This document shows positions 1 to 64,000 of a stretch of DNA of 64,000 nucleotides, in pieces. The translations under genes and the position numbers were made by a program. The notes under the pieces are model-generated. The model did not search any database. It saw only the letters and a program-made list of their open reading frames with translations, and had not been told where the DNA came from. How positions within the stretch are numbered: the first letter of the stretch is position 1; every line of letters starts with the position of its first letter. Origin of the DNA: Halomonas sp. 'Soap Lake #6' (GTDB lineage: Bacteria; Pseudomonadota; Gammaproteobacteria; Pseudomonadales; Halomonadaceae); the NCBI RefSeq assembly GCF_003031405.1, contig NZ_CP020469.1:2914001-2978000 (forward strand), read 5' to 3'.

Positions 1-771
1 TGCTCGCTGGACTGTAGCTTCTGCTCTACCGGAAAGCAGGGATTCCAGCGTAACTTGACCGCCGCGGAGATCATCGGCCAGGTATGGGTCGCTCAACGCA
101 GCGTTGGGCCACGCCGGGACACCGCCAACCGTCCAGTTACCAACGTCGTCATGATGGGCATGGGGGAACCCCTACTCAACTTCGATAACGTTGTGCCTGC
201 AATGAAATTAATGCTGGATGATAACGGCTACGGGCTTTCGAAGCGCCGGGTCACGCTCTCTACCTCCGGCGTTGTTCCGATGATTGACAAGCTAGGTGAT
301 GAGATGGACGTTAGCCTAGCCATTTCGCTACACGCGTCAACTGACGAGTTGCGTAATGAGTTGGTGCCCATTAACCGTAAGTACAATATCCGTGCGCTCC
401 TGGATGCCTGCCACCGCTACTTATCAAAATGCCCTGACAACCGCCAGGTCACTATCGAGTACACGCTGATCCATGATGTGAACGACCAACAGGAGCACGC
501 CGAGCAACTGGCAGCACTGCTCAAAGAGCTACCTTGTAAAATTAATTTAATACCGTTTAATCCGTTCCCAAACTCAGGGTACGAGAAGCCGTCACGCAAC
601 CAAGTCATGCGTTTCCAGCAATGGCTATACGATTTAGGCTACAACGCTACGGTGCGCACAACCCGCGGTGACGATATCGATGCTGCCTGCGGCCAGCTTG
701 TCGGACGTGTAAAAGATCGCACCAAACGGAGCGCGCGCTATATTCAGTCCGTACAGCTTGATGCAGACTAG
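1..771 (+). CDS. rlmN: RlmN, 23S rRNA/tRNA adenine-C2 methyltransferase (5' end missing)
   Basis: Radical-SAM enzyme that methylates C2 of an adenine in 23S rRNA and in some tRNAs in the cytoplasm. The reading frame is open from base 1, so the start lies outside the window and 256 codons are visible. The first codons carry the iron-sulfur motif CSLDCSFC (CxxxCxxC, nucleotides 1-24). GMGEPL follows at about visible residues 53-58. The C-terminal AACGQL contains the cysteine that RlmN proteins methylate (about visible residue 230). It is the first gene of a conserved block with pilF, rodZ, ispG and hisS. The radical-SAM cysteines and the C-terminal cysteine together separate RlmN/Cfr from other radical-SAM enzymes; the housekeeping context favours RlmN over Cfr. 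Confidence 0.96.
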
Positions 772-914
772 TCTTATCCACCTTGACTTCCATTGAACAC
801 AGCGCTTTGATGGTCTCGTTTTGTGGGCAGCACCGGGCAAAATTCAGAAGCATAAAATTTAGAACAAACCGTCTATTAGTATTAGAGTTTAGAGGCTACA
901 TCAAGAGGGCATAC

Positions 915-1646
915 ATGACCGGTATTTGCAGACGCTTCCCATCCAGGGTACCCATGCTGTGTGTGCTTGTAGGCAGCATGTTGCTAACCGGCTGTGCAAC
1001 ACCAAACGGAGTAACTACCCAAGGAAACGAGGATGCAGCTGATGCCTATACTCAATTAGGTGTCGCCTACTTAGAGCGCGAGAATCTGCCCCGCGCATTA
1101 AACGCCCTAGACCGCGCCTTGGAAATTAATCCTCGTCACGCTGAGGCACTTCAGGCCCTAGCGCTGGTCTACCAGCAGCAAGGAGAGAACAAGCTTGCTC
1201 ATCATTACTTTCAGCAAGCCGTTAACACAGCACCCTCTTTTACCCGGGCGCGTAATAATTATGCCGCGTTTCTCTACCAACAAGCACAGTTTGCAGCGGC
1301 CTGCGAACAGCTAGAAATCGCATCGCAAGATGCCCAGTATGCCAACCGAGCCCAGCTATTTACCAATTTAGGGCAGTGTTACGTAGCACTGGAAAAATTT
1401 GATAGTGCCCGCGAAGGCTTTCAACGCGCGCAGAGTATCGACCCACGTAATGCACGTGGCTATTTAATGTTAGCTGAGTTAGAAGTTTCGCAGGGCAATT
1501 ACGGGCAAGCCTGGGAGCCACTGCAGAGCTATTTGCAATTGACCGGGCCAGACCCAGCAGCACTGGAAATGGCGATTGATCTCGCCCACGCACGCGGCGA
1601 CCACGCCGCAGCGGCGGATTACCAGCAGTTGCTGAATACCAATTAA
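915..1646 (+). CDS. pilF: PilF/PilW type IV pilus biogenesis TPR lipoprotein
   Basis: Outer-membrane pilotin that helps the PilQ secretin insert and multimerise during type IV pilus assembly. I chose the ATG at 915 because it gives a lipoprotein signal with lipobox LTGC and acylated Cys27. The open frame extends upstream to 783, but that extension has no signal-peptide character. The mature part of this 243-aa protein is a run of tetratricopeptide repeats (for example AYTQLGVAYLERENLPRALN, then LQALALVYQQQGENKLAHHY). The position between rlmN and rodZ is the classic pilF location in gammaproteobacteria. Other pilus genes are not in the window, so use in twitching or DNA uptake is inferred. 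A dprA gene for processing incoming DNA lies 13 kb away. Confidence 0.9.
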   Translation: MTGICRRFPSRVPMLCVLVGSMLLTGCATPNGVTTQGNEDAADAYTQLGVAYLERENLPRALNALDRALEINPRHAEALQALALVYQQQGENKLAHHYFQQAVNTAPSFTRARNNYAAFLYQQAQFAAACEQLEIASQDAQYANRAQLFTNLGQCYVALEKFDSAREGFQRAQSIDPRNARGYLMLAELEVSQGNYGQAWEPLQSYLQLTGPDPAALEMAIDLAHARGDHAAAADYQQLLNTN

Positions 1647-1686
1647 TGGATGCCTTGATCACCTATTTATTGAAGGATGCTCAGCC

Positions 1687-2631
1687 ATGAGCGAAACACA
1701 ATTACTTGATAGCGCCACCTCAAATACGGCCACTCCTGGTGAGCTTTTGTTACGCCAACGTGAAGCACTTGGCGTACCTCTGGTTGATGCCGCCCGCGCC
1801 CTCAACCTGCGCCCAGCAGTGATAGCGGGGCTGGAACAAGACAATTATGATGAAATCCCGGTTACCGCCTACCGCCGCGGCTACCTTCGCTCTTATGCTA
1901 AGTACTTGGATATGGACGACCGCCTAGTACTCGATGCCTATCAGGCACGCCACGGCAGTGCCGACACTGATCGCAAAGTCACACCTGTTTCAGTTGCCAG
2001 ACCACCATCGAAAATAGGCGCTTTGCTATTTAAGCTCGTTACACTACTGGTTATCGTTGGTTTAATTGCCGTTACGGTAATGTGGTGGCAAAGCCGCGGC
2101 GGCAGTGAACCACCAAGCATGGGTGCCTCACCGACAATAGAAGAAGAGGAAGCGCTCAGCGCCTCAAATGACCGAGAGCTCACGTCAGGCGTAGTTGCTC
2201 CTCCTCAGTTACCTTCTGAAACCAGCACAGATGCAAGCGAGGCCGCCACCAGTTCAGCACCGGCTGAGGCAACAGCAGAGGTATCGGAAGAAGCTACTCA
2301 ATCCGCGGTGTTGGTTGCATCAGATAGCACGCCAGCAGCAGATACCAGCGATGATGAACAGGCGACTGAGGCAGCCCCTGCTGCATCACCAAACACACTA
2401 GAACTGACATTTAACGAGCAGTCCTGGACAGAAATTTTTGATGCCAGCAACCAGCGAGTGTTTGTCGGCCTACAAGCCCCAGGCACTACCGCAAGCGTTG
2501 AGGGTACGCCCCCTTTTCGCTTAACGATCGGCAATGCCACCGGTGTAGAGCTGCGCTACCAAGGCGAGGTAGTTAACCTTCCTCAACGTGCTGGCGCCAA
2601 TAATGTTGCCCGCTTCACCCTAGGAGAGTGA
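1687..2631 (+). CDS. rodZ: RodZ cell-shape protein
   Basis: Bitopic inner-membrane protein that links MreB filaments to the wall elongation machinery and keeps rod shape. The 314-aa protein has the RodZ layout. A cytoplasmic helix-turn-helix domain (about 18-80, with [15 protein letters not shown]) is followed by one membrane segment (about 108-134, [18 protein letters not shown]). A long Ser/Thr/Ala/Glu-rich periplasmic linker (about 135-235) leads to a C-terminal beta-rich DUF4115 domain (about 235-314). An AAGGA ribosome site lies 9 bases before ATG 1687. The stop overlaps the upstream in-frame GTG of ispG, so the two genes are probably co-transcribed. The acidic, low-complexity linker is the least conserved part. 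Confidence 0.93.
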
Positions 2632-2639
2632 CACGTCTT

Positions 2640-3755
2640 ATGCACGCCCCTTCTCCCATTAAACGCCGTTTCTCACGCCAAATTCATGTTGGCAACGTAG
2701 CCGTAGGCGGCGATGCGCCTATCGCTGTTCAGAGCATGACCAATACCAACACACTGGATGTTGCGGCCACTGTGGCGCAAATTCAGCAGTTGGAAAAAGC
2801 TGGCGCTGATATTGTGCGTGTCTCTGTACCGGACATGGACGCCGCGGAAACCTTTGGCCAAATTAAAAAGCTAGTCGATGTTCCACTAGTTGCTGACATC
2901 CATTTCGATTACAAAATTGCCTTACGCGTTGCCGAACTTGGCGTTGACTGCCTACGGATCAATCCCGGCAATATTGGCCGGGAAGACCGGGTCCGTGCGG
3001 TAGTAAGCGCTGCCCGCGATCACGGCATTCCGATCCGCATCGGTGTTAATGCAGGCTCTTTAGAAAAAGACCTGCAAAAAAAGTATGGCGAGCCTACCCC
3101 CGCAGCTCTGGTAGAGTCAGCCATGCGCCATATTGACTACCTGGAACGGCTGAACTTTCCCGACTTTAAAGTCAGCGTAAAGGCCTCAGATGTATTTATG
3201 GCTGTCGCTGCTTACCGCGACCTCGCTACTCGTATTGAGCAGCCGCTGCACCTGGGCATTACCGAAGCAGGTGGGCTGCGCGCAGGCACCGTTAAGTCAT
3301 CCATTGGCCTTGGCATGCTACTGATGGACGGGATTGGCGACACTATCCGCGTTTCCCTGGCGGCCGACCCGGTGGAAGAAGTTAAAGTTGGTTTTGATAT
3401 GCTCAAAAGCCTTAAGCTACGCGCCAAAGGCATCAACTTTATCGCCTGCCCCAGCTGTTCACGCCAAAACTTCGATGTTATCAGCACCATGAACCAGCTT
3501 GAAGAACGCTTAGAAGACGTGATGACCCCTTTGGATGTCTCGGTCATTGGCTGTGTAGTGAATGGCCCAGGCGAAGCAAAAGAGACGGATATTGGCCTAA
3601 CCGGCGGCTCACCTGCCAACCTGGTATACATCGACGGCAAGCCTGCAAGTAAGCTGCGCAATGACCACCTTGTGGATGATCTTGAAAAGCTGATCCGTGA
3701 GAAAGTGCGTCAAAAACAGCAGCAAGAAAACGATATGATCGCTCGCAGCGTTTAA
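2640..3755 (+). CDS. ispG: IspG, 4-hydroxy-3-methylbut-2-enyl diphosphate synthase
   Basis: Catalyses the penultimate step of the MEP isoprenoid pathway, reductive ring-opening of MEcPP to HMBPP, using a [4Fe-4S] cluster in the cytoplasm. Counted from ATG 2640 (371 aa), the cluster ligands are Cys270 and Cys273 in [10 protein letters not shown] and Cys305 in GCVVNGPGE, matching E. coli numbering exactly. An in-frame GTG at 2628 overlaps the rodZ stop but sits directly on the AGGAGA sequence. ATG 2640 has that sequence 12 bases upstream and gives the expected N-terminus [10 protein letters not shown], so I prefer it. The gene belongs to the rodZ-ispG-hisS block. Confidence 0.96.
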
Positions 3756-3840
3756 CGCCGAGCCAGATGCCCAGCCGGACTGCCCCGTATTGCTTATACA
3801 TTTTTGGGCCCCGCGCTGCCTCCCATACAAGGAGTTTTCA

Positions 3841-5136
3841 TTGAGTAAGTCCGCTGTTAAAAAGATTCAAGCGATCCGAGGTATGAACGACCTATTGCCC
3901 AGCGACAGCCCTCGCTGGCAATTTTTTGAAGCCAACGTCCGTAAATTAATGCATCGCTATGGCTTTGAAGAAATTCGCACCCCGATAGTCGAGCAAACCG
4001 CACTGTTCGCCCGATCTATTGGTGAAGTGACGGATATCGTTGAAAAAGAGATGTACACCTTCGACGATCGCAATGGTGACAGCCTGACACTACGTCCGGA
4101 AGGCACTGCTAGCTGCGTGCGTGCGGCCATGGAGCATGGCCTGCTACACAATCAAACGCAGCGGCTGTGGTATCAGGGCCCGATGTTTCGGCATGAGCGC
4201 CCGCAAAAAGGCCGTTACCGCCAGTTCCACCAAATAGGCGTCGAAACCTATGGCTTTGAAGGCCCGGACATCGATGCTGAGGTCATTTTACTCTCGGCCC
4301 GCCTATGGCGAGAACTGGGCCTTTTGGACCACGTAACGCTAGAACTCAACTCTCTAGGTTCACTAGAGGCGCGCACCGCCTACCGCGATAAGTTGGTGGC
4401 CTACTTTGAACAGCACCACGATGTGTTAGACGAAGACTCCAAACGCCGCCTAACCAGCAATCCGCTGCGCATTCTGGACTCCAAGAACCCAGCAATGGCC
4501 GATATGCTCAATGCCGCGCCGCAGCTGATGGATCACCTAGACGATGCATCGCGAGAGCATTTTGAGCAGTTAAAGGCGATGTTAGACGCTGCAGATATTG
4601 GGTATGTTATCAACCCACGCTTGGTACGCGGCCTAGACTACTACTGCCGCACTGTTTTCGAGTGGACTACTACCGCGCTTGGCAGCCAAGGCACGGTTTG
4701 TGCAGGCGGGCGTTACGATGGTCTGGTTGAGCAGTTAGGTGGTAAACCTACCCCAGCTGTTGGCTTTGCCATGGGTATTGAACGCCTTGTTCTTCTGCTG
4801 GAAACGCTCAATTTAGTGCCTGATGCAGCGCTGGGCGGCTGCGATGTATACCTGCTACCTATGGATGACAGCACCACAGTGACGGCGCTCATACTAGCAG
4901 AGCAGCTACGCAGTGAGCTGCCGGAACTCAGGCTACAGCTACATTGCGGTGGTGGTAGCTTCAAAAGCCGCATGAAAAAAGCTGACAAAAGCGCTGCCCC
5001 TATTGCGGTGCTGATAGGTGAAGACGAGCTGGCTGAAAACAGCGTAACGCTTAAGTTTCTGCGTGATGAGCGCGAGCAACAGCGTGTAGCCCAAGCTGAC
5101 CTTGCCGCCATGCTCCGTGAGCTAGTCGCCCATTAA
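3841..5136 (+). CDS. hisS: HisS, histidyl-tRNA synthetase
   Basis: Class II aminoacyl-tRNA synthetase that charges tRNA-His in the cytoplasm. I place the start at TTG 3841: AAGGAG lies 6 bases upstream and the product begins [20 protein letters not shown], the normal HisS N-terminus. The open frame reaches back to 3790 without homologous sequence. The 431-aa protein shows motif 2 ([15 protein letters not shown]), the histidine-binding HisA motif ([15 protein letters not shown]), motif 3 (GFAMGIERL) and a C-terminal anticodon-binding domain. The rare TTG start may moderate expression. It lies between ispG and yfgM, as in many gammaproteobacteria. Confidence 0.96.
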
Positions 5137-5223
5137 TCTTACTGCTGGATAGGCCAAGCCAATCCAGCAGGTGAATACTCGCTAGCCGCATAAGCGGCTA
5201 TGCAACAGAACAGGAGGCCGCCC

Positions 5224-5883
5224 GTGGCGGAGCTGAGAAGCGAAGAAGAGCAGCTTGAGGTAGCAAAGCGCTGGTGGAAAGAGAATGGAACTTCTCTTAT
5301 TGCAGGTGCTGTTCTCGCGGCAGCGGGGGTACTTGGCTGGAATGCCTGGCAAAACTATCAGGAAGGCCAGGCTGAAGCCGCCTCTGCCCGTTATCAACAG
5401 CTGGTTAATATGACGGCTAGCAACACCCTGGAAGACGACCAATTGGTCGCTGCCCGTGAGTTGATTAGCGAAATTAACGACGAGCATGGCAAGACACTCT
5501 ATGCCGAGCTGGCACTGTTATTGGATGCCCGACTTGCCGTTCAGCAGGGTAATCTAGACGACGCCAGAACCGCCCTTGAGCAAGTTGCCAGTAGCTCCTC
5601 GCGCCGTTATGTACAGAGCCTAGCTTGGCTACGTTTAGCACGTATAGAAGTCGCCGAAGGCAACCCTGAAGCAGCATTGAGCCTACTCGATGAGCCTATT
5701 ACAGAGTCGCTCGCCGCTCAAAAAGCGAATATCCAAGGTGATGCTTATGCCGCTTTGGGAGAAACAGAACAAGCACGCGAAGCTTGGCAAACCGCTCTAG
5801 AGTTGGCACAAACTCAGAACCAGGCTCTCTATGGCGTACAGTTTAAGCTTGACGACCTTGGCGCCAAGGAGGCGACACAATGA
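5224..5883 (+). CDS. yfgM: YfgM-like tetratricopeptide protein, ancillary SecYEG translocon subunit
   Basis: Inner-membrane protein of the YfgM family, which associates with SecYEG and the chaperone PpiD and helps pass exported proteins to periplasmic folding factors. GTG 5224 is preceded by AGGAGG with 6-base spacing and gives MAELRSEEEQLEVAKRWWKE, the family N-terminus; the frame extends to 5200 without support. The 219-aa protein has a short cytoplasmic tail, one membrane helix (about residues 24-40, LIAGAVLAAAGVLGWNAW) and periplasmic TPR-like helices. Its stop overlaps bamB by 4 bases, so export and outer-membrane assembly genes are translationally coupled. Confidence 0.88.
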   Translation: MAELRSEEEQLEVAKRWWKENGTSLIAGAVLAAAGVLGWNAWQNYQEGQAEAASARYQQLVNMTASNTLEDDQLVAARELISEINDEHGKTLYAELALLLDARLAVQQGNLDDARTALEQVASSSSRRYVQSLAWLRLARIEVAEGNPEAALSLLDEPITESLAAQKANIQGDAYAALGETEQAREAWQTALELAQTQNQALYGVQFKLDDLGAKEATQ

Positions 5884-7064
5884 TGACGATCAGCCTTACA
5901 AAACCACTTTTTTCCAAGCATTTGCTGCGCGTGACGTTAGGCGCAATTGCTGTGGCTTTACTCGCTGGCTGTGCCAATAAAGGGGAGCCAGCCTATACAC
6001 CTAAAGAGCTACGCAGCTTTGAAGAAACATCATCGCTGAATAGCGTTTGGCGTAGAAACGTCGGTGATGGCCTGGGCCGCGCACGCTACCCTATTGCCCC
6101 TGCCCGTGAGGGGGATACGGTATTTGCCGCAGATGCCACAGGCTTAGTGATGGCATTAAATGCCGATAATGGCGAGCGTAAGTGGCAAACTCGGCTGGAC
6201 ACGCCGGTCTCAAGCGCACTGAATGCTGTGGCAGGCTACGTCTACCTAGGTACCCGCAATGGTGAAGTGATCGCCATCAACCAACGCGATGGTAGCGTAA
6301 GCTGGCGTTCACGAGTTTCCAGTGAAGTACTGGCAGCCCCTCAAGCTAACCAGCAGTTACTGCTGGTACAAAGCATTGATGGCCAAGTGACGGCGTTAGA
6401 TCGTACTAGCGGTGAAGAGCGTTGGGTTTATACCAGCACCCAACCGTCGCTTACCTTACGTGGTACTGGCACCCCCATGGTGATCGACCCCGTCACCTTT
6501 ATTGGTACGGCTAATGGTCGTTTAACCACCCTGGATAACCGTAATGGGCAGCCACTCTGGGATATGCAGATTGCCAATCCACGTGGGCGCAGTGAGGTTG
6601 AACGTCTGGTCGACTTAGCGGGCCAACCGGTGCTAAGCCCCGATGGGCGCTTATTTGTCACCAGCTATAATGGCCGCGTTGTCGCCCTTGAAGCTACCCG
6701 GGGCAGCGTATTGTGGGAAAGCAACCTGTCTAGCCGCCATACTCCCATTTTAGTCGGTGAGCTTTTATTTGTTGTTACCCACAACAGCCACGTTGTTGCC
6801 CTAGATGCCAACAGTGGCCGAGAGGTTTGGCGCAATAACAAGCTGGAAGACCGCTGGCTAACCGCCCCAGCCTTTGCTGATGGACGCTTGGTACTAGGCG
6901 ACTTTGAAGGCTATGTGCACCTGATTGATGCCCGCGGAGGCGACATTGTAGGTCGTACTCGCGTGCACAAATCTGGTATCAGTGTGCGCCCAGTGACCGA
7001 AGGCAAGATCATTCATGTCCAGGCCAATAATGGTCGCCTGGAAACCCTGGAAGTAACTCCATGA
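5880..7064 (+). CDS. bamB: BamB, outer-membrane protein assembly lipoprotein
   Basis: Subunit of the BAM complex that folds beta-barrel proteins into the outer membrane; anchored on its periplasmic face. The 394-aa protein has a lipoprotein signal with lipobox LAGC and acylated Cys31. PQQ-type beta-propeller blades follow, with repeats such as [42 protein letters not shown] and [17 protein letters not shown] 5880 overlaps the yfgM stop (ATGA) and the gene end overlaps der by 4 bases, giving a tight yfgM-bamB-der unit. An alternative ATG three bases later would change only one residue. Confidence 0.94.
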
Positions 7065-8464
7065 CACCCGTCATTGCTTTAGTCGGTCGCCCCAATGTGG
7101 GCAAATCGACGCTGTTTAACCGCCTAACGCGTTCGCGTGATGCGCTCGTGGCCGATTTTCCCGGCCTCACCCGTGATCGCAAATATGGCAATGGCATGCT
7201 GGGCGATAAAGTCTATACGGTGATCGACACCGGTGGCATCAGTGGTGACGAAGAGGGCATTGATGCTGCCATGGCCGAGCAGTCACTCGCTGCCATTGAT
7301 GAAGCCGATATTGTGCTGTTTATGGTCGACGCACGGGCTGGCCTCATCGCCGCTGACCAAGCGATTGCTAACCACCTACGGGTTAACCAGAAAAAAACCT
7401 GGCTGGTGGTGAATAAAACCGACGGGCTGGAAGAGCACTCCGCAATGGGTGACTTTTGGTCATTGGGCCTGGGAGACCCTTGGCCTATCGCAGCCGCCCA
7501 CGGGCGTAACGTTTCGACCCTGATCGACGCCGTACTTGCCCCCTTCCCCGAGCGTGACGCCAGCATTCCTGCCGACACCGGCAGCAAGGGTATTCGTATC
7601 GGTGTGATTGGCCGTCCAAACGTGGGCAAATCGACCTTGGTCAACCGCCTGCTCGGCGAAGAGCGCGTGGTGGTGTTTGATGAAGCAGGCACCACCCGCG
7701 ATGCTATCGAGATCCCTTTCGAACGCCGTGGCAAGCCCTATGTATTGATTGATACAGCGGGCATCCGGCGGCGCAAGAACGTGCGTGAAATTGCCGAAAA
7801 GTTTTCCATTATCAAAACCCTGGATGCGATTAAAGAGTCGCATGTAGTGATCATGGTATTGGATGGCTCCAGCGGCTTGGTTGAGCAAGACATGCACCTG
7901 CTTGACTATGTATTAACTACTGGGCGCGCTCTGGTACTGGCAGTCAATAAGTGGGATGGCCTGGAGAGTGAAGTCAAAGAGAAAATGCGCACTGAGGTGA
8001 AACGCCGCCTAGGTTTTGCGGATTACGCCGAGCTGCACTTTATCTCTGCCCTGCACGGTACAGCGGTGGGTGATCTTTACCCCTCGATTGATCGTGCCTT
8101 TGATGCCGCCAATGCTCATTGGTCGACCAACCGCTTAACTACACTGCTGCAAGACGCAGTGAGCCAAAATCCGCCGCCAATGGTTCACGGGCGTCGAATT
8201 AAGCTGCGTATGGCCCACCAGGGCGGCAGTAATCCCCCGATTATCGTCGTGCACGGCAATCAAACGGAAGCGTTGCCAGAGGCCTACCGCCGCTATCTGA
8301 CCAATACTTTCCGTAAAGTATTAAAAGTGCGCGGCACACCAATACGCTTTGAGTTCCGCTCGGGTAGCAACCCGTTCGATAACATGGCGGGTGCCAGCGA
8401 CAAAGAGAAGGCTAAAAAGCGCGAGCTAGACCGCACCAAAGAGGCGCGTAAGAGCCGACGCTAA
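7061..8464 (+). CDS. der: Der (EngA), double-domain ribosome assembly GTPase
   Basis: Essential GTPase needed for maturation of the 50S ribosomal subunit. The 467-aa protein has the diagnostic two tandem G domains. The first has P-loop GRPNVGKST near residue 8 with DTGG and NKTD; the second has GRPNVGKST near residue 186 with DTAG and NKWD. A KH-like C-terminal domain (about 370-440) and a basic tail ([18 protein letters not shown]) follow. The start overlaps bamB by 4 bases. It is the last gene of the block that begins with rlmN and is followed by a rho-independent terminator at 8527. Confidence 0.96.
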
Positions 8465-8791
8465 GTGCCTTCACTACACGCCTAAGTTGATAAGTATTTT
8501 CGTTAATACGTATTACTAGTGATACAAAACGCCTGTTGGATATCCTCCTTCAGGCGTTTTTTTAATGTGGCCTACCCAATCCCTATGCTGTTTTCCAGCT
8601 ATCCTGTGGCCGCCCAAATTTGTGGGCAGATATGCTCGAACTCTTTGGTTACCCAGTTTAACTTCCAAGGAATAGCTTTGGTTGATTTCGTCAACTGCGC
8701 TATTGACAAACCCGCCAGCTAGCCCTCAAATGGCCGCGCCTTTCAGCGTTGCCTCACCCTGAATTTTCAGCCCTTCCCAGGAGGGAACTCT
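8465..8791. other. Intergenic region between der and the next lipoprotein
   Basis: A 327-base gap. Its left half holds the der terminator. The right half contains a short open frame (8519-8722) with no ribosome site and no recognisable protein features; it even reads through the terminator. AGGAGGG just before 8792 is the ribosome site of the next gene. I see no RNA gene. Confidence 0.6.
8527..8563 (+). terminator. Rho-independent terminator after der
   Basis: Perfect 10-bp stem, AAAACGCCTG (8527-8536) pairing with CAGGCGTTTT (8551-8560), with a 14-base loop and a run of seven T. It ends the rlmN-to-der block. Confidence 0.9.
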
Positions 8792-9406
8792 ATGCTTACT
8801 ACCGTTAGTCGCTGGCGCGGATTTGCTATGTTAGCCATGGCAAGCTTACTAACCGGCTGCCTTGCACTTCCCCAAACGGGCCTATTTGCTTTTCGTCTAG
8901 CGGTTACCTCTCTAGGTATTGAAGAGGTTCGCATTGGCCCCTACAGCCTTAACGCCGGGCTTGATACAAGCGACTTAACAAGCTTAATCGCCTCTAGTCT
9001 GGGCGCGGGCAGCTTGCCCGTTCAGGCTACATTGGCGATGGGCCTGGGGCTGCCAGCAGGCATGCCTGCCGTTGAGATGTCAGGCTTTCGATGGACGCTA
9101 GATATGCCTGGAGTAGATCCCGTACAGGGTCAATACCAGCAGGACGTGACCCTGACACCAGGCGACGATGCAAAACTACGTCTACCCGTTGCGTTCGATA
9201 TTTTGACCACGGACCCTCAGCGCATGACGCCAATGCTAGAGCTCGCGAACCAGTTAGCATCACAGGGCTCACTACCTGCTGGTAGTGAGCTGGCGATCAC
9301 CCCTGGAGATCTGCGCGGTTTAGGCATGACGCTACCATCTGGCCTCTTCACTCCTACCATTCGCTTGAATGTCGGGGCCGATGGCCAGCTCACTCCTCAG
9401 CGCTAG
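8792..9406 (+). CDS. Predicted lipoprotein of unknown function
   Basis: I do not recognise a family. The 204-aa product starts with a clear lipoprotein signal peptide (lipobox LTGC, Cys23) preceded by a strong AGGAGGG ribosome site, so export and lipid anchoring are likely. The rest is rich in Leu, Gly, Thr and Pro with alternating hydrophobic residues and no cysteines, resembling a beta-rich lipid-binding or LEA-type fold. Phrases such as IGPYSLNAGLDTSDL and LRLPVAFDILTTDPQRM recall WHy/LEA-14-like proteins, but I cannot establish this. It stands alone behind the der terminator and faces the convergent DUF815 gene, with only 16 bases between their ends. Confidence 0.7.
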   Translation: MLTTVSRWRGFAMLAMASLLTGCLALPQTGLFAFRLAVTSLGIEEVRIGPYSLNAGLDTSDLTSLIASSLGAGSLPVQATLAMGLGLPAGMPAVEMSGFRWTLDMPGVDPVQGQYQQDVTLTPGDDAKLRLPVAFDILTTDPQRMTPMLELANQLASQGSLPAGSELAITPGDLRGLGMTLPSGLFTPTIRLNVGADGQLTPQR

Positions 9407-9422
9407 GCCAATACCATAAAGA

Positions 9423-10307
9423 TTATTTTTTTGACGGCTGTACCTTCTCGTGCAGCCGCTTGCGGCCAACCCAATGGGCTGCAAATTGCCAAGCAGTTCG
9501 ACCACTCCGCCCCCCTCTCAAAGTAGCGAAACGAACGGCTTCAGCCTTTGTTGCATCACTCCAATCCTGCTGTCCACCAAGATGACGAACCCAATGCTCA
9601 CACACCTCAAGGTACGTCGCTTGATTGAAAGGATGAAACCCTAGCCATAGTCCAAACCGATCAGAGAGAGAAATTTTCTCTTCTACCGCATCACCATGAT
9701 GCAACTCCTCACCGACCAAGCGTGTATTGCTATTGTCTTGCATGGACTCCGGCAATAAATGGCGACGGTTGGAGGTGGCATACAGCAGGACATTCTCAGG
9801 TGGCCCAGTTAAGGCCCCATCTACAACACTTTTAAGCGCTTTATAAGCGTCGTCGTTGCCCTCAAAAGAGAGGTCATCGCAATACACCACAAAACGGTGA
9901 GGCATGTGTCGCAACTGCTCTACCAGTAGCGGCAGGCTACAAAGGTCGTGACGATCCACCTGAATCAGTCGTAGCCCCTCCTTTGCAAGCGAGTTAAGCA
10001 AGGCACGTATAATTGATGACTTTCCGCTCCCCCGAGAACCCCACAGTAAGGCGTGGTTCGCGGGTAAGCCTTGCAAAAAAGCGCGTGTATTATCAAGTAG
10101 AGCCAATTTTTGCCGCTCAATGCCCAGCAGGTCATCCAGAGTCAAGGTATCTCGAGGTGGCACTGGCACCAGCCATCCACCCAAAGGGTGGCGCTGCCAG
10201 ATAGCGGCCACATGAATTTCCCAATCCACCGGCGTTGGTGCTGGCGGCAGCCAGTGGTCGACATGATCCAGAAGGCGCGTTATGCGCTGGCTCAATTCAG
10301 CATCCAT
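9423..10307 (-). CDS. DUF815 family P-loop ATPase
   Basis: Cytoplasmic AAA-like ATPase of the DUF815 family; the biological role is not established. The 294-aa protein has Walker A GSRGSGKSS (about residues 90-98), a Walker B-like stretch FVVYCDDLSFE (about 139-149) and the sensor-like segment LLYATSNRRHLLP (about 175-187), all in the order expected for the family. The family-typical DDLLGIERQK precedes the P-loop. It lies alone on the minus strand, divergent from the M48 protease gene with 98 bases between starts. Family assignment is firm; substrate is unknown. Confidence 0.85.
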   Translation of the reverse strand: MDAELSQRITRLLDHVDHWLPPAPTPVDWEIHVAAIWQRHPLGGWLVPVPPRDTLTLDDLLGIERQKLALLDNTRAFLQGLPANHALLWGSRGSGKSSIIRALLNSLAKEGLRLIQVDRHDLCSLPLLVEQLRHMPHRFVVYCDDLSFEGNDDAYKALKSVVDGALTGPPENVLLYATSNRRHLLPESMQDNSNTRLVGEELHHGDAVEEKISLSDRFGLWLGFHPFNQATYLEVCEHWVRHLGGQQDWSDATKAEAVRFATLRGGRSGRTAWQFAAHWVGRKRLHEKVQPSKK

Positions 10308-10405
10308 CGTTGTCCCCAGAGTGCGTTATGATAGGAGAGATTGATTTACCACCGACAGTGGTATCTTGTGTGCAAGGCACTCTCTAGTCTATAAGGAAAC
10401 CGTCT

Positions 10406-11209
10406 ATGCGCTGGCTACGTCCATTGGCTGTTACTGCGCTGTGTGCCTCTATAGCGGCATGCTCAACCTCCCCGACAGGCCGTTCGCAGCTGTTGCTGCT
10501 CTCCAACGACCAGTTGAACCAGATGGGTCAACAAGCCTTCGCCCAGTATCAGCGCGATGTACCCACCGCTGATCAGGCAAGCCACCGCTATGTTCAGTGC
10601 ATTACCAATGCGATTGTTGACGTATTGCCAGCTGAGCAGCGTAACCTTGATTGGCAGATCCGTGTATTTAAGTCTGAGCAGCCTAACGCTTTTGCGCTAC
10701 CCGGCGGCTATATGGGTGTCAACACAGGCATGTTAAATATAGCAACGAACCAGAATCAACTCGCATCTGTCGTAGGCCATGAGATAGGTCACGTAATCGC
10801 TAATCATGCCAATGAGCGTGCCTCCACCCAAAGTGCCACATCGCTAGGCTTATCGGTAATTTCCAGCGCCTCGGGCATGCAATCGCCAGGAGGACAACAG
10901 TTAATGGGTGTGTTAGGCATGGGAGCCGAGTACGGCATTGCACTCCCCTTCTCGCGCCGTCATGAAACCGAGGCAGATATTATTGGTCTTCAACTAATGG
11001 CCCAAGCAGGCTTCGATCCCCGTGAAAGCATTACACTATGGGAGAATATGCAAGCAGCGTCTGGTGGTGGCACTCCCCCGGCATGGATGTCTACTCACCC
11101 GAGCCAGGGCCAGCGGATTCAGGGCCTTCAAGCCAATATGGATCAAGCATTGGCCAGCTATGAACAAGCCCGCAACAGTGGCCGCACGCCCAACTGTCCG
11201 CGCCCTTGA
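10406..11209 (+). CDS. M48 family zinc metalloprotease lipoprotein
   Basis: Periplasmic membrane-anchored zinc protease of the M48 group, related to the LoiP/BepA type that degrades misfolded envelope proteins. The 267-aa protein starts with a lipoprotein signal (IAAC, Cys19) and contains the catalytic motif HEIGH at residues 125-129 and the third metal ligand Glu187 in RRHETEAD. The tail resembles the family ending THPSQGQRIQGLQ. AAGGAAA precedes ATG 10406. The open frame in another phase at 10366-10572 is a shadow. It is followed after 22 bases by a small membrane protein on the same strand. Confidence 0.88.
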   Translation: MRWLRPLAVTALCASIAACSTSPTGRSQLLLLSNDQLNQMGQQAFAQYQRDVPTADQASHRYVQCITNAIVDVLPAEQRNLDWQIRVFKSEQPNAFALPGGYMGVNTGMLNIATNQNQLASVVGHEIGHVIANHANERASTQSATSLGLSVISSASGMQSPGGQQLMGVLGMGAEYGIALPFSRRHETEADIIGLQLMAQAGFDPRESITLWENMQAASGGGTPPAWMSTHPSQGQRIQGLQANMDQALASYEQARNSGRTPNCPRP

Positions 11210-11231
11210 ACGCCTTTAACTAGAGGTTTGA

Positions 11232-11489
11232 ATGATTCGATTTGGTTTACTGTTCCTGGTCCTGCCCGTCTTAGTATTGATGGGCGTCTATTTTTGGGAA
11301 CTAGGAGATGTACGCGCCTGCCAGCTTGATGGCGGTTACTGGGATTACCTGGAAAGCACCTGCCGTGATACCCCGCAACCCTTTATTTCATGGCTTGAGC
11401 GCTCGCCACTGCTGGTCAATGGCGGCATGCTGCTGTCGGTCGTTGGCCTGGTAATGTGCATGGTAGGGTTTTATACCAAACGCCGTTAA
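11232..11489 (+). CDS. Small two-helix membrane protein, unknown function
   Basis: 85-aa protein I cannot name. It has two hydrophobic helices (about residues 4-22 and 59-79) around a short loop containing ACQLDGGYWDYLESTCRD. Two cysteines flank an acidic-aromatic stretch and could form a disulfide if the loop is periplasmic. TAGAGG lies shortly before ATG 11232. It sits 22 bases behind the M48 protease gene and is likely co-transcribed with it, so a role in envelope quality control is possible but only inferred from position. Confidence 0.72.
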   Translation: MIRFGLLFLVLPVLVLMGVYFWELGDVRACQLDGGYWDYLESTCRDTPQPFISWLERSPLLVNGGMLLSVVGLVMCMVGFYTKRR

Positions 11490-11510
11490 GCATTTGTTTA
11501 ATAATTAGCA

Positions 11511-11550
11511 ACGCAAGAGAGGGCCGCCAATAAGCGGCCCTCTCTTGCGT
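11511..11550. terminator. Long perfect stem-loop between convergent genes
   Basis: A perfect 17-bp stem (11511-11527 with 11534-11550) closed by the 6-base loop CAATAA. There is no long T run on either side. It lies between the ends of the small membrane protein gene (+) and aroE (-), so it probably ends transcription from both sides or protects the mRNA 3' ends. Confidence 0.75.
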
Positions 11551-11589
11551 TATAGTGCGCTAACACACCTTAAGCGATAGGCAATAACT

Positions 11590-12414
11590 TTAATCGCTAA
11601 AATTCAACGACTGCCTCAACTGCGAGCGCACCGATGCAGTTTCAGGACGCACGTTGCGCCATAGGAAGAACGACTCAGCGGCCTGCTCTACCAGCATGCC
11701 CAAACCATCTAATAGCTTGGCGCCACGCGGGCCCGCCCATTGTAGAAATACCGTTGGTTCAGCGCCGTACATCATGTCATATGCCCAGGCATGCTGGGTA
11801 AACAGCTTATCAGGCAGGGGGGGCAAATCACCGGAAAGGCTGGCACTAGTGCCATTAATCACCAGATCAAACTGCCCCTCTACTGCATCAAACCCGCCAC
11901 CTTTCAAATTACCTAGATCAGCAAAGTCCCGTACCAACTGGGTAGCCTTATCTGCTGTTCGATTGACCACCACCAACTCACGGGGCTGCTCGACCAGCAG
12001 AGGCTCCAACACGCCGCGCACGGCGCCCCCTGCACCAATCACCAGCACACGCTTGTCTTTAATAGGCACTCGGTGGTAACCAAGGTCGCGGACAAGTCCA
12101 ACGCCATCGGTAGTATCACCATAGGTTCGACCGTTACCTCCTACAATCAACGTATTGACTGCCTGAGCACGCTTAGCACGATGGCTTAGCGTGTCGCACA
12201 GAGCAAAAGCATCGCCTTTGAAGGGTACAGTGATATTTGCCCCTCGCCCGCCGGTGGCCACAAACTGCTGCCATGCCTGGGCGAAGCCGTCTACCGGCGC
12301 CAGCTCGGCAGTGTAGGTGATAGGTTGCTGCGTCTGCTGTGCGAACTCTTCATGAATCAGCGGCGATTTTGAGTGATTAATAGGATTACCAAATACGCAG
12401 TAACGGTCTGTCAT
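11590..12414 (-). CDS. aroE: AroE, shikimate dehydrogenase (NADP)
   Basis: Reduces 3-dehydroshikimate to shikimate with NADPH in the aromatic amino acid pathway; cytoplasmic. The 274-aa length is typical. Visible motifs are the shikimate-binding [12 protein letters not shown] (about residues 10-21), the catalytic lysine region NITVPFK (about 60-66), the NADP-binding [10 protein letters not shown] (about 127-136) and the NRT loop of AroE (VVNRTADKA). The C-terminal [13 protein letters not shown] is also canonical. It lies 9 bases after hemF on the same strand, in the conserved LysM-dprA-tsaC-hemF-aroE run. Confidence 0.95.
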
Positions 12415-12423
12415 AAAATCTCC

Positions 12424-13981
<1,558 letters not shown>

Positions 13982-14051
13982 AGACGCTCCTCGTAATCAA
14001 TCATGACCTGCCACTGCTTAGCCAGTGAAAACACTAGGAAACTGCATCCTA

Positions 14052-15170
14052 TCATGGCCGTGCCAAGCGTACCCAGCCACCCGCCTGTTGAACAACATAA
14101 CCCTCTAGCTCCAGCATCAATAGTCGCTGCTGGCACTCGCTAACCGTTATACCTGCGTTCTGAACCAGCACATCAATCGGCGTTGGCGAAGCGCTCAATG
14201 CATTTAGCAGGTTATCAACTGGCAATTCATTGACGCTTGGTTGAGCGATACCAGCACCTTCGACAATCGGGCTAAGCTCATGGGGCAAAAAGCTGCTTGC
14301 CCAGTGCTGTAGCTCTTCAAGTATATCGTCTACATGGCGCACTAGCGTCGCGCCAGTGCGTAGCAGATGTAAGCAGCCCCGTGCCTGCACATTATGCAGT
14401 GACCCCGGCAAGGCGAATAGCTCACGCCCCTGCTCAAGGGCTAGACGGGCGCTGACCAGTGAACCACTTTTCTCGGTAGCTTCCACTACCAGCGTACCCA
14501 AGCTTAGGCCGGTTACAATTCGATTGCGGCGTGGAAAGAAAGCCGGCCGTGCGCCTGTTCCAGGAGGGTGTTCAGAGAGCAGTAAGCCTCCCTGCGCAGT
14601 GCTTAGCTGCTCGTATAAATCGCGATGCCGAGCAGGGTAAATCACATCAACGCCACAGCCCAATACTGCAATTGAACGCCCGCCAGTGGCGAGTGCAGCG
14701 CGCTGGGCGACCCCATCAATGCCCAGTGCCATGCCACTAACAATGCACCAACCACGCTTAGCGAGCTCACGGGAGAAGGCCTGAGCGTTACCACTACCTT
14801 CTGAAGTCGGCCTGCGCGTCCCTACCATGGCAAGTTTGGGGCCCTCTAAGGCACTTAGATCACCTTGAGCCCATAGCACGACCGGCGGGTCAGGCAGTTG
14901 GTTAAGCAGCGTCGGCCATGCGGGGTGGTCGCGGTGCAATAGATGGCGATTAGGGCCGCCCTGCAGCCAGGCCTGAGTGGCGTCTACTATTGGCTGAAGC
15001 GGGCTACGTTCCGGATGCTCAAGCCATAATCGCAGAGCTGCGGCAGCGGTACTTGGCAGCGCTGCTAGCCAGCCCTGGGGCCATTGGGGGCCACGGGCGA
15101 CCAACTGTGCAATGCGGTGTGGCCCCATGCTGGGCAGAGCATTCACTACCAGCCACTCCTTGGCATCCAT
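14052..15170 (-). CDS. dprA: DprA (Smf), DNA-processing protein
   Basis: Binds incoming single-stranded DNA during natural transformation and loads RecA. The 372-aa protein has an N-terminal SAM-like region, a Rossmann-type DprA core (MVGTRRPTSEGSG, then GWCIVSGMALGIDGVAQ, GGRSIAVLGCGVDVIYP, FPRRNRIVTGLS, about residues 115-225) and a C-terminal winged-helix segment (SPTPIDVLVQNAGITVSE, about 310-327). It starts near the gene for the LysM protein, as in Pseudomonas. pilF at the left edge also fits a competence capacity, but dprA is widespread in species with no proven transformation. Confidence 0.94.
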   Translation of the reverse strand: MDAKEWLVVNALPSMGPHRIAQLVARGPQWPQGWLAALPSTAAAALRLWLEHPERSPLQPIVDATQAWLQGGPNRHLLHRDHPAWPTLLNQLPDPPVVLWAQGDLSALEGPKLAMVGTRRPTSEGSGNAQAFSRELAKRGWCIVSGMALGIDGVAQRAALATGGRSIAVLGCGVDVIYPARHRDLYEQLSTAQGGLLLSEHPPGTGARPAFFPRRNRIVTGLSLGTLVVEATEKSGSLVSARLALEQGRELFALPGSLHNVQARGCLHLLRTGATLVRHVDDILEELQHWASSFLPHELSPIVEGAGIAQPSVNELPVDNLLNALSASPTPIDVLVQNAGITVSECQQRLLMLELEGYVVQQAGGWVRLARP

Positions 15171-15184
15171 ACATTACCTCCTCT

Positions 15185-15214
15185 ATTTGCAGCTCATTTA
15201 TTTGCAGCTCATTT
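15185..15214. repeat. 15-bp tandem duplication between the LysM gene and dprA
   Basis: Two exact copies of ATTTGCAGCTCATTT in tandem (15185-15199 and 15200-15214) in the 52-base gap between the dprA start and the end of the LysM gene. Confidence 0.9.
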
Positions 15215-15222
15215 ATGACGTT

Positions 15223-16272
15223 TTATTTAACCGGTGCTCGAACCGCATCACCTACGGCAAGCACATTAGATGCCTGCATCACCAATGCGTAACTAACGTG
15301 ATTATAAGGCTTAAAAACCATCACCAACCCCGCTTCTGTTTCAGGCAGTTGGATAAGCTCTTTAGTGCGGGGGTCTGTAATCAATTCACCCTGCTGGTCG
15401 ACCCGTAACACGTGCCCTGGCTGTATACCGTCTTGAGTACCAAGGTCTATCGCCACCACCTGTAAGCGCCCGATAAAACGCATACCACCAGGTACCGCGA
15501 TGATATTGCCAGACACGTGATTTAACGGAGCTCGGGGCTGGAACGCCTCTTCTTGTTCACGGCTTTCAAATGGCAGCAGGATGTCATTATTACGCACCTC
15601 TTGGTATGCATTCAGTACTTCTACTCGTGCAATATCCTCTTCACTACTTAGGTAGCGCGCTTCACCAATCTTGATCAGCTCAGTGCCTAACGGCGCCCCA
15701 TCGGCGGCAAGATAAGGGTCACTCTGGCGATAAATCCCCAGCCGTGTTCTAGCTGGCAGTTCTCCGCGCACATAGAGCGTGTCACCCGCACCGCTGATCA
15801 ATCGCCTGTTATCCCCACCCACTACGTAGGCCAGTTCCCGCAACCTTTCGCCCTCCTCCAGTACTCGGTGTTCGCGTAAAAAAACGCGCACAGCCGCCAT
15901 AGGGAGCGGTGTAATCGCTTCACGCTCAGGCACAGTGCGCATCTGCGGCGTCAGTTTCACGACTCCCTGCCCGCGCTCTAACAGCAAGCACGGCATACCT
16001 TGGCAACTGCCTAATACCAGCATATCGCCTGGGTAAATAAGGTGTGGGTTACGAATATGGAGGTTGACCTGCCAAAGCTCTGGCCACTGCCATGGCGATT
16101 GCAGATAACGCGCAGAAATGTCCCATAGCGTATCACCGCGAACCACCTCATAACGCTCAGGCGCATCGCTACGCAGCCGCTCCCACCCTAAAGCTGAATG
16201 GCTAAACAGCAAGGCGATACACGTTAACAGGGGCCCAAAGACGCTATAATGAAGAGGCCTTTTGGCCGCCAT
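15223..16272 (-). CDS. Exported LysM-domain protein
   Basis: Secreted or periplasmic protein that probably binds peptidoglycan. The 349-aa protein has a signal peptide (about residues 1-29, ending near SALGW) and one LysM domain (about 41-87: VVRGDTLWDISARYL, then NPHLIYPGDMLVL). A long region of unknown fold follows, with family-typical EIVRVEVLNAYQEVR-like and GHVLRVDQQGELI segments. Genes of this type sit between dprA and def in many gammaproteobacteria (PA0020 in Pseudomonas). It is transcribed divergently from def and no catalytic domain is visible. Confidence 0.88.
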   Translation of the reverse strand: MAAKRPLHYSVFGPLLTCIALLFSHSALGWERLRSDAPERYEVVRGDTLWDISARYLQSPWQWPELWQVNLHIRNPHLIYPGDMLVLGSCQGMPCLLLERGQGVVKLTPQMRTVPEREAITPLPMAAVRVFLREHRVLEEGERLRELAYVVGGDNRRLISGAGDTLYVRGELPARTRLGIYRQSDPYLAADGAPLGTELIKIGEARYLSSEEDIARVEVLNAYQEVRNNDILLPFESREQEEAFQPRAPLNHVSGNIIAVPGGMRFIGRLQVVAIDLGTQDGIQPGHVLRVDQQGELITDPRTKELIQLPETEAGLVMVFKPYNHVSYALVMQASNVLAVGDAVRAPVK

Positions 16273-16370
16273 CTCGTTCTCCCTAGACAGTTGCTGGGGG
16301 AGTGTTTACAAAGGTCATAGCGGGTTACGCACATGCCCAGGAACACCGACAGCATGATATGATGGCTATT

Positions 16371-16412
16371 AGTAAAACACTTATAGTAAAGCACTTACTA
16401 GCAAAGCACTTA
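16371..16412. repeat. Three near-identical 14-15-bp repeats in the LysM/def divergent promoter region
   Basis: Consecutive units AGTAAAACACTTAT (16371-16384), AGTAAAGCACTTACT (16385-16399) and AGCAAAGCACTTA (16400-16412) lie 65-107 bases upstream of def, in the only space available for promoters of both divergent genes. Confidence 0.85.
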
Positions 16413-16477
16413 GGCCCGCCGACACAGGTGGCAGGGCCTTTACATTAAAGACTCAGCATAACGGTGATTGTAACGCC

Positions 16478-16990
16478 ATGGCCAAACTTCCTATTCTCGA
16501 ATTCCCCGACGAGCGCCTACGTACCAAGGCGGTAGCGGTGGAAACCGTTGACGACGAGGTCCGCCAGCTCGTCGACGATATGTTGGAGACCATGTACGAC
16601 GCGCGCGGCATCGGCCTTGCAGCGACCCAGGTTGACGTTCATCGCCGCATTGTGGTGATGGATGTTAGTGACGATAACTCCCAGCCACATGTACTCATCA
16701 ATCCACGCTATGAGCCGATTGGTGAAGAGAAAGAGCCGCTTTCAGAGGGATGTCTATCAATCCCCGAGTACTATGCCGAAGTGCCGCGCTACCTAAAGGT
16801 GAAGCTCAATGCGCTTGATCGTAACGGCGAGCCCTACGAGCTGGAGGCTGATGGTCTCTTAGCACACTGTATTCAACATGAGTACGACCACCTGGAAGGT
16901 GTGCTGTTTGTTGACTACCTATCGCCGCTCAAACGCGATCGAGTGATGAAAAAGATGCAAAAGCGCCATAAGCTGATGCAAGACGCTTAA
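16478..16990 (+). CDS. def: Def, peptide deformylase
   Basis: Metalloenzyme that removes the formyl group from the N-terminal methionine of new proteins. The 170-aa protein carries all three conserved motifs in order: GIGLAATQ (about residues 45-52), EGCLSIP (about 90-96, with the metal-ligand Cys) and QHEYDHLEG (about 132-140, the HExxH equivalent). Product begins [15 protein letters not shown]. It precedes fmt, which adds the formyl group to initiator tRNA, in the usual def-fmt-rsmB order. Confidence 0.97.
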
Positions 16991-17130
16991 GTCGGCACTG
17001 TTTGCGTTATCCCAGGCCGAGCTGCCGAGCGTGACCGCTATAGATAATAAGCTAGCGGTGCCACTCTGTAGTTCGGCATTCAGCTGTTTGACGTACCCCC
17101 GTCCCCCATTCCTGTTAGGTAATCACGCCC

Positions 17131-18117
17131 ATGTCTCAGTTGCGCGTTGTTTTTGCTGGCACACCTGATTTCGCCGCATCCAGCCTTGCCGCCGTGTTAG
17201 AGAGCCAACATCAGGTGATTGCGGTATACACCCAGCCCGACCGCCCGGCAGGCCGAGGACGCAAACTGACCCCCAGCCCGGTCAAACAGCTTGCCCTTGA
17301 GCATGGAATACCGGTGTATCAGCCTGTCAGCTTAAAAAGCACTGATGCCCAAAACGAGTTAGCAGCATTGGGAGCTGATGTGATGGTGGTGGTTGCCTAC
17401 GGGTTGCTGCTGCCTCAAGCCGTGCTGGATACACCTCGGCTCGGCTGTATCAACGTGCATGCTTCGCTGCTACCGCGTTGGCGAGGAGCAGCGCCCATTC
17501 AGCGGGCCATTGAGGCTGGTGATAGCGCCTCTGGCGTAACCATTATGCAGATGGATGCAGGCCTGGATACCGGCGCGATGCTGTACGAAGTACGCACGCC
17601 GATCACTTCGCGTACCACCGGCGGTGACCTGCATGATCGATTAGCCATCCAGGGGGCAAGCGCTCTGGTTAACGTGCTAGACGAGCTGGATAGCGGCAAC
17701 CTAAGTGCCATACCTCAGCCCGAAGAGGGAGTGACGTACGCCGCCAAGCTGAGCAAAGCGGAAGCCGAGCTGGATTTTTACCAGTCTGCCGAGCAGCTTG
17801 CCCTTAAGATTCGGGCCTTCAATCCCTGGCCCGTGGCTTGGTGCACACTGGGTAACGACCGTCTCCGCCTGCTCATGGCCAGTGTTGAGCCTGGTGAGCA
17901 ACCGCCATCGTTGCCGGGCACGCTGCTTGAGCACGGTGACGAGCACCTACGTATTGCCTGTGGTGAGCAAGGCCAAGAAGTGCTCTGCGTTAGCCGTGCC
18001 CAACTGCCTGGAGGTAAAGCCATGGCTGTGCGTGATTTGCTCAACGCCCGACAGACCCCTCTTACTATCGGCGCCCGTCTTGGGCATCCCGCACCTCACC
18101 AAGGAGTTAACCCATGA
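17131..18117 (+). CDS. fmt: Fmt, methionyl-tRNA formyltransferase
   Basis: Transfers a formyl group from 10-formyl-THF to Met-tRNA(fMet) for initiation of translation. The 328-aa protein begins [19 protein letters not shown] and contains the catalytic loop [20 protein letters not shown] (about residues 108-127), then [15 protein letters not shown]. The C-terminal tRNA-binding domain starts near 207. The stop overlaps the rsmB start by 4 bases (ATGA), so translation is coupled. Confidence 0.96.
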
Positions 18118-19448
18118 GCCAACATCGCACAGCCAAAGGCGGCAGTGGCCAAGAGGTGCGCGCCGCAGCGGCCCGTGCGCTGGTGCCCATCCTCGCTGAT
18201 AAAGGGTCGCTTGCTGGTTTAGATGAACATAGCGTTATCGCCCGCGATCGTAGCCTGTTAAAAGAGCTTTGCTACGGCACTTGCCGCCGCCTGCCGCGGC
18301 TGGAAGCCCTCGCTAGGAGACTACTCAAGCAGCCATTCAAGAAGCGTGACAACGACGTTCACGCGCTGCTGCTAGTGGGTATTTATCAGTTACTTTATAT
18401 GCGTATTCCCGCTCACGCCGCAGTAGGCGAAACCGCTGGAGCGGCGCGCCTATTAGGCAAAGAGTGGGCTACTCGGGTACTCAACGGCTGCCTTCGCCGC
18501 TTGCAGCGGGAAGCCGAGACGCTGATGGCAGAGGTGGACCGTGACGAAAACGTCGCTCTTGAGCACCCCCCGTGGCTGTTAGCTGCCCTACGCGATGCCT
18601 GGCCTGAGCAATGGCGAGCCATTGCCGAAGCCAATAACCAGCCCGGGCCCATGACGCTCAGAGTCAATCAGCGCCACAATGACCGCGAGGCCTACCTGGC
18701 GCAACTTACCGAACAGGGCTTAAGTGGCTATTTATGCCCTCATGCACCTGATGGCATCACCCTCAACACCCCCTGCGATGTCGCGGCACTCCCTGGTTTT
18801 GAAGAGGGGCATGTCAGTGTCCAGGATGAAGCAGCCCAGCTCTCAGCGGCGCTACTTGGCCCGGCCCTCGCCCCTCGCCCTGGTGCTCATGTACTGGATG
18901 CCTGCTGTGCTCCTGGTGGTAAAGCAGCCCACCTGCTAGAGCAGTTTGATATTGCCCTAACCGCCATTGATAGCGATAACCAGCGCCTAGGCCGGGTCGA
19001 CGATACACTAAACCGCCTAGGACTAACGGCGGACCTACAGCACGCCGATGCAACTCAGCAGGCGTGGTGGAGCGGCACGCTGTTTGATGCCATTTTGCTC
19101 GATGCGCCCTGCTCGGGCACTGGGGTTATTCGCCGCCACCCAGATATTAAAACGCTGCGCCGTAAAGAAGATATTCGCCAACTGGCCCAACTCCAGCGCC
19201 AACTGCTAGACAATCTCTGGTCACTACTACGGCCAGGTGGCACGCTGCTCTATGCTACCTGTTCCGTGCTACCCGCAGAGAACGCCGAGCAGATTGAGGC
19301 CTTTATTGCTCGCACACCAGATGCCAAAGTGACCACCCCAAATGACGTTGCCTGGGGCATGCAAAGTGGCCATGGACGCCAGCTGTTTCCAGACCAGGGA
19401 AGTCACGATGGCTTTTTTTATGCCAGACTAGAGAAGCGGACTGCTTAA
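18114..19448 (+). CDS. rsmB: RsmB, 16S rRNA m5C967 methyltransferase
   Basis: SAM-dependent enzyme that methylates C967 of 16S rRNA. The 444-aa protein has a NusB-like N-terminal domain (about residues 10-140) and a Rossmann methyltransferase domain with SAM motif [16 protein letters not shown] (about 260-275). The two catalytic cysteines are in [15 protein letters not shown] (about 329-343) and [11 protein letters not shown] (about 382-392). It overlaps fmt by 4 bases and is followed by a small dodecin gene, then trkA. This is the standard def-fmt-rsmB-trkA order with a dodecin gene inserted. Confidence 0.95.
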
Positions 19449-19485
19449 CGGTAAGCAGTGAATTCATGTCAAGGATGGAGACACC

Positions 19486-19692
19486 ATGAGTTATCACACT
19501 TATAAGCATGTAGAAATCACCGGTTCTTCCGAGAAAGGTATTGAGGAAGCCGTGCAGAATGCGCTCGCCAAAGCTTCTGAAACTATTAAGCATATGCGCT
19601 GGCTGGAAGTAACCGATACTCGTGGCCATATAGAAGATGGCCGCGTTGCCCACTGGCAGGTAACCGTAAAAATCGGTTTTACGCTAGAGTAA
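19486..19692 (+). CDS. Dodecin family flavin-binding protein
   Basis: Very small (68 aa) protein of the dodecin family, which assembles into hollow dodecamers that store or buffer flavins. The sequence fits throughout: [29 protein letters not shown] followed by [28 protein letters not shown] (written here as two family segments of a single chain), with the conserved Trp near residue 39 and the paired Gln/Val beta strand. GGATGGAGACACC supplies a ribosome site before ATG 19486. A terminator follows at 19709, so it is probably transcribed with rsmB or alone. Confidence 0.9.
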
Positions 19693-19708
19693 GCGCTACC
19701 TGCTTTTC

Positions 19709-19743
19709 GACGGCGGCTGGTTTACACTGGCCGCCGTCTTTAT
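19709..19743 (+). terminator. Rho-independent terminator after the dodecin gene
   Basis: A 9-bp stem, GACGGCGGC (19709-19717) with GCCGCCGTC (19730-19738), a 12-base loop and a following TTTATT. It separates the def-rsmB-dodecin unit from trkA. Confidence 0.8.
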
Positions 19744-19815
19744 TGCAGCGCACACTCACGAACATTATCCAGTGGCAGTACACGCTGGCGCTTACAACGG
19801 AACCGATGCTCAGCA

Positions 19816-21189
19816 ATGAAAATCATCATTCTTGGCGCCGGCCAGGTCGGCGGCACCCTGGCGGAGCACCTCGCCCGCGAGGAAAATGACATTACCGTCG
19901 TTGATACCGACGCCGCCAAACTGCGCGAGCTTCATACCAAGCTTGATATTCGCACGGTCACCGGCGCAGGCTCTTACCCTATTGTGCTGCGTCAGGCAGG
20001 CTGTGAAGACGCCGATATGCTAATCGCGGTGACCAACACCGACGAAATCAACATGATCGCCTGTCAGGTAGCTCACACGCTGTTTCGCACCCCCACCAAG
20101 ATAGCCCGAGTGCGCGCCACAGCCTACCTCACCCGCAAAGGTCTGTTTGCCCACGAAGCCATCCCCATAGACGTATTGATCAGCCCCGAGCAGGTAGTTA
20201 CCGACCATGTGCGCCGCCTGATAGAGCACCCTGGTGCACTGCAGGTGCTGGAATTTGCTGGCGGACTGGTGCAGTTAGTAGCGGTAAAAGCCTTCTACGG
20301 TGGCCCGCTGGTAGGTCAGGATTTAGCCTTTTTAGCCAAGCATATGCCCAATGTGGAAACCCGCGTGGCGGCGATTTATCGGCGCAACCGGCCAATTATC
20401 CCCCGCGGCGATACAGTGATTGAAGCTGACGATGAAGTATTCTTTCTCGCTGCACGACGCGACATTCGTGCGGTTATGAGCGAGCTGCGTCGCGTAGAGC
20501 GAGATTTCCGGCGGGTCGTGATCGCAGGCGGCGGCAATATCGGCGAGCGTCTCGCCGAACACCTGGAGCACAGTCACCAGGTGAAGATCATCGAGCACAG
20601 CCTGGAGCGCTGCACCACGCTGTCCGAGCGGCTTGACCGCACAGTGGTGCTCCACGGCAGCGCTACCAGCAAACGGCTGCTGGAAGAGGAAAATATCGAG
20701 GATTGCGATATTTTCTGCGCCCTCACCAACGATGACGAAGTCAATATTATGTCGTCGCTATTGGCCAAACGTCTAGGGGCAAAAAAGGTACTCACACTGA
20801 TCAACAACGCTGCCTACGTAGATTTAGTGCAGGGCGGCGAAATCGATATTGCTATCTCCCCTCAGCAGGCCACCATTGGCAGCCTACTTACCCACGTGCG
20901 CCGGGGCGATATCGTTAACGTGCATTCGCTGCGCCGGGGAGCGGCGGAAGCCATTGAAGCCATTGCCCACGGTGACAAACAGTCTTCCAAAGTGGTCGGC
21001 CGCACGATACGCGAAATAGACCTGCCAGAAGGCACTACTATTGGCGCCATTGTGCGCGGCAAAGAGGTCCTCATTGCCCACGATGACGTCATGGTGGAGA
21101 GCGGTGATCACGTCATCCTATTTGTGATCGATAAGCGGCGAATCCGCGACGTGGAGCGCCTTTTCCAAGTTGGATTGACGTTCTTCTAG
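19816..21189 (+). CDS. trkA: TrkA, regulatory NAD-binding subunit of Trk potassium uptake
   Basis: Peripheral cytoplasmic subunit that gates the TrkH potassium channel/transporter in response to NAD(H) and nucleotides. The 457-aa protein contains two RCK units. The first Rossmann motif is [16 protein letters not shown] at residues 4-19, the second is [16 protein letters not shown] at about 236-251, and each is followed by an RCK-C domain. trkH lies 32 bases downstream, the arrangement described for Halomonas elongata, where potassium uptake is central to osmotic adjustment. Confidence 0.96.
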
Positions 21190-21221
21190 GCAAGCGCCAC
21201 TGCAATGAGGCAACTACTGCT

Positions 21222-22670
21222 ATGAGTTTGCGGGTTATTTTACGCATTTTAGGTCTGCTTCTGATGCTATTTAGCCTCACGATGCTGCCACCGATGCTGA
21301 TGTCGCTATGGTTTCGAGACGGTGTTTGGCACGCCTTTATGAGCGGTATTGCCATCACCGTAGCTACCGGCCTTGTCCTTTACCTCCCTAACAGGAGTGC
21401 TCATAAAGAACTGCGGATTCGCGATGGTTTTATTATTGCGGCCATGTTCTGGACGGTACTGGCACTGTTCGGCTCGCTTCCGCTCATGCTGTTTGGCGAA
21501 GGGTCGCTAAGCATCACCGATGCCGTGTTTGAGTCGTTCTCGGGACTGACCACCACCGGCGCTACGGTGATTACCGGCATCGATTTTCTGCCGGAGTCCG
21601 TGCGCTACTATCGTCAACAGCTACAGTGGCTGGGCGGCATGGGGATTGTGGTATTGGCCGTTGCAATTCTCCCTACCCTAGGGGTTGGGGGCATGGCGCT
21701 GTATCGCACCGAGATCCCAGGGCCACTAAAGGACTCCAAGCTAACGCCGCGCATTACCGAGACCGCAAAAGCCCTCTGGTATATTTATGCCACGCTCACC
21801 TTTGCCTGCATGGTAGCCTATATGCTGGCGGGAATGGACTGGTTCGACGCCCTTGGTCATAGCTTTTCAACCGTGGCCATTGGTGGCTTCTCTACCCACG
21901 ATGCCAGCATTGGTTACTTCAGCAGTGCCACGATTGAGCTGATTTGCATTGGCTTTATGCTGATCTCAGCGGTGAGCTTTAGCCTGCACTTTATTGCTTG
22001 GCGTGAAAAAAGCCTGCTGCACTACTTTCAAGACCCAGAAGCTCGCTTTTTACTACTGTTTTTGACTGGTTTGACCGCCATCACGGTGATTACGCTATGG
22101 CTTACCGATACCTACGACGCGATGGAAGGACTGCGCCACGGCTTATTTGAGGTGGTTTCCGTGGCGACAACCGCGGGTTTTGCCGTAGCAGACTTCTCCG
22201 GTTGGCCTGGGGCGCTGCCATTCCTACTGTTCGTAGCAGCGTTTGTGGGCGGCTGCTCGGGCTCAACCGCTGGGGGCATGAAAGTTATCCGTATTATCCT
22301 GATTTTGAAACAGGGTATGCGCGAAGTAATGCGCCTGATTCACCCTAACGCAGTCATTGCCGTTAAAGTGGGCAAGGTTAGCGTACCCGACAGTATCGCC
22401 CAAGCCGTATGGGGCTTCTTCTCCGCCTACCTCATGCTGTTTTTCTTAATGATCGTCGGCGTAATGGCGACCGGCGTTGACCAAGTCACTGCATGGTCTA
22501 CCGTTGGCTCAGCGCTTAACAACCTTGGGCCAGCCCTCGGCGAAGCCAACAGCCACTATGGCGACTTGCCAAGTCTCGCCAAATGGATTCTTGTCATGGC
22601 CATGTTGCTGGGCCGTTTGGAAATTTTCACGGTGCTGGTGCTATTCACTCCCGCCTTTTGGCGCCGTTAA
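21222..22670 (+). CDS. trkH: TrkH, potassium uptake transmembrane subunit
   Basis: Membrane subunit of the Trk system for K+ uptake, with the four-fold pore of the TrkH/KtrB/HKT superfamily. The 482-aa length matches TrkH. Pore-like segments are visible: FSGLTTTGATVI (about residues 105-116), STVAIGGFSTHDAS (about 217-230), VVSVATTAGFAVAD (about 312-325) and GSALNNLGPALGE (about 428-440). Hydrophobic helices run through the whole protein and the C-terminus LLGRLEIFTVLVLFTP is canonical. It follows trkA closely and is presumably in one operon with it. The distinction between TrkH and TrkI is made from its linkage to trkA. Confidence 0.94.
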   Translation: MSLRVILRILGLLLMLFSLTMLPPMLMSLWFRDGVWHAFMSGIAITVATGLVLYLPNRSAHKELRIRDGFIIAAMFWTVLALFGSLPLMLFGEGSLSITDAVFESFSGLTTTGATVITGIDFLPESVRYYRQQLQWLGGMGIVVLAVAILPTLGVGGMALYRTEIPGPLKDSKLTPRITETAKALWYIYATLTFACMVAYMLAGMDWFDALGHSFSTVAIGGFSTHDASIGYFSSATIELICIGFMLISAVSFSLHFIAWREKSLLHYFQDPEARFLLLFLTGLTAITVITLWLTDTYDAMEGLRHGLFEVVSVATTAGFAVADFSGWPGALPFLLFVAAFVGGCSGSTAGGMKVIRIILILKQGMREVMRLIHPNAVIAVKVGKVSVPDSIAQAVWGFFSAYLMLFFLMIVGVMATGVDQVTAWSTVGSALNNLGPALGEANSHYGDLPSLAKWILVMAMLLGRLEIFTVLVLFTPAFWRR

Positions 22671-22723
22671 CCAAGTACCGCTTTTTATTTGTGCTTTCAT
22701 ATTTTATACATTGAGTAATAGTC

Positions 22724-23977
22724 ATGACCCAAGACGACAGTTCACCGCTGGTCACAGCGGCTAATACCCTGCCAACCACCAGCGGTCCCTTAAAAACCGT
22801 CACAGTGGGTAATACCCACTACACCCTGCTAGGCACTGCCCACGTTTCGGCGGAAAGTGCTGACGATGTCCGCACCCTTATCGATAGCGGTACCTTTGAC
22901 GCTGTTGCTATCGAGCTTTGTGATGCCCGCCACTACAGCCTGAATAACCCTGATGCCATGGGCGAACAGGACCTGTTCCAGGTATTCAAACAAGGCAAAG
23001 CCGGCATGGTAGCGGCAAGCCTTGCGCTTGGCGCCTTTCAGCAGCGTATTGCCGAGCAGTCAGGCATACAGCCCGGCGCTGAAATGCGCGCGGCGGTGGA
23101 AGCCTGCCAGAGCCGTGCGCTTCCGCTGCTGCTGGTCGATAGGGATGTTGGCATTACCCTGAAACGGATTTACCGTAATGTGCCCTGGTGGCAGCGTTTT
23201 TCGCTCTTCTCCGGCTTGCTTGGCAGTGTTATGTCGCGCCAAGACGTTTCAAAAGAGGATATCGAGAAGCTGAAAGAAGGCGATATGCTGGAAGCGACCT
23301 TCAGCGAGTTCGCCGCCGAATCAGAAGCACTCTATACCCCACTGATTCGTGAGCGCGACCGCTACATGGCGCTACGACTAGCTGAAGAGGCACCTCCAGG
23401 GCGCTATAAAAACGTGCTGGTGGTGCTGGGCGCAGGACACTTAAAAGGCACGGTAGAACATCTAGAGGCGCCACTACCAGCAAGCCCTAGCGTTGAGCGT
23501 GAAGCCTTAGAAGCAACGCCACCACCCTCAAAGCTGTGGAAAGCCACTCCTTGGCTCATTACCCTGCTGGTACTTACCGGCTTCGTAATTGGCTTCTCAC
23601 GCAATACCGAGCTTGGCTGGCAGCTGGTGATCGAGTGGTTTTTAATCAACGGTATTCTGTCTGGTGGTGCGACGATTATCGCCCTTGCCCACCCGGTGAC
23701 AGTCATCTCCACCTTTTTTGCAGCACCACTTACCTCGCTTAACCCCACTATAGGGGCAGGCTTTGTAGCCGCTGGGGTGGAGCTTTTTATGCGCAAACCC
23801 AAAGTCCGCGACTTCTCGACCCTGCGCCACGATGTTACAGAGTTAAAGGGCTGGTGGAAAAACCGTGTCTCACGCACCTTACTGGTATTTCTTCTAGCTA
23901 CGATTGGCTCAGCGGTAGGCACTTGGGTCGCAGGGTTTAGAATTGCCGGTGCTCTGTTTGGTAGCGGCGCTGCGTGA
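22724..23977 (+). CDS. TraB/GumN family membrane protein
   Basis: Member of the TraB (pheromone-shutdown-related) family, whose biochemical role in bacteria is unresolved. The 417-aa protein has a soluble N-terminal domain with the conserved GTAHVSAESADDVR (about residues 36-49) and AIELCDARHY (about 63-72). A helical middle part (GDMLEATFSEFAAESEALY; LVVLGAGHLKGT) is followed by about four hydrophobic helices from residue 275 to the end. The conserved GTAHxS and Glu residues recall Tiki/EreA-like metalloproteases, so hydrolase activity is possible. Its end overlaps the EamA transporter by 4 bases. Confidence 0.82.
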   Translation: MTQDDSSPLVTAANTLPTTSGPLKTVTVGNTHYTLLGTAHVSAESADDVRTLIDSGTFDAVAIELCDARHYSLNNPDAMGEQDLFQVFKQGKAGMVAASLALGAFQQRIAEQSGIQPGAEMRAAVEACQSRALPLLLVDRDVGITLKRIYRNVPWWQRFSLFSGLLGSVMSRQDVSKEDIEKLKEGDMLEATFSEFAAESEALYTPLIRERDRYMALRLAEEAPPGRYKNVLVVLGAGHLKGTVEHLEAPLPASPSVEREALEATPPPSKLWKATPWLITLLVLTGFVIGFSRNTELGWQLVIEWFLINGILSGGATIIALAHPVTVISTFFAAPLTSLNPTIGAGFVAAGVELFMRKPKVRDFSTLRHDVTELKGWWKNRVSRTLLVFLLATIGSAVGTWVAGFRIAGALFGSGAA

Positions 23978-24879
23978 GCACAATAAGACAAGCGCCGTGG
24001 CAAGCCGATGCGCTACTGCTATTGGTGACCATACTGGCCGCAGGCGGGTGGATTTTTTCTAAAGAGGCGTTGGCGGGCATGCCGCCACTGCTGTTTATAG
24101 GCACACGCTTTCTGCTCGCGGGGCTTATCTTGCTAGGCTTTGCTTGGCCAGCGCTACAACACTTGCCTGCTCGCCGAATTTGGCGGGGTATATGGGTAGG
24201 TTTTTTATTTAGTGCTGCCATTGCCTTTTGGGTATTGGGTCTACAACACTCTTCCCACCTAGGTGAAAGCGCCTTTATCAACAGTCTCGGCATACTATTA
24301 GTGCCGGTAGTGGCGCGCCTGCTATTTGGTGATCGCCCACCGCGCTCCACCTGGATAGCATTGCCGGTAGCGTTACTTGGCTTTGCCCTGTTGTCTTTAA
24401 ACGCTGGCTTCAGGGTCGAGACCAGCCAGCTGTTCATGGTTTGCGCAGCGCTGTGTTTTGCCCTGCTGATTAATGTGAATACCCGTGTGGTCCGCAACAT
24501 ACCCGCCCTTCCCCTGACCACACTGCAGCTATTGTCCGTAGGTAGCGTGCTTACCTGCCTATCACTGCTGTTTGAACATCAGCCAATGGCGTTAAATATT
24601 TCAATACTGGGCTGGTTTATCGCCAGCGTACTGCTAGCTAGCTCGCTGCGTTTTTTTCTGCAGATCAAAGCCCAAGGCATGACCACCCCAAGCCATGCAT
24701 CGGTCATTTTAATGCTTGAGGCGGTATGGACGGCGCTGCTGGCTGCCTGGTGGTTTGGCGAAACCATGGCCCCCTTGCAACTGCTCGGTTGTAGCCTGAT
24801 ATTTGCTGCCCTACTCATCAACCGCTGGTACTGGGTACGCAAAGTTATACTGCGCTGGCTACCAGGTGTTCAGCGCTAA
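23974..24879 (+). CDS. EamA/DMT family transporter
   Basis: Inner-membrane transporter of the drug/metabolite superfamily; the substrate cannot be told from sequence. The 301-aa protein has about ten hydrophobic helices arranged as two EamA repeats. The first contains FIGTRFLLAGLILLGFAWP (about residues 44-62) and the second ASVILMLEAVWTALLAAWWFGE (spread over about 246-267), with the family signature E...A near its end. The start is the GTG at 23974 inside the end of the TraB-family gene, so the two are translationally coupled. The convergent tapT gene overlaps its stop by 4 bases. Confidence 0.88.
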   Translation: MSTIRQAPWQADALLLLVTILAAGGWIFSKEALAGMPPLLFIGTRFLLAGLILLGFAWPALQHLPARRIWRGIWVGFLFSAAIAFWVLGLQHSSHLGESAFINSLGILLVPVVARLLFGDRPPRSTWIALPVALLGFALLSLNAGFRVETSQLFMVCAALCFALLINVNTRVVRNIPALPLTTLQLLSVGSVLTCLSLLFEHQPMALNISILGWFIASVLLASSLRFFLQIKAQGMTTPSHASVILMLEAVWTALLAAWWFGETMAPLQLLGCSLIFAALLINRWYWVRKVILRWLPGVQR

Positions 24880-25670
24880 ACTTGCCTATCCAGCAGTCTC
24901 TGCATGGCGGGGGTTTGCCCATCGATTTTACGGTAGTAGCGGCTAGCGGCATAACTGTCGTTAAACACGTCGAAGTAATCATCCAACACACTCGCTGCTA
25001 CTTTGTCGCCGCTTTGACGCAACAACTCAATGGCTACTTCCGCTGTGCAAAGGTGCGCCTTAGAAGCAGGCTTGCGCAGCTGGTAGCGGGTTTCTCGCTC
25101 GGTGCGCAGTGGCAGCACGGGTAACTTATCCAAGTAAGGGCTCTTGCGGAACATCCGCCGTGCTTGGCGCCATGTGCCATCTAAAATCACAAATACTGGA
25201 ATACGCGCCTGCTGCTTAACGGCAAGCACAGCCTTGATATCCACCACCCGCTCAGCGTAGTCAGGCTGGTCATCGGGAAAAATCACAAACGGCGCGTAAC
25301 GCGGGTCTTCAAGCAGTGTGGCAAGCTCTTCATCCGGCGCGACTCGATACCAGGTAAATACCTTGGTGTTCGCCAACACATCACTAATCAACCGGCCAGT
25401 ATTGGTCGGTTTAAAGTGCTCAAGAGGATGGGTGATGAGCCAAACCTGAGCATCGCTTTGCGCTTTCACCTGATAAGGGCATAGGCAATTAAGTTCGGGC
25501 AGGTTGCAACCTTCACAGCGCTTAACAAAGCTTCCCCGTGCTTTAAATTCACGCCTAGGCGGGCGAGGATGTCCTGTCGCAGGATCGAGCTCCATCAAGG
25601 AAGAGTCTTCTTCAGAGGGCAATGAGCTAGAAAGCAACAAACTAGTAGGCAGTGACGTAGCGTCAGACAT
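24876..25670 (-). CDS. tapT: TapT (DTW-domain) tRNA-uridine aminocarboxypropyltransferase
   Basis: DTW-domain enzyme of the TapT/YfiP family, which transfers the aminocarboxypropyl group of SAM to uridine 47 of tRNA to form acp3U. I start it at 25670 (product begins MSDATSLPTS); the frame is open to 25724 but the extra residues are not family-like. The 264-aa protein has a zinc-knuckle-like segment CEGCNLPELNCLCP (about residues 52-65), the SAM-binding LITHPLEHFKPTNTGRL (about 77-93) and the diagnostic DGTWRQARRM (about 163-172). It is divergent from bioB with 193 bases between the starts. Confidence 0.87.
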   Translation of the reverse strand: MSDATSLPTSLLLSSSLPSEEDSSLMELDPATGHPRPPRREFKARGSFVKRCEGCNLPELNCLCPYQVKAQSDAQVWLITHPLEHFKPTNTGRLISDVLANTKVFTWYRVAPDEELATLLEDPRYAPFVIFPDDQPDYAERVVDIKAVLAVKQQARIPVFVILDGTWRQARRMFRKSPYLDKLPVLPLRTERETRYQLRKPASKAHLCTAEVAIELLRQSGDKVAASVLDDYFDVFNDSYAASRYYRKIDGQTPAMQRLLDRQV

Positions 25671-25796
25671 CCGCGCTCCAACGAGTAGCAAAGGGCGCAG
25701 AGTATAAAGCAGGCCGCCCACCATGACGAATCCCCAGCACCGATCAACCTAGCAGACCAAGTTATCAAACCAGGCTAGTAAACCAAAAGATCTTTA

Positions 25797-25842
25797 AAAG
25801 TTGACACTAAAAGTGCATCGCCGATAAAGTCTCGTCAACTTT
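25797..25842 (+). promoter_or_regulatory. bioB promoter inside a 9-bp inverted repeat
   Basis: AAAGTTGAC (25797-25805) and GTCAACTTT (25834-25842) form a perfect inverted repeat with a 28-base spacer. A good sigma-70 promoter lies in it: -35 TTGACA (25801-25806), 16 bases, -10-like GATAAA (25823-25828). The dyad therefore brackets RNA polymerase contact sites and looks like a repressor operator or looped control site. A third GTTGAC (25856-25861) lies just before the bioB start. It does not match the E. coli BirA operator as I know it. Confidence 0.6.
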
Positions 25843-25863
25843 CAAAAGAAAAAAGGTTGACCC

Positions 25864-26946
25864 GTGACCGCCACTGCCTTCAATACCAGCACAGCCGCCC
25901 CACGTCACGACTGGACGCTGGAAGAGATTAACGCGCTGTTTGCGCTGCCTTTCAACGACCTATTGTTTAAGGCCCAGCAGGTGCATAGGGCACACTTTGA
26001 TGCTAATGCAGTGCAGGTTTCCACCCTATTATCGATCAAAACCGGCGCCTGCCCGGAAGACTGTAAATACTGCCCGCAGTCCGGCCACTACAATACCAAG
26101 CTCGAAAAAGAGAAGTTGTTGGAAATCGAAAAGGTCGTGGCTCAAGCCAAAGCTGCCAAGGAGGCAGGTGCAAGCCGCTTCTGTATGGGTGCCGCCTGGC
26201 GCAGCCCGCGTGATAAGGACTTGTTACTGGTCGAAGAGATGGTTCGCCAGGTGAAAGCGGTGGGGTTGGAAACATGCATGACGCTGGGTATGGTCGATGG
26301 AGAACAAGCCAGCCGATTGGCCACCGCTGGGCTTGATTACTACAACCACAACCTGGATACCTCGCCGGATTACTACGGTGAAATCATCACCACCCGCACC
26401 TACAGCGACCGATTAGAAACGCTTGCTAACGTCCGCGAGGCGGGCATGAAAGTGTGTTCTGGCGGCATTCTCGGTATGGGTGAAGATGCCAAAGATCGTA
26501 GCGCACTATTGCAACAACTGGCCAAGCTGTCGCCGCACCCAGAATCCGTCCCGATTAATATGCTGGTAAAAGTACCCGGCACGCCGCTGGAAAATGTTGA
26601 AGACCTAGACCCCATTGAGTTTATCCGCGCTATTGCGGTGGCCCGTATTATGATGCCACAGAGCCACGTGCGACTTTCCGCTGGCCGAGAGCAAATGAGT
26701 GAATCAACCCAAGCTCTGGCGTTTTTAGCTGGCGCTAACTCGATTTTCTACGGCGACAAACTGCTAACCACGGGCAACCCTCAGGCAGATCGCGACCGCG
26801 CACTGTTTGCCAAACTGGGGCTACATCCGGAAAAGCGCGAGACCTGTGAGAGCGAAGACACCCAAGCCGCCCGACTCGCCCAGCAAGCACAGCAGCAGGT
26901 ACACGCCGAGCGCGCTGCAAAGCTAGCGGTAGATGCCAGTGTCTAA
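25864..26946 (+). CDS. bioB: BioB, biotin synthase
   Basis: Radical-SAM enzyme that inserts sulfur into dethiobiotin, the last step of biotin synthesis. The 360-aa protein has the radical-SAM cluster cysteines Cys63, Cys67 and Cys70 in CPEDCKYC, followed by PQSGHYNT, then [13 protein letters not shown] (about residues 159-171). The Arg ligand of the [2Fe-2S] cluster is in [11 protein letters not shown] (about 272-282). Start is GTG 25864 behind an A-rich AAAAAGG. It is the first gene of a six-gene operon; bioF begins 14 bases inside its end. Confidence 0.97.
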
Positions 26947-28087
26947 AGCGTGGCAAGAGCGTTTAGCCACTGCTCGCGAGCAGCGTATCCGCGAGCAGCG
27001 CTGGCGGTGCCGCTTAGTGAACACCCGGCGTTGGCTGGACTTTGCGGGTAACGATTACCTCGGCCTAGCCCACGACCCTCGGGTACAGGCGGCCCAGGCG
27101 GAGGGGGCTCGCCGCTTTGGAGCAGGCGCCGGAGCCTCGCATCTGGTCAGCGGTCATTTGGATGTTCACGACGCTTTGGAAGACGCCTTGGCACGTTGGA
27201 CCGGCCGCGAACGTGCGCTGCTATTTTCGACGGGCTATATGGCCAACCTTGGCGTTTTGCAGGCACTGGCCGACTCACATACAGCCATCTTTCACGACCG
27301 CCTGAACCATGCTTCGCTACTAGATGGCGCCACGCTTAGCGGCGCGCGTTCAAGGCGCTTTCATCATCGCGATAGCAGTGACCTAGAGCGTCTACTGTCG
27401 CGTAGCACAGCCACTCATAACCTAGTGGTCAGCGACGGTGTATTTAGCATGGATGGCGACGTTGCCGATATCGCAGCCCTTGGCCGGTTAAGCCAACAAT
27501 ACAACGCCTGGCTAATGATTGATGACGCCCACGGCCTGGGTGTTCTGGGCGAGAATGGCAGTGGTTGTGTAGAAGGATTCAGCAGCGAAACTGTGCCTAT
27601 TTTGGTGGGGACGCTGGGCAAAGCGCTGGGGACTGCTGGTGCCTTTGTGGCTGGTGACGCCGCACTGATTGAACATATTACTCAGTTTGCTCGCAGCTAT
27701 GTGTACACCACCGCACAGCCCCCAAGCATTGCAGCATCGACCCTAGCAGCGCTAACAATCGTGCAGCACGAACCCGAACACCGCCAGCGGCTCCAACAAC
27801 ATATCAGCTACTTCCGTCAGCAGGCCGAAGCGCTTGGACTACCACTCGGTAACTCACACACCCCCATTCAGCCACTCTTGTTGGGTAACGAGCTGCGCAC
27901 CATGACATGGGCGACAAAGCTCACTGAACTAGGCATTCAAGTTGGCGCTATTCGACCACCCACGGTACCCAAAGGAGCGGCGCGGCTTCGTATTACGCTC
28001 AGCGCCCGCCATACCCTTAGCGATATTGACCGCTTACTGGAAGGGCTAGAGACCTGCCTACGCGAGGACGTGGTATGTCCCGCTTAG
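26933..28087 (+). CDS. bioF: BioF, 8-amino-7-oxononanoate synthase
   Basis: PLP enzyme that condenses pimeloyl-ACP with alanine to form KAPA. The 384-aa protein shows the family motifs [13 protein letters not shown] (about residues 39-51), [15 protein letters not shown] (about 99-113), the PLP-aspartate region [12 protein letters not shown] (about 195-206) and the PLP lysine in [14 protein letters not shown] (about 227-240, Lys in LGKALG). It overlaps bioB by 14 bases and bioH by 13 bases, so translation along the operon is tightly coupled. Confidence 0.96.
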
Positions 28088-28908
28088 CCCCTCCTGACTC
28101 AGGCTCTGCTGACTTAAACTCTGCTGACTTAAAATCTGCTGGTTTAGCCCCTGATGGCTTAGTCTCTCCAGGCATAGCAGCCTCACAGCGCCTGGTACTA
28201 CTCTCCGGCTGGGGGGTTGATAAGCGCATCTGGCAGCTACTTGCCCCTCACTGGCCTGCCTGTTTAGAGATCAGCAACGTGGACTGGCCAGGCTACGGCG
28301 AATCACTGCCTCTGCCAGGACAGGCCTCGCTTGGCACCCTTGCCAGCACCATGTCAAACCAACTGCCTAGTGATGCTATATGGGTTGGTTGGTCGTTGGG
28401 CGGACTATTAGCGACCGCACTGCTCGATCAGTTGCCCGCTCCGCAAGGCTTGATTCTGATCGGTGCAGGAGAGCGATTTTGCAGCGATGACGGTGTGAGC
28501 AACACTGAACTTGCCAGCTTCCGACGTGCATTTAACCGCGACCCATACGCCACTTGGCGGCATTTTTTACGCTGGCAGGCTCAGGGAGAACCTAACCCCC
28601 GTCATATCCATCAGCAGCTACGCGAACTGTTGGGTGATGCTCCTAGTGCAAATCTACACACCCTTGAGCAAGGGCTTGAGTGGTTATCTACATTAGAGAA
28701 CCATCCACGCTTGTTGAATGCCTCATGCCCAGTGGTGCGTTTAGCGGGTGAACACGATCCGCTAATAGGCGACAGCACCCGCAGCAAAGCCATTCAACTA
28801 CCCCATTCCGGGCACTGCCCCATGCTTTCCCAGCCAGCCCTGATGGCCACCGTCATCGCCGAACAGGCCGCTACTATTAGTCAGCAGGCCGTCCAGGAGA
28901 CCCTATGA
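28075..28908 (+). CDS. bioH: BioH, pimeloyl-ACP methyl ester esterase (with repeat-derived N-terminal extension)
   Basis: Alpha/beta hydrolase that removes the methyl cap from pimeloyl-ACP methyl ester, releasing pimeloyl-ACP for BioF. From about residue 38 the fold is normal: LVLLSGWGVDKRIWQLL, nucleophile elbow GWSLGG (about residues 103-108), acid in AGEHDP and catalytic His in LPHSGHCPML. Before it lies an extra stretch of about 30 residues made of five-residue units (SADLN, SADLK, SAGLA, PDGLV) encoded by 15-bp tandem repeats at 28090-28179. The translation start could be later, but no better in-frame ATG is obvious and ATG 28075 overlaps bioF. Position between bioF and bioC supports BioH. 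Confidence 0.9.
   Translation: MSRLAPPDSGSADLNSADLKSAGLAPDGLVSPGIAASQRLVLLSGWGVDKRIWQLLAPHWPACLEISNVDWPGYGESLPLPGQASLGTLASTMSNQLPSDAIWVGWSLGGLLATALLDQLPAPQGLILIGAGERFCSDDGVSNTELASFRRAFNRDPYATWRHFLRWQAQGEPNPRHIHQQLRELLGDAPSANLHTLEQGLEWLSTLENHPRLLNASCPVVRLAGEHDPLIGDSTRSKAIQLPHSGHCPMLSQPALMATVIAEQAATISQQAVQETL
28090..28179 (+). repeat. Six degenerate 15-bp tandem repeats in the 5' part of bioH
   Basis: Six consecutive 15-base units. The second and third are nearly identical (TCTGCTGACTTAAAC at 28105 and TCTGCTGACTTAAAA at 28120); the others are related (for example TCTGCTGGTTTAGCC at 28135). They encode five-residue repeats at the BioH N-terminus. Confidence 0.85.
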
Positions 28909-29696
28909 GCAGCACAGTAGTCTCACCGACAGCCCACATGCCTAATTGGCAGGCAAATGTCGCTCGGGCCTTCTCCAGAGCAGCACCGCACTACGATGCT
29001 CTGGCTAGCGCCCAGCGCCAGATTGGCGAAACGCTATGGCCAGCGCTGCCCAGCCGTGCTGCAAATATTCTCGATCTAGGCTGCGGCACCGGCTACTGGA
29101 CCCAGCGGTTGGCAGAACGCTTCCCCCAGGCCCATATAACGGGGCTAGACCTTGCGCCCGGCATGCTTGCTCATGCCCAGGCATGTTATGGCGATGCAGT
29201 TACCTGGCAACAGGGTGATGCTGCCGCACAGCCATTCAAGAATGACAGTTTTGATCTGGTATTTTCTAACCTGGCTATTCAGTGGTGCCGCGATATAAAC
29301 GCCGTGATGGGTGAACTTGAGCGTGTGCTTATCCCAGGTGGCCAAGCGTATATCAACACTCTACTGCCCGGCACACTGGCAGAAATCGCCACCACTTGGC
29401 AGCGGCCAGAAGCGCTGCTGCAAACGCCAGATGCACAAACAGTTAAACATGCCGTAACCCGCAGCGGTTTGATACTGACTCATCACGCAACCGAACAGCG
29501 GCAGTTTTACTACCCCGACCTAAATGCTGTCATGGCCTCAATTAAAGGCGTGGGCGCCCAGGTAGCAAGGCCCAATGCCCAGCTTACCCGGCGAGAGCTG
29601 GCCGCTGCTAAGGCGCGTTTTGAAACCCTACGCACCCCCTTGGGCCTGCCCGTTAGCTACCACTGCTTCACTCTGCACCTGGAAAAAACGCGATGA
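28905..29696 (+). CDS. bioC: BioC, malonyl-ACP O-methyltransferase
   Basis: SAM-dependent enzyme that methylates malonyl-ACP so that the fatty acid machinery can elongate it to the pimeloyl chain. The 263-aa protein has the BioC N-terminal signature VARAFSRAAPHYDALASAQ (about residues 19-37), SAM motif I LDLGCGTGYWTQRLAERFP (about 56-74), DLVFSNLAIQWC and a C-terminal YHCFTLHLEK. It overlaps bioH and bioD by 4 bases each. BioC plus BioH in one operon gives the complete E. coli-type pimelate route. Confidence 0.94.
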   Translation: MSSTVVSPTAHMPNWQANVARAFSRAAPHYDALASAQRQIGETLWPALPSRAANILDLGCGTGYWTQRLAERFPQAHITGLDLAPGMLAHAQACYGDAVTWQQGDAAAQPFKNDSFDLVFSNLAIQWCRDINAVMGELERVLIPGGQAYINTLLPGTLAEIATTWQRPEALLQTPDAQTVKHAVTRSGLILTHHATEQRQFYYPDLNAVMASIKGVGAQVARPNAQLTRRELAAAKARFETLRTPLGLPVSYHCFTLHLEKTR

Positions 29697-30418
29697 CCGC
29701 TTATTTTGTGACTGGCACCGATACCGATGCAGGTAAAACCCTAGCTACCAGCGCACTGCTGTGCGCTGCTCGCGAACGTAAACTCAGCACACTAGGTCTA
29801 AAACCAATTGCGTCAGGTAGTCTCATGACTCCCGACGGGCTACGCAATAGTGATGCCCTAGCGCTCCAGGCACAAAGTACCCCACTGGTCGAGTACACCA
29901 CTGTTAACCCTTGGGCGTTTGCTCCAGCCATCGCGCCACACCTGGCCGCTCAGGAAGCAGGCGTCGAGCTAAATATGGACAGTATTGTCGCTACACTGCG
30001 CGACACCCTCAGCAATACGTCACGGGACCTAACACTCATTGAAGGTGCTGGCGGATGGCGGGTACCGCTGAACGCAGATGAAGATTTCTCCGACATTCCA
30101 CGCGCCTTGCAGCTACCGGTTATTCTGGTGGTAGGACTTAAACTGGGCTGCCTTAACCATGCTCGGCTCACCGCAGAGGTGATCTCCTCCGATGGCTTAA
30201 CGCTAGTCGGTTGGGTTGGTAGTGTGGTGGACCCTGGGTTTGCCGCTGACCACGAGCGTTTTGAGGCCAATATTGCGCTACTCAAAAGTGCCTTGGCCGC
30301 GCCGTGCCTCGGTGTTATTCCCCATTTGGATAGCGCTGAAGCGGCACACGCCCAGCCATATCTATCGTTGGCACCACTGCTTAACGCCCACTCGCTGTAT
30401 CAGGAAGTTGCATTATGA
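29693..30418 (+). CDS. bioD: BioD, dethiobiotin synthetase
   Basis: ATP-dependent enzyme that closes the ureido ring of dethiobiotin from DAPA and CO2. The 241-aa protein has the P-loop GTDTDAGKT (residues 7-15), the substrate lysine region GLKPIASG (about 34-41), IEGAGGWRVPLN (about 114-125, Walker B-like) and GLKLGCLNHARLT (about 148-160). It overlaps bioC and bioA by 4 bases on each side. Confidence 0.96.
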   Translation: MTAYFVTGTDTDAGKTLATSALLCAARERKLSTLGLKPIASGSLMTPDGLRNSDALALQAQSTPLVEYTTVNPWAFAPAIAPHLAAQEAGVELNMDSIVATLRDTLSNTSRDLTLIEGAGGWRVPLNADEDFSDIPRALQLPVILVVGLKLGCLNHARLTAEVISSDGLTLVGWVGSVVDPGFAADHERFEANIALLKSALAAPCLGVIPHLDSAEAAHAQPYLSLAPLLNAHSLYQEVAL

Positions 30419-31686
30419 GTTCACCCGTTTGGCACCCGTACGCCCACCTTAAAACCCAAGCCACCACTCCCAAAGTAGTTGGCGGCAGCGGTAGTCACTT
30501 TACCCTGGAAAATGGCGAGCGCTTATTAGATGCTACCTGCTCCTGGTGGTGCATGATTCACGGCTACAGCCACCCGCGTTTAGTGGCAGCAATTCGCGAG
30601 CAGGCAGGCGAGCTTTGTCATGTGATGCTAGGCGGTCTTACCCACGAGCCCGCGGATCAGCTAGCCCGCGAGCTGGTACGTATCACCCCCTCCGGGCTGA
30701 ACCATGTGTTCTACTCCGATAGCGGTTCAGTGGGTATGGAAGTCGCTATGAAAATGGCCTTGCAGTATCAGGTGCTTATCGGCCAGCCCGAAAAGCACAA
30801 GATGCTTTCGCTCATGAAGGCCTACCACGGCGATACCACTGGCTGTATGGCGGTATGCGATCCTGAAGAGGGCATGCATAGCTTGTTCGCCAGCTTACTG
30901 CCTCAGCATCACTTTGCCCCCGCTCCTACCGCGCCGTTCAACGCTACGCCGGAACAGGTAGCCAGCGACTTAGCAGCGCTACGCAAAGTATTAGTACAAC
31001 ATCACCACGAGATTGCCGCCCTGTTGATGGAACCACTGTTACAGGCTGCAGGCGGACTCAACATGACCTCGCCAGATTACCTGCGTGGCGCACGCGAGCT
31101 ATGCGATGAGTTTGGCGTATTACTGATTTTTGATGAAGTGGCCACTGGCTTTGGCCGTACCGGTAAGCTGTTTGCCGCCAACCATGCAGACGTTACCCCA
31201 GATATTATGGTGCTATCCAAGGGGCTAACCGGTGGTTACCTAGGCCATGCGGCAACACTTGCCACCGACCGCGTACATAGCGCTTTTATTGGCGATACGC
31301 CCCACCACGCCTTTATGCATGGCCCTACTTTTATGGGCAACCCGCTTGCCTGCCGTGTCGCGCTGGAAAGCCTGCGGGTCTTTGAGGAAGAGAATTATCT
31401 CGGCAAGATTGCCCAGTTAAATTACTTACTGAGTCGTGAGCTAATCGACGACGAGCAACTACGCTCCCACAGCAAGGTAGCCGATGTACGCGTACTCGGT
31501 GCCACTGCGGTCATTGAAGCCCACTCCGCGGAGACGCTTAAAGGCGTAGGCGACTTCGCCCGCCAGCGTGGTGTATGGCTGCGCCCCATTGGCCGCTGGC
31601 TGTATACCATGCCCGCCTACATCACCTCGGAAGCGGAGATGACGAAGGTTACCAACGTAATGAAGGCATGGTTTCTCGAACAGTAA
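30415..31686 (+). CDS. bioA: BioA, adenosylmethionine-8-amino-7-oxononanoate aminotransferase
   Basis: PLP aminotransferase that uses SAM as amino donor to make DAPA from KAPA. The 423-aa protein begins with the BioA-type HPYAHLKTQ and shows SWWCMIHGYSHPRL (about residues 42-55), the PLP aspartate in LLIFDEVATGFGRTGK (about 237-252), and the Schiff-base lysine in VLSKGLTGGYLG (about 266-277). It is the last gene of bioB-F-H-C-D-A, which thus encodes the whole pathway from malonyl-ACP. Its end lies 5 bases from the convergent sirtuin gene. Confidence 0.96.
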   Translation: MSSPVWHPYAHLKTQATTPKVVGGSGSHFTLENGERLLDATCSWWCMIHGYSHPRLVAAIREQAGELCHVMLGGLTHEPADQLARELVRITPSGLNHVFYSDSGSVGMEVAMKMALQYQVLIGQPEKHKMLSLMKAYHGDTTGCMAVCDPEEGMHSLFASLLPQHHFAPAPTAPFNATPEQVASDLAALRKVLVQHHHEIAALLMEPLLQAAGGLNMTSPDYLRGARELCDEFGVLLIFDEVATGFGRTGKLFAANHADVTPDIMVLSKGLTGGYLGHAATLATDRVHSAFIGDTPHHAFMHGPTFMGNPLACRVALESLRVFEEENYLGKIAQLNYLLSRELIDDEQLRSHSKVADVRVLGATAVIEAHSAETLKGVGDFARQRGVWLRPIGRWLYTMPAYITSEAEMTKVTNVMKAWFLEQ

Positions 31687-31691
31687 AAAGC

Positions 31692-32405
31692 TCAGGAAAG
31701 CAGCAGATTGCCCTGCTGCTTCCAGCGATTCACCAACGCAGGAACGCCCTCGCCTGCGGTGGTGTTAATCGCCAGCACACCCGGCGGTGTTAATGCATCA
31801 GCATCGGGGTCAACCAGCGCGCAAGGCGTATCATAGTCAATATAGTTCAGTAGCGACGCGGCCGGCATCACCGCCAGGGATGTGCCCACCACCAGCAAAA
31901 AATCCGCCTGACTGACAAGCTCGCAGGCATCTTCAAACAGCGGCACCGCCTCACCAAACCACACCACGTCTGGGCGCAGCTGGCTACCCTTATCACAAAT
32001 ATCCCCCAGTGCAATGCCACCCTTGGGTAGTGGATAACGCAACCGCGTATCCACAGATGAGCGCGCCTGCAAAATCTCGCCGTGCAAGTGCAACACATGA
32101 CGCGATCCTGCTCGTTCGTGCAAATCGTCAATGTTCTGGGTAATAACACTCACCTTAAAGCCATCTTTTTCCAGCGCTGCCAGCGCTTTATGGGCCGCAT
32201 TAGGTTTGGCTTTACGAATTTGCTCACGACGCTGGTTATAGAATGCTAATACACGCTCAGGGTCACGGCGCCAGCCCTCCGGCGTTGCTACCTCCTCTAT
32301 CGGATGCTCTTCCCATAGCCCATCGCTGGCGCGAAACGACCTGATACCACTTTCAACGCTAATCCCTGAGCCAGTAAAGACCACTAAGTGTGGTGGTGCT
32401 GTCAT
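31692..32405 (-). CDS. Sir2-family NAD-dependent deacylase lacking the zinc cysteines
   Basis: Sirtuin that removes acyl groups from lysines using NAD+. The 237-aa protein is CobB-like: TGSGISVESGIRSFR (about residues 11-25), GLWEEHPIEEVATPEGW, AFYNQRR with the Tyr/Arg pair linked to acidic acyl substrates, TQNIDDLHERAG and catalytic His in HLHGE, then QLRPDVVWFGE and GTSLAV. The usual four zinc cysteines between HLHGE and LRPDVVWFGE are absent; the segment has a single Cys (GDICDKGSQ). A zinc-free branch of sirtuins seems likely. It lies 34 bases after aceK on the same strand. Control of acetyl-CoA synthetase by CobB, together with AceK, would fit acetate metabolism. Confidence 0.88.
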   Translation of the reverse strand: MTAPPHLVVFTGSGISVESGIRSFRASDGLWEEHPIEEVATPEGWRRDPERVLAFYNQRREQIRKAKPNAAHKALAALEKDGFKVSVITQNIDDLHERAGSRHVLHLHGEILQARSSVDTRLRYPLPKGGIALGDICDKGSQLRPDVVWFGEAVPLFEDACELVSQADFLLVVGTSLAVMPAASLLNYIDYDTPCALVDPDADALTPPGVLAINTTAGEGVPALVNRWKQQGNLLLS

Positions 32406-32439
32406 AGTTGTCCTCGGTTAAGTCGCTGCTGATTGCGCC

Positions 32440-34206
32440 TTAATATACCAGTTGCCCTATCGTTCCCGCGAAGCGCTGCTTATTACGATAGGGGTAAACA
32501 TCAATTACCCGCCCATCGACAATTGCCTGCTGCAGCTCTAGCCAGTAGTCGGGGTCGAATAGCTCAGGATGCTGCTCCATAAATAGAGCGCGTAGCTCGG
32601 GATTGGCAAACATGAATGGCCCGAACTCCTCTGGAAAAATATCATTGGGGCCGATAGATAAACTCTCACCGCCACCCGCTTGAAAATCATTACCATAGGA
32701 CTTGGGAATATGCCGAAAACGGCACTCGGTGAGATAGCTCACCTCATCATAATCATAAAAGATCACTCGACCATGGCGGGTAACACCAAAGTTTTTCAGC
32801 AGCATGTCACCAGGAAAGATATTTGCCGCCGCCATCTGCTTAATGGCGTTGCCATAATCCTTGAGCACCATTACTCGCTCATTCGGACTGCACTGCTCCA
32901 GGTAAATATTTAGCGGGGTCATCATCCGCTCGGTATAGCAGTGCTTAATAATCACTTTGTCATCTTTGAGCGATACCGTTGAGGGTGCTACCTCTAGCAG
33001 ATGCTCCAAGCAGTCTGGTGCAAAGTGATCCTGGCGTACGATGAAGTTGGAAAACTCCTGAGTATCCGCCATACGGCCAACCCGATCGTGACGTTTTACC
33101 AATCGGTACTTCTCACGCACCACAGCGTGAGTGACCTCTTTGGCTGGATCGAACTTATCCTTAATGATTTTAAATACAGTGCGGAAGCTGGGTAGTACAA
33201 ATACTGCCATCACCATGCCACGCACACCTGGCGCAATCACAAACTGATCCTCACGTTTGGCCACCTGCAGGTTTAACGCTCGGAAAAATTCGGTTTTGCC
33301 ATGCTTAAAAAAACCGATCGCCGCATATAATTCGCCTTCGGGTTTATGGGGCATCAGCTGCTTTAAGTAGTAAACAAACTCCCCAGGCACCGGTACATCC
33401 ACCTGAAAATAGGCACGGGTGAACGAGAAAATAATTGAGACTTCATCGGTTTCGGTCAGCACTGTATCCAAATGTAGGCAAGGGTCACCGCCCTGCTGCT
33501 CGCCAAAGCCTTCGCCGTGCAGTATCGGTAACACTAGCGGCACCTGCTCACCACTCCCCAGAATACGGCCGACCAAATAAGCTCCTTTGTTGCGATAGAA
33601 GACACTTTTCAATAGTTCTAGCTGTGCATCCTCTGCCTGCCAAATGGCAGCAGGAAGTTGGGTTTCCAGCAGCTCTGCCCCTAGCGCAATATCGCGTGGG
33701 AGGTCGGCAAAGGGATTGTCAAACGGTGCCTCTTCAAGCGCCCACGCCAGTGCCGCTGACCAATCGCCGTTTACCGCATGTCTCCGACACAACTCAATGC
33801 CAGAGTGATGCGCAGCATCCTCCCGGGAGCTATATACAAACATCCAGTCGTTACGGATGTGTCTGTGGTGAAAAACCGAGCAGAACAGTGAGTTAAAAAA
33901 TGTCTCTGCCAGTTCATAATCAAGCCGCTGGCTGATCATCTGAGCGTAATGCTCCCGGCCCTCCCGCCAGGTTTCACAATACGCCAATACGTCATGGGCA
34001 AAGGTACGCTGCAAGCGTTCCAGCGTACCGCTCACTTTTTCTTCATAAAGATTTATCCGTGCCGCCGAAGCCTGCTGAGCTTCACGCCAGGCAGCATCTC
34101 GAAAGCGACGGCTAGCATCAACGGTGATCTGTTTAAAACGTGCACGGTACTCGTCAAACCCATGCAGGATAGTGGCTGCTAGTCGATATGCAGGGGAAAG
34201 TTTCAC
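32440..34206 (-). CDS. aceK: AceK, isocitrate dehydrogenase kinase/phosphatase
   Basis: Bifunctional enzyme that phosphorylates and dephosphorylates isocitrate dehydrogenase and so directs isocitrate into the glyoxylate bypass during growth on acetate-like carbon sources. The 588-aa length is typical. The N-terminal regulatory domain begins AATILHGFDEYRARF, and the kinase domain contains AIGFFKHGKTEFFR (ATP-binding lysine region), VMVLKDYGNAIKQMAAANIF, PGDMLLKNFGVTRHGRVIFY and DYDEVSYLTECRFR (catalytic loop and metal-binding DYD). aceA and aceB are not adjacent. The sirtuin gene follows on the same strand. Confidence 0.95.
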   Translation of the reverse strand: MKLSPAYRLAATILHGFDEYRARFKQITVDASRRFRDAAWREAQQASAARINLYEEKVSGTLERLQRTFAHDVLAYCETWREGREHYAQMISQRLDYELAETFFNSLFCSVFHHRHIRNDWMFVYSSREDAAHHSGIELCRRHAVNGDWSAALAWALEEAPFDNPFADLPRDIALGAELLETQLPAAIWQAEDAQLELLKSVFYRNKGAYLVGRILGSGEQVPLVLPILHGEGFGEQQGGDPCLHLDTVLTETDEVSIIFSFTRAYFQVDVPVPGEFVYYLKQLMPHKPEGELYAAIGFFKHGKTEFFRALNLQVAKREDQFVIAPGVRGMVMAVFVLPSFRTVFKIIKDKFDPAKEVTHAVVREKYRLVKRHDRVGRMADTQEFSNFIVRQDHFAPDCLEHLLEVAPSTVSLKDDKVIIKHCYTERMMTPLNIYLEQCSPNERVMVLKDYGNAIKQMAAANIFPGDMLLKNFGVTRHGRVIFYDYDEVSYLTECRFRHIPKSYGNDFQAGGGESLSIGPNDIFPEEFGPFMFANPELRALFMEQHPELFDPDYWLELQQAIVDGRVIDVYPYRNKQRFAGTIGQLVY

Positions 34207-34324
34207 GGGCAGGCCTCCTGATTATTTTTTCCAGCTTCGCGTAACGGGAAACTACATGCGAGAAGACCTTGGTGGGTAGCCAGCACTTTTTAGCAAGAGG
34301 ACACCCTGTTTTTAAGCGCTTGGG

Positions 34325-34360
34325 ACAAAAAAGCCTCTGCGCCTATTCGCGCAGAGGCTT
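34325..34360 (-). terminator. Rho-independent terminator after the ethanolamine permease gene
   Basis: A perfect 12-bp stem (34331-34342 with 34349-34360) and 6-base loop. Read on the minus strand it is followed by six T (the A run at 34325-34330), so it terminates the eutB-eutC-eat transcript. Confidence 0.85.
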
Positions 34361-34388
34361 CTCTCACTTGGCTACATCAGTGTTGTCG

Positions 34389-35828
34389 TTACAATTTAAC
34401 GGCAGATACTCCATCAGCAAGCACGCTATCGTCTAACTCTTCGGGCAAAGTGGTCACCAGTGCAAACTCTTCTTCAGCAGTTTTCGCCACTAGTTTGTTT
34501 TTGCTGTAAAGGAAGTAGTACGCCGCACCCGCAATAAATAGCACAAGGGTGTAGTTAAACGCGCGAGGATCGAAAGCATAAACCCCTGTGAGAGCAATAA
34601 TTGCCAGCACCAGAGCAACGGATGAGGTCACAATGCCACCTGGGGTTTTATAGGGGCGTGGCAGGTCTGGCTGCTTCAAGCGCAGCAGAATATGGCTTAG
34701 TGCCATTAGCGCATAAGAGATCGTTGCGCCCACTACCGCCATTGCTAACATCAAGTCACCTTCACCGCTTAACGAAGCTAAAAAGCCGAAAACCCCCGGC
34801 ACAATTAGCGCCAGATAGGGCACTTTACGCCCGCTGGTCAAGGACAGTTGCTTTGGCAAGTAGCCTGCGCGCGAGAGCGCAAACACAAGCCGGCTATAGC
34901 CGTAAATAATCGAGAAAAACGATGCTACTAGTCCAGCCAAGCCCAATATGTTTACCAATGTGGCAAGCGTTGGGTTGCCCGTCGCATTAAGTGCATCTAC
35001 TAGCGGCACACCACTTTGGCCAATCATCTCAGCGCCTGCAGCCCCTGCCAGCAGTACAACCACCAAAAGCGCGGTGAACAGTAGAAACAGCATCGCAGCA
35101 ATAATACCTTTGGGCATATCCCGTGCAGGATCTTTAGCCTCTTCCGCCGCCAGCGGCACACCCTCTACCGCCAAAAACAGCCACATACCGAATGGCAGTG
35201 CTGCCCAAATGCCGTACCAGCCATAGGGCATAAAGGTACTGGCACCCGCCGCGTCCGTAGGCGCAATATCAAATAAATTCGCAGAATCAAAATTGCCTAT
35301 CAGCGCCACCGCTGTCGCAAGAATTGCAAATACAGCCAAGCCGCTAATCACCATCATTACTTTTAGTGCTTCACCGACCCCCGCCAGGTGAATACCGATA
35401 AATACCGCATAGAACAGCAGATAAACCATCGGCCCGTTAATGCCCAGCAACGCTTCCACTGCCGAACCGATGAAAATCACAATGGCGGCAGGCGCAAGGG
35501 CGTACTCAATCAGTACTGCAAGTCCCGTTAAATAGCCACCCGTGGGGCCCATCGCTTGGCGGGCAAAGCTATAGCCACCACCGGCGGCTGGTATCGCCGC
35601 TGACATTTCCGCGAGTGAAAGCACCAGCGCCAGATACATGAGCGCCATTAAGCAGGCTGCAATGGCAAAGCCACCCCAGCCCGCTTCGGCAATCCCGAAA
35701 TTCCAACCAGCAAAGTCACCGGAAATTACGTAAGAAACCCCAAGCCCTGCCAATAATAGCCAGCCAGCGGTACCTTTACGTAGCTGGCGTTTGGCCAGAT
35801 ACGCTTGATCTACAGGAGGTTGTGTCAT
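34389..35828 (-). CDS. eat: Ethanolamine permease (amino acid permease superfamily)
   Basis: Inner-membrane APC-superfamily transporter that imports ethanolamine. I start it at 35828 (MTQPPVDQAYLAK, 479 aa); the frame is open to 35861 with a basic extension and no clear ribosome site. About twelve hydrophobic helices are visible. The N-terminal GVSYVISGDFAGWNFGI (about residues 31-47) and GGGYSFARQAMGPTGGYLTG (about 82-101) are characteristic of the ethanolamine branch. It lies directly downstream of eutBC on the same strand and has its own terminator. The context makes the substrate assignment strong. Confidence 0.92.
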   Translation of the reverse strand: MTQPPVDQAYLAKRQLRKGTAGWLLLAGLGVSYVISGDFAGWNFGIAEAGWGGFAIAACLMALMYLALVLSLAEMSAAIPAAGGGYSFARQAMGPTGGYLTGLAVLIEYALAPAAIVIFIGSAVEALLGINGPMVYLLFYAVFIGIHLAGVGEALKVMMVISGLAVFAILATAVALIGNFDSANLFDIAPTDAAGASTFMPYGWYGIWAALPFGMWLFLAVEGVPLAAEEAKDPARDMPKGIIAAMLFLLFTALLVVVLLAGAAGAEMIGQSGVPLVDALNATGNPTLATLVNILGLAGLVASFFSIIYGYSRLVFALSRAGYLPKQLSLTSGRKVPYLALIVPGVFGFLASLSGEGDLMLAMAVVGATISYALMALSHILLRLKQPDLPRPYKTPGGIVTSSVALVLAIIALTGVYAFDPRAFNYTLVLFIAGAAYYFLYSKNKLVAKTAEEEFALVTTLPEELDDSVLADGVSAVKL

Positions 35829-36021
35829 TTGTCTTGCCCTTTTCTTTAGTGTGGAACGCAATCGTTGTCAGCGGCGTGCTGAGGTGGGGCATTGGTTCCG
35901 TATTGTTGTTAGGAGCGTTGCAGTAAGTGTTGCTATTTATGTTTTTCTACTCATATGTTGTTGTTTGTGTCTTGTTATTTGTGTGTTGCGCTTAGCAGCT
36001 GAATGTCTAGCTGAATGTCTA

Positions 36022-36861
36022 TTAATCAGCCACCAGGAAATTCTGCGTTGAGCCGCCTGCTGCGCCTTCTAGTACGTTATCCTCGCTGCGGTCTTTCAGT
36101 TGGACGCCAGACAGTTTTCGTTGGCGAGCCTCTGCCAGCAGCAGCAATAACCGCCGAGCAGCCTCTTCTGGTTTCAGCCCTGCCGGGCGAACGTTAGAAA
36201 TACAGTTACGGCGGTCATCTTTTAGGCCCACTTCGGGTGCCCAGGTCATATACAGCCCAAGGCTATCTGGGGAACTTAGCCCTGGCCGCTCGCCAATCAT
36301 CACCAGCACTGCATCGGCGTTCAGTAACTCCCCCACCTCATCGCCAATAGCTACACGCCCCTGCTCCACTATCGTCAGCGGTGCCAGTTGCCACTCATTC
36401 TGGTCGTGGGCAAAAGCGCGATGCAGTGCCGTGAGAAACGGTGCGCTGTTCTGCTGTACTGCCAGCGCTGATAACCCATCAACAATGACCACGGCCAAGT
36501 CGCAGCGCTGGCCGCTTTCTGCGACCTGCTGTAACTGCTGCCGTGAGCCATCGTCTAAGCGGCGTCCATAGTCCGGCCGTTGCAGATACATGGCGCGATC
36601 TTCCGCTTGGCTGTGCAGACGAATAGGCGGCACACTCAGACTAAGTGTCTCGATTAACTCGCAGGCCAGTGCATCGCACTCAAGGGGGCAGTGAACCGCA
36701 TCTTGAGCCTGGGCATGGGCAAGCTGAAAGGCTAATAGCTGTTTGGTGGGCAAGCTGACACCCGCTCGGCCAAGCCCAATCCGGGCGTCGGTAAACGCCC
36801 TTAATCGCTCCCAAGGGTTGTCGATGACGATAGTTGGGGGAGGACTATTATCAGGCTTCAC
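36022..36861 (-). CDS. eutC: EutC, ethanolamine ammonia-lyase small subunit
   Basis: Small subunit of the adenosylcobalamin-dependent lyase that splits ethanolamine into acetaldehyde and ammonia. The 279-aa protein has the EutC landmarks ARIGLGRAGVSLPTKQLLAF, split over about residues 26-45; DLAVVIVDGLSALAVQ (about 141-156); VMIGERPGLSSPDSLGLYMT (about 197-216); and NCISNVRPAGLKPEEAA (about 227-243). It overlaps eutB by 11 bases, ensuring equal synthesis of the subunits. No microcompartment shell genes are present, so this is the simple cytosolic type. Confidence 0.95.
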   Translation of the reverse strand: MKPDNSPPPTIVIDNPWERLRAFTDARIGLGRAGVSLPTKQLLAFQLAHAQAQDAVHCPLECDALACELIETLSLSVPPIRLHSQAEDRAMYLQRPDYGRRLDDGSRQQLQQVAESGQRCDLAVVIVDGLSALAVQQNSAPFLTALHRAFAHDQNEWQLAPLTIVEQGRVAIGDEVGELLNADAVLVMIGERPGLSSPDSLGLYMTWAPEVGLKDDRRNCISNVRPAGLKPEEAARRLLLLLAEARQRKLSGVQLKDRSEDNVLEGAAGGSTQNFLVAD

Positions 36862-38266
36862 GGGAAGGCTCCTTCGGCAGGTGGCGCAGACTATTCGCGA
36901 AGGCAGCTGGTAGTTGGTCGTTTAATCGGTAAGCAGAAACATCTTGAAAAATCTGCATCTTCGCCAGCCACTCTTCGAACTCGGGGGCTGCTTTTAGGCC
37001 AAGCACACGCCTTGCGTAAAGCGCATCGTGGAAAGAGGTCGTTTGGTAGTTGAGCATGATGTCATCCGAGCCGGGGATGCCCATCACAAAGGTGCAGCCT
37101 GCCACGCCTAACAGTGTCAGCAGATTGTCCATATCGTTCTGATCGGCGCTAGCGTGGTTGGTATAACACACGTCACAGCCCATCGGCACACCTAGCAATT
37201 TTCCACAAAAGTGATCTTCCAAACCCGCTCGGGTAATCTCTTTGCCATCGTACAAATACTCAGGGCCAATAAATCCCACCACCGTATTCACCAGCAACGG
37301 ATTGAACTTACGCGCCACGGCGTAGGCTCGGGCTTCGCAAGTTTGTTGATCCAGACCATGGTGGGCGTCAGCGGAAAGTGAACTGCCCTGGCCGGTTTCG
37401 AAATACATTACATTGCGCCCAACCGTACCCCGATTCAGCGTCTGAGCGGCCGCCTCGGCTTCCGCCAAGGTGCTTAAATCAAAGCCAAAACTACGGTTGG
37501 TGGCTTCGGTACCACCGATGGATTGAAAGACGAGATCAACCGGCGCGCCCTGCTCAATCGCTTCTAGTGTGTTGGTAACATGGGTGAGCACACAGGACTG
37601 GGTGGGTATCTCGTACTTCTGGATGACATCATCCATCAGCCGCATCAGTTTGATGCTTTGGGCGACGTTGTCAGTAGCAGGGTTGATGCCAATCACTGCA
37701 TCCCCGCTGCCATACAGCAGACCATCCAGGATACTGGCGGCAATGCCAGTTACGTCATCAGTGGGATGATTAGGCTGCAGACGCGTCGATAGCCGCCCCG
37801 GCAAACCAATCGTATTGCGAAATGCAGTCGTCACTTGACACTTTTTGGCTACCAGCATCAAATCCTGATTGCGCATCAACTTGCTGACAGCCGCCGCCAT
37901 TTCAGGGGTAATGCCAGCACGAACAGCAGCTAACACATCGCTGGTCGCGTGGTCAGATAACAGCCAATTACGAAAGTCACCAACCGTTAGATGACGCAAC
38001 GGCGCAAAAGCGTTCGTATCATGGTCATCGATAATTAATCGCGTAATCTCATCTTGCTCGTAGGGAATCAGCACATCATTTAAAAATGTGGTGAGCGGCA
38101 GCTCCGCTAGCACCATTTGTGCCACTACCCGCTCTTCCGCAGATTCTGCAATCACGCCTGCTAACCGGTCCCCGGAGCGGGGCGGTGTCGCCTTAGCCAT
38201 CAACTCAGCCAAACCGTTAAAGCGATAGCGGCGGCTTCCCACAGTGGTGTGATAGGTCTGCGCCAT
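36851..38266 (-). CDS. eutB: EutB, ethanolamine ammonia-lyase large subunit
   Basis: Catalytic large subunit of the B12-dependent ethanolamine ammonia-lyase. The 471-aa protein shows AKATPPRSGDRLAGV (about residues 25-39), NPATDNVAQSIKLM with the substrate-contact region, YFETGQGSSLSADAHHGLDQ (about 285-304), ACPMGC-like LGVPMGCDVCYTNHASADQ (about 355-373) and MGIPGSDDIMLNYQTTSFHD near the C-terminus. The enzyme depends on adenosylcobalamin, so growth on ethanolamine needs B12. It is the first gene of eutB-eutC-eat and diverges from the regulator eutR. Confidence 0.96.
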   Translation of the reverse strand: MAQTYHTTVGSRRYRFNGLAELMAKATPPRSGDRLAGVIAESAEERVVAQMVLAELPLTTFLNDVLIPYEQDEITRLIIDDHDTNAFAPLRHLTVGDFRNWLLSDHATSDVLAAVRAGITPEMAAAVSKLMRNQDLMLVAKKCQVTTAFRNTIGLPGRLSTRLQPNHPTDDVTGIAASILDGLLYGSGDAVIGINPATDNVAQSIKLMRLMDDVIQKYEIPTQSCVLTHVTNTLEAIEQGAPVDLVFQSIGGTEATNRSFGFDLSTLAEAEAAAQTLNRGTVGRNVMYFETGQGSSLSADAHHGLDQQTCEARAYAVARKFNPLLVNTVVGFIGPEYLYDGKEITRAGLEDHFCGKLLGVPMGCDVCYTNHASADQNDMDNLLTLLGVAGCTFVMGIPGSDDIMLNYQTTSFHDALYARRVLGLKAAPEFEEWLAKMQIFQDVSAYRLNDQLPAAFANSLRHLPKEPSREA

Positions 38267-38285
38267 ATGACCTTCCTTTTTTATA

Positions 38286-38360
38286 TTTCAAAGCCGATTA
38301 TTTCAAAGCTAACTATTTAAAAAACAACTATGTCAAAGCTAACTATGTCAAATACAAGCG
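38286..38360. repeat. Five 15-bp tandem repeats in the eutB/eutR divergent region
   Basis: Five consecutive 15-base units starting 38286, 38301, 38316, 38331 and 38346, for example TTTCAAAGCTAACTA (38301) and TGTCAAAGCTAACTA (38331); the last unit is the most diverged. They occupy 20-94 bases upstream of eutB. Confidence 0.9.
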
Positions 38361-38378
38361 CACGGCATGCGCGTTGAG

Positions 38379-38397
38379 GAACAAAACTTGCTTGTTC
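38379..38397. promoter_or_regulatory. Inverted repeat in the eutB/eutR intergenic region
   Basis: GAACAA (38379-38384) and TTGTTC (38392-38397) with a 7-base spacer, flanked by GAG/CTC. It lies 113 bases from the eutB start and 139 bases from the eutR start. It is a candidate binding site for a dimeric regulator, with no proof of which one. Confidence 0.35.
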
Positions 38398-38536
38398 TCA
38401 CAATAGCGCTATCAATAGACGGGGAGTATCGAGTTTCGGCAAACCTGCCAAAATTATGAAAAACAAAATAAATACAGTGAATTAGCAACAAGTATGCGAC
38501 GTGATAGCGCCTTCATCACGCCCACTGGAGCTTCAG

Positions 38537-39481
38537 ATGACCTTGACGAGCCAAGACATCGCACCAAAAAAGTGCACACAAGAAGCATTTGATGCCGATG
38601 AGCATGCTCAGAACCTGACCCGCTGGCAGCAGCAGTATGACCAACTAAGCCCAGGCCGCTTTTACGGCCGACTGGATGAAATTGCGCTACCGGCCATTCA
38701 GGTATTTAAAGAGCATACCGGCCAGGCGCTGCGCCAAGAGTGCCGAGTGTGGGAAGACGCGCTGTGGCTGGGAATTCCACCACGGCCAAATGACTCTCGA
38801 ATCAACGGTCAGGCATTAGAAGTGCACGAGATAATGTGCCGACCCGGCGGGCGCGACTTTGAACTAGTAACGCCAGAAGCTTTCAATATTTATGGCTTAG
38901 TAATTCGGCTACCGCTGCTCCAAGCAGCTGCGAAGCGTCAAGGTATTGTGATCGATGAGAAATGGCACTGCTCTCCACGACGCCGTGCAGACCCGGCAAC
39001 GCTGCGAGCTATCTCGTTTTTACTTGAACGGCTGCTCACCCATCAACAAGGTGTGATAGCAGACAATATCCATCAAGACATTCTATTAACAGGGCTACTT
39101 GAGCTGCTGCAAGCGAATCATCCCAGCCATGAGCTGCCACCCAGTTATGCCCACCGTAAAGCCGTAGTAGACCGGGTAAAGAGTTATGTAGATGAACACC
39201 TTGAAGGACCTATGACCATAGATGCACTTTGCGAGCTTACTCATGTAAGCAGACGAACACTGCAGTACAGCTTTACCACCATTTTAGGTATTAGCCCGCT
39301 GCAGTTCCTACGCTTAACGAGGCTAAACCGAGTAAGGCGTGCCTTACGCGCCGCAAAGCCGCCAAAAACGGTAACCGACATTGCCACCTACTGGGGATTT
39401 TGGCACTTGGGGCAGTTTGCCCATGACTACAAGCAGCAGTTTGGTGAGTGCCCGTCACAGACGTTAAGTACAGCTTGTTAA
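38537..39481 (+). CDS. eutR: EutR-type AraC family transcriptional regulator
   Basis: Activator expected to switch on the ethanolamine genes when ethanolamine and B12 are present. I start it at ATG 38537 with GGAG 6 bases upstream (product begins MTLTSQDIAPKK, 314 aa); an in-frame GTG at 38501 lacks a ribosome site. The C-terminus is a double helix-turn-helix AraC domain: DEHLEGPMTIDALCELTHVS and RRTLQYSFTTILGISPLQFL (about residues 217-258), then TDIATYWGFWHLGQFAHDYK (about 279-298). Divergent placement next to eutB supports the assignment. Confidence 0.9.
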   Translation: MTLTSQDIAPKKCTQEAFDADEHAQNLTRWQQQYDQLSPGRFYGRLDEIALPAIQVFKEHTGQALRQECRVWEDALWLGIPPRPNDSRINGQALEVHEIMCRPGGRDFELVTPEAFNIYGLVIRLPLLQAAAKRQGIVIDEKWHCSPRRRADPATLRAISFLLERLLTHQQGVIADNIHQDILLTGLLELLQANHPSHELPPSYAHRKAVVDRVKSYVDEHLEGPMTIDALCELTHVSRRTLQYSFTTILGISPLQFLRLTRLNRVRRALRAAKPPKTVTDIATYWGFWHLGQFAHDYKQQFGECPSQTLSTAC

Positions 39482-39502
39482 CCGCACCATTAAAGGGAAT
39501 TT

Positions 39503-40117
39503 ATGATAAATACAACAACCTGGAATCGACTGCGTTATAGCATCTACGCACCGGTATATGACTTGGTAGCAACCAAAGCATTTTGTAAGCCGCGAAGAAC
39601 TGCGCTAGGCCAAGTTGATTGGGAGCCTGGTATGCGCGTTTTGTTGGTAGGTGCAGGGACCGGGTTAGACCTGCCTTACTTACCCCACGAGCTAGAGACA
39701 CACCTTACGGACTTGACGCCTGCCATGGTAAAGCGCGCCCGTGAACGGGCAGAAAAGGCACGGCGGGATATCGAGTGTCGAGTGATGGATGCAGCCGCGC
39801 TAGAGTATCCAGATGAGCACTTCGATGTGGTAATAATGCATCTTATTTTGGCGGTAATGCCAAATCCAGAACAGGGGTTAGCCGAAGCACACCGAGTATT
39901 GAGAAACGGTGGTCAGCTCTGTGTCATGGATAAATTTCAACCCGATACTCATACTGCTGGACTAGGTCGCCGGGCGTTGAACGCCATTACCTCGTTTATC
40001 GCCACAGATATTACACGCCAAGCAACACCTCTTATACAACAGGCTGGTTTTAACATCCGCCGAGACGAACCCGTATTGATGAATGGGCTTTTCCGTGCGT
40101 TGTTAGCAGTAAAGTAG
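39503..40117 (+). CDS. Class I SAM-dependent methyltransferase, UbiE/PmtA-like
   Basis: Cytoplasmic methyltransferase; substrate not established. The 204-aa protein begins WNRLRYSIYAPVYDLV, like phospholipid N-methyltransferases of the PmtA group, and has SAM motif I LLVGAGTGLDLPYLP (about residues 47-61) and DVVIMHLILAVMPNPEQGL (about 110-128), then a C-terminal ALNAITSFIATDITRQ that also recalls that group. It starts 21 bases after eutR with its own AAGGGAA ribosome site. A link to ethanolamine phospholipids is tempting but rests only on similarity and position. Confidence 0.75.
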   Translation: MINTTTWNRLRYSIYAPVYDLVATKAFCKPRRTALGQVDWEPGMRVLLVGAGTGLDLPYLPHELETHLTDLTPAMVKRARERAEKARRDIECRVMDAAALEYPDEHFDVVIMHLILAVMPNPEQGLAEAHRVLRNGGQLCVMDKFQPDTHTAGLGRRALNAITSFIATDITRQATPLIQQAGFNIRRDEPVLMNGLFRALLAVK

Positions 40118-40245
40118 GCAAAATGCCGCGTGTGGATCACTCGTTTTTTCAGAGAAGTGGCCTACTTCTCATTTCGTGTACAGCCTAGCCCTCTCACTTC
40201 TAGTACACCACCCTAGTGACTCGATATTTTGATAGGGATAAATCA

Positions 40246-41733
40246 ATGAAACCTTGTGATCTAAGTGCAGTTGAAGCACGCCGCCTGATGGCCTCCAGAA
40301 AACTCTCTGCAATCGAGCTGACTGAAAGCTGCATCGCCCGCACAGAAGCAGTCAACCCTGCCGTCAATGCGCTAGTAGCGCAGAACTTTGATGCCATGCG
40401 CCAGGCCGCCCGCGAGGCTCAACGTGCCATTGATGGTGGTGATACGCTGGGGGCTCTGCATGGGCTGCCGCTATGTGTGAAAGATATGGCCGATGTTGCC
40501 GGGCTACCAACCACGTTCGGCAGCCAAGTTTACGCTGACAACATTGCCCAGGGTGACGATGCAATGGTGGCCCAGCTACGCCAGGAAGGCGCCGTGGTGA
40601 TGGGTAAAACCAACAACCCCGAGTGGAGCGCCGGTGGTAATACCCGTAATGCGGTTTATGGCGTCACTGCTAACCCCTTTGACCTAACCCGCTCTGCTGC
40701 TGGCTCTTCCGGCGGTTCCGCCGTTGCTTTGGCTTGTGGTATGGCACCTTTAGCCACCGGTTCAGATACCGGTGGCAGTTTGCGTACCCCAGCGGCGTTT
40801 TGTGGGGTAGTAGGTTTTCGGCCGTCTCCTGGCGTTGTTCCTGGGCATAGCCGCCCGATGGGCTGGCTGCCAATGTCGTTGAATGGGCCCATGGCACGCA
40901 CCGTAGACGATGCCGCGCTCATGCTCTCAACAATGATCCGCCCCGACCGCCGCGACCCCTGGGTGCCCGTTATCGATGGCCAGGCAGCCCACCACCCTGA
41001 GCCATTTCGCCATCTACCCCACTATGACCTCTGCAGTGCCCGCGTAGCCTTCACTCCAGATTTCGGTTTCACCATGACGGAGAAGCTGGTCGCCGATAGT
41101 TTTAGTGACAAGCTTCAGCGTTTTGGCCATGTATTCGGGCAATTGGATGACACCCACCCAGAGTGCCTACAGGCCGACGATACGTTCGCTATTATTCGCG
41201 CGCTGGGTTTCTCCGGCCATCACCGAGAGCTACTGCAACAATACCCAGATAAAGTAGGGCCGAACGTGCGCGATAACGTCCATGAAGGAGAAGACTATTC
41301 CGCCCTGGACGTGGTTCGTGCGCTTACTAATCAAACCGTGCTTTACCGCCACTGGCAGCAGTTTTTCGAGCAGTACGACTTTATCCTGGCACCGACCGCG
41401 ACCATTAGCCCCCGCGACTGGCATGAACTCTACCCTACCGAGGTCGATGGGCAACCAACGCAGAGCTACTATCACTGGCTCTCCATGGCCTACGCCTCAA
41501 CCCTAGCTGGCCATCCTTCGGTAACTTTACCAGCCGGGCGCGACCGTAACGGCTTGCCATTTGGTCTGCAGATTATCGGTCAGCGTGGCAGCGACCTGCA
41601 GACGCTCGCCTTCGCCCGAGAGCTGGAGACCCTGTTTATCGGCGATGCTGCCCTGGAGCGTCCACGCGTCGACCTTGACTATCTCACCCACGCCAAACCA
41701 CTCAGCAGTGCTGAAGGGTTTATGGGATTTTAA
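40246..41733 (+). CDS. Amidase signature family hydrolase
   Basis: Amide hydrolase with the Ser-cisSer-Lys triad; the natural substrate is unknown. I start it at ATG 40246, preceded by AGGGAT; an upstream GTG in frame at 40216 lacks support. The 495-aa protein shows the catalytic lysine in LCVKDMADVAG (about residues 77-87) and the signature AAGSSGGSAVALACGMAPLA followed by TGSDTGGSLRTPAAFCG (about 149-185) with both serines. The C-terminal HPSVTLPAGRDRNGLPFGLQ is typical. GatA is unlikely because no gatC/gatB neighbours are present. It follows the methyltransferase on the same strand. Confidence 0.88.
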   Translation: MKPCDLSAVEARRLMASRKLSAIELTESCIARTEAVNPAVNALVAQNFDAMRQAAREAQRAIDGGDTLGALHGLPLCVKDMADVAGLPTTFGSQVYADNIAQGDDAMVAQLRQEGAVVMGKTNNPEWSAGGNTRNAVYGVTANPFDLTRSAAGSSGGSAVALACGMAPLATGSDTGGSLRTPAAFCGVVGFRPSPGVVPGHSRPMGWLPMSLNGPMARTVDDAALMLSTMIRPDRRDPWVPVIDGQAAHHPEPFRHLPHYDLCSARVAFTPDFGFTMTEKLVADSFSDKLQRFGHVFGQLDDTHPECLQADDTFAIIRALGFSGHHRELLQQYPDKVGPNVRDNVHEGEDYSALDVVRALTNQTVLYRHWQQFFEQYDFILAPTATISPRDWHELYPTEVDGQPTQSYYHWLSMAYASTLAGHPSVTLPAGRDRNGLPFGLQIIGQRGSDLQTLAFARELETLFIGDAALERPRVDLDYLTHAKPLSSAEGFMGF

Positions 41734-41750
41734 AGGTCTGAAGAACTCAT

Positions 41751-42093
41751 TATCTACCGACTGCGGGGCGCCGCTGCGGGTGTGTTATCAGGCCTTTTTG
41801 GCGTTGGCGGAGGCCTTGTTATCGTGCCACTACGTGCCGTAGCTACCTTGGCCACCTGCGGCCTGCCCATTGTACTGTCGGGGCCAGCATCGTTTATTTG
41901 GATTGGCCCATGCCGAAGGATTACCGCCATGGAGCGTGGGCTATGTCTATCTACCTGCCCTATTAGGCTTGGTATCACCAGCATGCTGTTTGTTCGCTTT
42001 GGGGCTCGCCTGTCGCACCAACTAAGCCCTCTTCTACTTAATCGACTGTTTGCTCTATTACGACTATTGGTCGGCATCAACTTTTTAAGGTAG
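41751..42093 (+). pseudogene. Decayed TauE/SafE family permease
   Basis: Remnant of a TauE/SafE (sulfite/organosulfonate exporter type) permease. The first part translates as the family N-terminal motif AAAGVLSGLFGVGGGLVIVPL. It then jumps directly to the later repeat segment AVATLATCGLPIVLSG, so an internal portion of well over 100 residues is missing. The reading then shifts frame (LPPWSVGYVYLPALLGLV in one phase at about 41925-41980) and shifts back for SMLFVRFGARLSHQL and the family ending LLVGINFL. A deletion plus two frameshifts make function very unlikely. There is no clear start codon. Confidence 0.85.
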
Positions 42094-42145
42094 CTATGTG
42101 TATGTCCGCCGATATGGGCGCTGCATTGCTGCTTTTTCTGGTACT

Positions 42146-42198
42146 CCAACTCTGTTTAAACCCCAACTCTGTTTAAACCCCAATTCTGGTTTAAACCC
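42146..42198. repeat. Three 17-bp tandem repeats upstream of the COG0523 gene
   Basis: CCAACTCTGTTTAAACC occurs at 42146-42162 and 42163-42179, followed by a variant (CCAATTCTGGTTTAAACCC) from 42180. Each unit contains the palindrome GTTTAAAC. Confidence 0.88.
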
Positions 42199-42259
42199 GT
42201 GTTTCTTTACTCATGTTGCATCCACTTTCAAAACATGTCTTTCTCAAAATACCTCTTAT

Positions 42260-42274
42260 TGTTATATTATTACA
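42260..42274. promoter_or_regulatory. Predicted Zur operator
   Basis: TGTTATATTATTACA differs at one position from the Zur core TGTTATANTATAACA known from gammaproteobacteria. It lies 32 bases upstream of the start codon of the COG0523 gene, in AT-rich promoter-like DNA. Zinc-dependent repression of that gene is the natural reading. Confidence 0.75.
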
Positions 42275-42306
42275 TAACATAAAACCCATTTAGAGGTGAC
42301 CTAGCA

Positions 42307-43533
42307 ATGACCGTGTTTACTCCCCTACCCGTGACCGTGCTCTCGGGTTTTCTTGGTGCCGGTAAAACCACCGTGCTCAATCATATTCTTGCCAACCGTG
42401 AAGGTCGCCGTGTAGCCGTGATCGTCAACGATATGAGCGAGGTGAATATAGACGGTGCGCTGGTGCGCGGCGGACCTGGCGAGTCTACGCTGGATGGCGA
42501 GGTGGCACTGAACCGATCCGAAGAGCGCTTGGTAGAGATGAGCAATGGCTGCATCTGCTGCACTTTGCGCGAAGACTTACTGGAAGAAGTTAGCCAATTG
42601 GCCCGAGAAGGCAGGTTCGATTACCTGGTCATTGAGTCCACCGGGATTTCCGAGCCGCTGCCCGTAGCGGAAACCTTTACCTTTGAAGATGAAAGTGGCC
42701 AAAGCCTTTCCCATGTTGCTCGGCTAGATACGCTGGTCACTGTTGTTGATGGCGCCAACTTTCTTACCCAGTATCGCGAAGCACAAAGCCTTGCCGAGGC
42801 AGGCGAGAGTTTAGGTGAGGAAGACGAACGCAATGTCGCCGACCTGCTGGTCGATCAGATTGAGTTTTGCGATGTACTGCTAATCAGTAAAACCGACCTG
42901 ATCAGCAAACAAGAGCTGGAAGCCTTAAAAGCTATTCTGCGCTCGCTTAACCCCGATGCGGAGCTGGTGCCGATCACCCAAGGCGGCGTGCCACTTGAGA
43001 AAGTGCTGGATACCGGCAAGTTCAACTTTGAGCGCGCCCAGCAAGCGCCCGGCTGGCTCAAAGAGATGCGCGGGGAACATGTTCCAGAAACCGAAGAGTA
43101 TGGTATTGGCAGCTTCGCCTACCATGCCCGCCGCCCCTTCCACCCGCAGAAATTTTACGACCTGCTCAATGTTGAGTGGTTTGGTAAAGGCCTGTTACGC
43201 TCAAAAGGCTTCTTCTGGCTAGCCACTCGTCCACGATATGCGGGTCAGTGGAGCCAAGCGGGGGGCATTGCTCACCACGGCCCAGCCGGTGTGTTCTGGA
43301 AAGCTATCCCTGAAGCCAACTGGCCCAACGACCCTGAGTATCGCCAGTTTATTCTGGAAAAGTGGCAAGAGCCGTTTGGTGATATGCGCCAAGAGCTGGT
43401 ATTTATTGGCCAGAACCTAGATCAAGCTAAGATGCGCGAGGCATTGGATGCTTGTCTATTAAGCGAAGCCGAGCTACTAGAAGGCATGGAGGCGTGGAAA
43501 AAACTGCCTGATCCTTTCCCTGCCTGGGAGTAG
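42307..43533 (+). CDS. COG0523 (CobW/ZigA-type) metal-chaperone GTPase
   Basis: G3E-family GTPase of the COG0523 group, whose zinc-starvation members deliver zinc to client enzymes. The 408-aa protein has the P-loop [10 protein letters not shown] (about residues 12-21), Walker B-like ESTGISEP (about 110-117) and the signature metal site GCICC (Cys82, Cys84, Cys85). [11 protein letters not shown] is followed by a C-terminal CobW_C domain with [10 protein letters not shown] Zur-like operator 32 bases upstream supports the zinc branch (ZigA/ZagA/YciC) over the cobalamin (CobW) or nitrile hydratase branches. AGAGGTGA serves as ribosome site. Confidence 0.92.
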
Positions 43534-43549
43534 GTATAGCCAAACACTA

Positions 43550-45604
43550 TCAGCGGTCAGCATTAACTGAGTAGTTCTCCGCCCACTCACGCACCTCTGG
43601 ATAGGCGCGCTGCTCAAAGACCCCAAAGCCGTTAAGGCTGCGCGCTTTGAGCGGGGTGAAGATCGGCATGGTTAACCCGCACAGAAAGTGCGCCAGTCGT
43701 TGGGCATTGGGTGGCTGACCAAGCTGCTTAGTGTGGCACTCTATTAGCGGCGTGGCGTAGCGCTGAAAATCAGCAGCCGTTAATTCAGGCTGCGGCGGTG
43801 CATCCGGCAACCGAACAGGGTGGCCGTAGCACACCGAGCAGTGGCCGCAGCGCCCCTGCTCGGTGCCAGATGGCGTATCAAAGTTGCTATTACTAAAAGT
43901 ACTATCGCCAAAGGTACTATCACCAAAGGTACTATCACCAAAGTGCATGGCCAATCGCCGTGTTAGGCAACTCTTTGATTCGAAGAGCGCCAGCATCGAT
44001 TGTAGCCGCTCAATCTCGATACGTTCCCGATTGAGGCATTCGTTATACAGTTGGCCTGCCAACGCCTCTATGGCAAAAGCTGGCTGACAAACCTCGTAGA
44101 CATCGGTCATACGCTTGCCTTCCAGGGTCAGCCAGCCCTTGTCCTGAAAGTACTCAAGGGCGGTAATCACTCGGGCGCGGGAGGCATCAATCTGTTGCGC
44201 CTGCCCAGCATTATGCAGCCGCTCGAAATCCACCGTGCCCCAGGTGCGGGCGATGGGAATGTTGTCGATGATAAGCCGCACAAAGGACGCTCGTTCGCCT
44301 TCAAAACGGCTCACCAGTTCATTAGTCTCAAGATGGTAGCGCAGTCGATACTCGGCTAGAAACGCAAAGCGTGGCGCAATCACACCGTGCATTTCAAGAC
44401 GAACCAGCAGTGTTTTAAGTGGCAGCAGGCGAATATTAGTGTCGCGGGAGAGTGTATTGAGTAGCACCTCCCACTGGCGGCCAGGTGCTTGGCCTGCTGT
44501 GGAGATCTCTTCCAGCAGGCGATAGATACCCGCATATTCGGGGGTATCGCCGTAAACAAAGTTTTCCAGTACACGTAGGCCATCCCGCCCGGCCATGGTC
44601 AGGCAGGTGGAAGGCAGGCCATCACGCCCTGCCCGGCCAATCTCCTGACTGTAGTTCTCGATGGATTTGGGCAGGTCATAGTGCACAACGTTGCGAATAT
44701 CGCCCTTATCGATGCCCATGCCAAAGGCAATAGTGGCTACAATGCAGGGTGATGCGCCGCCCATAAATTGGCGCTGGATCTCATCTCGTCGACTTGAATC
44801 CAACCCAGCGTGGTATGCCTGGGCGGCAATGCCCTGGGCTGCAAGCGCGCTTGCCACCTGCTCGGCGGTTTGTTGCAGAGTGACGTAAATAATCGTGGGG
44901 GCTTCGTTGCCTGGCAGCATTTGTGGCTTAAGCCAATCAATCAACTGCTGCTGACGATTTCCCATGGCGGGTGCTACTAGCAGCTCAAGATTGGGGCGGT
45001 AAAAGCCGGTGGTGATAACGTTATCGTGAGCGATGGCAAATTTCTCACTCATATCGGCGATAACAGTAGGCGTCGCGGTAGCGGTTAGCAGCAACACCTG
45101 GGGAATGGCGAAGTCCCGCTGGTAATCCGGCAGCTTCAAATAATCGGGGCGGAAGTTATGCCCCCACTCGGAAAGGCAGTGGGCTTCGTCGACCACTAAC
45201 AGCGATATTTGTACCTGGCGTAGAAAGTGGCGAAAACGCTCGTTCTTAAGTCTCTCTACCGAAATCATCAGGATTTTCAGCTCACCGCTTTTAGCGCGCT
45301 CCATTACATCACGAGTCGTTTCGCGGTCTTGAGTGGAATCAATGCAGGCCGCGGCCACACCGTGGCGCACCAGAAATCCCAGCTGATCCTGCATTAGCGC
45401 TAACAGCGGCGACACCACCAGGGTTAGGTACGGCAGATGCAGCGCCGGAAGCTGGTAGCAAAGCGACTTCCCCGCACCTGTGGCAAAAATCGCCGCTGTT
45501 GAGTGCCCGCCCAGCACCCTGGACACCACCGCCTGCTGACCGCCACGAAAGTCATCAAAACCAAATACGTCTTTCAGTGTCTGCTGGGGCGAGCGAGATG
45601 TCAT
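43550..45604 (-). CDS. recQ: RecQ-family ATP-dependent DNA helicase with repeat-expanded zinc region
   Basis: 3'-5' DNA helicase of the RecQ family, acting in recombination and fork repair. The 684-aa protein shows motif 0/I FATGAGKSLCYQLP (about residues 40-53), DExH box VVDEAHCLSEWGH (about 136-148), LLLTATATP and motif VI QEIGRAGRDGLP (about 320-331). The RecQ zinc-binding segment is recognisable: Cys in SCLTRRLAMHFGD, then CGHCSVC. The first two cysteines are 39 residues apart instead of about 16, because five-residue units GDSTF/GDSTF/GDSTF/SNSNF are inserted, encoded by 15-bp repeats at 43883-43942. No HRDC domain is evident. Whether the expansion is tolerated is unknown. Confidence 0.88.
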   Translation of the reverse strand: MTSRSPQQTLKDVFGFDDFRGGQQAVVSRVLGGHSTAAIFATGAGKSLCYQLPALHLPYLTLVVSPLLALMQDQLGFLVRHGVAAACIDSTQDRETTRDVMERAKSGELKILMISVERLKNERFRHFLRQVQISLLVVDEAHCLSEWGHNFRPDYLKLPDYQRDFAIPQVLLLTATATPTVIADMSEKFAIAHDNVITTGFYRPNLELLVAPAMGNRQQQLIDWLKPQMLPGNEAPTIIYVTLQQTAEQVASALAAQGIAAQAYHAGLDSSRRDEIQRQFMGGASPCIVATIAFGMGIDKGDIRNVVHYDLPKSIENYSQEIGRAGRDGLPSTCLTMAGRDGLRVLENFVYGDTPEYAGIYRLLEEISTAGQAPGRQWEVLLNTLSRDTNIRLLPLKTLLVRLEMHGVIAPRFAFLAEYRLRYHLETNELVSRFEGERASFVRLIIDNIPIARTWGTVDFERLHNAGQAQQIDASRARVITALEYFQDKGWLTLEGKRMTDVYEVCQPAFAIEALAGQLYNECLNRERIEIERLQSMLALFESKSCLTRRLAMHFGDSTFGDSTFGDSTFSNSNFDTPSGTEQGRCGHCSVCYGHPVRLPDAPPQPELTAADFQRYATPLIECHTKQLGQPPNAQRLAHFLCGLTMPIFTPLKARSLNGFGVFEQRAYPEVREWAENYSVNADR
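43883..43942 (-). repeat. Four 15-bp tandem repeats inside recQ
   Basis: Units start at 43883, 43898, 43913 and 43928 (+ coordinates). The last two are identical (GGTACTATCACCAAA); the next differs at two bases. They encode GDSTF-type pentapeptides between two zinc ligands of RecQ. Confidence 0.92.
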
Positions 45605-45631
45605 AAATACTCCCTGACGAATATAAAAGTC

Positions 45632-45850
45632 CTAAAACGCCTTCTCCAGCGCAAAGCGTGGCTGGCTGTGACCATCTTTGGTCACCGCTTCCGTAAACAT
45701 CTCAAGCGGGCGTACCCAAAGACCATAGTCGCCATAAAGGGCGCGATAGACCACAACATGCTCTTCGCTTTCACTGTGCTGGGCGCTGCCGAGTACTTCG
45801 TACAGATTGCCTTTGTAGTGGCGATAAATACCGGGAACTGGCGAGGTCAT
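45632..45850 (-). CDS. DUF1653 domain protein
   Basis: Small (72 aa) protein of the DUF1653 family; function unknown. Family features are visible across nearly the whole chain: PGIYRHYKGNLYEVLGSAQH (about residues 6-25), VVYRALYGDYGLWVRPLEMF (about 33-52) and the terminal RFALE. It overlaps tcdA by 4 bases upstream and precedes recQ by 27 bases on the same strand. The gene is therefore translationally coupled to a tRNA-modification enzyme, which may hint at its role but proves nothing. Confidence 0.88.
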   Translation of the reverse strand: MTSPVPGIYRHYKGNLYEVLGSAQHSESEEHVVVYRALYGDYGLWVRPLEMFTEAVTKDGHSQPRFALEKAF

Positions 45851-46776
45851 TCACTTTCCTTTTTAGTGACGTTTACAGCGGCTGGCTGATTGGCTTTTTT
45901 GGCCAGGCGTTCAAGCACTTTTGAGGCGGCCACGAAGCCAAAGGTACCGGTCAGAAAAGTGGCGGCGCCAAACCCGGAGGCGCAATCCAGTCGCGTAGCA
46001 TCGCCGCTACCCGGCTTTTGCAGGCACACCTCGCCATCACCGTTGGGGTAGACCAACTGCTCGTCAGAGTAAACGCACTCTACCGAGAAGCGCCGCTTGG
46101 GATTGCGGGAGAAGCCGTAGTCCCGGCGCAGCCGCGAGCGTACCTTGGATAACAGCGGGTCGTGCTCGGTACGGGTGAGATCAGCGACTTGAATACGCGT
46201 CGGATCAGTTTGCCCACCCGCCGCACCGGTGACGGTAATAGGGATTTTGCGCCGTTTGCACCAGGCAATCAGCGCGGCTTTGGCGATGACACTGTCGATG
46301 GCATCCACCACGTGATCCGCGTCATCGGGAATCCGCTCGCCCAGGTTAGTAGGTGTAACAAAAGCGCTATCGGCGATAATCTCCATCTCAGGGGCAATCA
46401 GACGACAGCGCTCAGCAAGCACTTCCACCTTGGGCTGGCCAATAGTGCCATCAAGCGCATGGAGCTGGCGGTTAACGTTAGAAACGCACACGTCATCAAG
46501 ATCAATCAGCGTTAGCTTGCCAATGCCCGAGCGCGCCAGCGCTTCCACCGCCCAACTACCCACCCCACCGACTCCTACCACCACCACATGGGCATGACGA
46601 AATGCTTCGGCAGCACGTTGCCCGTAGAGGCGACGAATTCCGCCAAAGCGAAAATCATAGTCAGAGGAAGCCGGGGCCTTAGCAGCTGAATCGGTAGACT
46701 CAACGTTAGCATCCGGCATGGGAGAAGCAGAGGTATTGGTAGCTAAGGTATTCGTAGCTAAGCTAGCTGAGGACAT
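45847..46776 (-). CDS. tcdA: TcdA (CsdL), tRNA threonylcarbamoyladenosine dehydratase
   Basis: E1-like, ATP-dependent enzyme that cyclises t6A37 in tRNA to ct6A. The 309-aa protein has RFGGIRRLYGQRAAEAFR (about residues 43-60), the nucleotide-binding VVGVGGVGSWAVEALARSG (about 67-85), the DLDDVCVSNVNRQLHA stretch (about 92-107) and the Cys near DPTRI and the C-terminal GFGAATFLTGTFGFVAA. The first 40 residues are low complexity and include LATNT-LATNT, encoded by two copies of a 15-bp repeat (46732-46761). That extension is longer than usual for the family. tsaC, which starts t6A synthesis, is in the same window. Confidence 0.93.
   Translation of the reverse strand: MSSASLATNTLATNTSASPMPDANVESTDSAAKAPASSDYDFRFGGIRRLYGQRAAEAFRHAHVVVVGVGGVGSWAVEALARSGIGKLTLIDLDDVCVSNVNRQLHALDGTIGQPKVEVLAERCRLIAPEMEIIADSAFVTPTNLGERIPDDADHVVDAIDSVIAKAALIAWCKRRKIPITVTGAAGGQTDPTRIQVADLTRTEHDPLLSKVRSRLRRDYGFSRNPKRRFSVECVYSDEQLVYPNGDGEVCLQKPGSGDATRLDCASGFGAATFLTGTFGFVAASKVLERLAKKANQPAAVNVTKKESE
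46732..46761 (-). repeat. 15-bp tandem duplication in the 5' end of tcdA
   Basis: GGTATTGGTAGCTAA (46732-46746) followed by GGTATTCGTAGCTAA (46747-46761), one base different. On the minus strand each encodes LATNT. Confidence 0.9.
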
Positions 46777-46787
46777 AACAGTCTCAC

Positions 46788-47561
46788 TTATAACGCTTGC
46801 AGGGCTGAAGGCGTTTTTTGCGGCGGCGTACGCACACTATCCAGCGGTAAATGCCCTGCCCAGCCAAGATGATTAAACAGCGCGGTCATCGTGTCATCCA
46901 GGGCGCAGCTTAATTGTACACGCTTGTCGAGCAGCGGATGGTCGAAGGCCAAGTAGGTGGCCGCCAGCAGTAAGCGTGGCGCGCTCAGTTGTTCGGCAAA
47001 AAAGCGATTGTGAACACTTTTACCGTGCTTGGCATCGCCAATGATTGGGTAGCCCCGCCGCGAGAGATGGCGACGAATCTGATGGCGTCGCCCGGTCAGC
47101 GGCCGCGCTTCCACTAACGAATAACGCGCGACTTGATAGCGATCTACTTGCACCGGTAGCTCAACGCTATCCAGGCGACGAATATCAGTCATCGCTGGCA
47201 TCGCGGGCATCTCAGCCTTGGGACGTGTGCCATCTTCTTCCCGCAGAGGGTAGTCCAAACGCTCGCTTTCTGGGGCTTTACCACGCACCACCGCCAAATA
47301 GCGCTTCTCTACCTGGCGCTCGCTAAAGGCTTCGCTGAGCAGTCCAGCCACTGCAGAGAAGAGCGCAAACACCATCACCCCTGAAGTAGGTCGATCTAGC
47401 CGGTGAACGGGATAGACTCGCTTACCGAGCTGATCACGCAGCCGTTGAAGCAGAAACTCCGTTTCGCCACGGGCTAACGCCGAGCGGTGCACCAAAAGCC
47501 CTGAGGGTTTATGCACCGCAACCAGATACTCATCCTGGTAGAGGATGTTAAGTGGCGTCAT
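46788..47561 (-). CDS. truC: TruC-type tRNA pseudouridine(65) synthase
   Basis: RluA-superfamily pseudouridine synthase; the closest match by length and sequence is TruC, which modifies U65 of tRNA-Ile and tRNA-Asp. The 257-aa protein begins LNILYQDEYLVAVHKPSGLLVHR and has the catalytic aspartate in VHRLDRPTSGVMVFAL (about residues 52-67), RYLAVVRG and the RluA-type RPLTGRRHQIRRHLS (about 156-170). No S4 domain is present, as expected for TruC. It lies 11 bases upstream of tcdA on the same strand, continuing a tRNA-modification theme. RluA-type specificity for another RNA cannot be ruled out. Confidence 0.88.
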   Translation of the reverse strand: MTPLNILYQDEYLVAVHKPSGLLVHRSALARGETEFLLQRLRDQLGKRVYPVHRLDRPTSGVMVFALFSAVAGLLSEAFSERQVEKRYLAVVRGKAPESERLDYPLREEDGTRPKAEMPAMPAMTDIRRLDSVELPVQVDRYQVARYSLVEARPLTGRRHQIRRHLSRRGYPIIGDAKHGKSVHNRFFAEQLSAPRLLLAATYLAFDHPLLDKRVQLSCALDDTMTALFNHLGWAGHLPLDSVRTPPQKTPSALQAL

Positions 47562-47646
47562 AACTCTCCCCGGTAGTGGCTAATAACAAAAACAGGGCGC
47601 CATTGTCGCGGCTTGGCCGTGAGATGTCATCCACCCAATTCCCCTT

Positions 47647-47711
47647 CAAGACTTTTCCAAGGACTTTTCCAGGGACTTTTCCAAGACTTTTCCAAGACTT
47701 TTCAAATACTT
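47647..47711. repeat. Tandem 11-12-bp repeats upstream of truC
   Basis: Five consecutive units of the type CAAGACTTTTC or CAGGGACTTTTC and a partial sixth, within the 226-base gap between truC and the LysR gene. A short open frame through them (47613-47795) is not a credible gene. Apart from these repeats and presumed promoters I see nothing in the gap. Confidence 0.85.
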
Positions 47712-47787
47712 TACATTCGGGCAATTGGCGTTAGTGGTGGCACTATGTTTATTGCATTCATTATAGAGAAGCAATCTGATCAGTCGT

Positions 47788-48735
47788 TTAAGTAAGTGGG
47801 TTCGCCGCTTCGGGTAGCAGCGGTAGATTGCCAGGTGGAATCTGTGTTTTTAAGAACTCTAGAAACGCCTGCGTTGCACTCGGCAAGGTACGTTTGGCCA
47901 GGGTTTGGACTTCGACAAAGCGAGAGTCCATACCCTGGTCACGAATAGGAATAGCAACCACACGCTGTTGATGAATGCGGTAACGAACAGAAATCTCACC
48001 GGCAAGCGCCACCCCTCCCCCCAGTATGGCGAAATTAATCAATGCTTCGGTGTAATCGCTGCTAAAGATGGATTCAAACGCTAAATTCTGGCGGCTACAG
48101 CAGATATCAAATAGCTGGCGCAACGTTGTTTCAGGTGATGACAATGCCAACGGATAGCGCTGAAGCTGAGCTAAGGAAATATGCTTCTTCGCTGCTAATT
48201 CATGATGCGGTGAAACCAGCGCCATAATCGGTGCGGGCTGCCTAAGGGCAACATTTATATCCGCTTCAGGTTTGAGGCTAAAGGTAATGCCTATATCAGC
48301 CTCGCCCTCCCTAACATGGCGGGTAGCTTCAGAAGGCGACCCTACCATCAGATGAAAGTGAATACCGCTGTAACGCTTGCGAAAGGCAGCGATGGCCGCA
48401 GGTAAAAAATCCACCGCAAAACCTTCTGAACTGGCCAGACGCACTTTACCCCGCTGGAGCCCGTGCAGAGCCAATATTTCGCTGCCAATACGATCAGCTT
48501 CAAGCTGCATATGGCGGGCATGTACCGCCAGCAATTCTCCTGCAGCGCTGGGCACCATGCCTCTTGCCCGTCGCTCAAACAATAAGGTATCCAGCTCACT
48601 TTCCAGCCGGGCGATCTGCCGGCTGATCGCCGAGGGCGCCACGTTAAGCTTTCCCGAGGCTTCGCTGATAGAGCCGCAGCGCACCACTTCGAGAAAGTAA
48701 CGTAAAGCGGTTTCTTGTAGCACCCGTGGATTCAT
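47788..48735 (-). CDS. LysR-family transcriptional regulator
   Basis: Likely controls the divergent peptide transporter operon. I start it at ATG 48735 with GGAGGT just upstream (product begins MNPRVLQETALRYFLEVVR, 315 aa). The open frame runs to 48966 through sequence that is not protein-like and overlaps the neighbour's start. The N-terminal winged helix-turn-helix is clear: GSISEASGKLNVAPSAISRQ and IARLESELDTLLFERRARGM (about residues 20-59). A periplasmic-binding-like effector domain follows (about 90-300). A dyad with a T-N11-A core at 48765 lies between the two genes. The effector is unknown and is presumably the transported peptide or its product. Confidence 0.92.
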   Translation of the reverse strand: MNPRVLQETALRYFLEVVRCGSISEASGKLNVAPSAISRQIARLESELDTLLFERRARGMVPSAAGELLAVHARHMQLEADRIGSEILALHGLQRGKVRLASSEGFAVDFLPAAIAAFRKRYSGIHFHLMVGSPSEATRHVREGEADIGITFSLKPEADINVALRQPAPIMALVSPHHELAAKKHISLAQLQRYPLALSSPETTLRQLFDICCSRQNLAFESIFSSDYTEALINFAILGGGVALAGEISVRYRIHQQRVVAIPIRDQGMDSRFVEVQTLAKRTLPSATQAFLEFLKTQIPPGNLPLLPEAANPLT

Positions 48736-48764
48736 GACACCTCCATTGCTTAGTGGTGAACAAG

Positions 48765-48783
48765 CATTGCCAAAACGGCAATG
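48765..48783. promoter_or_regulatory. Probable LysR-type regulator binding site
   Basis: CATTGCC-AAAAC-GGCAATG is a perfect 7-bp inverted repeat with the T-N11-A core of LysR sites. It lies 29 bases upstream of the lysR-type gene start and about 160 bases upstream of the transporter gene, suiting autoregulation plus activation. Confidence 0.6.
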
Positions 48784-48941
48784 ATAAGTTCTAAACATTG
48801 CACTTGTGGCATCCCTGATCAATAGCTTAGCTTGAAGTGGTGGAGAAATAACAACTCGGAACAATTTCATCTCATAACAACAGTACTGACAGTACGCCAA
48901 ACGCTCATAACCTTTCTTACTAAAAAATAATGAGGTATGAC

Positions 48942-50537
48942 ATGCATCTACACCCCACTCTTTCACAGCGCATTATTTCGCAAATAAAGGCTTCTCAACG
49001 ATCTCTTTCTCGTCGGGTATTCTGCTCACAACGAACCTTATGCTGGGCAGCATCTGCTACGTTACTAAGCTGCTCTACCTCGGTATTGGCAGGCAAAGCC
49101 AATGACACGCTGGTTTATGCCTCTGACAGCGAGCCTGAAAATGTTAGTCCCTACCACAACAACCTGCGCGAAGGAGTTATCCTCGCTCATTTGGCCTGGG
49201 ACACGCTGATCTACCGTAACCCTGAAACCAACGAGTATGAGCCCCGCTTGGCGACCGCATGGGAGTGGGTCGATGATAAGACCCTGGATCTTGTGCTGCG
49301 CGAGGGTGTGATCTTTCATAATGGCGAGGCTTTCAACGCTGACGATGTGGTGTTTACCTTCAACTACGCGGTATCCCCCGAATCCCGGGTAGTCACACGT
49401 CAAAATGTCGACTGGATCGAAAGTGCTGAGAAACTTGATGACTTTCAGGTTCGGGTCCATCTCAAAGACCCTTTCCCCGCCGCCCTTGAGTACCTTTCCG
49501 GCCCAATGCCGATTTACCCCAGTGAGTATTTTCAGGAAGTCGGCATCGAAGGCTTTAGCCGTCAGCCAGTGGGCACCGGCCCTTATCGGATTACTAACGT
49601 TCGCCCTGGGGACGGTGTGAGCTTAACGCGCTTTGAGGAGTACTTTACCGACAGCCCGATTGGCCAACCTGAGATTGGCAATATTGAGTTCAAGGCGATT
49701 GCCGATGAAGACTCGCGAATGGCACAGTTAATGTCCGGACAAGTTGATTGGATCTGGCGGGTGCCTGCCGACCAGGCTGAATCGCTGAGTAGCATGCCTC
49801 AGCTTAGCGTGCTCGGTGGTGAAACCATGCGTGTGGGTTATATCGGCCTGGATGCAGCAACCCGAGAAGACTCGCCATTAAATGATATCCGCGTGCGTCA
49901 AGCCATTAACCACGCCATGAACCGAGAAGGCCTCGCTAACGACCTGGTACGTGGCGGTAGCCAGCCGCTCTACGCCCCTTGCTTTCCCACTCAGTTTGGC
50001 TGTGAAACCCAGAACGTCATTGAGTATGAGTACGACCCAGAAAAAGCCCGTGAACTGCTCGCCGAAGCGGGTTACGCCGATGGCTTTGATATCAGCCTTC
50101 ACGCTTACCGGGAACGCGACTACGCCGAAGCCATGATTGGTGATCTGCGCGCTGTAGGCATTAATGCCAATCTGCGTTTTATGACCTCCCCCGCGCTACT
50201 GGAACTTCAGCGCAATGGGCAAACCGATATGTCCTTCAAAGCCTGGGGTTCCTTCTCTATTAACGATGTATCGGCCTTTGTCAGCGTCTACTTCTCGGGT
50301 GGCATCGATGATCTCTGGCAGGACAGCCAGGTACAGGAGTGGCTGCAAATCGCCGATACTTCGGTAGATTCTGATGTACGTCTCGATTACTACCAGCAAG
50401 TGCTCGCCCGCATCTCAGAACAAGCTTATTGGGCGCCACTGTTCTCCTACTCCACCTATTACGCTCACACCGCTGACCTGGACTTCACCGCTTACCCTGA
50501 TGAGCTTCCCCGCTTCTACGAGGCGAGCTGGAAGTAA
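48942..50537 (+). CDS. Peptide-type ABC transporter substrate-binding protein (family 5)
   Basis: Periplasmic receptor of a dipeptide/oligopeptide-type importer. I start it at ATG 48942, with GAGG 6 bases upstream (531 aa); an in-frame ATG at 48930 overlaps that ribosome site. An unusually long, basic signal region ends near STSVLAGKAND (cleavage about residue 51). The mature part has SBP family 5 landmarks: GVIFHNGEAFNADDVVFTF, GTGPYRITNVRPGDGVSLTR, PLNDIRVRQAINHAMNREGL and AYWAPLFSY. The ligand cannot be read from the sequence. It heads an operon with two permeases, two ATPases and two M20 peptidases. Confidence 0.92.
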   Translation: MHLHPTLSQRIISQIKASQRSLSRRVFCSQRTLCWAASATLLSCSTSVLAGKANDTLVYASDSEPENVSPYHNNLREGVILAHLAWDTLIYRNPETNEYEPRLATAWEWVDDKTLDLVLREGVIFHNGEAFNADDVVFTFNYAVSPESRVVTRQNVDWIESAEKLDDFQVRVHLKDPFPAALEYLSGPMPIYPSEYFQEVGIEGFSRQPVGTGPYRITNVRPGDGVSLTRFEEYFTDSPIGQPEIGNIEFKAIADEDSRMAQLMSGQVDWIWRVPADQAESLSSMPQLSVLGGETMRVGYIGLDAATREDSPLNDIRVRQAINHAMNREGLANDLVRGGSQPLYAPCFPTQFGCETQNVIEYEYDPEKARELLAEAGYADGFDISLHAYRERDYAEAMIGDLRAVGINANLRFMTSPALLELQRNGQTDMSFKAWGSFSINDVSAFVSVYFSGGIDDLWQDSQVQEWLQIADTSVDSDVRLDYYQQVLARISEQAYWAPLFSYSTYYAHTADLDFTAYPDELPRFYEASWK

Positions 50538-50570
50538 CGCTACTGGTGAAATTCTGATCGACTTAACGGC

Positions 50571-50592
50571 AGCCGTGGCACTCGCCACGGTT
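50571..50592 (+). other. Intercistronic stem-loop after the binding-protein gene
   Basis: CCGTGGC (50573-50579) pairs perfectly with GCCACGG (50584-50590) around the loop ACTC, with weaker outer pairs. No T run follows. Such stem-loops after ABC binding-protein genes usually stabilise the upstream mRNA so that more receptor than permease is made. Confidence 0.6.
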
Positions 50593-50621
50593 CGCCTTCC
50601 ACAGCGTGGGAGTGATGCTTT

Positions 50622-51539
50622 ATGTGGGCATTTGTTTTCAAGCGCACGCTAATAGCGCTTAGCGTCGCGCTGACTATTTCGGTGCTCTGCTTTAGTTTGC
50701 TGCAGCTCTCGGGTGACTTGGCACTTTCCATTGGTGGCCCAGAGGCCACCGCTGAACAGGTTGAGCAGATCAGGACGGATTACGGCCTGGATCGCCCGGT
50801 GATTCAGCAATTTACCACTTGGCTATGGGGAGCGGTGCAGCTCGACTTTGGGCGCTCTTACTACTACCAGAGCGATGTTATGGATCTGGTCGTTGAGCGC
50901 CTTCCGGTGACCATGACGCTGGGGATTATGTCGCTGGCAATCGCGCTGGGCGTCTCTATCCCGCTAGGTGTCGTGGCCGCCCTTAAACGGGGCAGCTGGA
51001 TAGACCGTGTGGCGATGACTATTGCGGTGACTGGCCAGGCCATGCCCAACTTCTGGTTTGGTTTAACGCTGATTATTGTGTTTGCCGTCAAGCTGCAGTG
51101 GTTTCCCGCGGCAGGCAGCGATAGCTGGCAAGGCTTTGTGCTACCCGCCATTGCACTGGGCTACTACGCCACCCCCGCCATGATGCGCCTTACCCGCAGC
51201 GGCATGCTGGAAGTGCTAGAGGCGGATTACATCCGCACCGCCCGAGCCAAAGGGCTGCGTACCGGCACGGTTATCTTCAAACACGCCCTACGCAATGCGG
51301 TCATTCCAGTAGTAGCGCTGGCCGCGGTGGAGCTGGGATTTATGCTCGGCGGTTCAGTGGTTATCGAAACCGTTTTTTCGCTACGCGGGCTGGGTCAACT
51401 GGCCTGGAACGCCATTTCCCGCAATGACTACCCGGTAGTCCAGGCCATCGTCCTGATCATTGCGCTGTTCTATATCGTGCTGACGCTGCTGGCCGACATT
51501 CTCAACGCAATCCTCGACCCACGCCTGCGCGCGCGTTAA
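50622..51539 (+). CDS. Peptide-type ABC transporter permease (DppB-like)
   Basis: First inner-membrane channel subunit of the importer. The 305-aa protein has six hydrophobic helices. Typical DppB features are the N-terminal FKRTLIALSVALTISVLCFS, the periplasmic loop with DYGLDRPVIQQF (about residues 52-63), and the EAA coupling loop YIRTARAKGLRTGTVIFKHA (about 203-222) that contacts the ATPases. The tail ADILNAILDPRLR is canonical. It follows the binding-protein gene after 84 bases that include a stem-loop. Confidence 0.94.
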   Translation: MWAFVFKRTLIALSVALTISVLCFSLLQLSGDLALSIGGPEATAEQVEQIRTDYGLDRPVIQQFTTWLWGAVQLDFGRSYYYQSDVMDLVVERLPVTMTLGIMSLAIALGVSIPLGVVAALKRGSWIDRVAMTIAVTGQAMPNFWFGLTLIIVFAVKLQWFPAAGSDSWQGFVLPAIALGYYATPAMMRLTRSGMLEVLEADYIRTARAKGLRTGTVIFKHALRNAVIPVVALAAVELGFMLGGSVVIETVFSLRGLGQLAWNAISRNDYPVVQAIVLIIALFYIVLTLLADILNAILDPRLRAR

Positions 51540-51550
51540 CGGAGAACACC

Positions 51551-52459
51551 ATGGCACCTATCCTTTCCCCACAAGTAGCCGCAGAGCAACACTTGGTTGC
51601 TACTTGGCAGTCGCGCCTATTTCGCAACATGCTTAATAACCGCAGTTTTGCGATTGGGTTATTGATCATTACATCACTAGGAATTGTGGCGCTGCTGGCG
51701 CCTTGGTTAGCTCCCCATGATCCCTATCTACAGAATACCGCGAACCGTATGGTGCCACCCTTTTGGCACGAAACCGGTAGCTGGACACACCCATTAGGCA
51801 CCGACCGCCTTGGCCGCGACTATCTTAGTCGACTGATTTATGGCACCCGTATTTCACTCTTTATCGGCATAGTGGTCGCGCTTATTTCAGGGCTGATTGG
51901 TACCACCTTGGGCGTCTTGGCGGGCTACTTTGGTGGTCGCGTTGATGCGGTAGTGAGTTACCTGCTCACTACTCGTTTGGCCATGCCGGTGGTGTTAGTG
52001 GCGCTTGCCATGGCCTCGTTGATTGGTGGTTCGATGCTCACCGTTACCCTGCTGCTGGGGCTGCTACTCTGGGACCGCTTCGCCGTGGTTGCCCGCTCAG
52101 CCACCCTGCAATTACGTGACGCTGAGTATGTCCAAGCCGCCCGCGCACTGGGCTGCCCACTGCACTACATTCTGCTGCGCGAAGTGCTCCCTAACATTGC
52201 AGGTGCATTGATCGTTGTCGCCACACTTGAGGTCGCCAACGCCATTTTGCTCGAAGCGACGTTATCGTTTTTGGGTATGGGCGTGCAGCCACCATTGCCC
52301 TCCTGGGGGCTAATGATCGCCGAAGGCAAAGCCTATATGTTCTTTCAGCCTTGGGTGATTACGATTCCCGGCAGCGCGCTATTTATGCTGGTGCTGGCAA
52401 TTAACTTACTTGGCGACGGCCTACGCGACATGACTGTCCAGGGAGGCCGCAATGAGTAA
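51551..52459 (+). CDS. Peptide-type ABC transporter permease (DppC-like)
   Basis: Second channel subunit. The 302-aa protein has the DppC/OppC N-terminus (RNMLNNRSFAIGLLIITSLG), a periplasmic loop with HPLGTDRLGRDYLSRLIYGT (about residues 78-97) and the EAA loop YVQAARALGCPLHYILLREV (about 193-212). The ending NLLGDGLRDMTV is also typical. It starts 11 bases after the first permease with GGAGA as ribosome site and overlaps the first ATPase gene by 8 bases. Confidence 0.94.
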   Translation: MAPILSPQVAAEQHLVATWQSRLFRNMLNNRSFAIGLLIITSLGIVALLAPWLAPHDPYLQNTANRMVPPFWHETGSWTHPLGTDRLGRDYLSRLIYGTRISLFIGIVVALISGLIGTTLGVLAGYFGGRVDAVVSYLLTTRLAMPVVLVALAMASLIGGSMLTVTLLLGLLLWDRFAVVARSATLQLRDAEYVQAARALGCPLHYILLREVLPNIAGALIVVATLEVANAILLEATLSFLGMGVQPPLPSWGLMIAEGKAYMFFQPWVITIPGSALFMLVLAINLLGDGLRDMTVQGGRNE

Positions 52460-53501
52460 TCTACCTTTATCTGAGCGTTCAACAGCGCCAGCCTCACCGC
52501 TACTCAGCGTCAAACAGCTACGTGTTGATTTACCGGTAGCCAAAGGCACGCTTCATGCCGTTCGGGGCATCGATTTTCACGTTGAACGGGGTGAAATGCT
52601 CTGTCTGGTGGGCGAATCTGGGTGTGGCAAATCCATGACGTCATTGGCATTGATGGGCTTACTACCGCGCAAAGCGCAAATACACGCCGACTGCCTTAAC
52701 TTTGACGGCATTGATCTACTCACTATGACAGAGCACGAGCGTAGCAACCTGCGTGGTGCTCGCATGGCAATGATTTTTCAAGAACCCATGACCGCGCTTA
52801 ATCCTGCCTACACCCTGGGCAATCAGCTCTGCGAAGCCTTGCGCCGCCACCAGCGGGTATCGCGAAAGGCGGCCCACGACCGCGCGGTTTATTTATTGGA
52901 GCGGGTGGGCATCAGCGCTGCCACCGAACGCATGCGCCAGTATCCTCACCAGCTCTCTGGTGGGCTGCGCCAGCGGGTAATGATCGCCATGGCGCTAATG
53001 TGCGAACCCGATTTGATCATTGCCGATGAACCCACCACGGCGCTAGACGTTACGATTCAGGCGCAAATTCTGCACCTGTTGCGTGATCTCCAACAGGAGT
53101 TTGGTACCGCGGTTATCTTCATCACCCACGACCTTGGCGTTGTGGCGCGCATTGCCGACCGGGTCGCCGTAATGTATGCCGGCGAAGTAATTGAAACCGC
53201 ATCCGCACAAGCACTCTTTAAGACCCCCAGCCATCCCTACACTCAAGGGTTGTTGAGATGCATACCATCACCGGGAAAAACACCGCCGGGCAGCCGCTTA
53301 CAGGCCATTCCAGGTGTGGTGCCAAGTTTGGTAGGTAAGCTCCAGGGCTGCGCCTTCTGTAATCGCTGCGACCAAGCAGATGAAATCTGCCAAACCACTC
53401 CCCCGTTACACCCCATCGCCAGCGGGCACTCTGCACGCTGCCATTTTGCTCATCCGCTAGCGAGCTCTGCACACGTAAACACGCCGGAGGTAGTGTCATG
53501 A
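52452..53501 (+). CDS. Peptide-type ABC transporter ATP-binding protein (DppD-like)
   Basis: ATPase subunit that powers the importer. The 349-aa protein has Walker A GESGCGKS (about residues 54-61), the Q-loop [13 protein letters not shown] signature LSGGLRQRV (about 170-178), Walker [13 protein letters not shown] (about 190-201) and the switch ITHDLGVVA. After residue 290 comes the oligopeptide-type C-terminal extension with Cys residues [14 protein letters not shown], known to bind an iron-sulfur cluster in DppD. This length and motif place it in the true peptide branch, unlike the second ABC system in this window. Confidence 0.94.
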
Positions 53502-54487
53502 GTCACCCTTCCCCTGTGGCCAATAGTAGCGATTCTCTTGCTCTTGAACTGTGCGCGCTATCAAAGAGCTTCACGCTAGGCGGCGGAATGCTGCATAAAA
53601 GCCGTACCTTACAGGCGGTAAAGGATGTATCGCTGCGCGTTCCCCACGGTCAGGTGATGGGGCTGGTGGGCGAGTCAGGCTGCGGTAAAAGTACCTTAGC
53701 TAAAATGTTGCTGGGGCTGACACCCCCTAGCTCGGGCGATGTGCTGATTAATGGTAAGGCTATTGTTAACGCTAACCAAAAGGCGTTAGCCCGCCATATT
53801 CAGCCGATTTTCCAAGACCCTTACTCCTCGCTTAACCCCCGTCAGCGAATTGCCCAGATCGTTGGTTTGCCGCTGCGCATCCATGCCATTGGCACACCCA
53901 AGGAGCAGGCCGTAAAGGTCGATGAGATGCTCGATATGGTCGGGCTGCCCAAACGTGCTGCCCAGCAATACCCTGGGCAGATGTCCGGCGGTCAACGCCA
54001 ACGGGTAGCGATTGCCCGGGCGCTGATTATGCGCCCTGACCTGGTGATTTGTGACGAACCGACCTCCGCATTGGATGTGTCGGTTCAGGCCCAGATACTC
54101 AATCTACTGCTCGACCTGAAAGATGAGTTTGGCCTTACCTATCTGTTTATTAGCCACGATCTCGCCGTGGTTGAACACCTAGCAGACCGGCTAGCGGTAA
54201 TGTATCTGGGCCGCATTGTGGAAGAAGGCACCCGCGAGCAAATTTTTACAGCGCCTCGTCACCCTTACACCCAAGCGCTGCTCGCTTCCGCGCTAACCCC
54301 AGAACCTGATTTAGGTGTGCCCGATATCGGATTAGGGGCAGGCCAACCTGATCCGAGCCGACCGCCCTCTGGCTGCGCCTTCCACCCTCGCTGCCCGATG
54401 GCTCAGCCAGAGTGTGCCCAGCAAGCCCCCGCACTGAGTGTTAATGATCAGCGAAACCAGGGCAGTGTCGCCTGCCACTTTGCCTAA
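53498..54487 (+). CDS. Peptide-type ABC transporter ATP-binding protein (DppF-like)
   Basis: Second ATPase of the importer. The 329-aa protein has Walker [10 protein letters not shown] (about residues 58-66), Q-loop FQDPYSSLNPRQR (about 104-116), signature MSGGQRQRVAIARAL (about 161-175), Walker B LVICDEPTSALD and the switch ISHDLAVV. The C-terminal peptide-transporter extension with CAFHPRCPMAQPEC is present. It overlaps the first ATPase gene by 4 bases and is followed after 48 bases by the first M20 peptidase. Confidence 0.94.
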   Translation: MSHPSPVANSSDSLALELCALSKSFTLGGGMLHKSRTLQAVKDVSLRVPHGQVMGLVGESGCGKSTLAKMLLGLTPPSSGDVLINGKAIVNANQKALARHIQPIFQDPYSSLNPRQRIAQIVGLPLRIHAIGTPKEQAVKVDEMLDMVGLPKRAAQQYPGQMSGGQRQRVAIARALIMRPDLVICDEPTSALDVSVQAQILNLLLDLKDEFGLTYLFISHDLAVVEHLADRLAVMYLGRIVEEGTREQIFTAPRHPYTQALLASALTPEPDLGVPDIGLGAGQPDPSRPPSGCAFHPRCPMAQPECAQQAPALSVNDQRNQGSVACHFA

Positions 54488-54535
54488 ATACTCGTAACCA
54501 TCCACTACTGATGCCTAACGTTACAAGGAGTGCTT

Positions 54536-55957
54536 ATGACACGCCAACACGCCCTGGACAATGCCAAAGCCTATTTTGACAGCGGCGAGTTTTATACTCA
54601 GCTTGCCCCTCGTATTGCCATCCGCAGTGAAAGCCAGGAGCCCAATCGGCTGGAAGAACTGCACCGTTACCTTACCGAACAAATTATCCCAGACATTGAA
54701 CAGCTCGGTTTCACCTGGGAAATTGTCGATAACCCGGTGGCAGGGTTCGGGCCCTTTCTTATTGCGGAAAGAATTGAGCCAGGCGCCGCCTTCAGCGTAT
54801 TAACCTACGGTCATGGCGATGTGATACGCGGCTACGATGATCAATGGACCGACGGTCTGTCGCCTTGGCAAATCACTCAACAAGAGGATCGCTGGTACGG
54901 ACGCGGCACCGCTGACAACAAAGGCCAGCACACCATCAATTTAGCCGCGCTGGGCTGTGTGTTAAAAGCCAGCGGCGGGCAATTGGGCTATAACGTTAAG
55001 CTGGTGTTGGAAATGGGCGAAGAGACCGGCTCCCCTGGCCTAAAGGAGATCTGCCACCGCTACCGCGAGCGTTTAGCGGCCGATGTGTTTATTGCTTCGG
55101 ATGGCCCTCGCTTAAACGCCGACTCCCCCACCCTGTTTTTAGGTTCACGGGGGGCATTCAATTTCGACCTTAAACTCCAGGCCCGGGAAGGCGCCCACCA
55201 CTCTGGCAACTGGGGCGGGGTACTCAAAAATCCTGCGGTGCGTTTGGCCAATGCCCTTAGCACACTGGTAGATGCCAACGGCGTTATTCAGATCCAAGGG
55301 CTACGGCCTGAACCTATTCCAGACGCCGTGCGAGATGCAGTCGCCACATTGGAAGTGGGTGTTGGAGACAATGCCCCCGCCATCGACACGGACTGGGGAG
55401 AGCCAGGGTTATCCCCCGCTGAGCGGCTGTTTGGCTGGAATACGCTAGAAGTGCTCGCCATGAAAGCAGGCAACCCTGACGCCCCAGCCAATGCGATCCC
55501 ACCCCACGCCTACGCCCACTGCCAATTACGTTATGTGGTGGGCAGCGACCAAGATAACTTTCTTGCTCATTTACGCCACCACCTTGACCAACATGGCTTT
55601 AGTGATATCGAAGTCAGCGCGGCACGCATGTCGCAGATGGCCGCTACCCGGCTTGATCCTGAAGATCCATGGGTGGGCTGGGCGTTAGCCTCAATGCAGC
55701 TTTCGACCAATAAAACGCCTACATTGTTACCTAACTTAGGCGGCTCGTTACCCAACGATGTATTTGCCGAGACACTGGGTTTACCCACCTTATGGGTTCC
55801 CCACTCTTACCCCTCCTGCTCGCAGCATGCCCCTGACGAACACCTACTAGGGAGTATTGCTTCGGAAGCACTTATATTAATGGCGGGACTATTCTGGGAT
55901 CTTACTACCCAGGGAGCAGAGATTAATAAGGAGCGAGCCTCATGCAAGACCCACTAA
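54536..55957 (+). CDS. M20 family metallopeptidase (first of two)
   Basis: Two-metal hydrolase of the M20 family, presumably cytoplasmic because no signal peptide is seen. ATG 54536 has AAGGAG 5 bases upstream; the in-frame GTG at 54530 overlaps that site (473 aa from 54536). Metal-binding segments are YGHGDVIRGYDDQW (about residues 88-101), GRGTADNKGQHT (about 121-132) and the catalytic Glu pair in LEMGEETGSPGL (about 159-170). The dimerisation domain includes HHSGNWGG. Its end overlaps the second M20 gene by 16 bases. It is in the transporter operon, so it likely cleaves the imported compound; the exact bond is unknown. Confidence 0.88.
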   Translation: MTRQHALDNAKAYFDSGEFYTQLAPRIAIRSESQEPNRLEELHRYLTEQIIPDIEQLGFTWEIVDNPVAGFGPFLIAERIEPGAAFSVLTYGHGDVIRGYDDQWTDGLSPWQITQQEDRWYGRGTADNKGQHTINLAALGCVLKASGGQLGYNVKLVLEMGEETGSPGLKEICHRYRERLAADVFIASDGPRLNADSPTLFLGSRGAFNFDLKLQAREGAHHSGNWGGVLKNPAVRLANALSTLVDANGVIQIQGLRPEPIPDAVRDAVATLEVGVGDNAPAIDTDWGEPGLSPAERLFGWNTLEVLAMKAGNPDAPANAIPPHAYAHCQLRYVVGSDQDNFLAHLRHHLDQHGFSDIEVSAARMSQMAATRLDPEDPWVGWALASMQLSTNKTPTLLPNLGGSLPNDVFAETLGLPTLWVPHSYPSCSQHAPDEHLLGSIASEALILMAGLFWDLTTQGAEINKERASCKTH

Positions 55958-57114
55958 TACAACAAGCCTGTAATTGGCTAGAGGGGCAACAGCAGGCGAT
56001 GGTTGACTGCCTGGAGGCCCTGGTCAATATCGATTCCAACAGCTACGACAAAACGGGTACGGATGCGGTTGCTGATCTTATTACCCAGTGGCTCGAACAG
56101 GATGGCATCACGGTCATACGCCACCAGCGCCCCGACTCAGGAGATATTTTAGAGGCACAACTAGGGGGAACTGCCCAAGGCCATGCGCTAATCATGGGCC
56201 ACCGGGATACGGTTTTCCCTACCGGCACTGTGGCGAATCGCGGCTATAGCCAAAAAGAGAACCTTGGCTTTGGCCCTGGCGTTGCCGATATGAAAAGCGG
56301 CTTGGTGATGAACTGCTTTGTACTTCGCGCATTAAGCCGTTTGCCCCACTGCCCACTGCCCGTTCGCGCCCTGTTTACTGCCGATGAAGAGATAGGCTCA
56401 CCGGATGGGCGGGCCTTTATTGAAGCTGCCGCTGAGCGTGCTCAGGCTGTTTTGAATGTCGAACCTGGGCGGGTCAGCGGTAATGTGGTGACAGGGCGTA
56501 AAGGCGGCGCTGGCTTTTTGATTGAAGTTACCGGCAAAGCTGCCCACTCCGGCGTGAGTCATGCCGATGGTGCCAGCGCCATCGAAGCACTGGCCCGAAA
56601 AATCATCCAACTGCATGCCTTGACCGATTACGAGGCAGGCATCACCACCAATGTGGGCACCATCACCGGTGGCGTATCACGCAACACCGTCGCGCCTTTT
56701 GCTTCCGCGCAGCTAGATATTCGCTTTGTCACCACCGCCCAGCGTGACCAGCTTTATCAAGCCATTGAGGCGATAATCGCCGAACCCGATATTCCCGGCA
56801 CGGTGGCAACCATCGAGCAGACATCAGAGTTCTACCCTCTCGAAGAGCGTATGAGCAGTGCGCTATTTGAGCTTTACCAATCCCAGGCTAAGGCCATCGG
56901 TTTTGATGTTGAGGGCGAATTTACCGGCGGCTGCTCGGACGCGGGTTGGACGGCCAGCTTAGGCATTCCCACCTTATGTGGTCTCGGCCCGGTAGGGGCA
57001 AAAATGCATACTGATGAGGAGTACTGCTTACTCGATACGCTGGTTCCACGCACCCAAGCACTAGCTGCCACGCTATTGAGTTTGAAAGATATTTCTAACG
57101 CCTCTGAGCGCTAG
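55942..57114 (+). CDS. M20 family metallopeptidase, glutamate carboxypeptidase (CPG2)-like (second of two)
   Basis: Cytoplasmic M20 hydrolase resembling carboxypeptidase G2. The 390-aa protein has the CPG2-type first motif MGHRDTVFPTGT (about residues 75-86), GPGVADMKSGLV (about 99-110), the catalytic Glu pair in TADEEIGSPDGR (about 136-147), and AHSGVSHADGASAIEAL (about 197-213, dimerisation domain). Metal-ligand residues recur in GGCSDAGWTASLGIP and the C-terminal KMHTDEEYCLLDTL. It is clearly different from the first M20 protein (longer, other subfamily), so the two may act in sequence on one substrate or on related ones. Confidence 0.88.
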   Translation: MQDPLIQQACNWLEGQQQAMVDCLEALVNIDSNSYDKTGTDAVADLITQWLEQDGITVIRHQRPDSGDILEAQLGGTAQGHALIMGHRDTVFPTGTVANRGYSQKENLGFGPGVADMKSGLVMNCFVLRALSRLPHCPLPVRALFTADEEIGSPDGRAFIEAAAERAQAVLNVEPGRVSGNVVTGRKGGAGFLIEVTGKAAHSGVSHADGASAIEALARKIIQLHALTDYEAGITTNVGTITGGVSRNTVAPFASAQLDIRFVTTAQRDQLYQAIEAIIAEPDIPGTVATIEQTSEFYPLEERMSSALFELYQSQAKAIGFDVEGEFTGGCSDAGWTASLGIPTLCGLGPVGAKMHTDEEYCLLDTLVPRTQALAATLLSLKDISNASER

Positions 57115-57195
57115 GCTGGTAAAGCAATCGTTAGGCGGCTACCTTAAATGGGCAACACTTTTACACTACTTCCATGGATTAGGGAGAGCATAACG

Positions 57196-57729
57196 ATGCA
57201 CTATTCAACGTCACTTCTCGCTATTGCCACCTCGCTACTAATCAGTGCCGCAACACAAGCCAATGAAACGCTTGACGTAGAGATGCATAAAGTCAGCGCT
57301 GAAGGGATTGAGGAATCAATAGGTACCATTTCATTAGAAAGCACCGAGCATGGCTTGTTGCTAACGCCCTCACTAACGGATCTTGAGCCCGGTGTTTACG
57401 GATTTCACGTCCATGAGAATGCCAGCTGTGATCCCGCCGAGAACGAAGAGGGTGATATGACCGCAGCTCAAGCCGCAGGTGGGCACTATGACCCTGAAGA
57501 AACCGGCACCCACCAGGGGCCCTACGGTGACGGTCACCTAGGCGATCTACCGGTGCTAACCGTTAATGATGATGGCGAAGCTAACCTGCCGGTTTTGGCA
57601 CCACGTCTGAGCATGGAAGATATGCCAGGCCGTAGTCTGATAATTCATGAAGGTGGCGATACGTATTCGGATGAGCCACACCTGGGCGGCGGCGGTGGTC
57701 GTATGGCCTGTGGTGTTGTTGAATCTTAA
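57196..57729 (+). CDS. sodC: SodC, Cu/Zn superoxide dismutase
   Basis: Periplasmic enzyme that converts superoxide to hydrogen peroxide and oxygen. Start is ATG 57196 behind AGGGAG; the frame extends to 57148 without support. The 177-aa precursor has a signal peptide ending near ATQANE (about residue 22). Copper and zinc ligands are visible in FHVHENASCD (about residues 72-81) and GGHYDPEETGTHQGPYGDGH (about 97-116), with HxGGDTYSD-like IHEGGDTYSD (about 153-162). The disulfide Cys are in ASCD and MACGVV. The mature protein is very acidic, as expected for a halophile. It lies behind the peptidase operon with its own terminator. Confidence 0.95.
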   Translation: MHYSTSLLAIATSLLISAATQANETLDVEMHKVSAEGIEESIGTISLESTEHGLLLTPSLTDLEPGVYGFHVHENASCDPAENEEGDMTAAQAAGGHYDPEETGTHQGPYGDGHLGDLPVLTVNDDGEANLPVLAPRLSMEDMPGRSLIIHEGGDTYSDEPHLGGGGGRMACGVVES

Positions 57730-57790
57730 GTATTAATTAGGAAGTTTTAAGCGAATAGTGAAATTGCAAACCAGATAAAGTTCCAACTGT

Positions 57791-57823
57791 AAAATGGGCG
57801 GCCTTTTGGCTGCCCATTTTTTT
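57791..57823 (+). terminator. Rho-independent terminator after sodC
   Basis: Stem of about 13 bp with one G-T pair (57791-57803 with 57808-57820), loop TTTT and a run of seven T (57817-57823). Confidence 0.88.
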
Positions 57824-57974
57824 ATTAGCAACCCACTAAAGTCTAACTGTGATTTTGTAACACTTGTCGGTACATTCATCCCGGCTGAAAAAGTACCTAC
57901 TTGTGTGCCACAAGCACGCTTGTATGCTCCTCGCCATTACCGGCAATTACTCCTCACAGCTCTAGGTACCTTAG

Positions 57975-59450
57975 ATGATTACCTTTATTGTATCGATCCT
58001 GCTGCTGATCGTAGGCTATTTCACCTACGGGAAGTTCGTTGAACGTGTGTTTGTGGCTGACCGCAAACGTCAGACACCCGCCTTCAGCATGCGCGACAAC
58101 ATCGACTATGTGCCGATGAACACCACGCGCAATTCACTTATTCAGTTACTCAACATTGCTGGTGTGGGACCCATTTTTGGTCCTATTCTCGGCGCGCTAT
58201 ATGGCCCGGTGGCCTTCGTATGGATTGTGATTGGCTGCATTTTCGCCGGTGCCGTGCATGACTACCTAACCGGCATGATCTCAATTCGCAACCATGGCGC
58301 TCACCTGCCACAGCTAGCGGGTAAGTTCCTGGGCCAAGCGATGAAGCATGTGGTCAACGGTTTTGCGATTCTGCTGCTACTGTTAGTAGGCACCGTTTTT
58401 GTGACGTCACCAGCGGCGCTGTTATCCAACATGACTTCTCTGTCGTTGACGCTGATTATTGTCGCCATCTTTATTTACTATCTGATCGCCACACTACTGC
58501 CGATTGACAAGGTCATTGGCCGTATCTACCCCTACTTCGGTGCGCTGCTGCTGTTTAGCGCCGCGGGCATTGGTATTGGCATGATCGTGACGGGCGCGCC
58601 GATTCCTGAGCTATCGTTTGAGAATATGCACCCGGATAACGCTCCTATTTTCCCGCTGCTGTTTTTAACCATCTCCTGCGGCGCGCTTTCTGGCTTCCAT
58701 GCCACCCAGACACCGATCATTTCACGCACCACTAAAAATGAAACCAACGGCCGTAAAATTTTCTACGGTATGATGATTACCGAGGGCATTATCGCCATGA
58801 TCTGGGCGGCTGCCGCCATGAGCCTGTTCTATGGCGACCAATCGCTTTCTGCCGTACTGGCTGCCGGTGGCCCCGCAGCAGTGGTAAGCGAAGTGTCCAT
58901 CACCATGCTGGGTGCGATTGGCGGAACTCTGGCAGTGCTAGGCGTTATTGTGCTGCCAATCACCTCTGGCGACACTGCTTTCCGCAGCGCGCGGATGATT
59001 ATCGCCGACTATATTAAGGTCGATCAAAAGCCGATCATTAAGCGCATCATGGTCGCATTGCCGCTGTTTGTGGTGTCCTATGCCTTAACGCATATGGACT
59101 TCACGCTGCTGTGGCGCTACTTCTCCTGGGCCAACCAAACCACCGCTGTGATCGCGCTGTGGGTAGGCACCATGTACTTAGTGTTGTCGCGTAAGCCACA
59201 CTGGATTACCTCGATCCCAGCCACCTTTATGACCATGGCAACCTTCACTTACTTAGCCTACGCACCGATCGGCTTTGGCCTGCCGATGCACTTAAGCTAT
59301 GTGGTGGCTGCGCTGGGCACACTGGTTTGTATCGCTCTGTTTATGAAACGCGTACGCCGACTAAGCCGCACCACCTTTGCGGTTGACGAGCCTGCCAATA
59401 ACGTCGACATAGGGCGCGAAATTCTTACTCCTGCCACTGCCACAAAATAA
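57975..59450 (+). CDS. CstA-family transporter (short form)
   Basis: Inner-membrane protein of the carbon starvation CstA family, whose studied members import pyruvate or peptides. The 491-aa protein is shorter than E. coli CstA (about 700 aa) and belongs to the compact branch. Family motifs are IDYVPMNTTRNSLIQLLNIA (about residues 36-55), GVGPIFGPILGALYGP (about 55-70), GAVHDYLTGMISIRNHGAHL (about 83-102), SGFHATQTPIISRTTKNE (about 237-254) and PITSGDTAFRSARMIIADYI (about 326-345). Helices run throughout. It stands alone between the sodC terminator and its own pair of hairpins. Substrate is unknown. Confidence 0.9.
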   Translation: MITFIVSILLLIVGYFTYGKFVERVFVADRKRQTPAFSMRDNIDYVPMNTTRNSLIQLLNIAGVGPIFGPILGALYGPVAFVWIVIGCIFAGAVHDYLTGMISIRNHGAHLPQLAGKFLGQAMKHVVNGFAILLLLLVGTVFVTSPAALLSNMTSLSLTLIIVAIFIYYLIATLLPIDKVIGRIYPYFGALLLFSAAGIGIGMIVTGAPIPELSFENMHPDNAPIFPLLFLTISCGALSGFHATQTPIISRTTKNETNGRKIFYGMMITEGIIAMIWAAAAMSLFYGDQSLSAVLAAGGPAAVVSEVSITMLGAIGGTLAVLGVIVLPITSGDTAFRSARMIIADYIKVDQKPIIKRIMVALPLFVVSYALTHMDFTLLWRYFSWANQTTAVIALWVGTMYLVLSRKPHWITSIPATFMTMATFTYLAYAPIGFGLPMHLSYVVAALGTLVCIALFMKRVRRLSRTTFAVDEPANNVDIGREILTPATATK

Positions 59451-59456
59451 CTCTCT

Positions 59457-59484
59457 CCCCCAAACGGCAGATGCCGTTTGGGGG
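59457..59484 (+). terminator. First of two hairpins after the CstA-family gene
   Basis: Perfect 12-bp stem CCCCCAAACGGC (59457-59468) with GCCGTTTGGGGG (59473-59484), loop AGAT. There is no T run directly after it; it may stabilise the 3' end. Confidence 0.7.
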
Positions 59485-59489
59485 CTATT

Positions 59490-59516
59490 AAGCGCTGATC
59501 TTTTCAGCGCTTTTTT
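59490..59516 (+). terminator. Rho-independent terminator after the CstA-family gene
   Basis: Stem AAGCGCTGA (59490-59498) with TCAGCGCTT (59504-59512), loop TCTTT and a following run of T. It sits 5 bases after the first hairpin, giving a double stop. Confidence 0.85.
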
Positions 59517-59578
59517 AATACCTTTCCCCCTGTCGATCTAATTACTTATTCTGTCTCCTTTCCACACCAGCTATCTTT

Positions 59579-59632
59579 CACCTCCTTTCTTCACCTCCTT
59601 TCTTTGCCTACTTTCTTTACCTACTTGCCCCG
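59579..59632. repeat. Pyrimidine-rich tandem repeats of 13-14 bp
   Basis: CACCTCCTTTCTT (59579), CACCTCCTTTCTTT (59592), GCCTACTTTCTTTA (59606) and a partial fourth copy in the 277-base gap between the CstA-family gene and the second ABC operon. One strand is almost purely pyrimidine. Confidence 0.8.
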
Positions 59633-59686
59633 GCCTGCTTTTCCACACCTATAGTTAGGCATCAATATTGCCGACCAGCCTTCAAA

Positions 59687-59701
59687 CGTTATATCATAAC
59701 G
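59687..59701. promoter_or_regulatory. Zur-like palindrome before the second ABC operon
   Basis: CGTTATATCATAACG consists of CGTTAT and ATAACG around three bases. It matches 11 of 14 defined positions of the Zur core TGTTATANTATAACA, with both outer bases changed symmetrically (C/G for T/A) and one inner change. It ends 26 bases before the first ATG of the operon. Confidence 0.55.
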
Positions 59702-59727
59702 ATTATTAATCACTTAGTGACCCAGAG

Positions 59728-60567
59728 ATGTTGTCAATGTGCAGCAATCCAGTGTTATCTGTGCGTGACCTGCACATTCAAATTGGCCGTCAGCAGGTCG
59801 TCGATGGGCTCTCCTTCGATGTCATGCCCGGTGAGCGTGTCTGCCTTTTAGGAGCATCAGGCTCGGGTAAATCGTTCACAGCCAAGGCGGTGCTGGGGCT
59901 TTTACCACCTAATGCCAAGGCGTCAGGTAGCGTTCGTATTCAAGGCCAAGAATCCCTGGCGATACCCGCCGCGCGGCGGCGTGCTGATACCCGCGTCTCA
60001 ATGGTATTCCAAGACTCGCTTTCAGCGCTCAATCCTTTGGTTACCATTGGCTCCCAGTTACGTGAGCCTTTTTCACGCCACCATGGCCTGTCGCGCAAAG
60101 CCGCAACGCATGCGGCTGTGGCGCTGTTAGCAGCCATGGGCTTACCAGATCCACAGCAGTTAATAAAGCGCACTCCCGCTGAGCTTTCAGGTGGCCAGCG
60201 CCAACGGGTCTGTATTGCCCTGGCCATGGCATGCAAAACATCTTTAATGGTCGCCGATGAACCTACCACCGCTCTGGATGTAGTCACTCAGGCCCAGGTA
60301 CTGGGAGCATTGCGCGAACATACCGGCAACTCGGGTACCGCCATGCTGTTTATAACCCACGACCTTCACGCTGCCTCCCAGCTATGCCAACGGGCGGTGA
60401 TTATTGAGCGTGGCATCATGATCGAAAGCGGTGACTTAGATACGCTGATCACCGCTCCTCAGCATCCCTTTACCCAGGAGCTGGTCGCCGCCGCCCATAG
60501 CGTACATCCCTCTGAGCTAAATGCTTCTGCCGCCCTTGCATCCATCGACTATCGAAAGAGCGCCTAG
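59728..60567 (+). CDS. Nickel/peptide-type ABC transporter ATP-binding protein (NikD-like)
   Basis: ATPase of a second importer. The 279-aa protein has Walker A GASGSGKS (about residues 44-51), Q-loop FQDSLSALNPL (about 93-103), signature LSGGQRQRVC (about 154-163), Walker [13 protein letters not shown] (about 174-185) and the switch ITHDLHAA. It lacks the Cys-containing C-terminal extension of peptide transporters and is NikD-sized. Two starts are possible, ATG 59728 or ATG 59737, neither with a strong ribosome site. A Zur-like palindrome ends 26 bases upstream of 59728. The stop codon (TAG) is immediately followed by the ATG of the next gene. Confidence 0.88.
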   Translation: MLSMCSNPVLSVRDLHIQIGRQQVVDGLSFDVMPGERVCLLGASGSGKSFTAKAVLGLLPPNAKASGSVRIQGQESLAIPAARRRADTRVSMVFQDSLSALNPLVTIGSQLREPFSRHHGLSRKAATHAAVALLAAMGLPDPQQLIKRTPAELSGGQRQRVCIALAMACKTSLMVADEPTTALDVVTQAQVLGALREHTGNSGTAMLFITHDLHAASQLCQRAVIIERGIMIESGDLDTLITAPQHPFTQELVAAAHSVHPSELNASAALASIDYRKSA

Positions 60568-61425
60568 ATGCAAAGCCCAATACTGTCCGATGCTGGAGAA
60601 GCGTTTCTCTCGGCGCGCGGGTTGAACAAGAGTGTCTCCCTACCCCGCGAGGTATTTTGGCGGGCGGGTGAGCGTAAGCGGGTCATGAACAATATCGACC
60701 TGACGCTTTATCCTGGCGAGCGAGTGGGGCTCGTGGGGCTATCCGGCTCGGGTAAAACCACGCTACTGCGCTCTCTATTGGCGATTGAAGCGCCGGACTC
60801 AGGGACAATTACCTGCCAGCAAAGAGACGTACGCCCTGCCTCCACGGCCAAGCTCAGATGGTACCGCCAGGCGGTTCAGTATATCCCCCAAGACCCTGTC
60901 TCATCCCTTGACCCACGGATGAACGTTCGCGCCCTGGTGGCAGAGCCGCTTATTCGGTTGCACGTCGACTGCGCCCCTGAAGAGCGCGCCCGGGAAGCAC
61001 TGGAGCAGGTTGGATTGGATGCGCAGTTTTTAGATCGCCATCCCCATGAACTTTCCGGTGGCCAGGCCCAGCGAGTCGCCATTGCCCGCGCGATTGCTAC
61101 CCGCCCACGCTTTTTATTGGCCGATGAACCGCTTAGCGGCCTTGATCTACCGGTCCGCGCTCAGGTTATCAGCGTACTCAAGCAGCTTTGCGATGAAAGC
61201 GGTACCGGGCTACTGATGGTGTCCCACGATTTATCGGTGGTCGCCAAACTCTGCCAACGTACGTTAGTGATGGATGACGGCAACATTGTGGAAGACCAAC
61301 CAACGGCCTCGTTATGGCGCAATCCCCACCACCCAATAACGCTTGCGTTAATTAACGCGGTCACACAATTGCCCACATGTGCTCTTCCCAGCTGCAATGC
61401 AGCGGAGGTTGAAGCGCTTTTATAA
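60568..61425 (+). CDS. Nickel/peptide-type ABC transporter ATP-binding protein (NikE-like)
   Basis: Second ATPase of the same importer. The 285-aa protein begins with a short extension, then RVMNNIDLTLYPGERVGLVG, Walker A GLSGSGKTT (about residues 56-64), Q-loop IPQDPVSSLDPRM (about 108-120), signature LSGGQAQRVAIARAI (about 163-177), Walker B FLLADEPLSGLD (about 182-193) and the switch VSHDLSVV. Like its partner it has no Cys-rich peptide-type tail; a single CALPSCN occurs near the end. It follows directly, with zero spacing, and is co-translated. Confidence 0.88.
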   Translation: MQSPILSDAGEAFLSARGLNKSVSLPREVFWRAGERKRVMNNIDLTLYPGERVGLVGLSGSGKTTLLRSLLAIEAPDSGTITCQQRDVRPASTAKLRWYRQAVQYIPQDPVSSLDPRMNVRALVAEPLIRLHVDCAPEERAREALEQVGLDAQFLDRHPHELSGGQAQRVAIARAIATRPRFLLADEPLSGLDLPVRAQVISVLKQLCDESGTGLLMVSHDLSVVAKLCQRTLVMDDGNIVEDQPTASLWRNPHHPITLALINAVTQLPTCALPSCNAAEVEALL

Positions 61426-61560
61426 ACTATTCGCGATTTACCCACCGTGCCTTTCTCAACCTATTCGCTCAATACAGCACTTGAACGTTGGCTAACCCCA
61501 CGGCTGAACCGCTGCTGCCCCATTTTTTCTAGCTAACATTTATACTGAGGAGTCGTTACG

Positions 61561-63075
61561 ATGTTTCGCCGCCCGCTTCGTCTTTCGCTACCCGTTGCCC
61601 TTGCCACGCCGCTACTACTTGCCGGTTGTTTTGATCAGCAGCGCGACACCACCTCCACCGAATCAGGTGAACGTATTAGCGTGGCAATGCTGCAGCCACC
61701 GCGCTCCGGATTAACACCGCTTTCCGACGATGCCTTTAAACTGTCCCGCTGGAGCATGGCGGAAACGCTGATTCGCCTGGATGCCAACAGCGATCCTCAG
61801 CCCTTTCTAGCCACCGAGTGGGAACAGCTGGATGCCAATACATGGCGCTTTGTGATCCGCGACGGTGTGACGTTTCATGATGGCAGCGAGCTAACTGCCC
61901 AAGACGTGGTGAACGCCCTCACGGCAGCTACTCAGGCGGCTCCGAAACCTAGAATTTTAGACGGCGTGAACATGACCATCGAAGCCGATGGTGATAATGC
62001 GGTGCTGGTACATACGGAAAGTGCTGACCCGCTGATTCCCAATCGTCTTTCAAGCCCGCAATTAGCGATTCTTGCTGCCAGCGCCTACGGCGAAGATGGC
62101 CGCATTAATCCTATCGAAGCTGGCACCGGCCCCTTTGTGCTGAAAGAGATCAACGGCACCACCAGCGCCAAGCTTGACCGCTATGACGACTACTGGGGCG
62201 AGCCTGCCGCAGTGGCCGGCATTGATGCCGACTATGTACCCGATGGCACCGCCCGAGCGGCAGCCTTGAGAACCGGCGCGGCCGATGTGGTAGAGGCTAT
62301 TCCAGTCTCTCAAGTTGCCCTACTCGATCCTGAGTTAGTCCATGAAGTGCCTATGCCACGCACTAACACGCTGTACCTGAATACCGAATCAGGCCCCATG
62401 ACCGACCCCGGCCTGCGCGCCGCGGCTCGTGAGGCGGTTGATCGCGCCACTATCGTCAATACCGTTTACGAAGGCCGCGCAGATATTGCTGAAGGGCTAC
62501 TTGGCCCAGCGCTGGCCTGGGCAAGCGATTACCGCACGCCGCTTGAGGAGCGTACCGAACCTACCGAGCCAAACGGTGCGGAGATTACCCTAGCGACCTT
62601 TACTGACCGCGCGGAACTTCCTGAAGTCGCCGTGCTGCTTGAACAGCAACTCACCCGCGCAGGTTTTACCGTTAACCAAGAAGTGCGTGAATACGCCCAT
62701 ATTGAAGCGGACGCTTTATCGGGCCAGTTTGACGCCTTTATTCTCTCCCGTGCCACGGTCCTTGATTCAGGCGATCCCGTTGCCTATATGTTTAGCGACT
62801 TCGCATGCGCAGGCTCCTTCAATATCGCCCAGCTATGTGACCCTGCCGTTGATGAAGCGCTGACCAACGCCGCCGCCCAGCCCACGGGAGATGCTCGCCG
62901 CCAGGCAATTATCGATGCCGAAGCGGCTATTTTACGCACCGATGCAGCGATTCCCATGCTCCATGAGCGCGTAATCCAAGGCGAGTCAGCGCGGGTTTCC
63001 AACGCCGAGCGTGACCCGCGCGAGCGCGTGTTGATTACTGAAAAAACCGCTATCAACGCCGATAGTGAGTCTTAA
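61561..63075 (+). CDS. Nickel/peptide-type ABC transporter substrate-binding lipoprotein
   Basis: Family 5 solute receptor anchored as a lipoprotein: lipobox LAGC with Cys23, then a Ser/Thr linker. The 504-aa protein has ATEWEQLDANTWRFVIRDGV (about residues 81-100), FHDGSELTAQDVVNAL (about 102-117), GTGPFVLKEI (about 186-195) and PGLRAAAREAVDRATIVNTV near 282-301. GAGGAG precedes ATG 61561. The mature protein is strongly acidic. Ligand candidates are a peptide, a metal or a metal-metallophore complex. The upstream Zur-like site and NikD/E-sized ATPases favour a metal-related ligand; this is inference. Confidence 0.88.
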   Translation: MFRRPLRLSLPVALATPLLLAGCFDQQRDTTSTESGERISVAMLQPPRSGLTPLSDDAFKLSRWSMAETLIRLDANSDPQPFLATEWEQLDANTWRFVIRDGVTFHDGSELTAQDVVNALTAATQAAPKPRILDGVNMTIEADGDNAVLVHTESADPLIPNRLSSPQLAILAASAYGEDGRINPIEAGTGPFVLKEINGTTSAKLDRYDDYWGEPAAVAGIDADYVPDGTARAAALRTGAADVVEAIPVSQVALLDPELVHEVPMPRTNTLYLNTESGPMTDPGLRAAAREAVDRATIVNTVYEGRADIAEGLLGPALAWASDYRTPLEERTEPTEPNGAEITLATFTDRAELPEVAVLLEQQLTRAGFTVNQEVREYAHIEADALSGQFDAFILSRATVLDSGDPVAYMFSDFACAGSFNIAQLCDPAVDEALTNAAAQPTGDARRQAIIDAEAAILRTDAAIPMLHERVIQGESARVSNAERDPRERVLITEKTAINADSES

Positions 63076-63088
63076 AGGTATTCTGCGC

Positions 63089-64000
63089 ATGACAACCGCA
63101 ACACCGCTGCGCCTTTGGCGCAGCTTGCGCATAGAGCCTTTTATTCCACTGCTCTCTCGCCTGGTAACGCTAGCCAGCGTGATCGTACTGGTCGGACTGC
63201 TGCCATGGCTATCCGGCCGGGACCCAGCGCTGAGCATTTTGCGGGCGCGCTCCGCCGAGCAGGAAGCCACCCCCGAGGTGCTGGCCGCCATTCGAGCCCA
63301 GCTTGGCCTGGATCTTGGCCCGTTTGAGAAGCTACAAAGCTGGCTGATGGGGCTACTGCAGGGCGATGCAGGCAACTCCTGGATTTCCGGTGCGCCAGTG
63401 CTACCGGGCATGCTAAAAAGCGCCCAAGTATCCCTAACGCTCATGTCATTCGGTATGCTGGTGGCAGTAATTACCGCTACGCTGATTTGCGTACCAGTGG
63501 TGCGTCGGGGCTTGAATGGACAGGTTAGCCGTTCATCCGGCGCCATTGGCGCCGCGCTGACAGCACTGCCCGAGTTTCTGCTTGCCTCAGTACTGCTAGT
63601 GATATTTGCCGCCTGGCTAAACTGGTTACCACCTTACGGTTGGCGCGGTCTCAGCTATGTGGTGCTACCCGCCTTTGCCCTAGGCCTCCCGGCGGGCGGC
63701 CTATTGGGCCGCTTATTCAGCGACGGGCTTTCGGCCACTTTTACCGAACGCTGGGTGGCCACCTGGAACGTGGCAGGTTTTTCTCGCACCCGGATTACCC
63801 TGGCAGCCCTACGCCGTACCCTGCCAAGCTTGATGCCTCAGGTCGGCATGGTAATGGTAGGCCTTACGGGTGGTGCTATTGCCGTCGAGCAGGTATTTTC
63901 GATTCCCGGCCTTGGCCGGGCAACTCTGGGTGCAGCATCGGCCCAGGATATGCCCGCCCTGCAAACCGGCATTCTTATTCTGCTGATTATTGCCATTGTG
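63089..64000 (+). CDS. Nickel/peptide-type ABC transporter permease (3' end outside window)
   Basis: The frame is open from ATG 63089 to the last base (304 codons, no stop), so the gene continues past the window. The visible protein is NikB/DppB-like: an N-terminal helix (SRLVTLASVIVLVGLLPWLS), RAQLGLDLGPFEKLQSWLMG (about residues 71-90), four further hydrophobic helices and GGAIAVEQVFSIPGLGRATL (about 264-283), the conserved region after the coupling loop. The EAA loop (WVATWNVAGFSRTRITLAAL, about 222-241) is more divergent than in the first system. A second permease gene is expected downstream. Confidence 0.88.
   Translation, partial: MTTATPLRLWRSLRIEPFIPLLSRLVTLASVIVLVGLLPWLSGRDPALSILRARSAEQEATPEVLAAIRAQLGLDLGPFEKLQSWLMGLLQGDAGNSWISGAPVLPGMLKSAQVSLTLMSFGMLVAVITATLICVPVVRRGLNGQVSRSSGAIGAALTALPEFLLASVLLVIFAAWLNWLPPYGWRGLSYVVLPAFALGLPAGGLLGRLFSDGLSATFTERWVATWNVAGFSRTRITLAALRRTLPSLMPQVGMVMVGLTGGAIAVEQVFSIPGLGRATLGAASAQDMPALQTGILILLIIAIV

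Follow-up and report, generated by a model that had tools for sequence, protein, structure and literature searches.

A fused-permease NikDE-type operon of Halomonas preceded by a Zur-type operator: a probable importer of chelated metal

What does the ABC importer encoded at the right-hand end of this stretch of the Halomonas genome carry, and when would the cell make it? A preliminary description of the stretch (64,000 nucleotides, referred to here as the window) had placed a Zur-like operator before a NikDE-sized importer and proposed uptake of zinc. Our analysis points to a probable answer of the same kind, namely a Zur-repressed importer of chelated metal, most likely zinc, that works through a fused-permease NikDE-type system. 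Within this reading, the regulatory part, that the operon belongs to the Zur regulon, is well supported by the sequence comparisons described below, and transport of chelated zinc by the operon is plausible.

The palindrome CGTTATATCATAACG, with the core GTTATNNNATAAC, lies at 59687–59701 and is separated by exactly 26 bases from the ATG of the first ATPase gene (59728), as previously described; we designate it a Zur-type operator, with no strand assigned, from its motif, the genome scan and its conservation. A terminator-like hairpin at 59490–59512 (plus strand, consensus match) separates the operon from the gene before it. There is also a promoter-like site, TTGCCG-18-TATCAT, at 59668–59697 of the plus strand, which is a consensus match only with 0.4 such sites expected in shuffled sequences, and which would place the predicted −10 box (59692–59697) inside the operator.

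All genes of the operon lie on the plus strand. ATPase 1 (279 aa, 59728–60567) is nikD-like and scores 214 bits with TIGR02770 (cut-off 318.7), and ATPase 2 (285 aa, 60568–61425), whose start directly abuts the stop of ATPase 1, is nikE-like and scores 226.7 bits with NF007739 (cut-off 354). The label 'NikDE-sized' was apt, and nickel importers are the closest named families. Both ATPases were said to lack a Cys-rich tail that the first ABC system of the window possesses, and Pfam bears this out, which finds the oligo_HPY tail (PF08352) in the two ATPases of the first system and in neither ATPase 1 nor ATPase 2. The receptor that follows is a solute-binding protein (SBP) of the SBP_bac_5 family (PF00496 by Pfam; 504 aa, 61561–63075) with a lipobox, LLLAGC, recognised by eye, which agrees with its description as a lipoprotein. 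The permease, the first part of which occupies 63089–64000 (the window end), turns out to be a single ORF, a NikBC-like fusion: in sequence fetched past the window it ends at window-equivalent 64852, giving 587 aa from the ATG at 63089 or 595 aa from a GTG at 63065, and NikB-type profiles match its first half and NikC-type profiles its second, both under the nickel cut-offs (NikB 139/447 bits, NikC 126.9/358.45 bits). The genes after the permease are convergent and the operon therefore ends there. By eye, these neighbours (window-equivalent 65015–70506; 7015–12506 of our locus L018) encode a porin, a pseudoazurin, FecBCDE-type ABC genes and a bacterioferritin, and they have no good Zur site, the best having 2 mismatches.

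Scanning of the genome (one contig of 4,803,686 bases) finds the exact core GTTATNNNATAAC at 7 sites against 2.3–2.5 expected from window-trained models (Poisson P = 0.010 at 2.35 expected). At up to one mismatch the core is rarer genome-wide than the reversed control pattern (81 versus 126), and because of this only the exact sites are informative. The strong evidence is the location of the seven exact cores together with their conservation, rather than their count. Four of the six others sit before Zur-type genes: one precedes hisI2 and cysS2 (both by NCBIfam) and is divergent from an adhC-type dehydrogenase gene (by eye); one precedes rpmE2 (by eye from the translation); one precedes dksA2-yciC-folE2 and is divergent from a DUF1826 gene (yciC, of COG0523, by NCBIfam; the rest by eye); and one precedes a znuCBA/aztABC-like operon (znuC-like ATPase by NCBIfam, ZnuA-like protein by Pfam, znuB by eye). 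The accessible part of an earlier report (PMC2770081) counts such paralogues among the genes of the Zur regulon. Two further ZnuA-like genes (L181, L182) have no good core site within the loci fetched.

The other two exact cores precede FecB-FecCD operons, recognised by eye, with cobalamin riboswitch leaders. Near genome positions ~2104424 (L021, 2425–2688) and ~3769027 (L023, 2528–2829) a cobalamin riboswitch (RF00174, 100.5 and 96.2 bits respectively) comes after a Zur-like palindrome, an arrangement that suggests joint control of two paralogous FecB-FecCD uptake systems by zinc and B12. The L023 operon also encodes, by eye, an ATPase and a cupredoxin-like protein.

The window itself holds a second Zur-like site before a COG0523 gene, as had been noted. 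It is an exact match to TGTTATATTATTACATAACA at 42260–42279 (no strand assigned), 27 bp before a gene (42307–43533, plus strand) that NCBIfam identifies as ZigA, a COG0523 zinc metallochaperone GTPase (NF038288, 694.9 bits, cut-off 600), and it is the single site of this longer type found in the window at up to one mismatch, against 0.07 expected. We presume from these sites that zigA and the importer operon share a regulon. The longer pattern TGTTATNNNNNNNNATAACA at 2 mismatches was rejected as too loose, with 200 genome matches against 102 for its control; the genome-wide list for TGTTATNNNNNNNNATAACA omitted the exact match at window 42260–42279 and we took no inference from it. The genome has two FUR-family genes, of which one is Fur by eye and the other has as its best family the NCBIfam Zur NF008646, at 152.9 bits and under the equivalog cut-off of 167.

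Relatives of ATPase 2 are found in 44 of 250 genomes of the family, and 30 loci returned from these searches, 23 from the same genus (counting our own) and 7 from other genera at 56–59% identity, make up the promoter set. Conservation of the palindrome, whose absence the preliminary description had listed among the findings that would refute its proposal, is nearly complete here, as 29 of the 30 loci have the exact core before ATPase 1 and the remaining one (L030) has it with a single mismatch. Its position is −40 to −51 throughout, except at L049 (−79). In an ungapped alignment of the 23 same-genus promoters, anchored at the start codon, agreement in the 13 core columns extends to 0.83–0.91 of sequences, compared with 0.26–0.70 between −160 and −71; the promoter columns −65 to −62 are conserved too. 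In the other genera the core arms are kept and the centre differs (GTTATGATATAAC or GTTATGTTATAAC), as expected for a protein-binding palindrome. The Zur-like operator is thus strongly supported, its core being common to Zur-type genes of the genome and conserved before orthologous operons, and from the computed site, its sharing and its conservation we infer that Zur binds it.

To define the wider family, 26 fused permeases were aligned and used to scan named genomes, and the best 80 of 322 relatives were taken. Of these 80 loci, 78 show by tblastn the gene order ATPase 1, ATPase 2, SBP, fused permease (D-E-A-BC); at the exceptions (L112, L127) D was not found, nor was an A before BC. The core was sought from −150 to +60 of an ATPase 1 start estimated by tblastn, with taxonomic groups read from record titles. 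With one mismatch allowed, it is present in 67 of 72 proteobacterial loci, against 0–1% of windows drawn at random from these loci, and the counts by group are 30/31 Halomonadaceae-type, 29/29 Enterobacterales, 2/2 Marinomonas and 6/10 alphaproteobacterial, with exact cores at 29, 7, 1 and 1 of these loci respectively; all ten alphaproteobacterial loci carry the core at 2 mismatches. None of six actinobacterial loci has it at up to one mismatch when scored with the Halomonas core; two more actinobacterial loci, where ATPase 1 was not found, were left out of the count. Palindromes before the actinobacterial operons have nothing in common except GTATTGATAGCATCAATAC, a perfect palindrome at the ATPase 1 start of two Arthrobacter loci (L134, L145), which is possibly the site of another regulator.

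A tree of 38 SBP sequences does not keep the Halomonadaceae together. The SBP of Halomonas dongshanensis forms a four-member group (100/99) with those of two Paracoccaceae and a Kiloniellales MAG, a placement that points to horizontal transfer. The H. dongshanensis locus (L113) carries an alphaproteobacterial-type copy and is the sole Halomonadaceae-type locus lacking a core at up to two mismatches. By eye, most gammaproteobacterial and actinobacterial SBPs have a lipobox cysteine, and several alphaproteobacterial ones (L085, L124, L130) have none and look periplasmic. An MFS transporter gene accompanies the operon in 23 of the 80 loci, between ATPase 2 and the SBP in 22 and upstream in L126; the one MFS protein scanned (L100) is MdtH-like and far under the cut-off (136 of 469 bits). 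In five Rahnella loci the permease is followed by an EamA protein. The flanks contain a relative of ZigA, YciC, DksA2, DUF1826, ZnuA or ZnuB in 7 of 80 loci, a raw count from which ZnuC matches were excluded because any ABC ATPase matches ZnuC.

The fused permease also occurs in 509 plasmid records at E ≤1e-80 (Klebsiella 473, Escherichia 20, Rahnella 12, Thioclava 3, Chimaeribacter 1). In one Klebsiella stretch (L177, 1–11000) and one E. coli stretch (L178) the operon consists of the ATPases, MFS, SBP and fused permease, has a core with one mismatch at −39 relative to ATPase 1, and lies within 4 kb of hisI and of a gene for a Zur-like repressor that is 30% identical to the Zur of the Halomonas genome and 23% identical to its Fur. 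The Klebsiella stretch has a further 1-mismatch core between hisI and the repressor gene. Judged by this gene content and the Zur-like sites, the two stretches are possible plasmid-borne zinc-starvation islands. The E. coli plasmid record is of the IncFIB/IncHI1B type, to which Klebsiella hypervirulence plasmids belong.

With NikABCDE and S. aureus NikA (Opp5A), the Halomonas system shares short NikD/E-type ATPases, NikB/NikC-like permease halves and an SBP for which VIA-align ranks S. aureus NikA first, with AapF, GbpA and DppA close behind. It differs from them in that all its subunits fall under the NCBIfam nickel cut-offs (the SBP scores 200.4 bits against 600 for Opp5A_NikA and is under the Nik, Cnt and Opp cut-offs), in its fused permeases and in its Zur-type operator. 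CntABCDF is likewise a cluster-C importer with short ATPases and a tie to zinc starvation, although here too the Halomonas subunits are under the cut-offs (CntA 56.3/800, CntD 194.7/380, CntF 197.5/385 bits). ZnuABC and AztABCD have the Zur-type operator and the link to zinc starvation in common with it, whereas their SBP is PF01297 and not PF00496, and Opp/Dpp peptide importers have in their ATPases the PF08352 region that the two Halomonas ATPases lack. The KEGG quorum-sensing map contains Opp-type genes. An enrichment for 'ABC transporters' and 'quorum sensing' among genes changed in Pectobacterium odoriferum lacking Zur, given in the accessible part of that report (PMC10298282), therefore fits, without proving, a response of the operon. 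The MFS transporter in some operons of the present family recalls the MFS exporters of zincophore clusters, as these are presented in the available portion of PMC7438024. In the open-access literature, as far as its accessible text extends, we found no prior description of the fused-permease system as Zur-regulated.

A related case is that of Paracoccus denitrificans, for which the available text of one study (PMC5387054) places a Zur motif before pden1341, within the zinc-induced Ni/dipeptide ABC operon pden1338-1344; pden promoters were put into EMSA and the authors conclude that Zur regulation is direct, without assigning a substrate to the transporter. Pden1341-1344 is thus, like the Halomonas operon, a cluster-C importer with a Zur motif, in this case shortly before the SBP gene. 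Among 61 genomes sampled from the Paracoccus genus group, at least two have true orthologues of the Halomonas SBP (71 and 74%; L094, L097), and the other SBP matches listed are at most 36% identical, bar one short piece at 42%. In 3 of the 30 Paracoccus-group loci returned, a site that matches the published Zur sites with up to 2 mismatches lies by the SBP, and each of these three operons combines an SBP and one fused double ATPase with two separate permeases. One of them sits between znuABC and zur, and the sites also face a divergent znuC. The fusion pattern of these three operons is the reverse of that of the Halomonas operon, and their SBPs are 27–30% identical to the Halomonas SBP. We assign the P. 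denitrificans operon to the fused-ATPase architecture on the basis of its published gene list (PMC5387054). From these architectures, cluster-C importers appear to have come under Zur in at least two lineages, with opposite fusion patterns.

An operator common to zinc-starvation genes, together with the co-occurrence of pump and operator in many bacteria, makes it probable that the system scavenges zinc bound to small molecules. In the model that we favour, zinc-loaded Zur would sit on the palindrome over the −10 box when zinc is sufficient and block transcription, and the operon would be expressed when zinc is scarce. The lipoprotein SBP would then capture a small chelated metal, most likely zinc with amino-acid-like or scavenged ligands, much as S. 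aureus NikA takes its Ni-histidine complex, and the NikBC-fused permease with the two NikDE-type ATPases would move the chelate into the cytoplasm. The operon anatomy and the SBP fold were computed; the metal and the nature of its ligand are what we infer.

It is conceivable that Zur controls the import of a different cargo. Cobalt or nickel complexes could be brought in to refill cambialistic paralogue enzymes of zinc-starved cells, a suggestion that gains from the nickel importers being the closest named families, from a Ni-His binder being the top VIA-align match of the SBP, and from a presumed regulon that includes the alternative enzymes hisI2, cysS2 and folE2 and two B12-riboswitch FecBCD operons. 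The subunits are nevertheless under all Nik cut-offs and relatives of zinc genes neighbour the operon in 7 of 80 loci, and we consider this cargo unlikely. Peptides or amino acids are the other candidates, if peptides rich in histidine or cysteine, or the zinc that they bind, were imported under zinc stress. The SBP_bac_5 fold and the closeness of AapF, GbpA and DppA behind NikA would suit such a role, as would ATPase 2, which scores 206 and 205 bits with the OppF and DppF profiles, near the 227 bits with NikE, and whose closest solved chains are peptide importers. On the other hand, neither ATPase has the oligo_HPY tail, and the SBP has a mean column identity of 67% over 38 sequences from three classes, a strong conservation that suggests one fixed ligand, not broad peptide binding; we give a peptide importer only a small chance.

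The palindrome could also belong to another repressor, such as Fur, NikR or a local regulator, with its link to zinc a coincidence. AT-rich palindromes are common, the degenerate core is at chance level in the window alone (18 found at up to two mismatches, 16.3 expected) and 1-mismatch sites are not enriched genome-wide. Against this, the exact core is common to Zur-type zinc-starvation genes and conserved across genera and classes, and the consensus sites of NikR and Fur look different from the GTTATNNNATAAC core, so that we regard a coincidence as very improbable.

Returning to Zur-controlled uptake of chelated zinc, the source of the ligand may be considered. Metallophore-synthesis or TonB-receptor genes, envisaged by the preliminary description to the right of the operon, did not turn up there: neither is present in ~26 kb (ORFs of at least 90 aa, by eye). 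Among gene clusters found in at least four of the more distant loci there is no recurring synthesis gene near the operon, and the opine dehydrogenase PF10100 is absent from our genome (0/1) and from 9 others with the system (0/9), a search in which the control genomes gave no match either. We tentatively raise the possibility, which we would not press, of a mobile, self-contained zinc-scavenging module that uses a simple non-opine chelator. The MFS (sometimes EamA) pump in or beside the operon in Enterobacterales and Arthrobacter would export a small ligand derived from common metabolites, after which the SBP and fused permease would re-import the zinc-ligand complex; the core would have spread with its Zur box across classes and onto Klebsiella plasmids, accompanied there by a Zur paralogue and an alternative enzyme of its own, and Halomonas would keep the importer only and use the ligands of others.

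If our preferred reading is right, the operon represents a little-described, transferable zinc-acquisition importer common to bacteria of several classes, where such importers are at present annotated only as 'peptide/nickel transporter'. Zur would then have gained control of cluster-C importers in at least two lineages, with gene fusions of opposite kind, and a zinc-starvation island would be indicated on widespread Klebsiella plasmids. The SBP would be a testable protein with which to find new natural zinc ligands.
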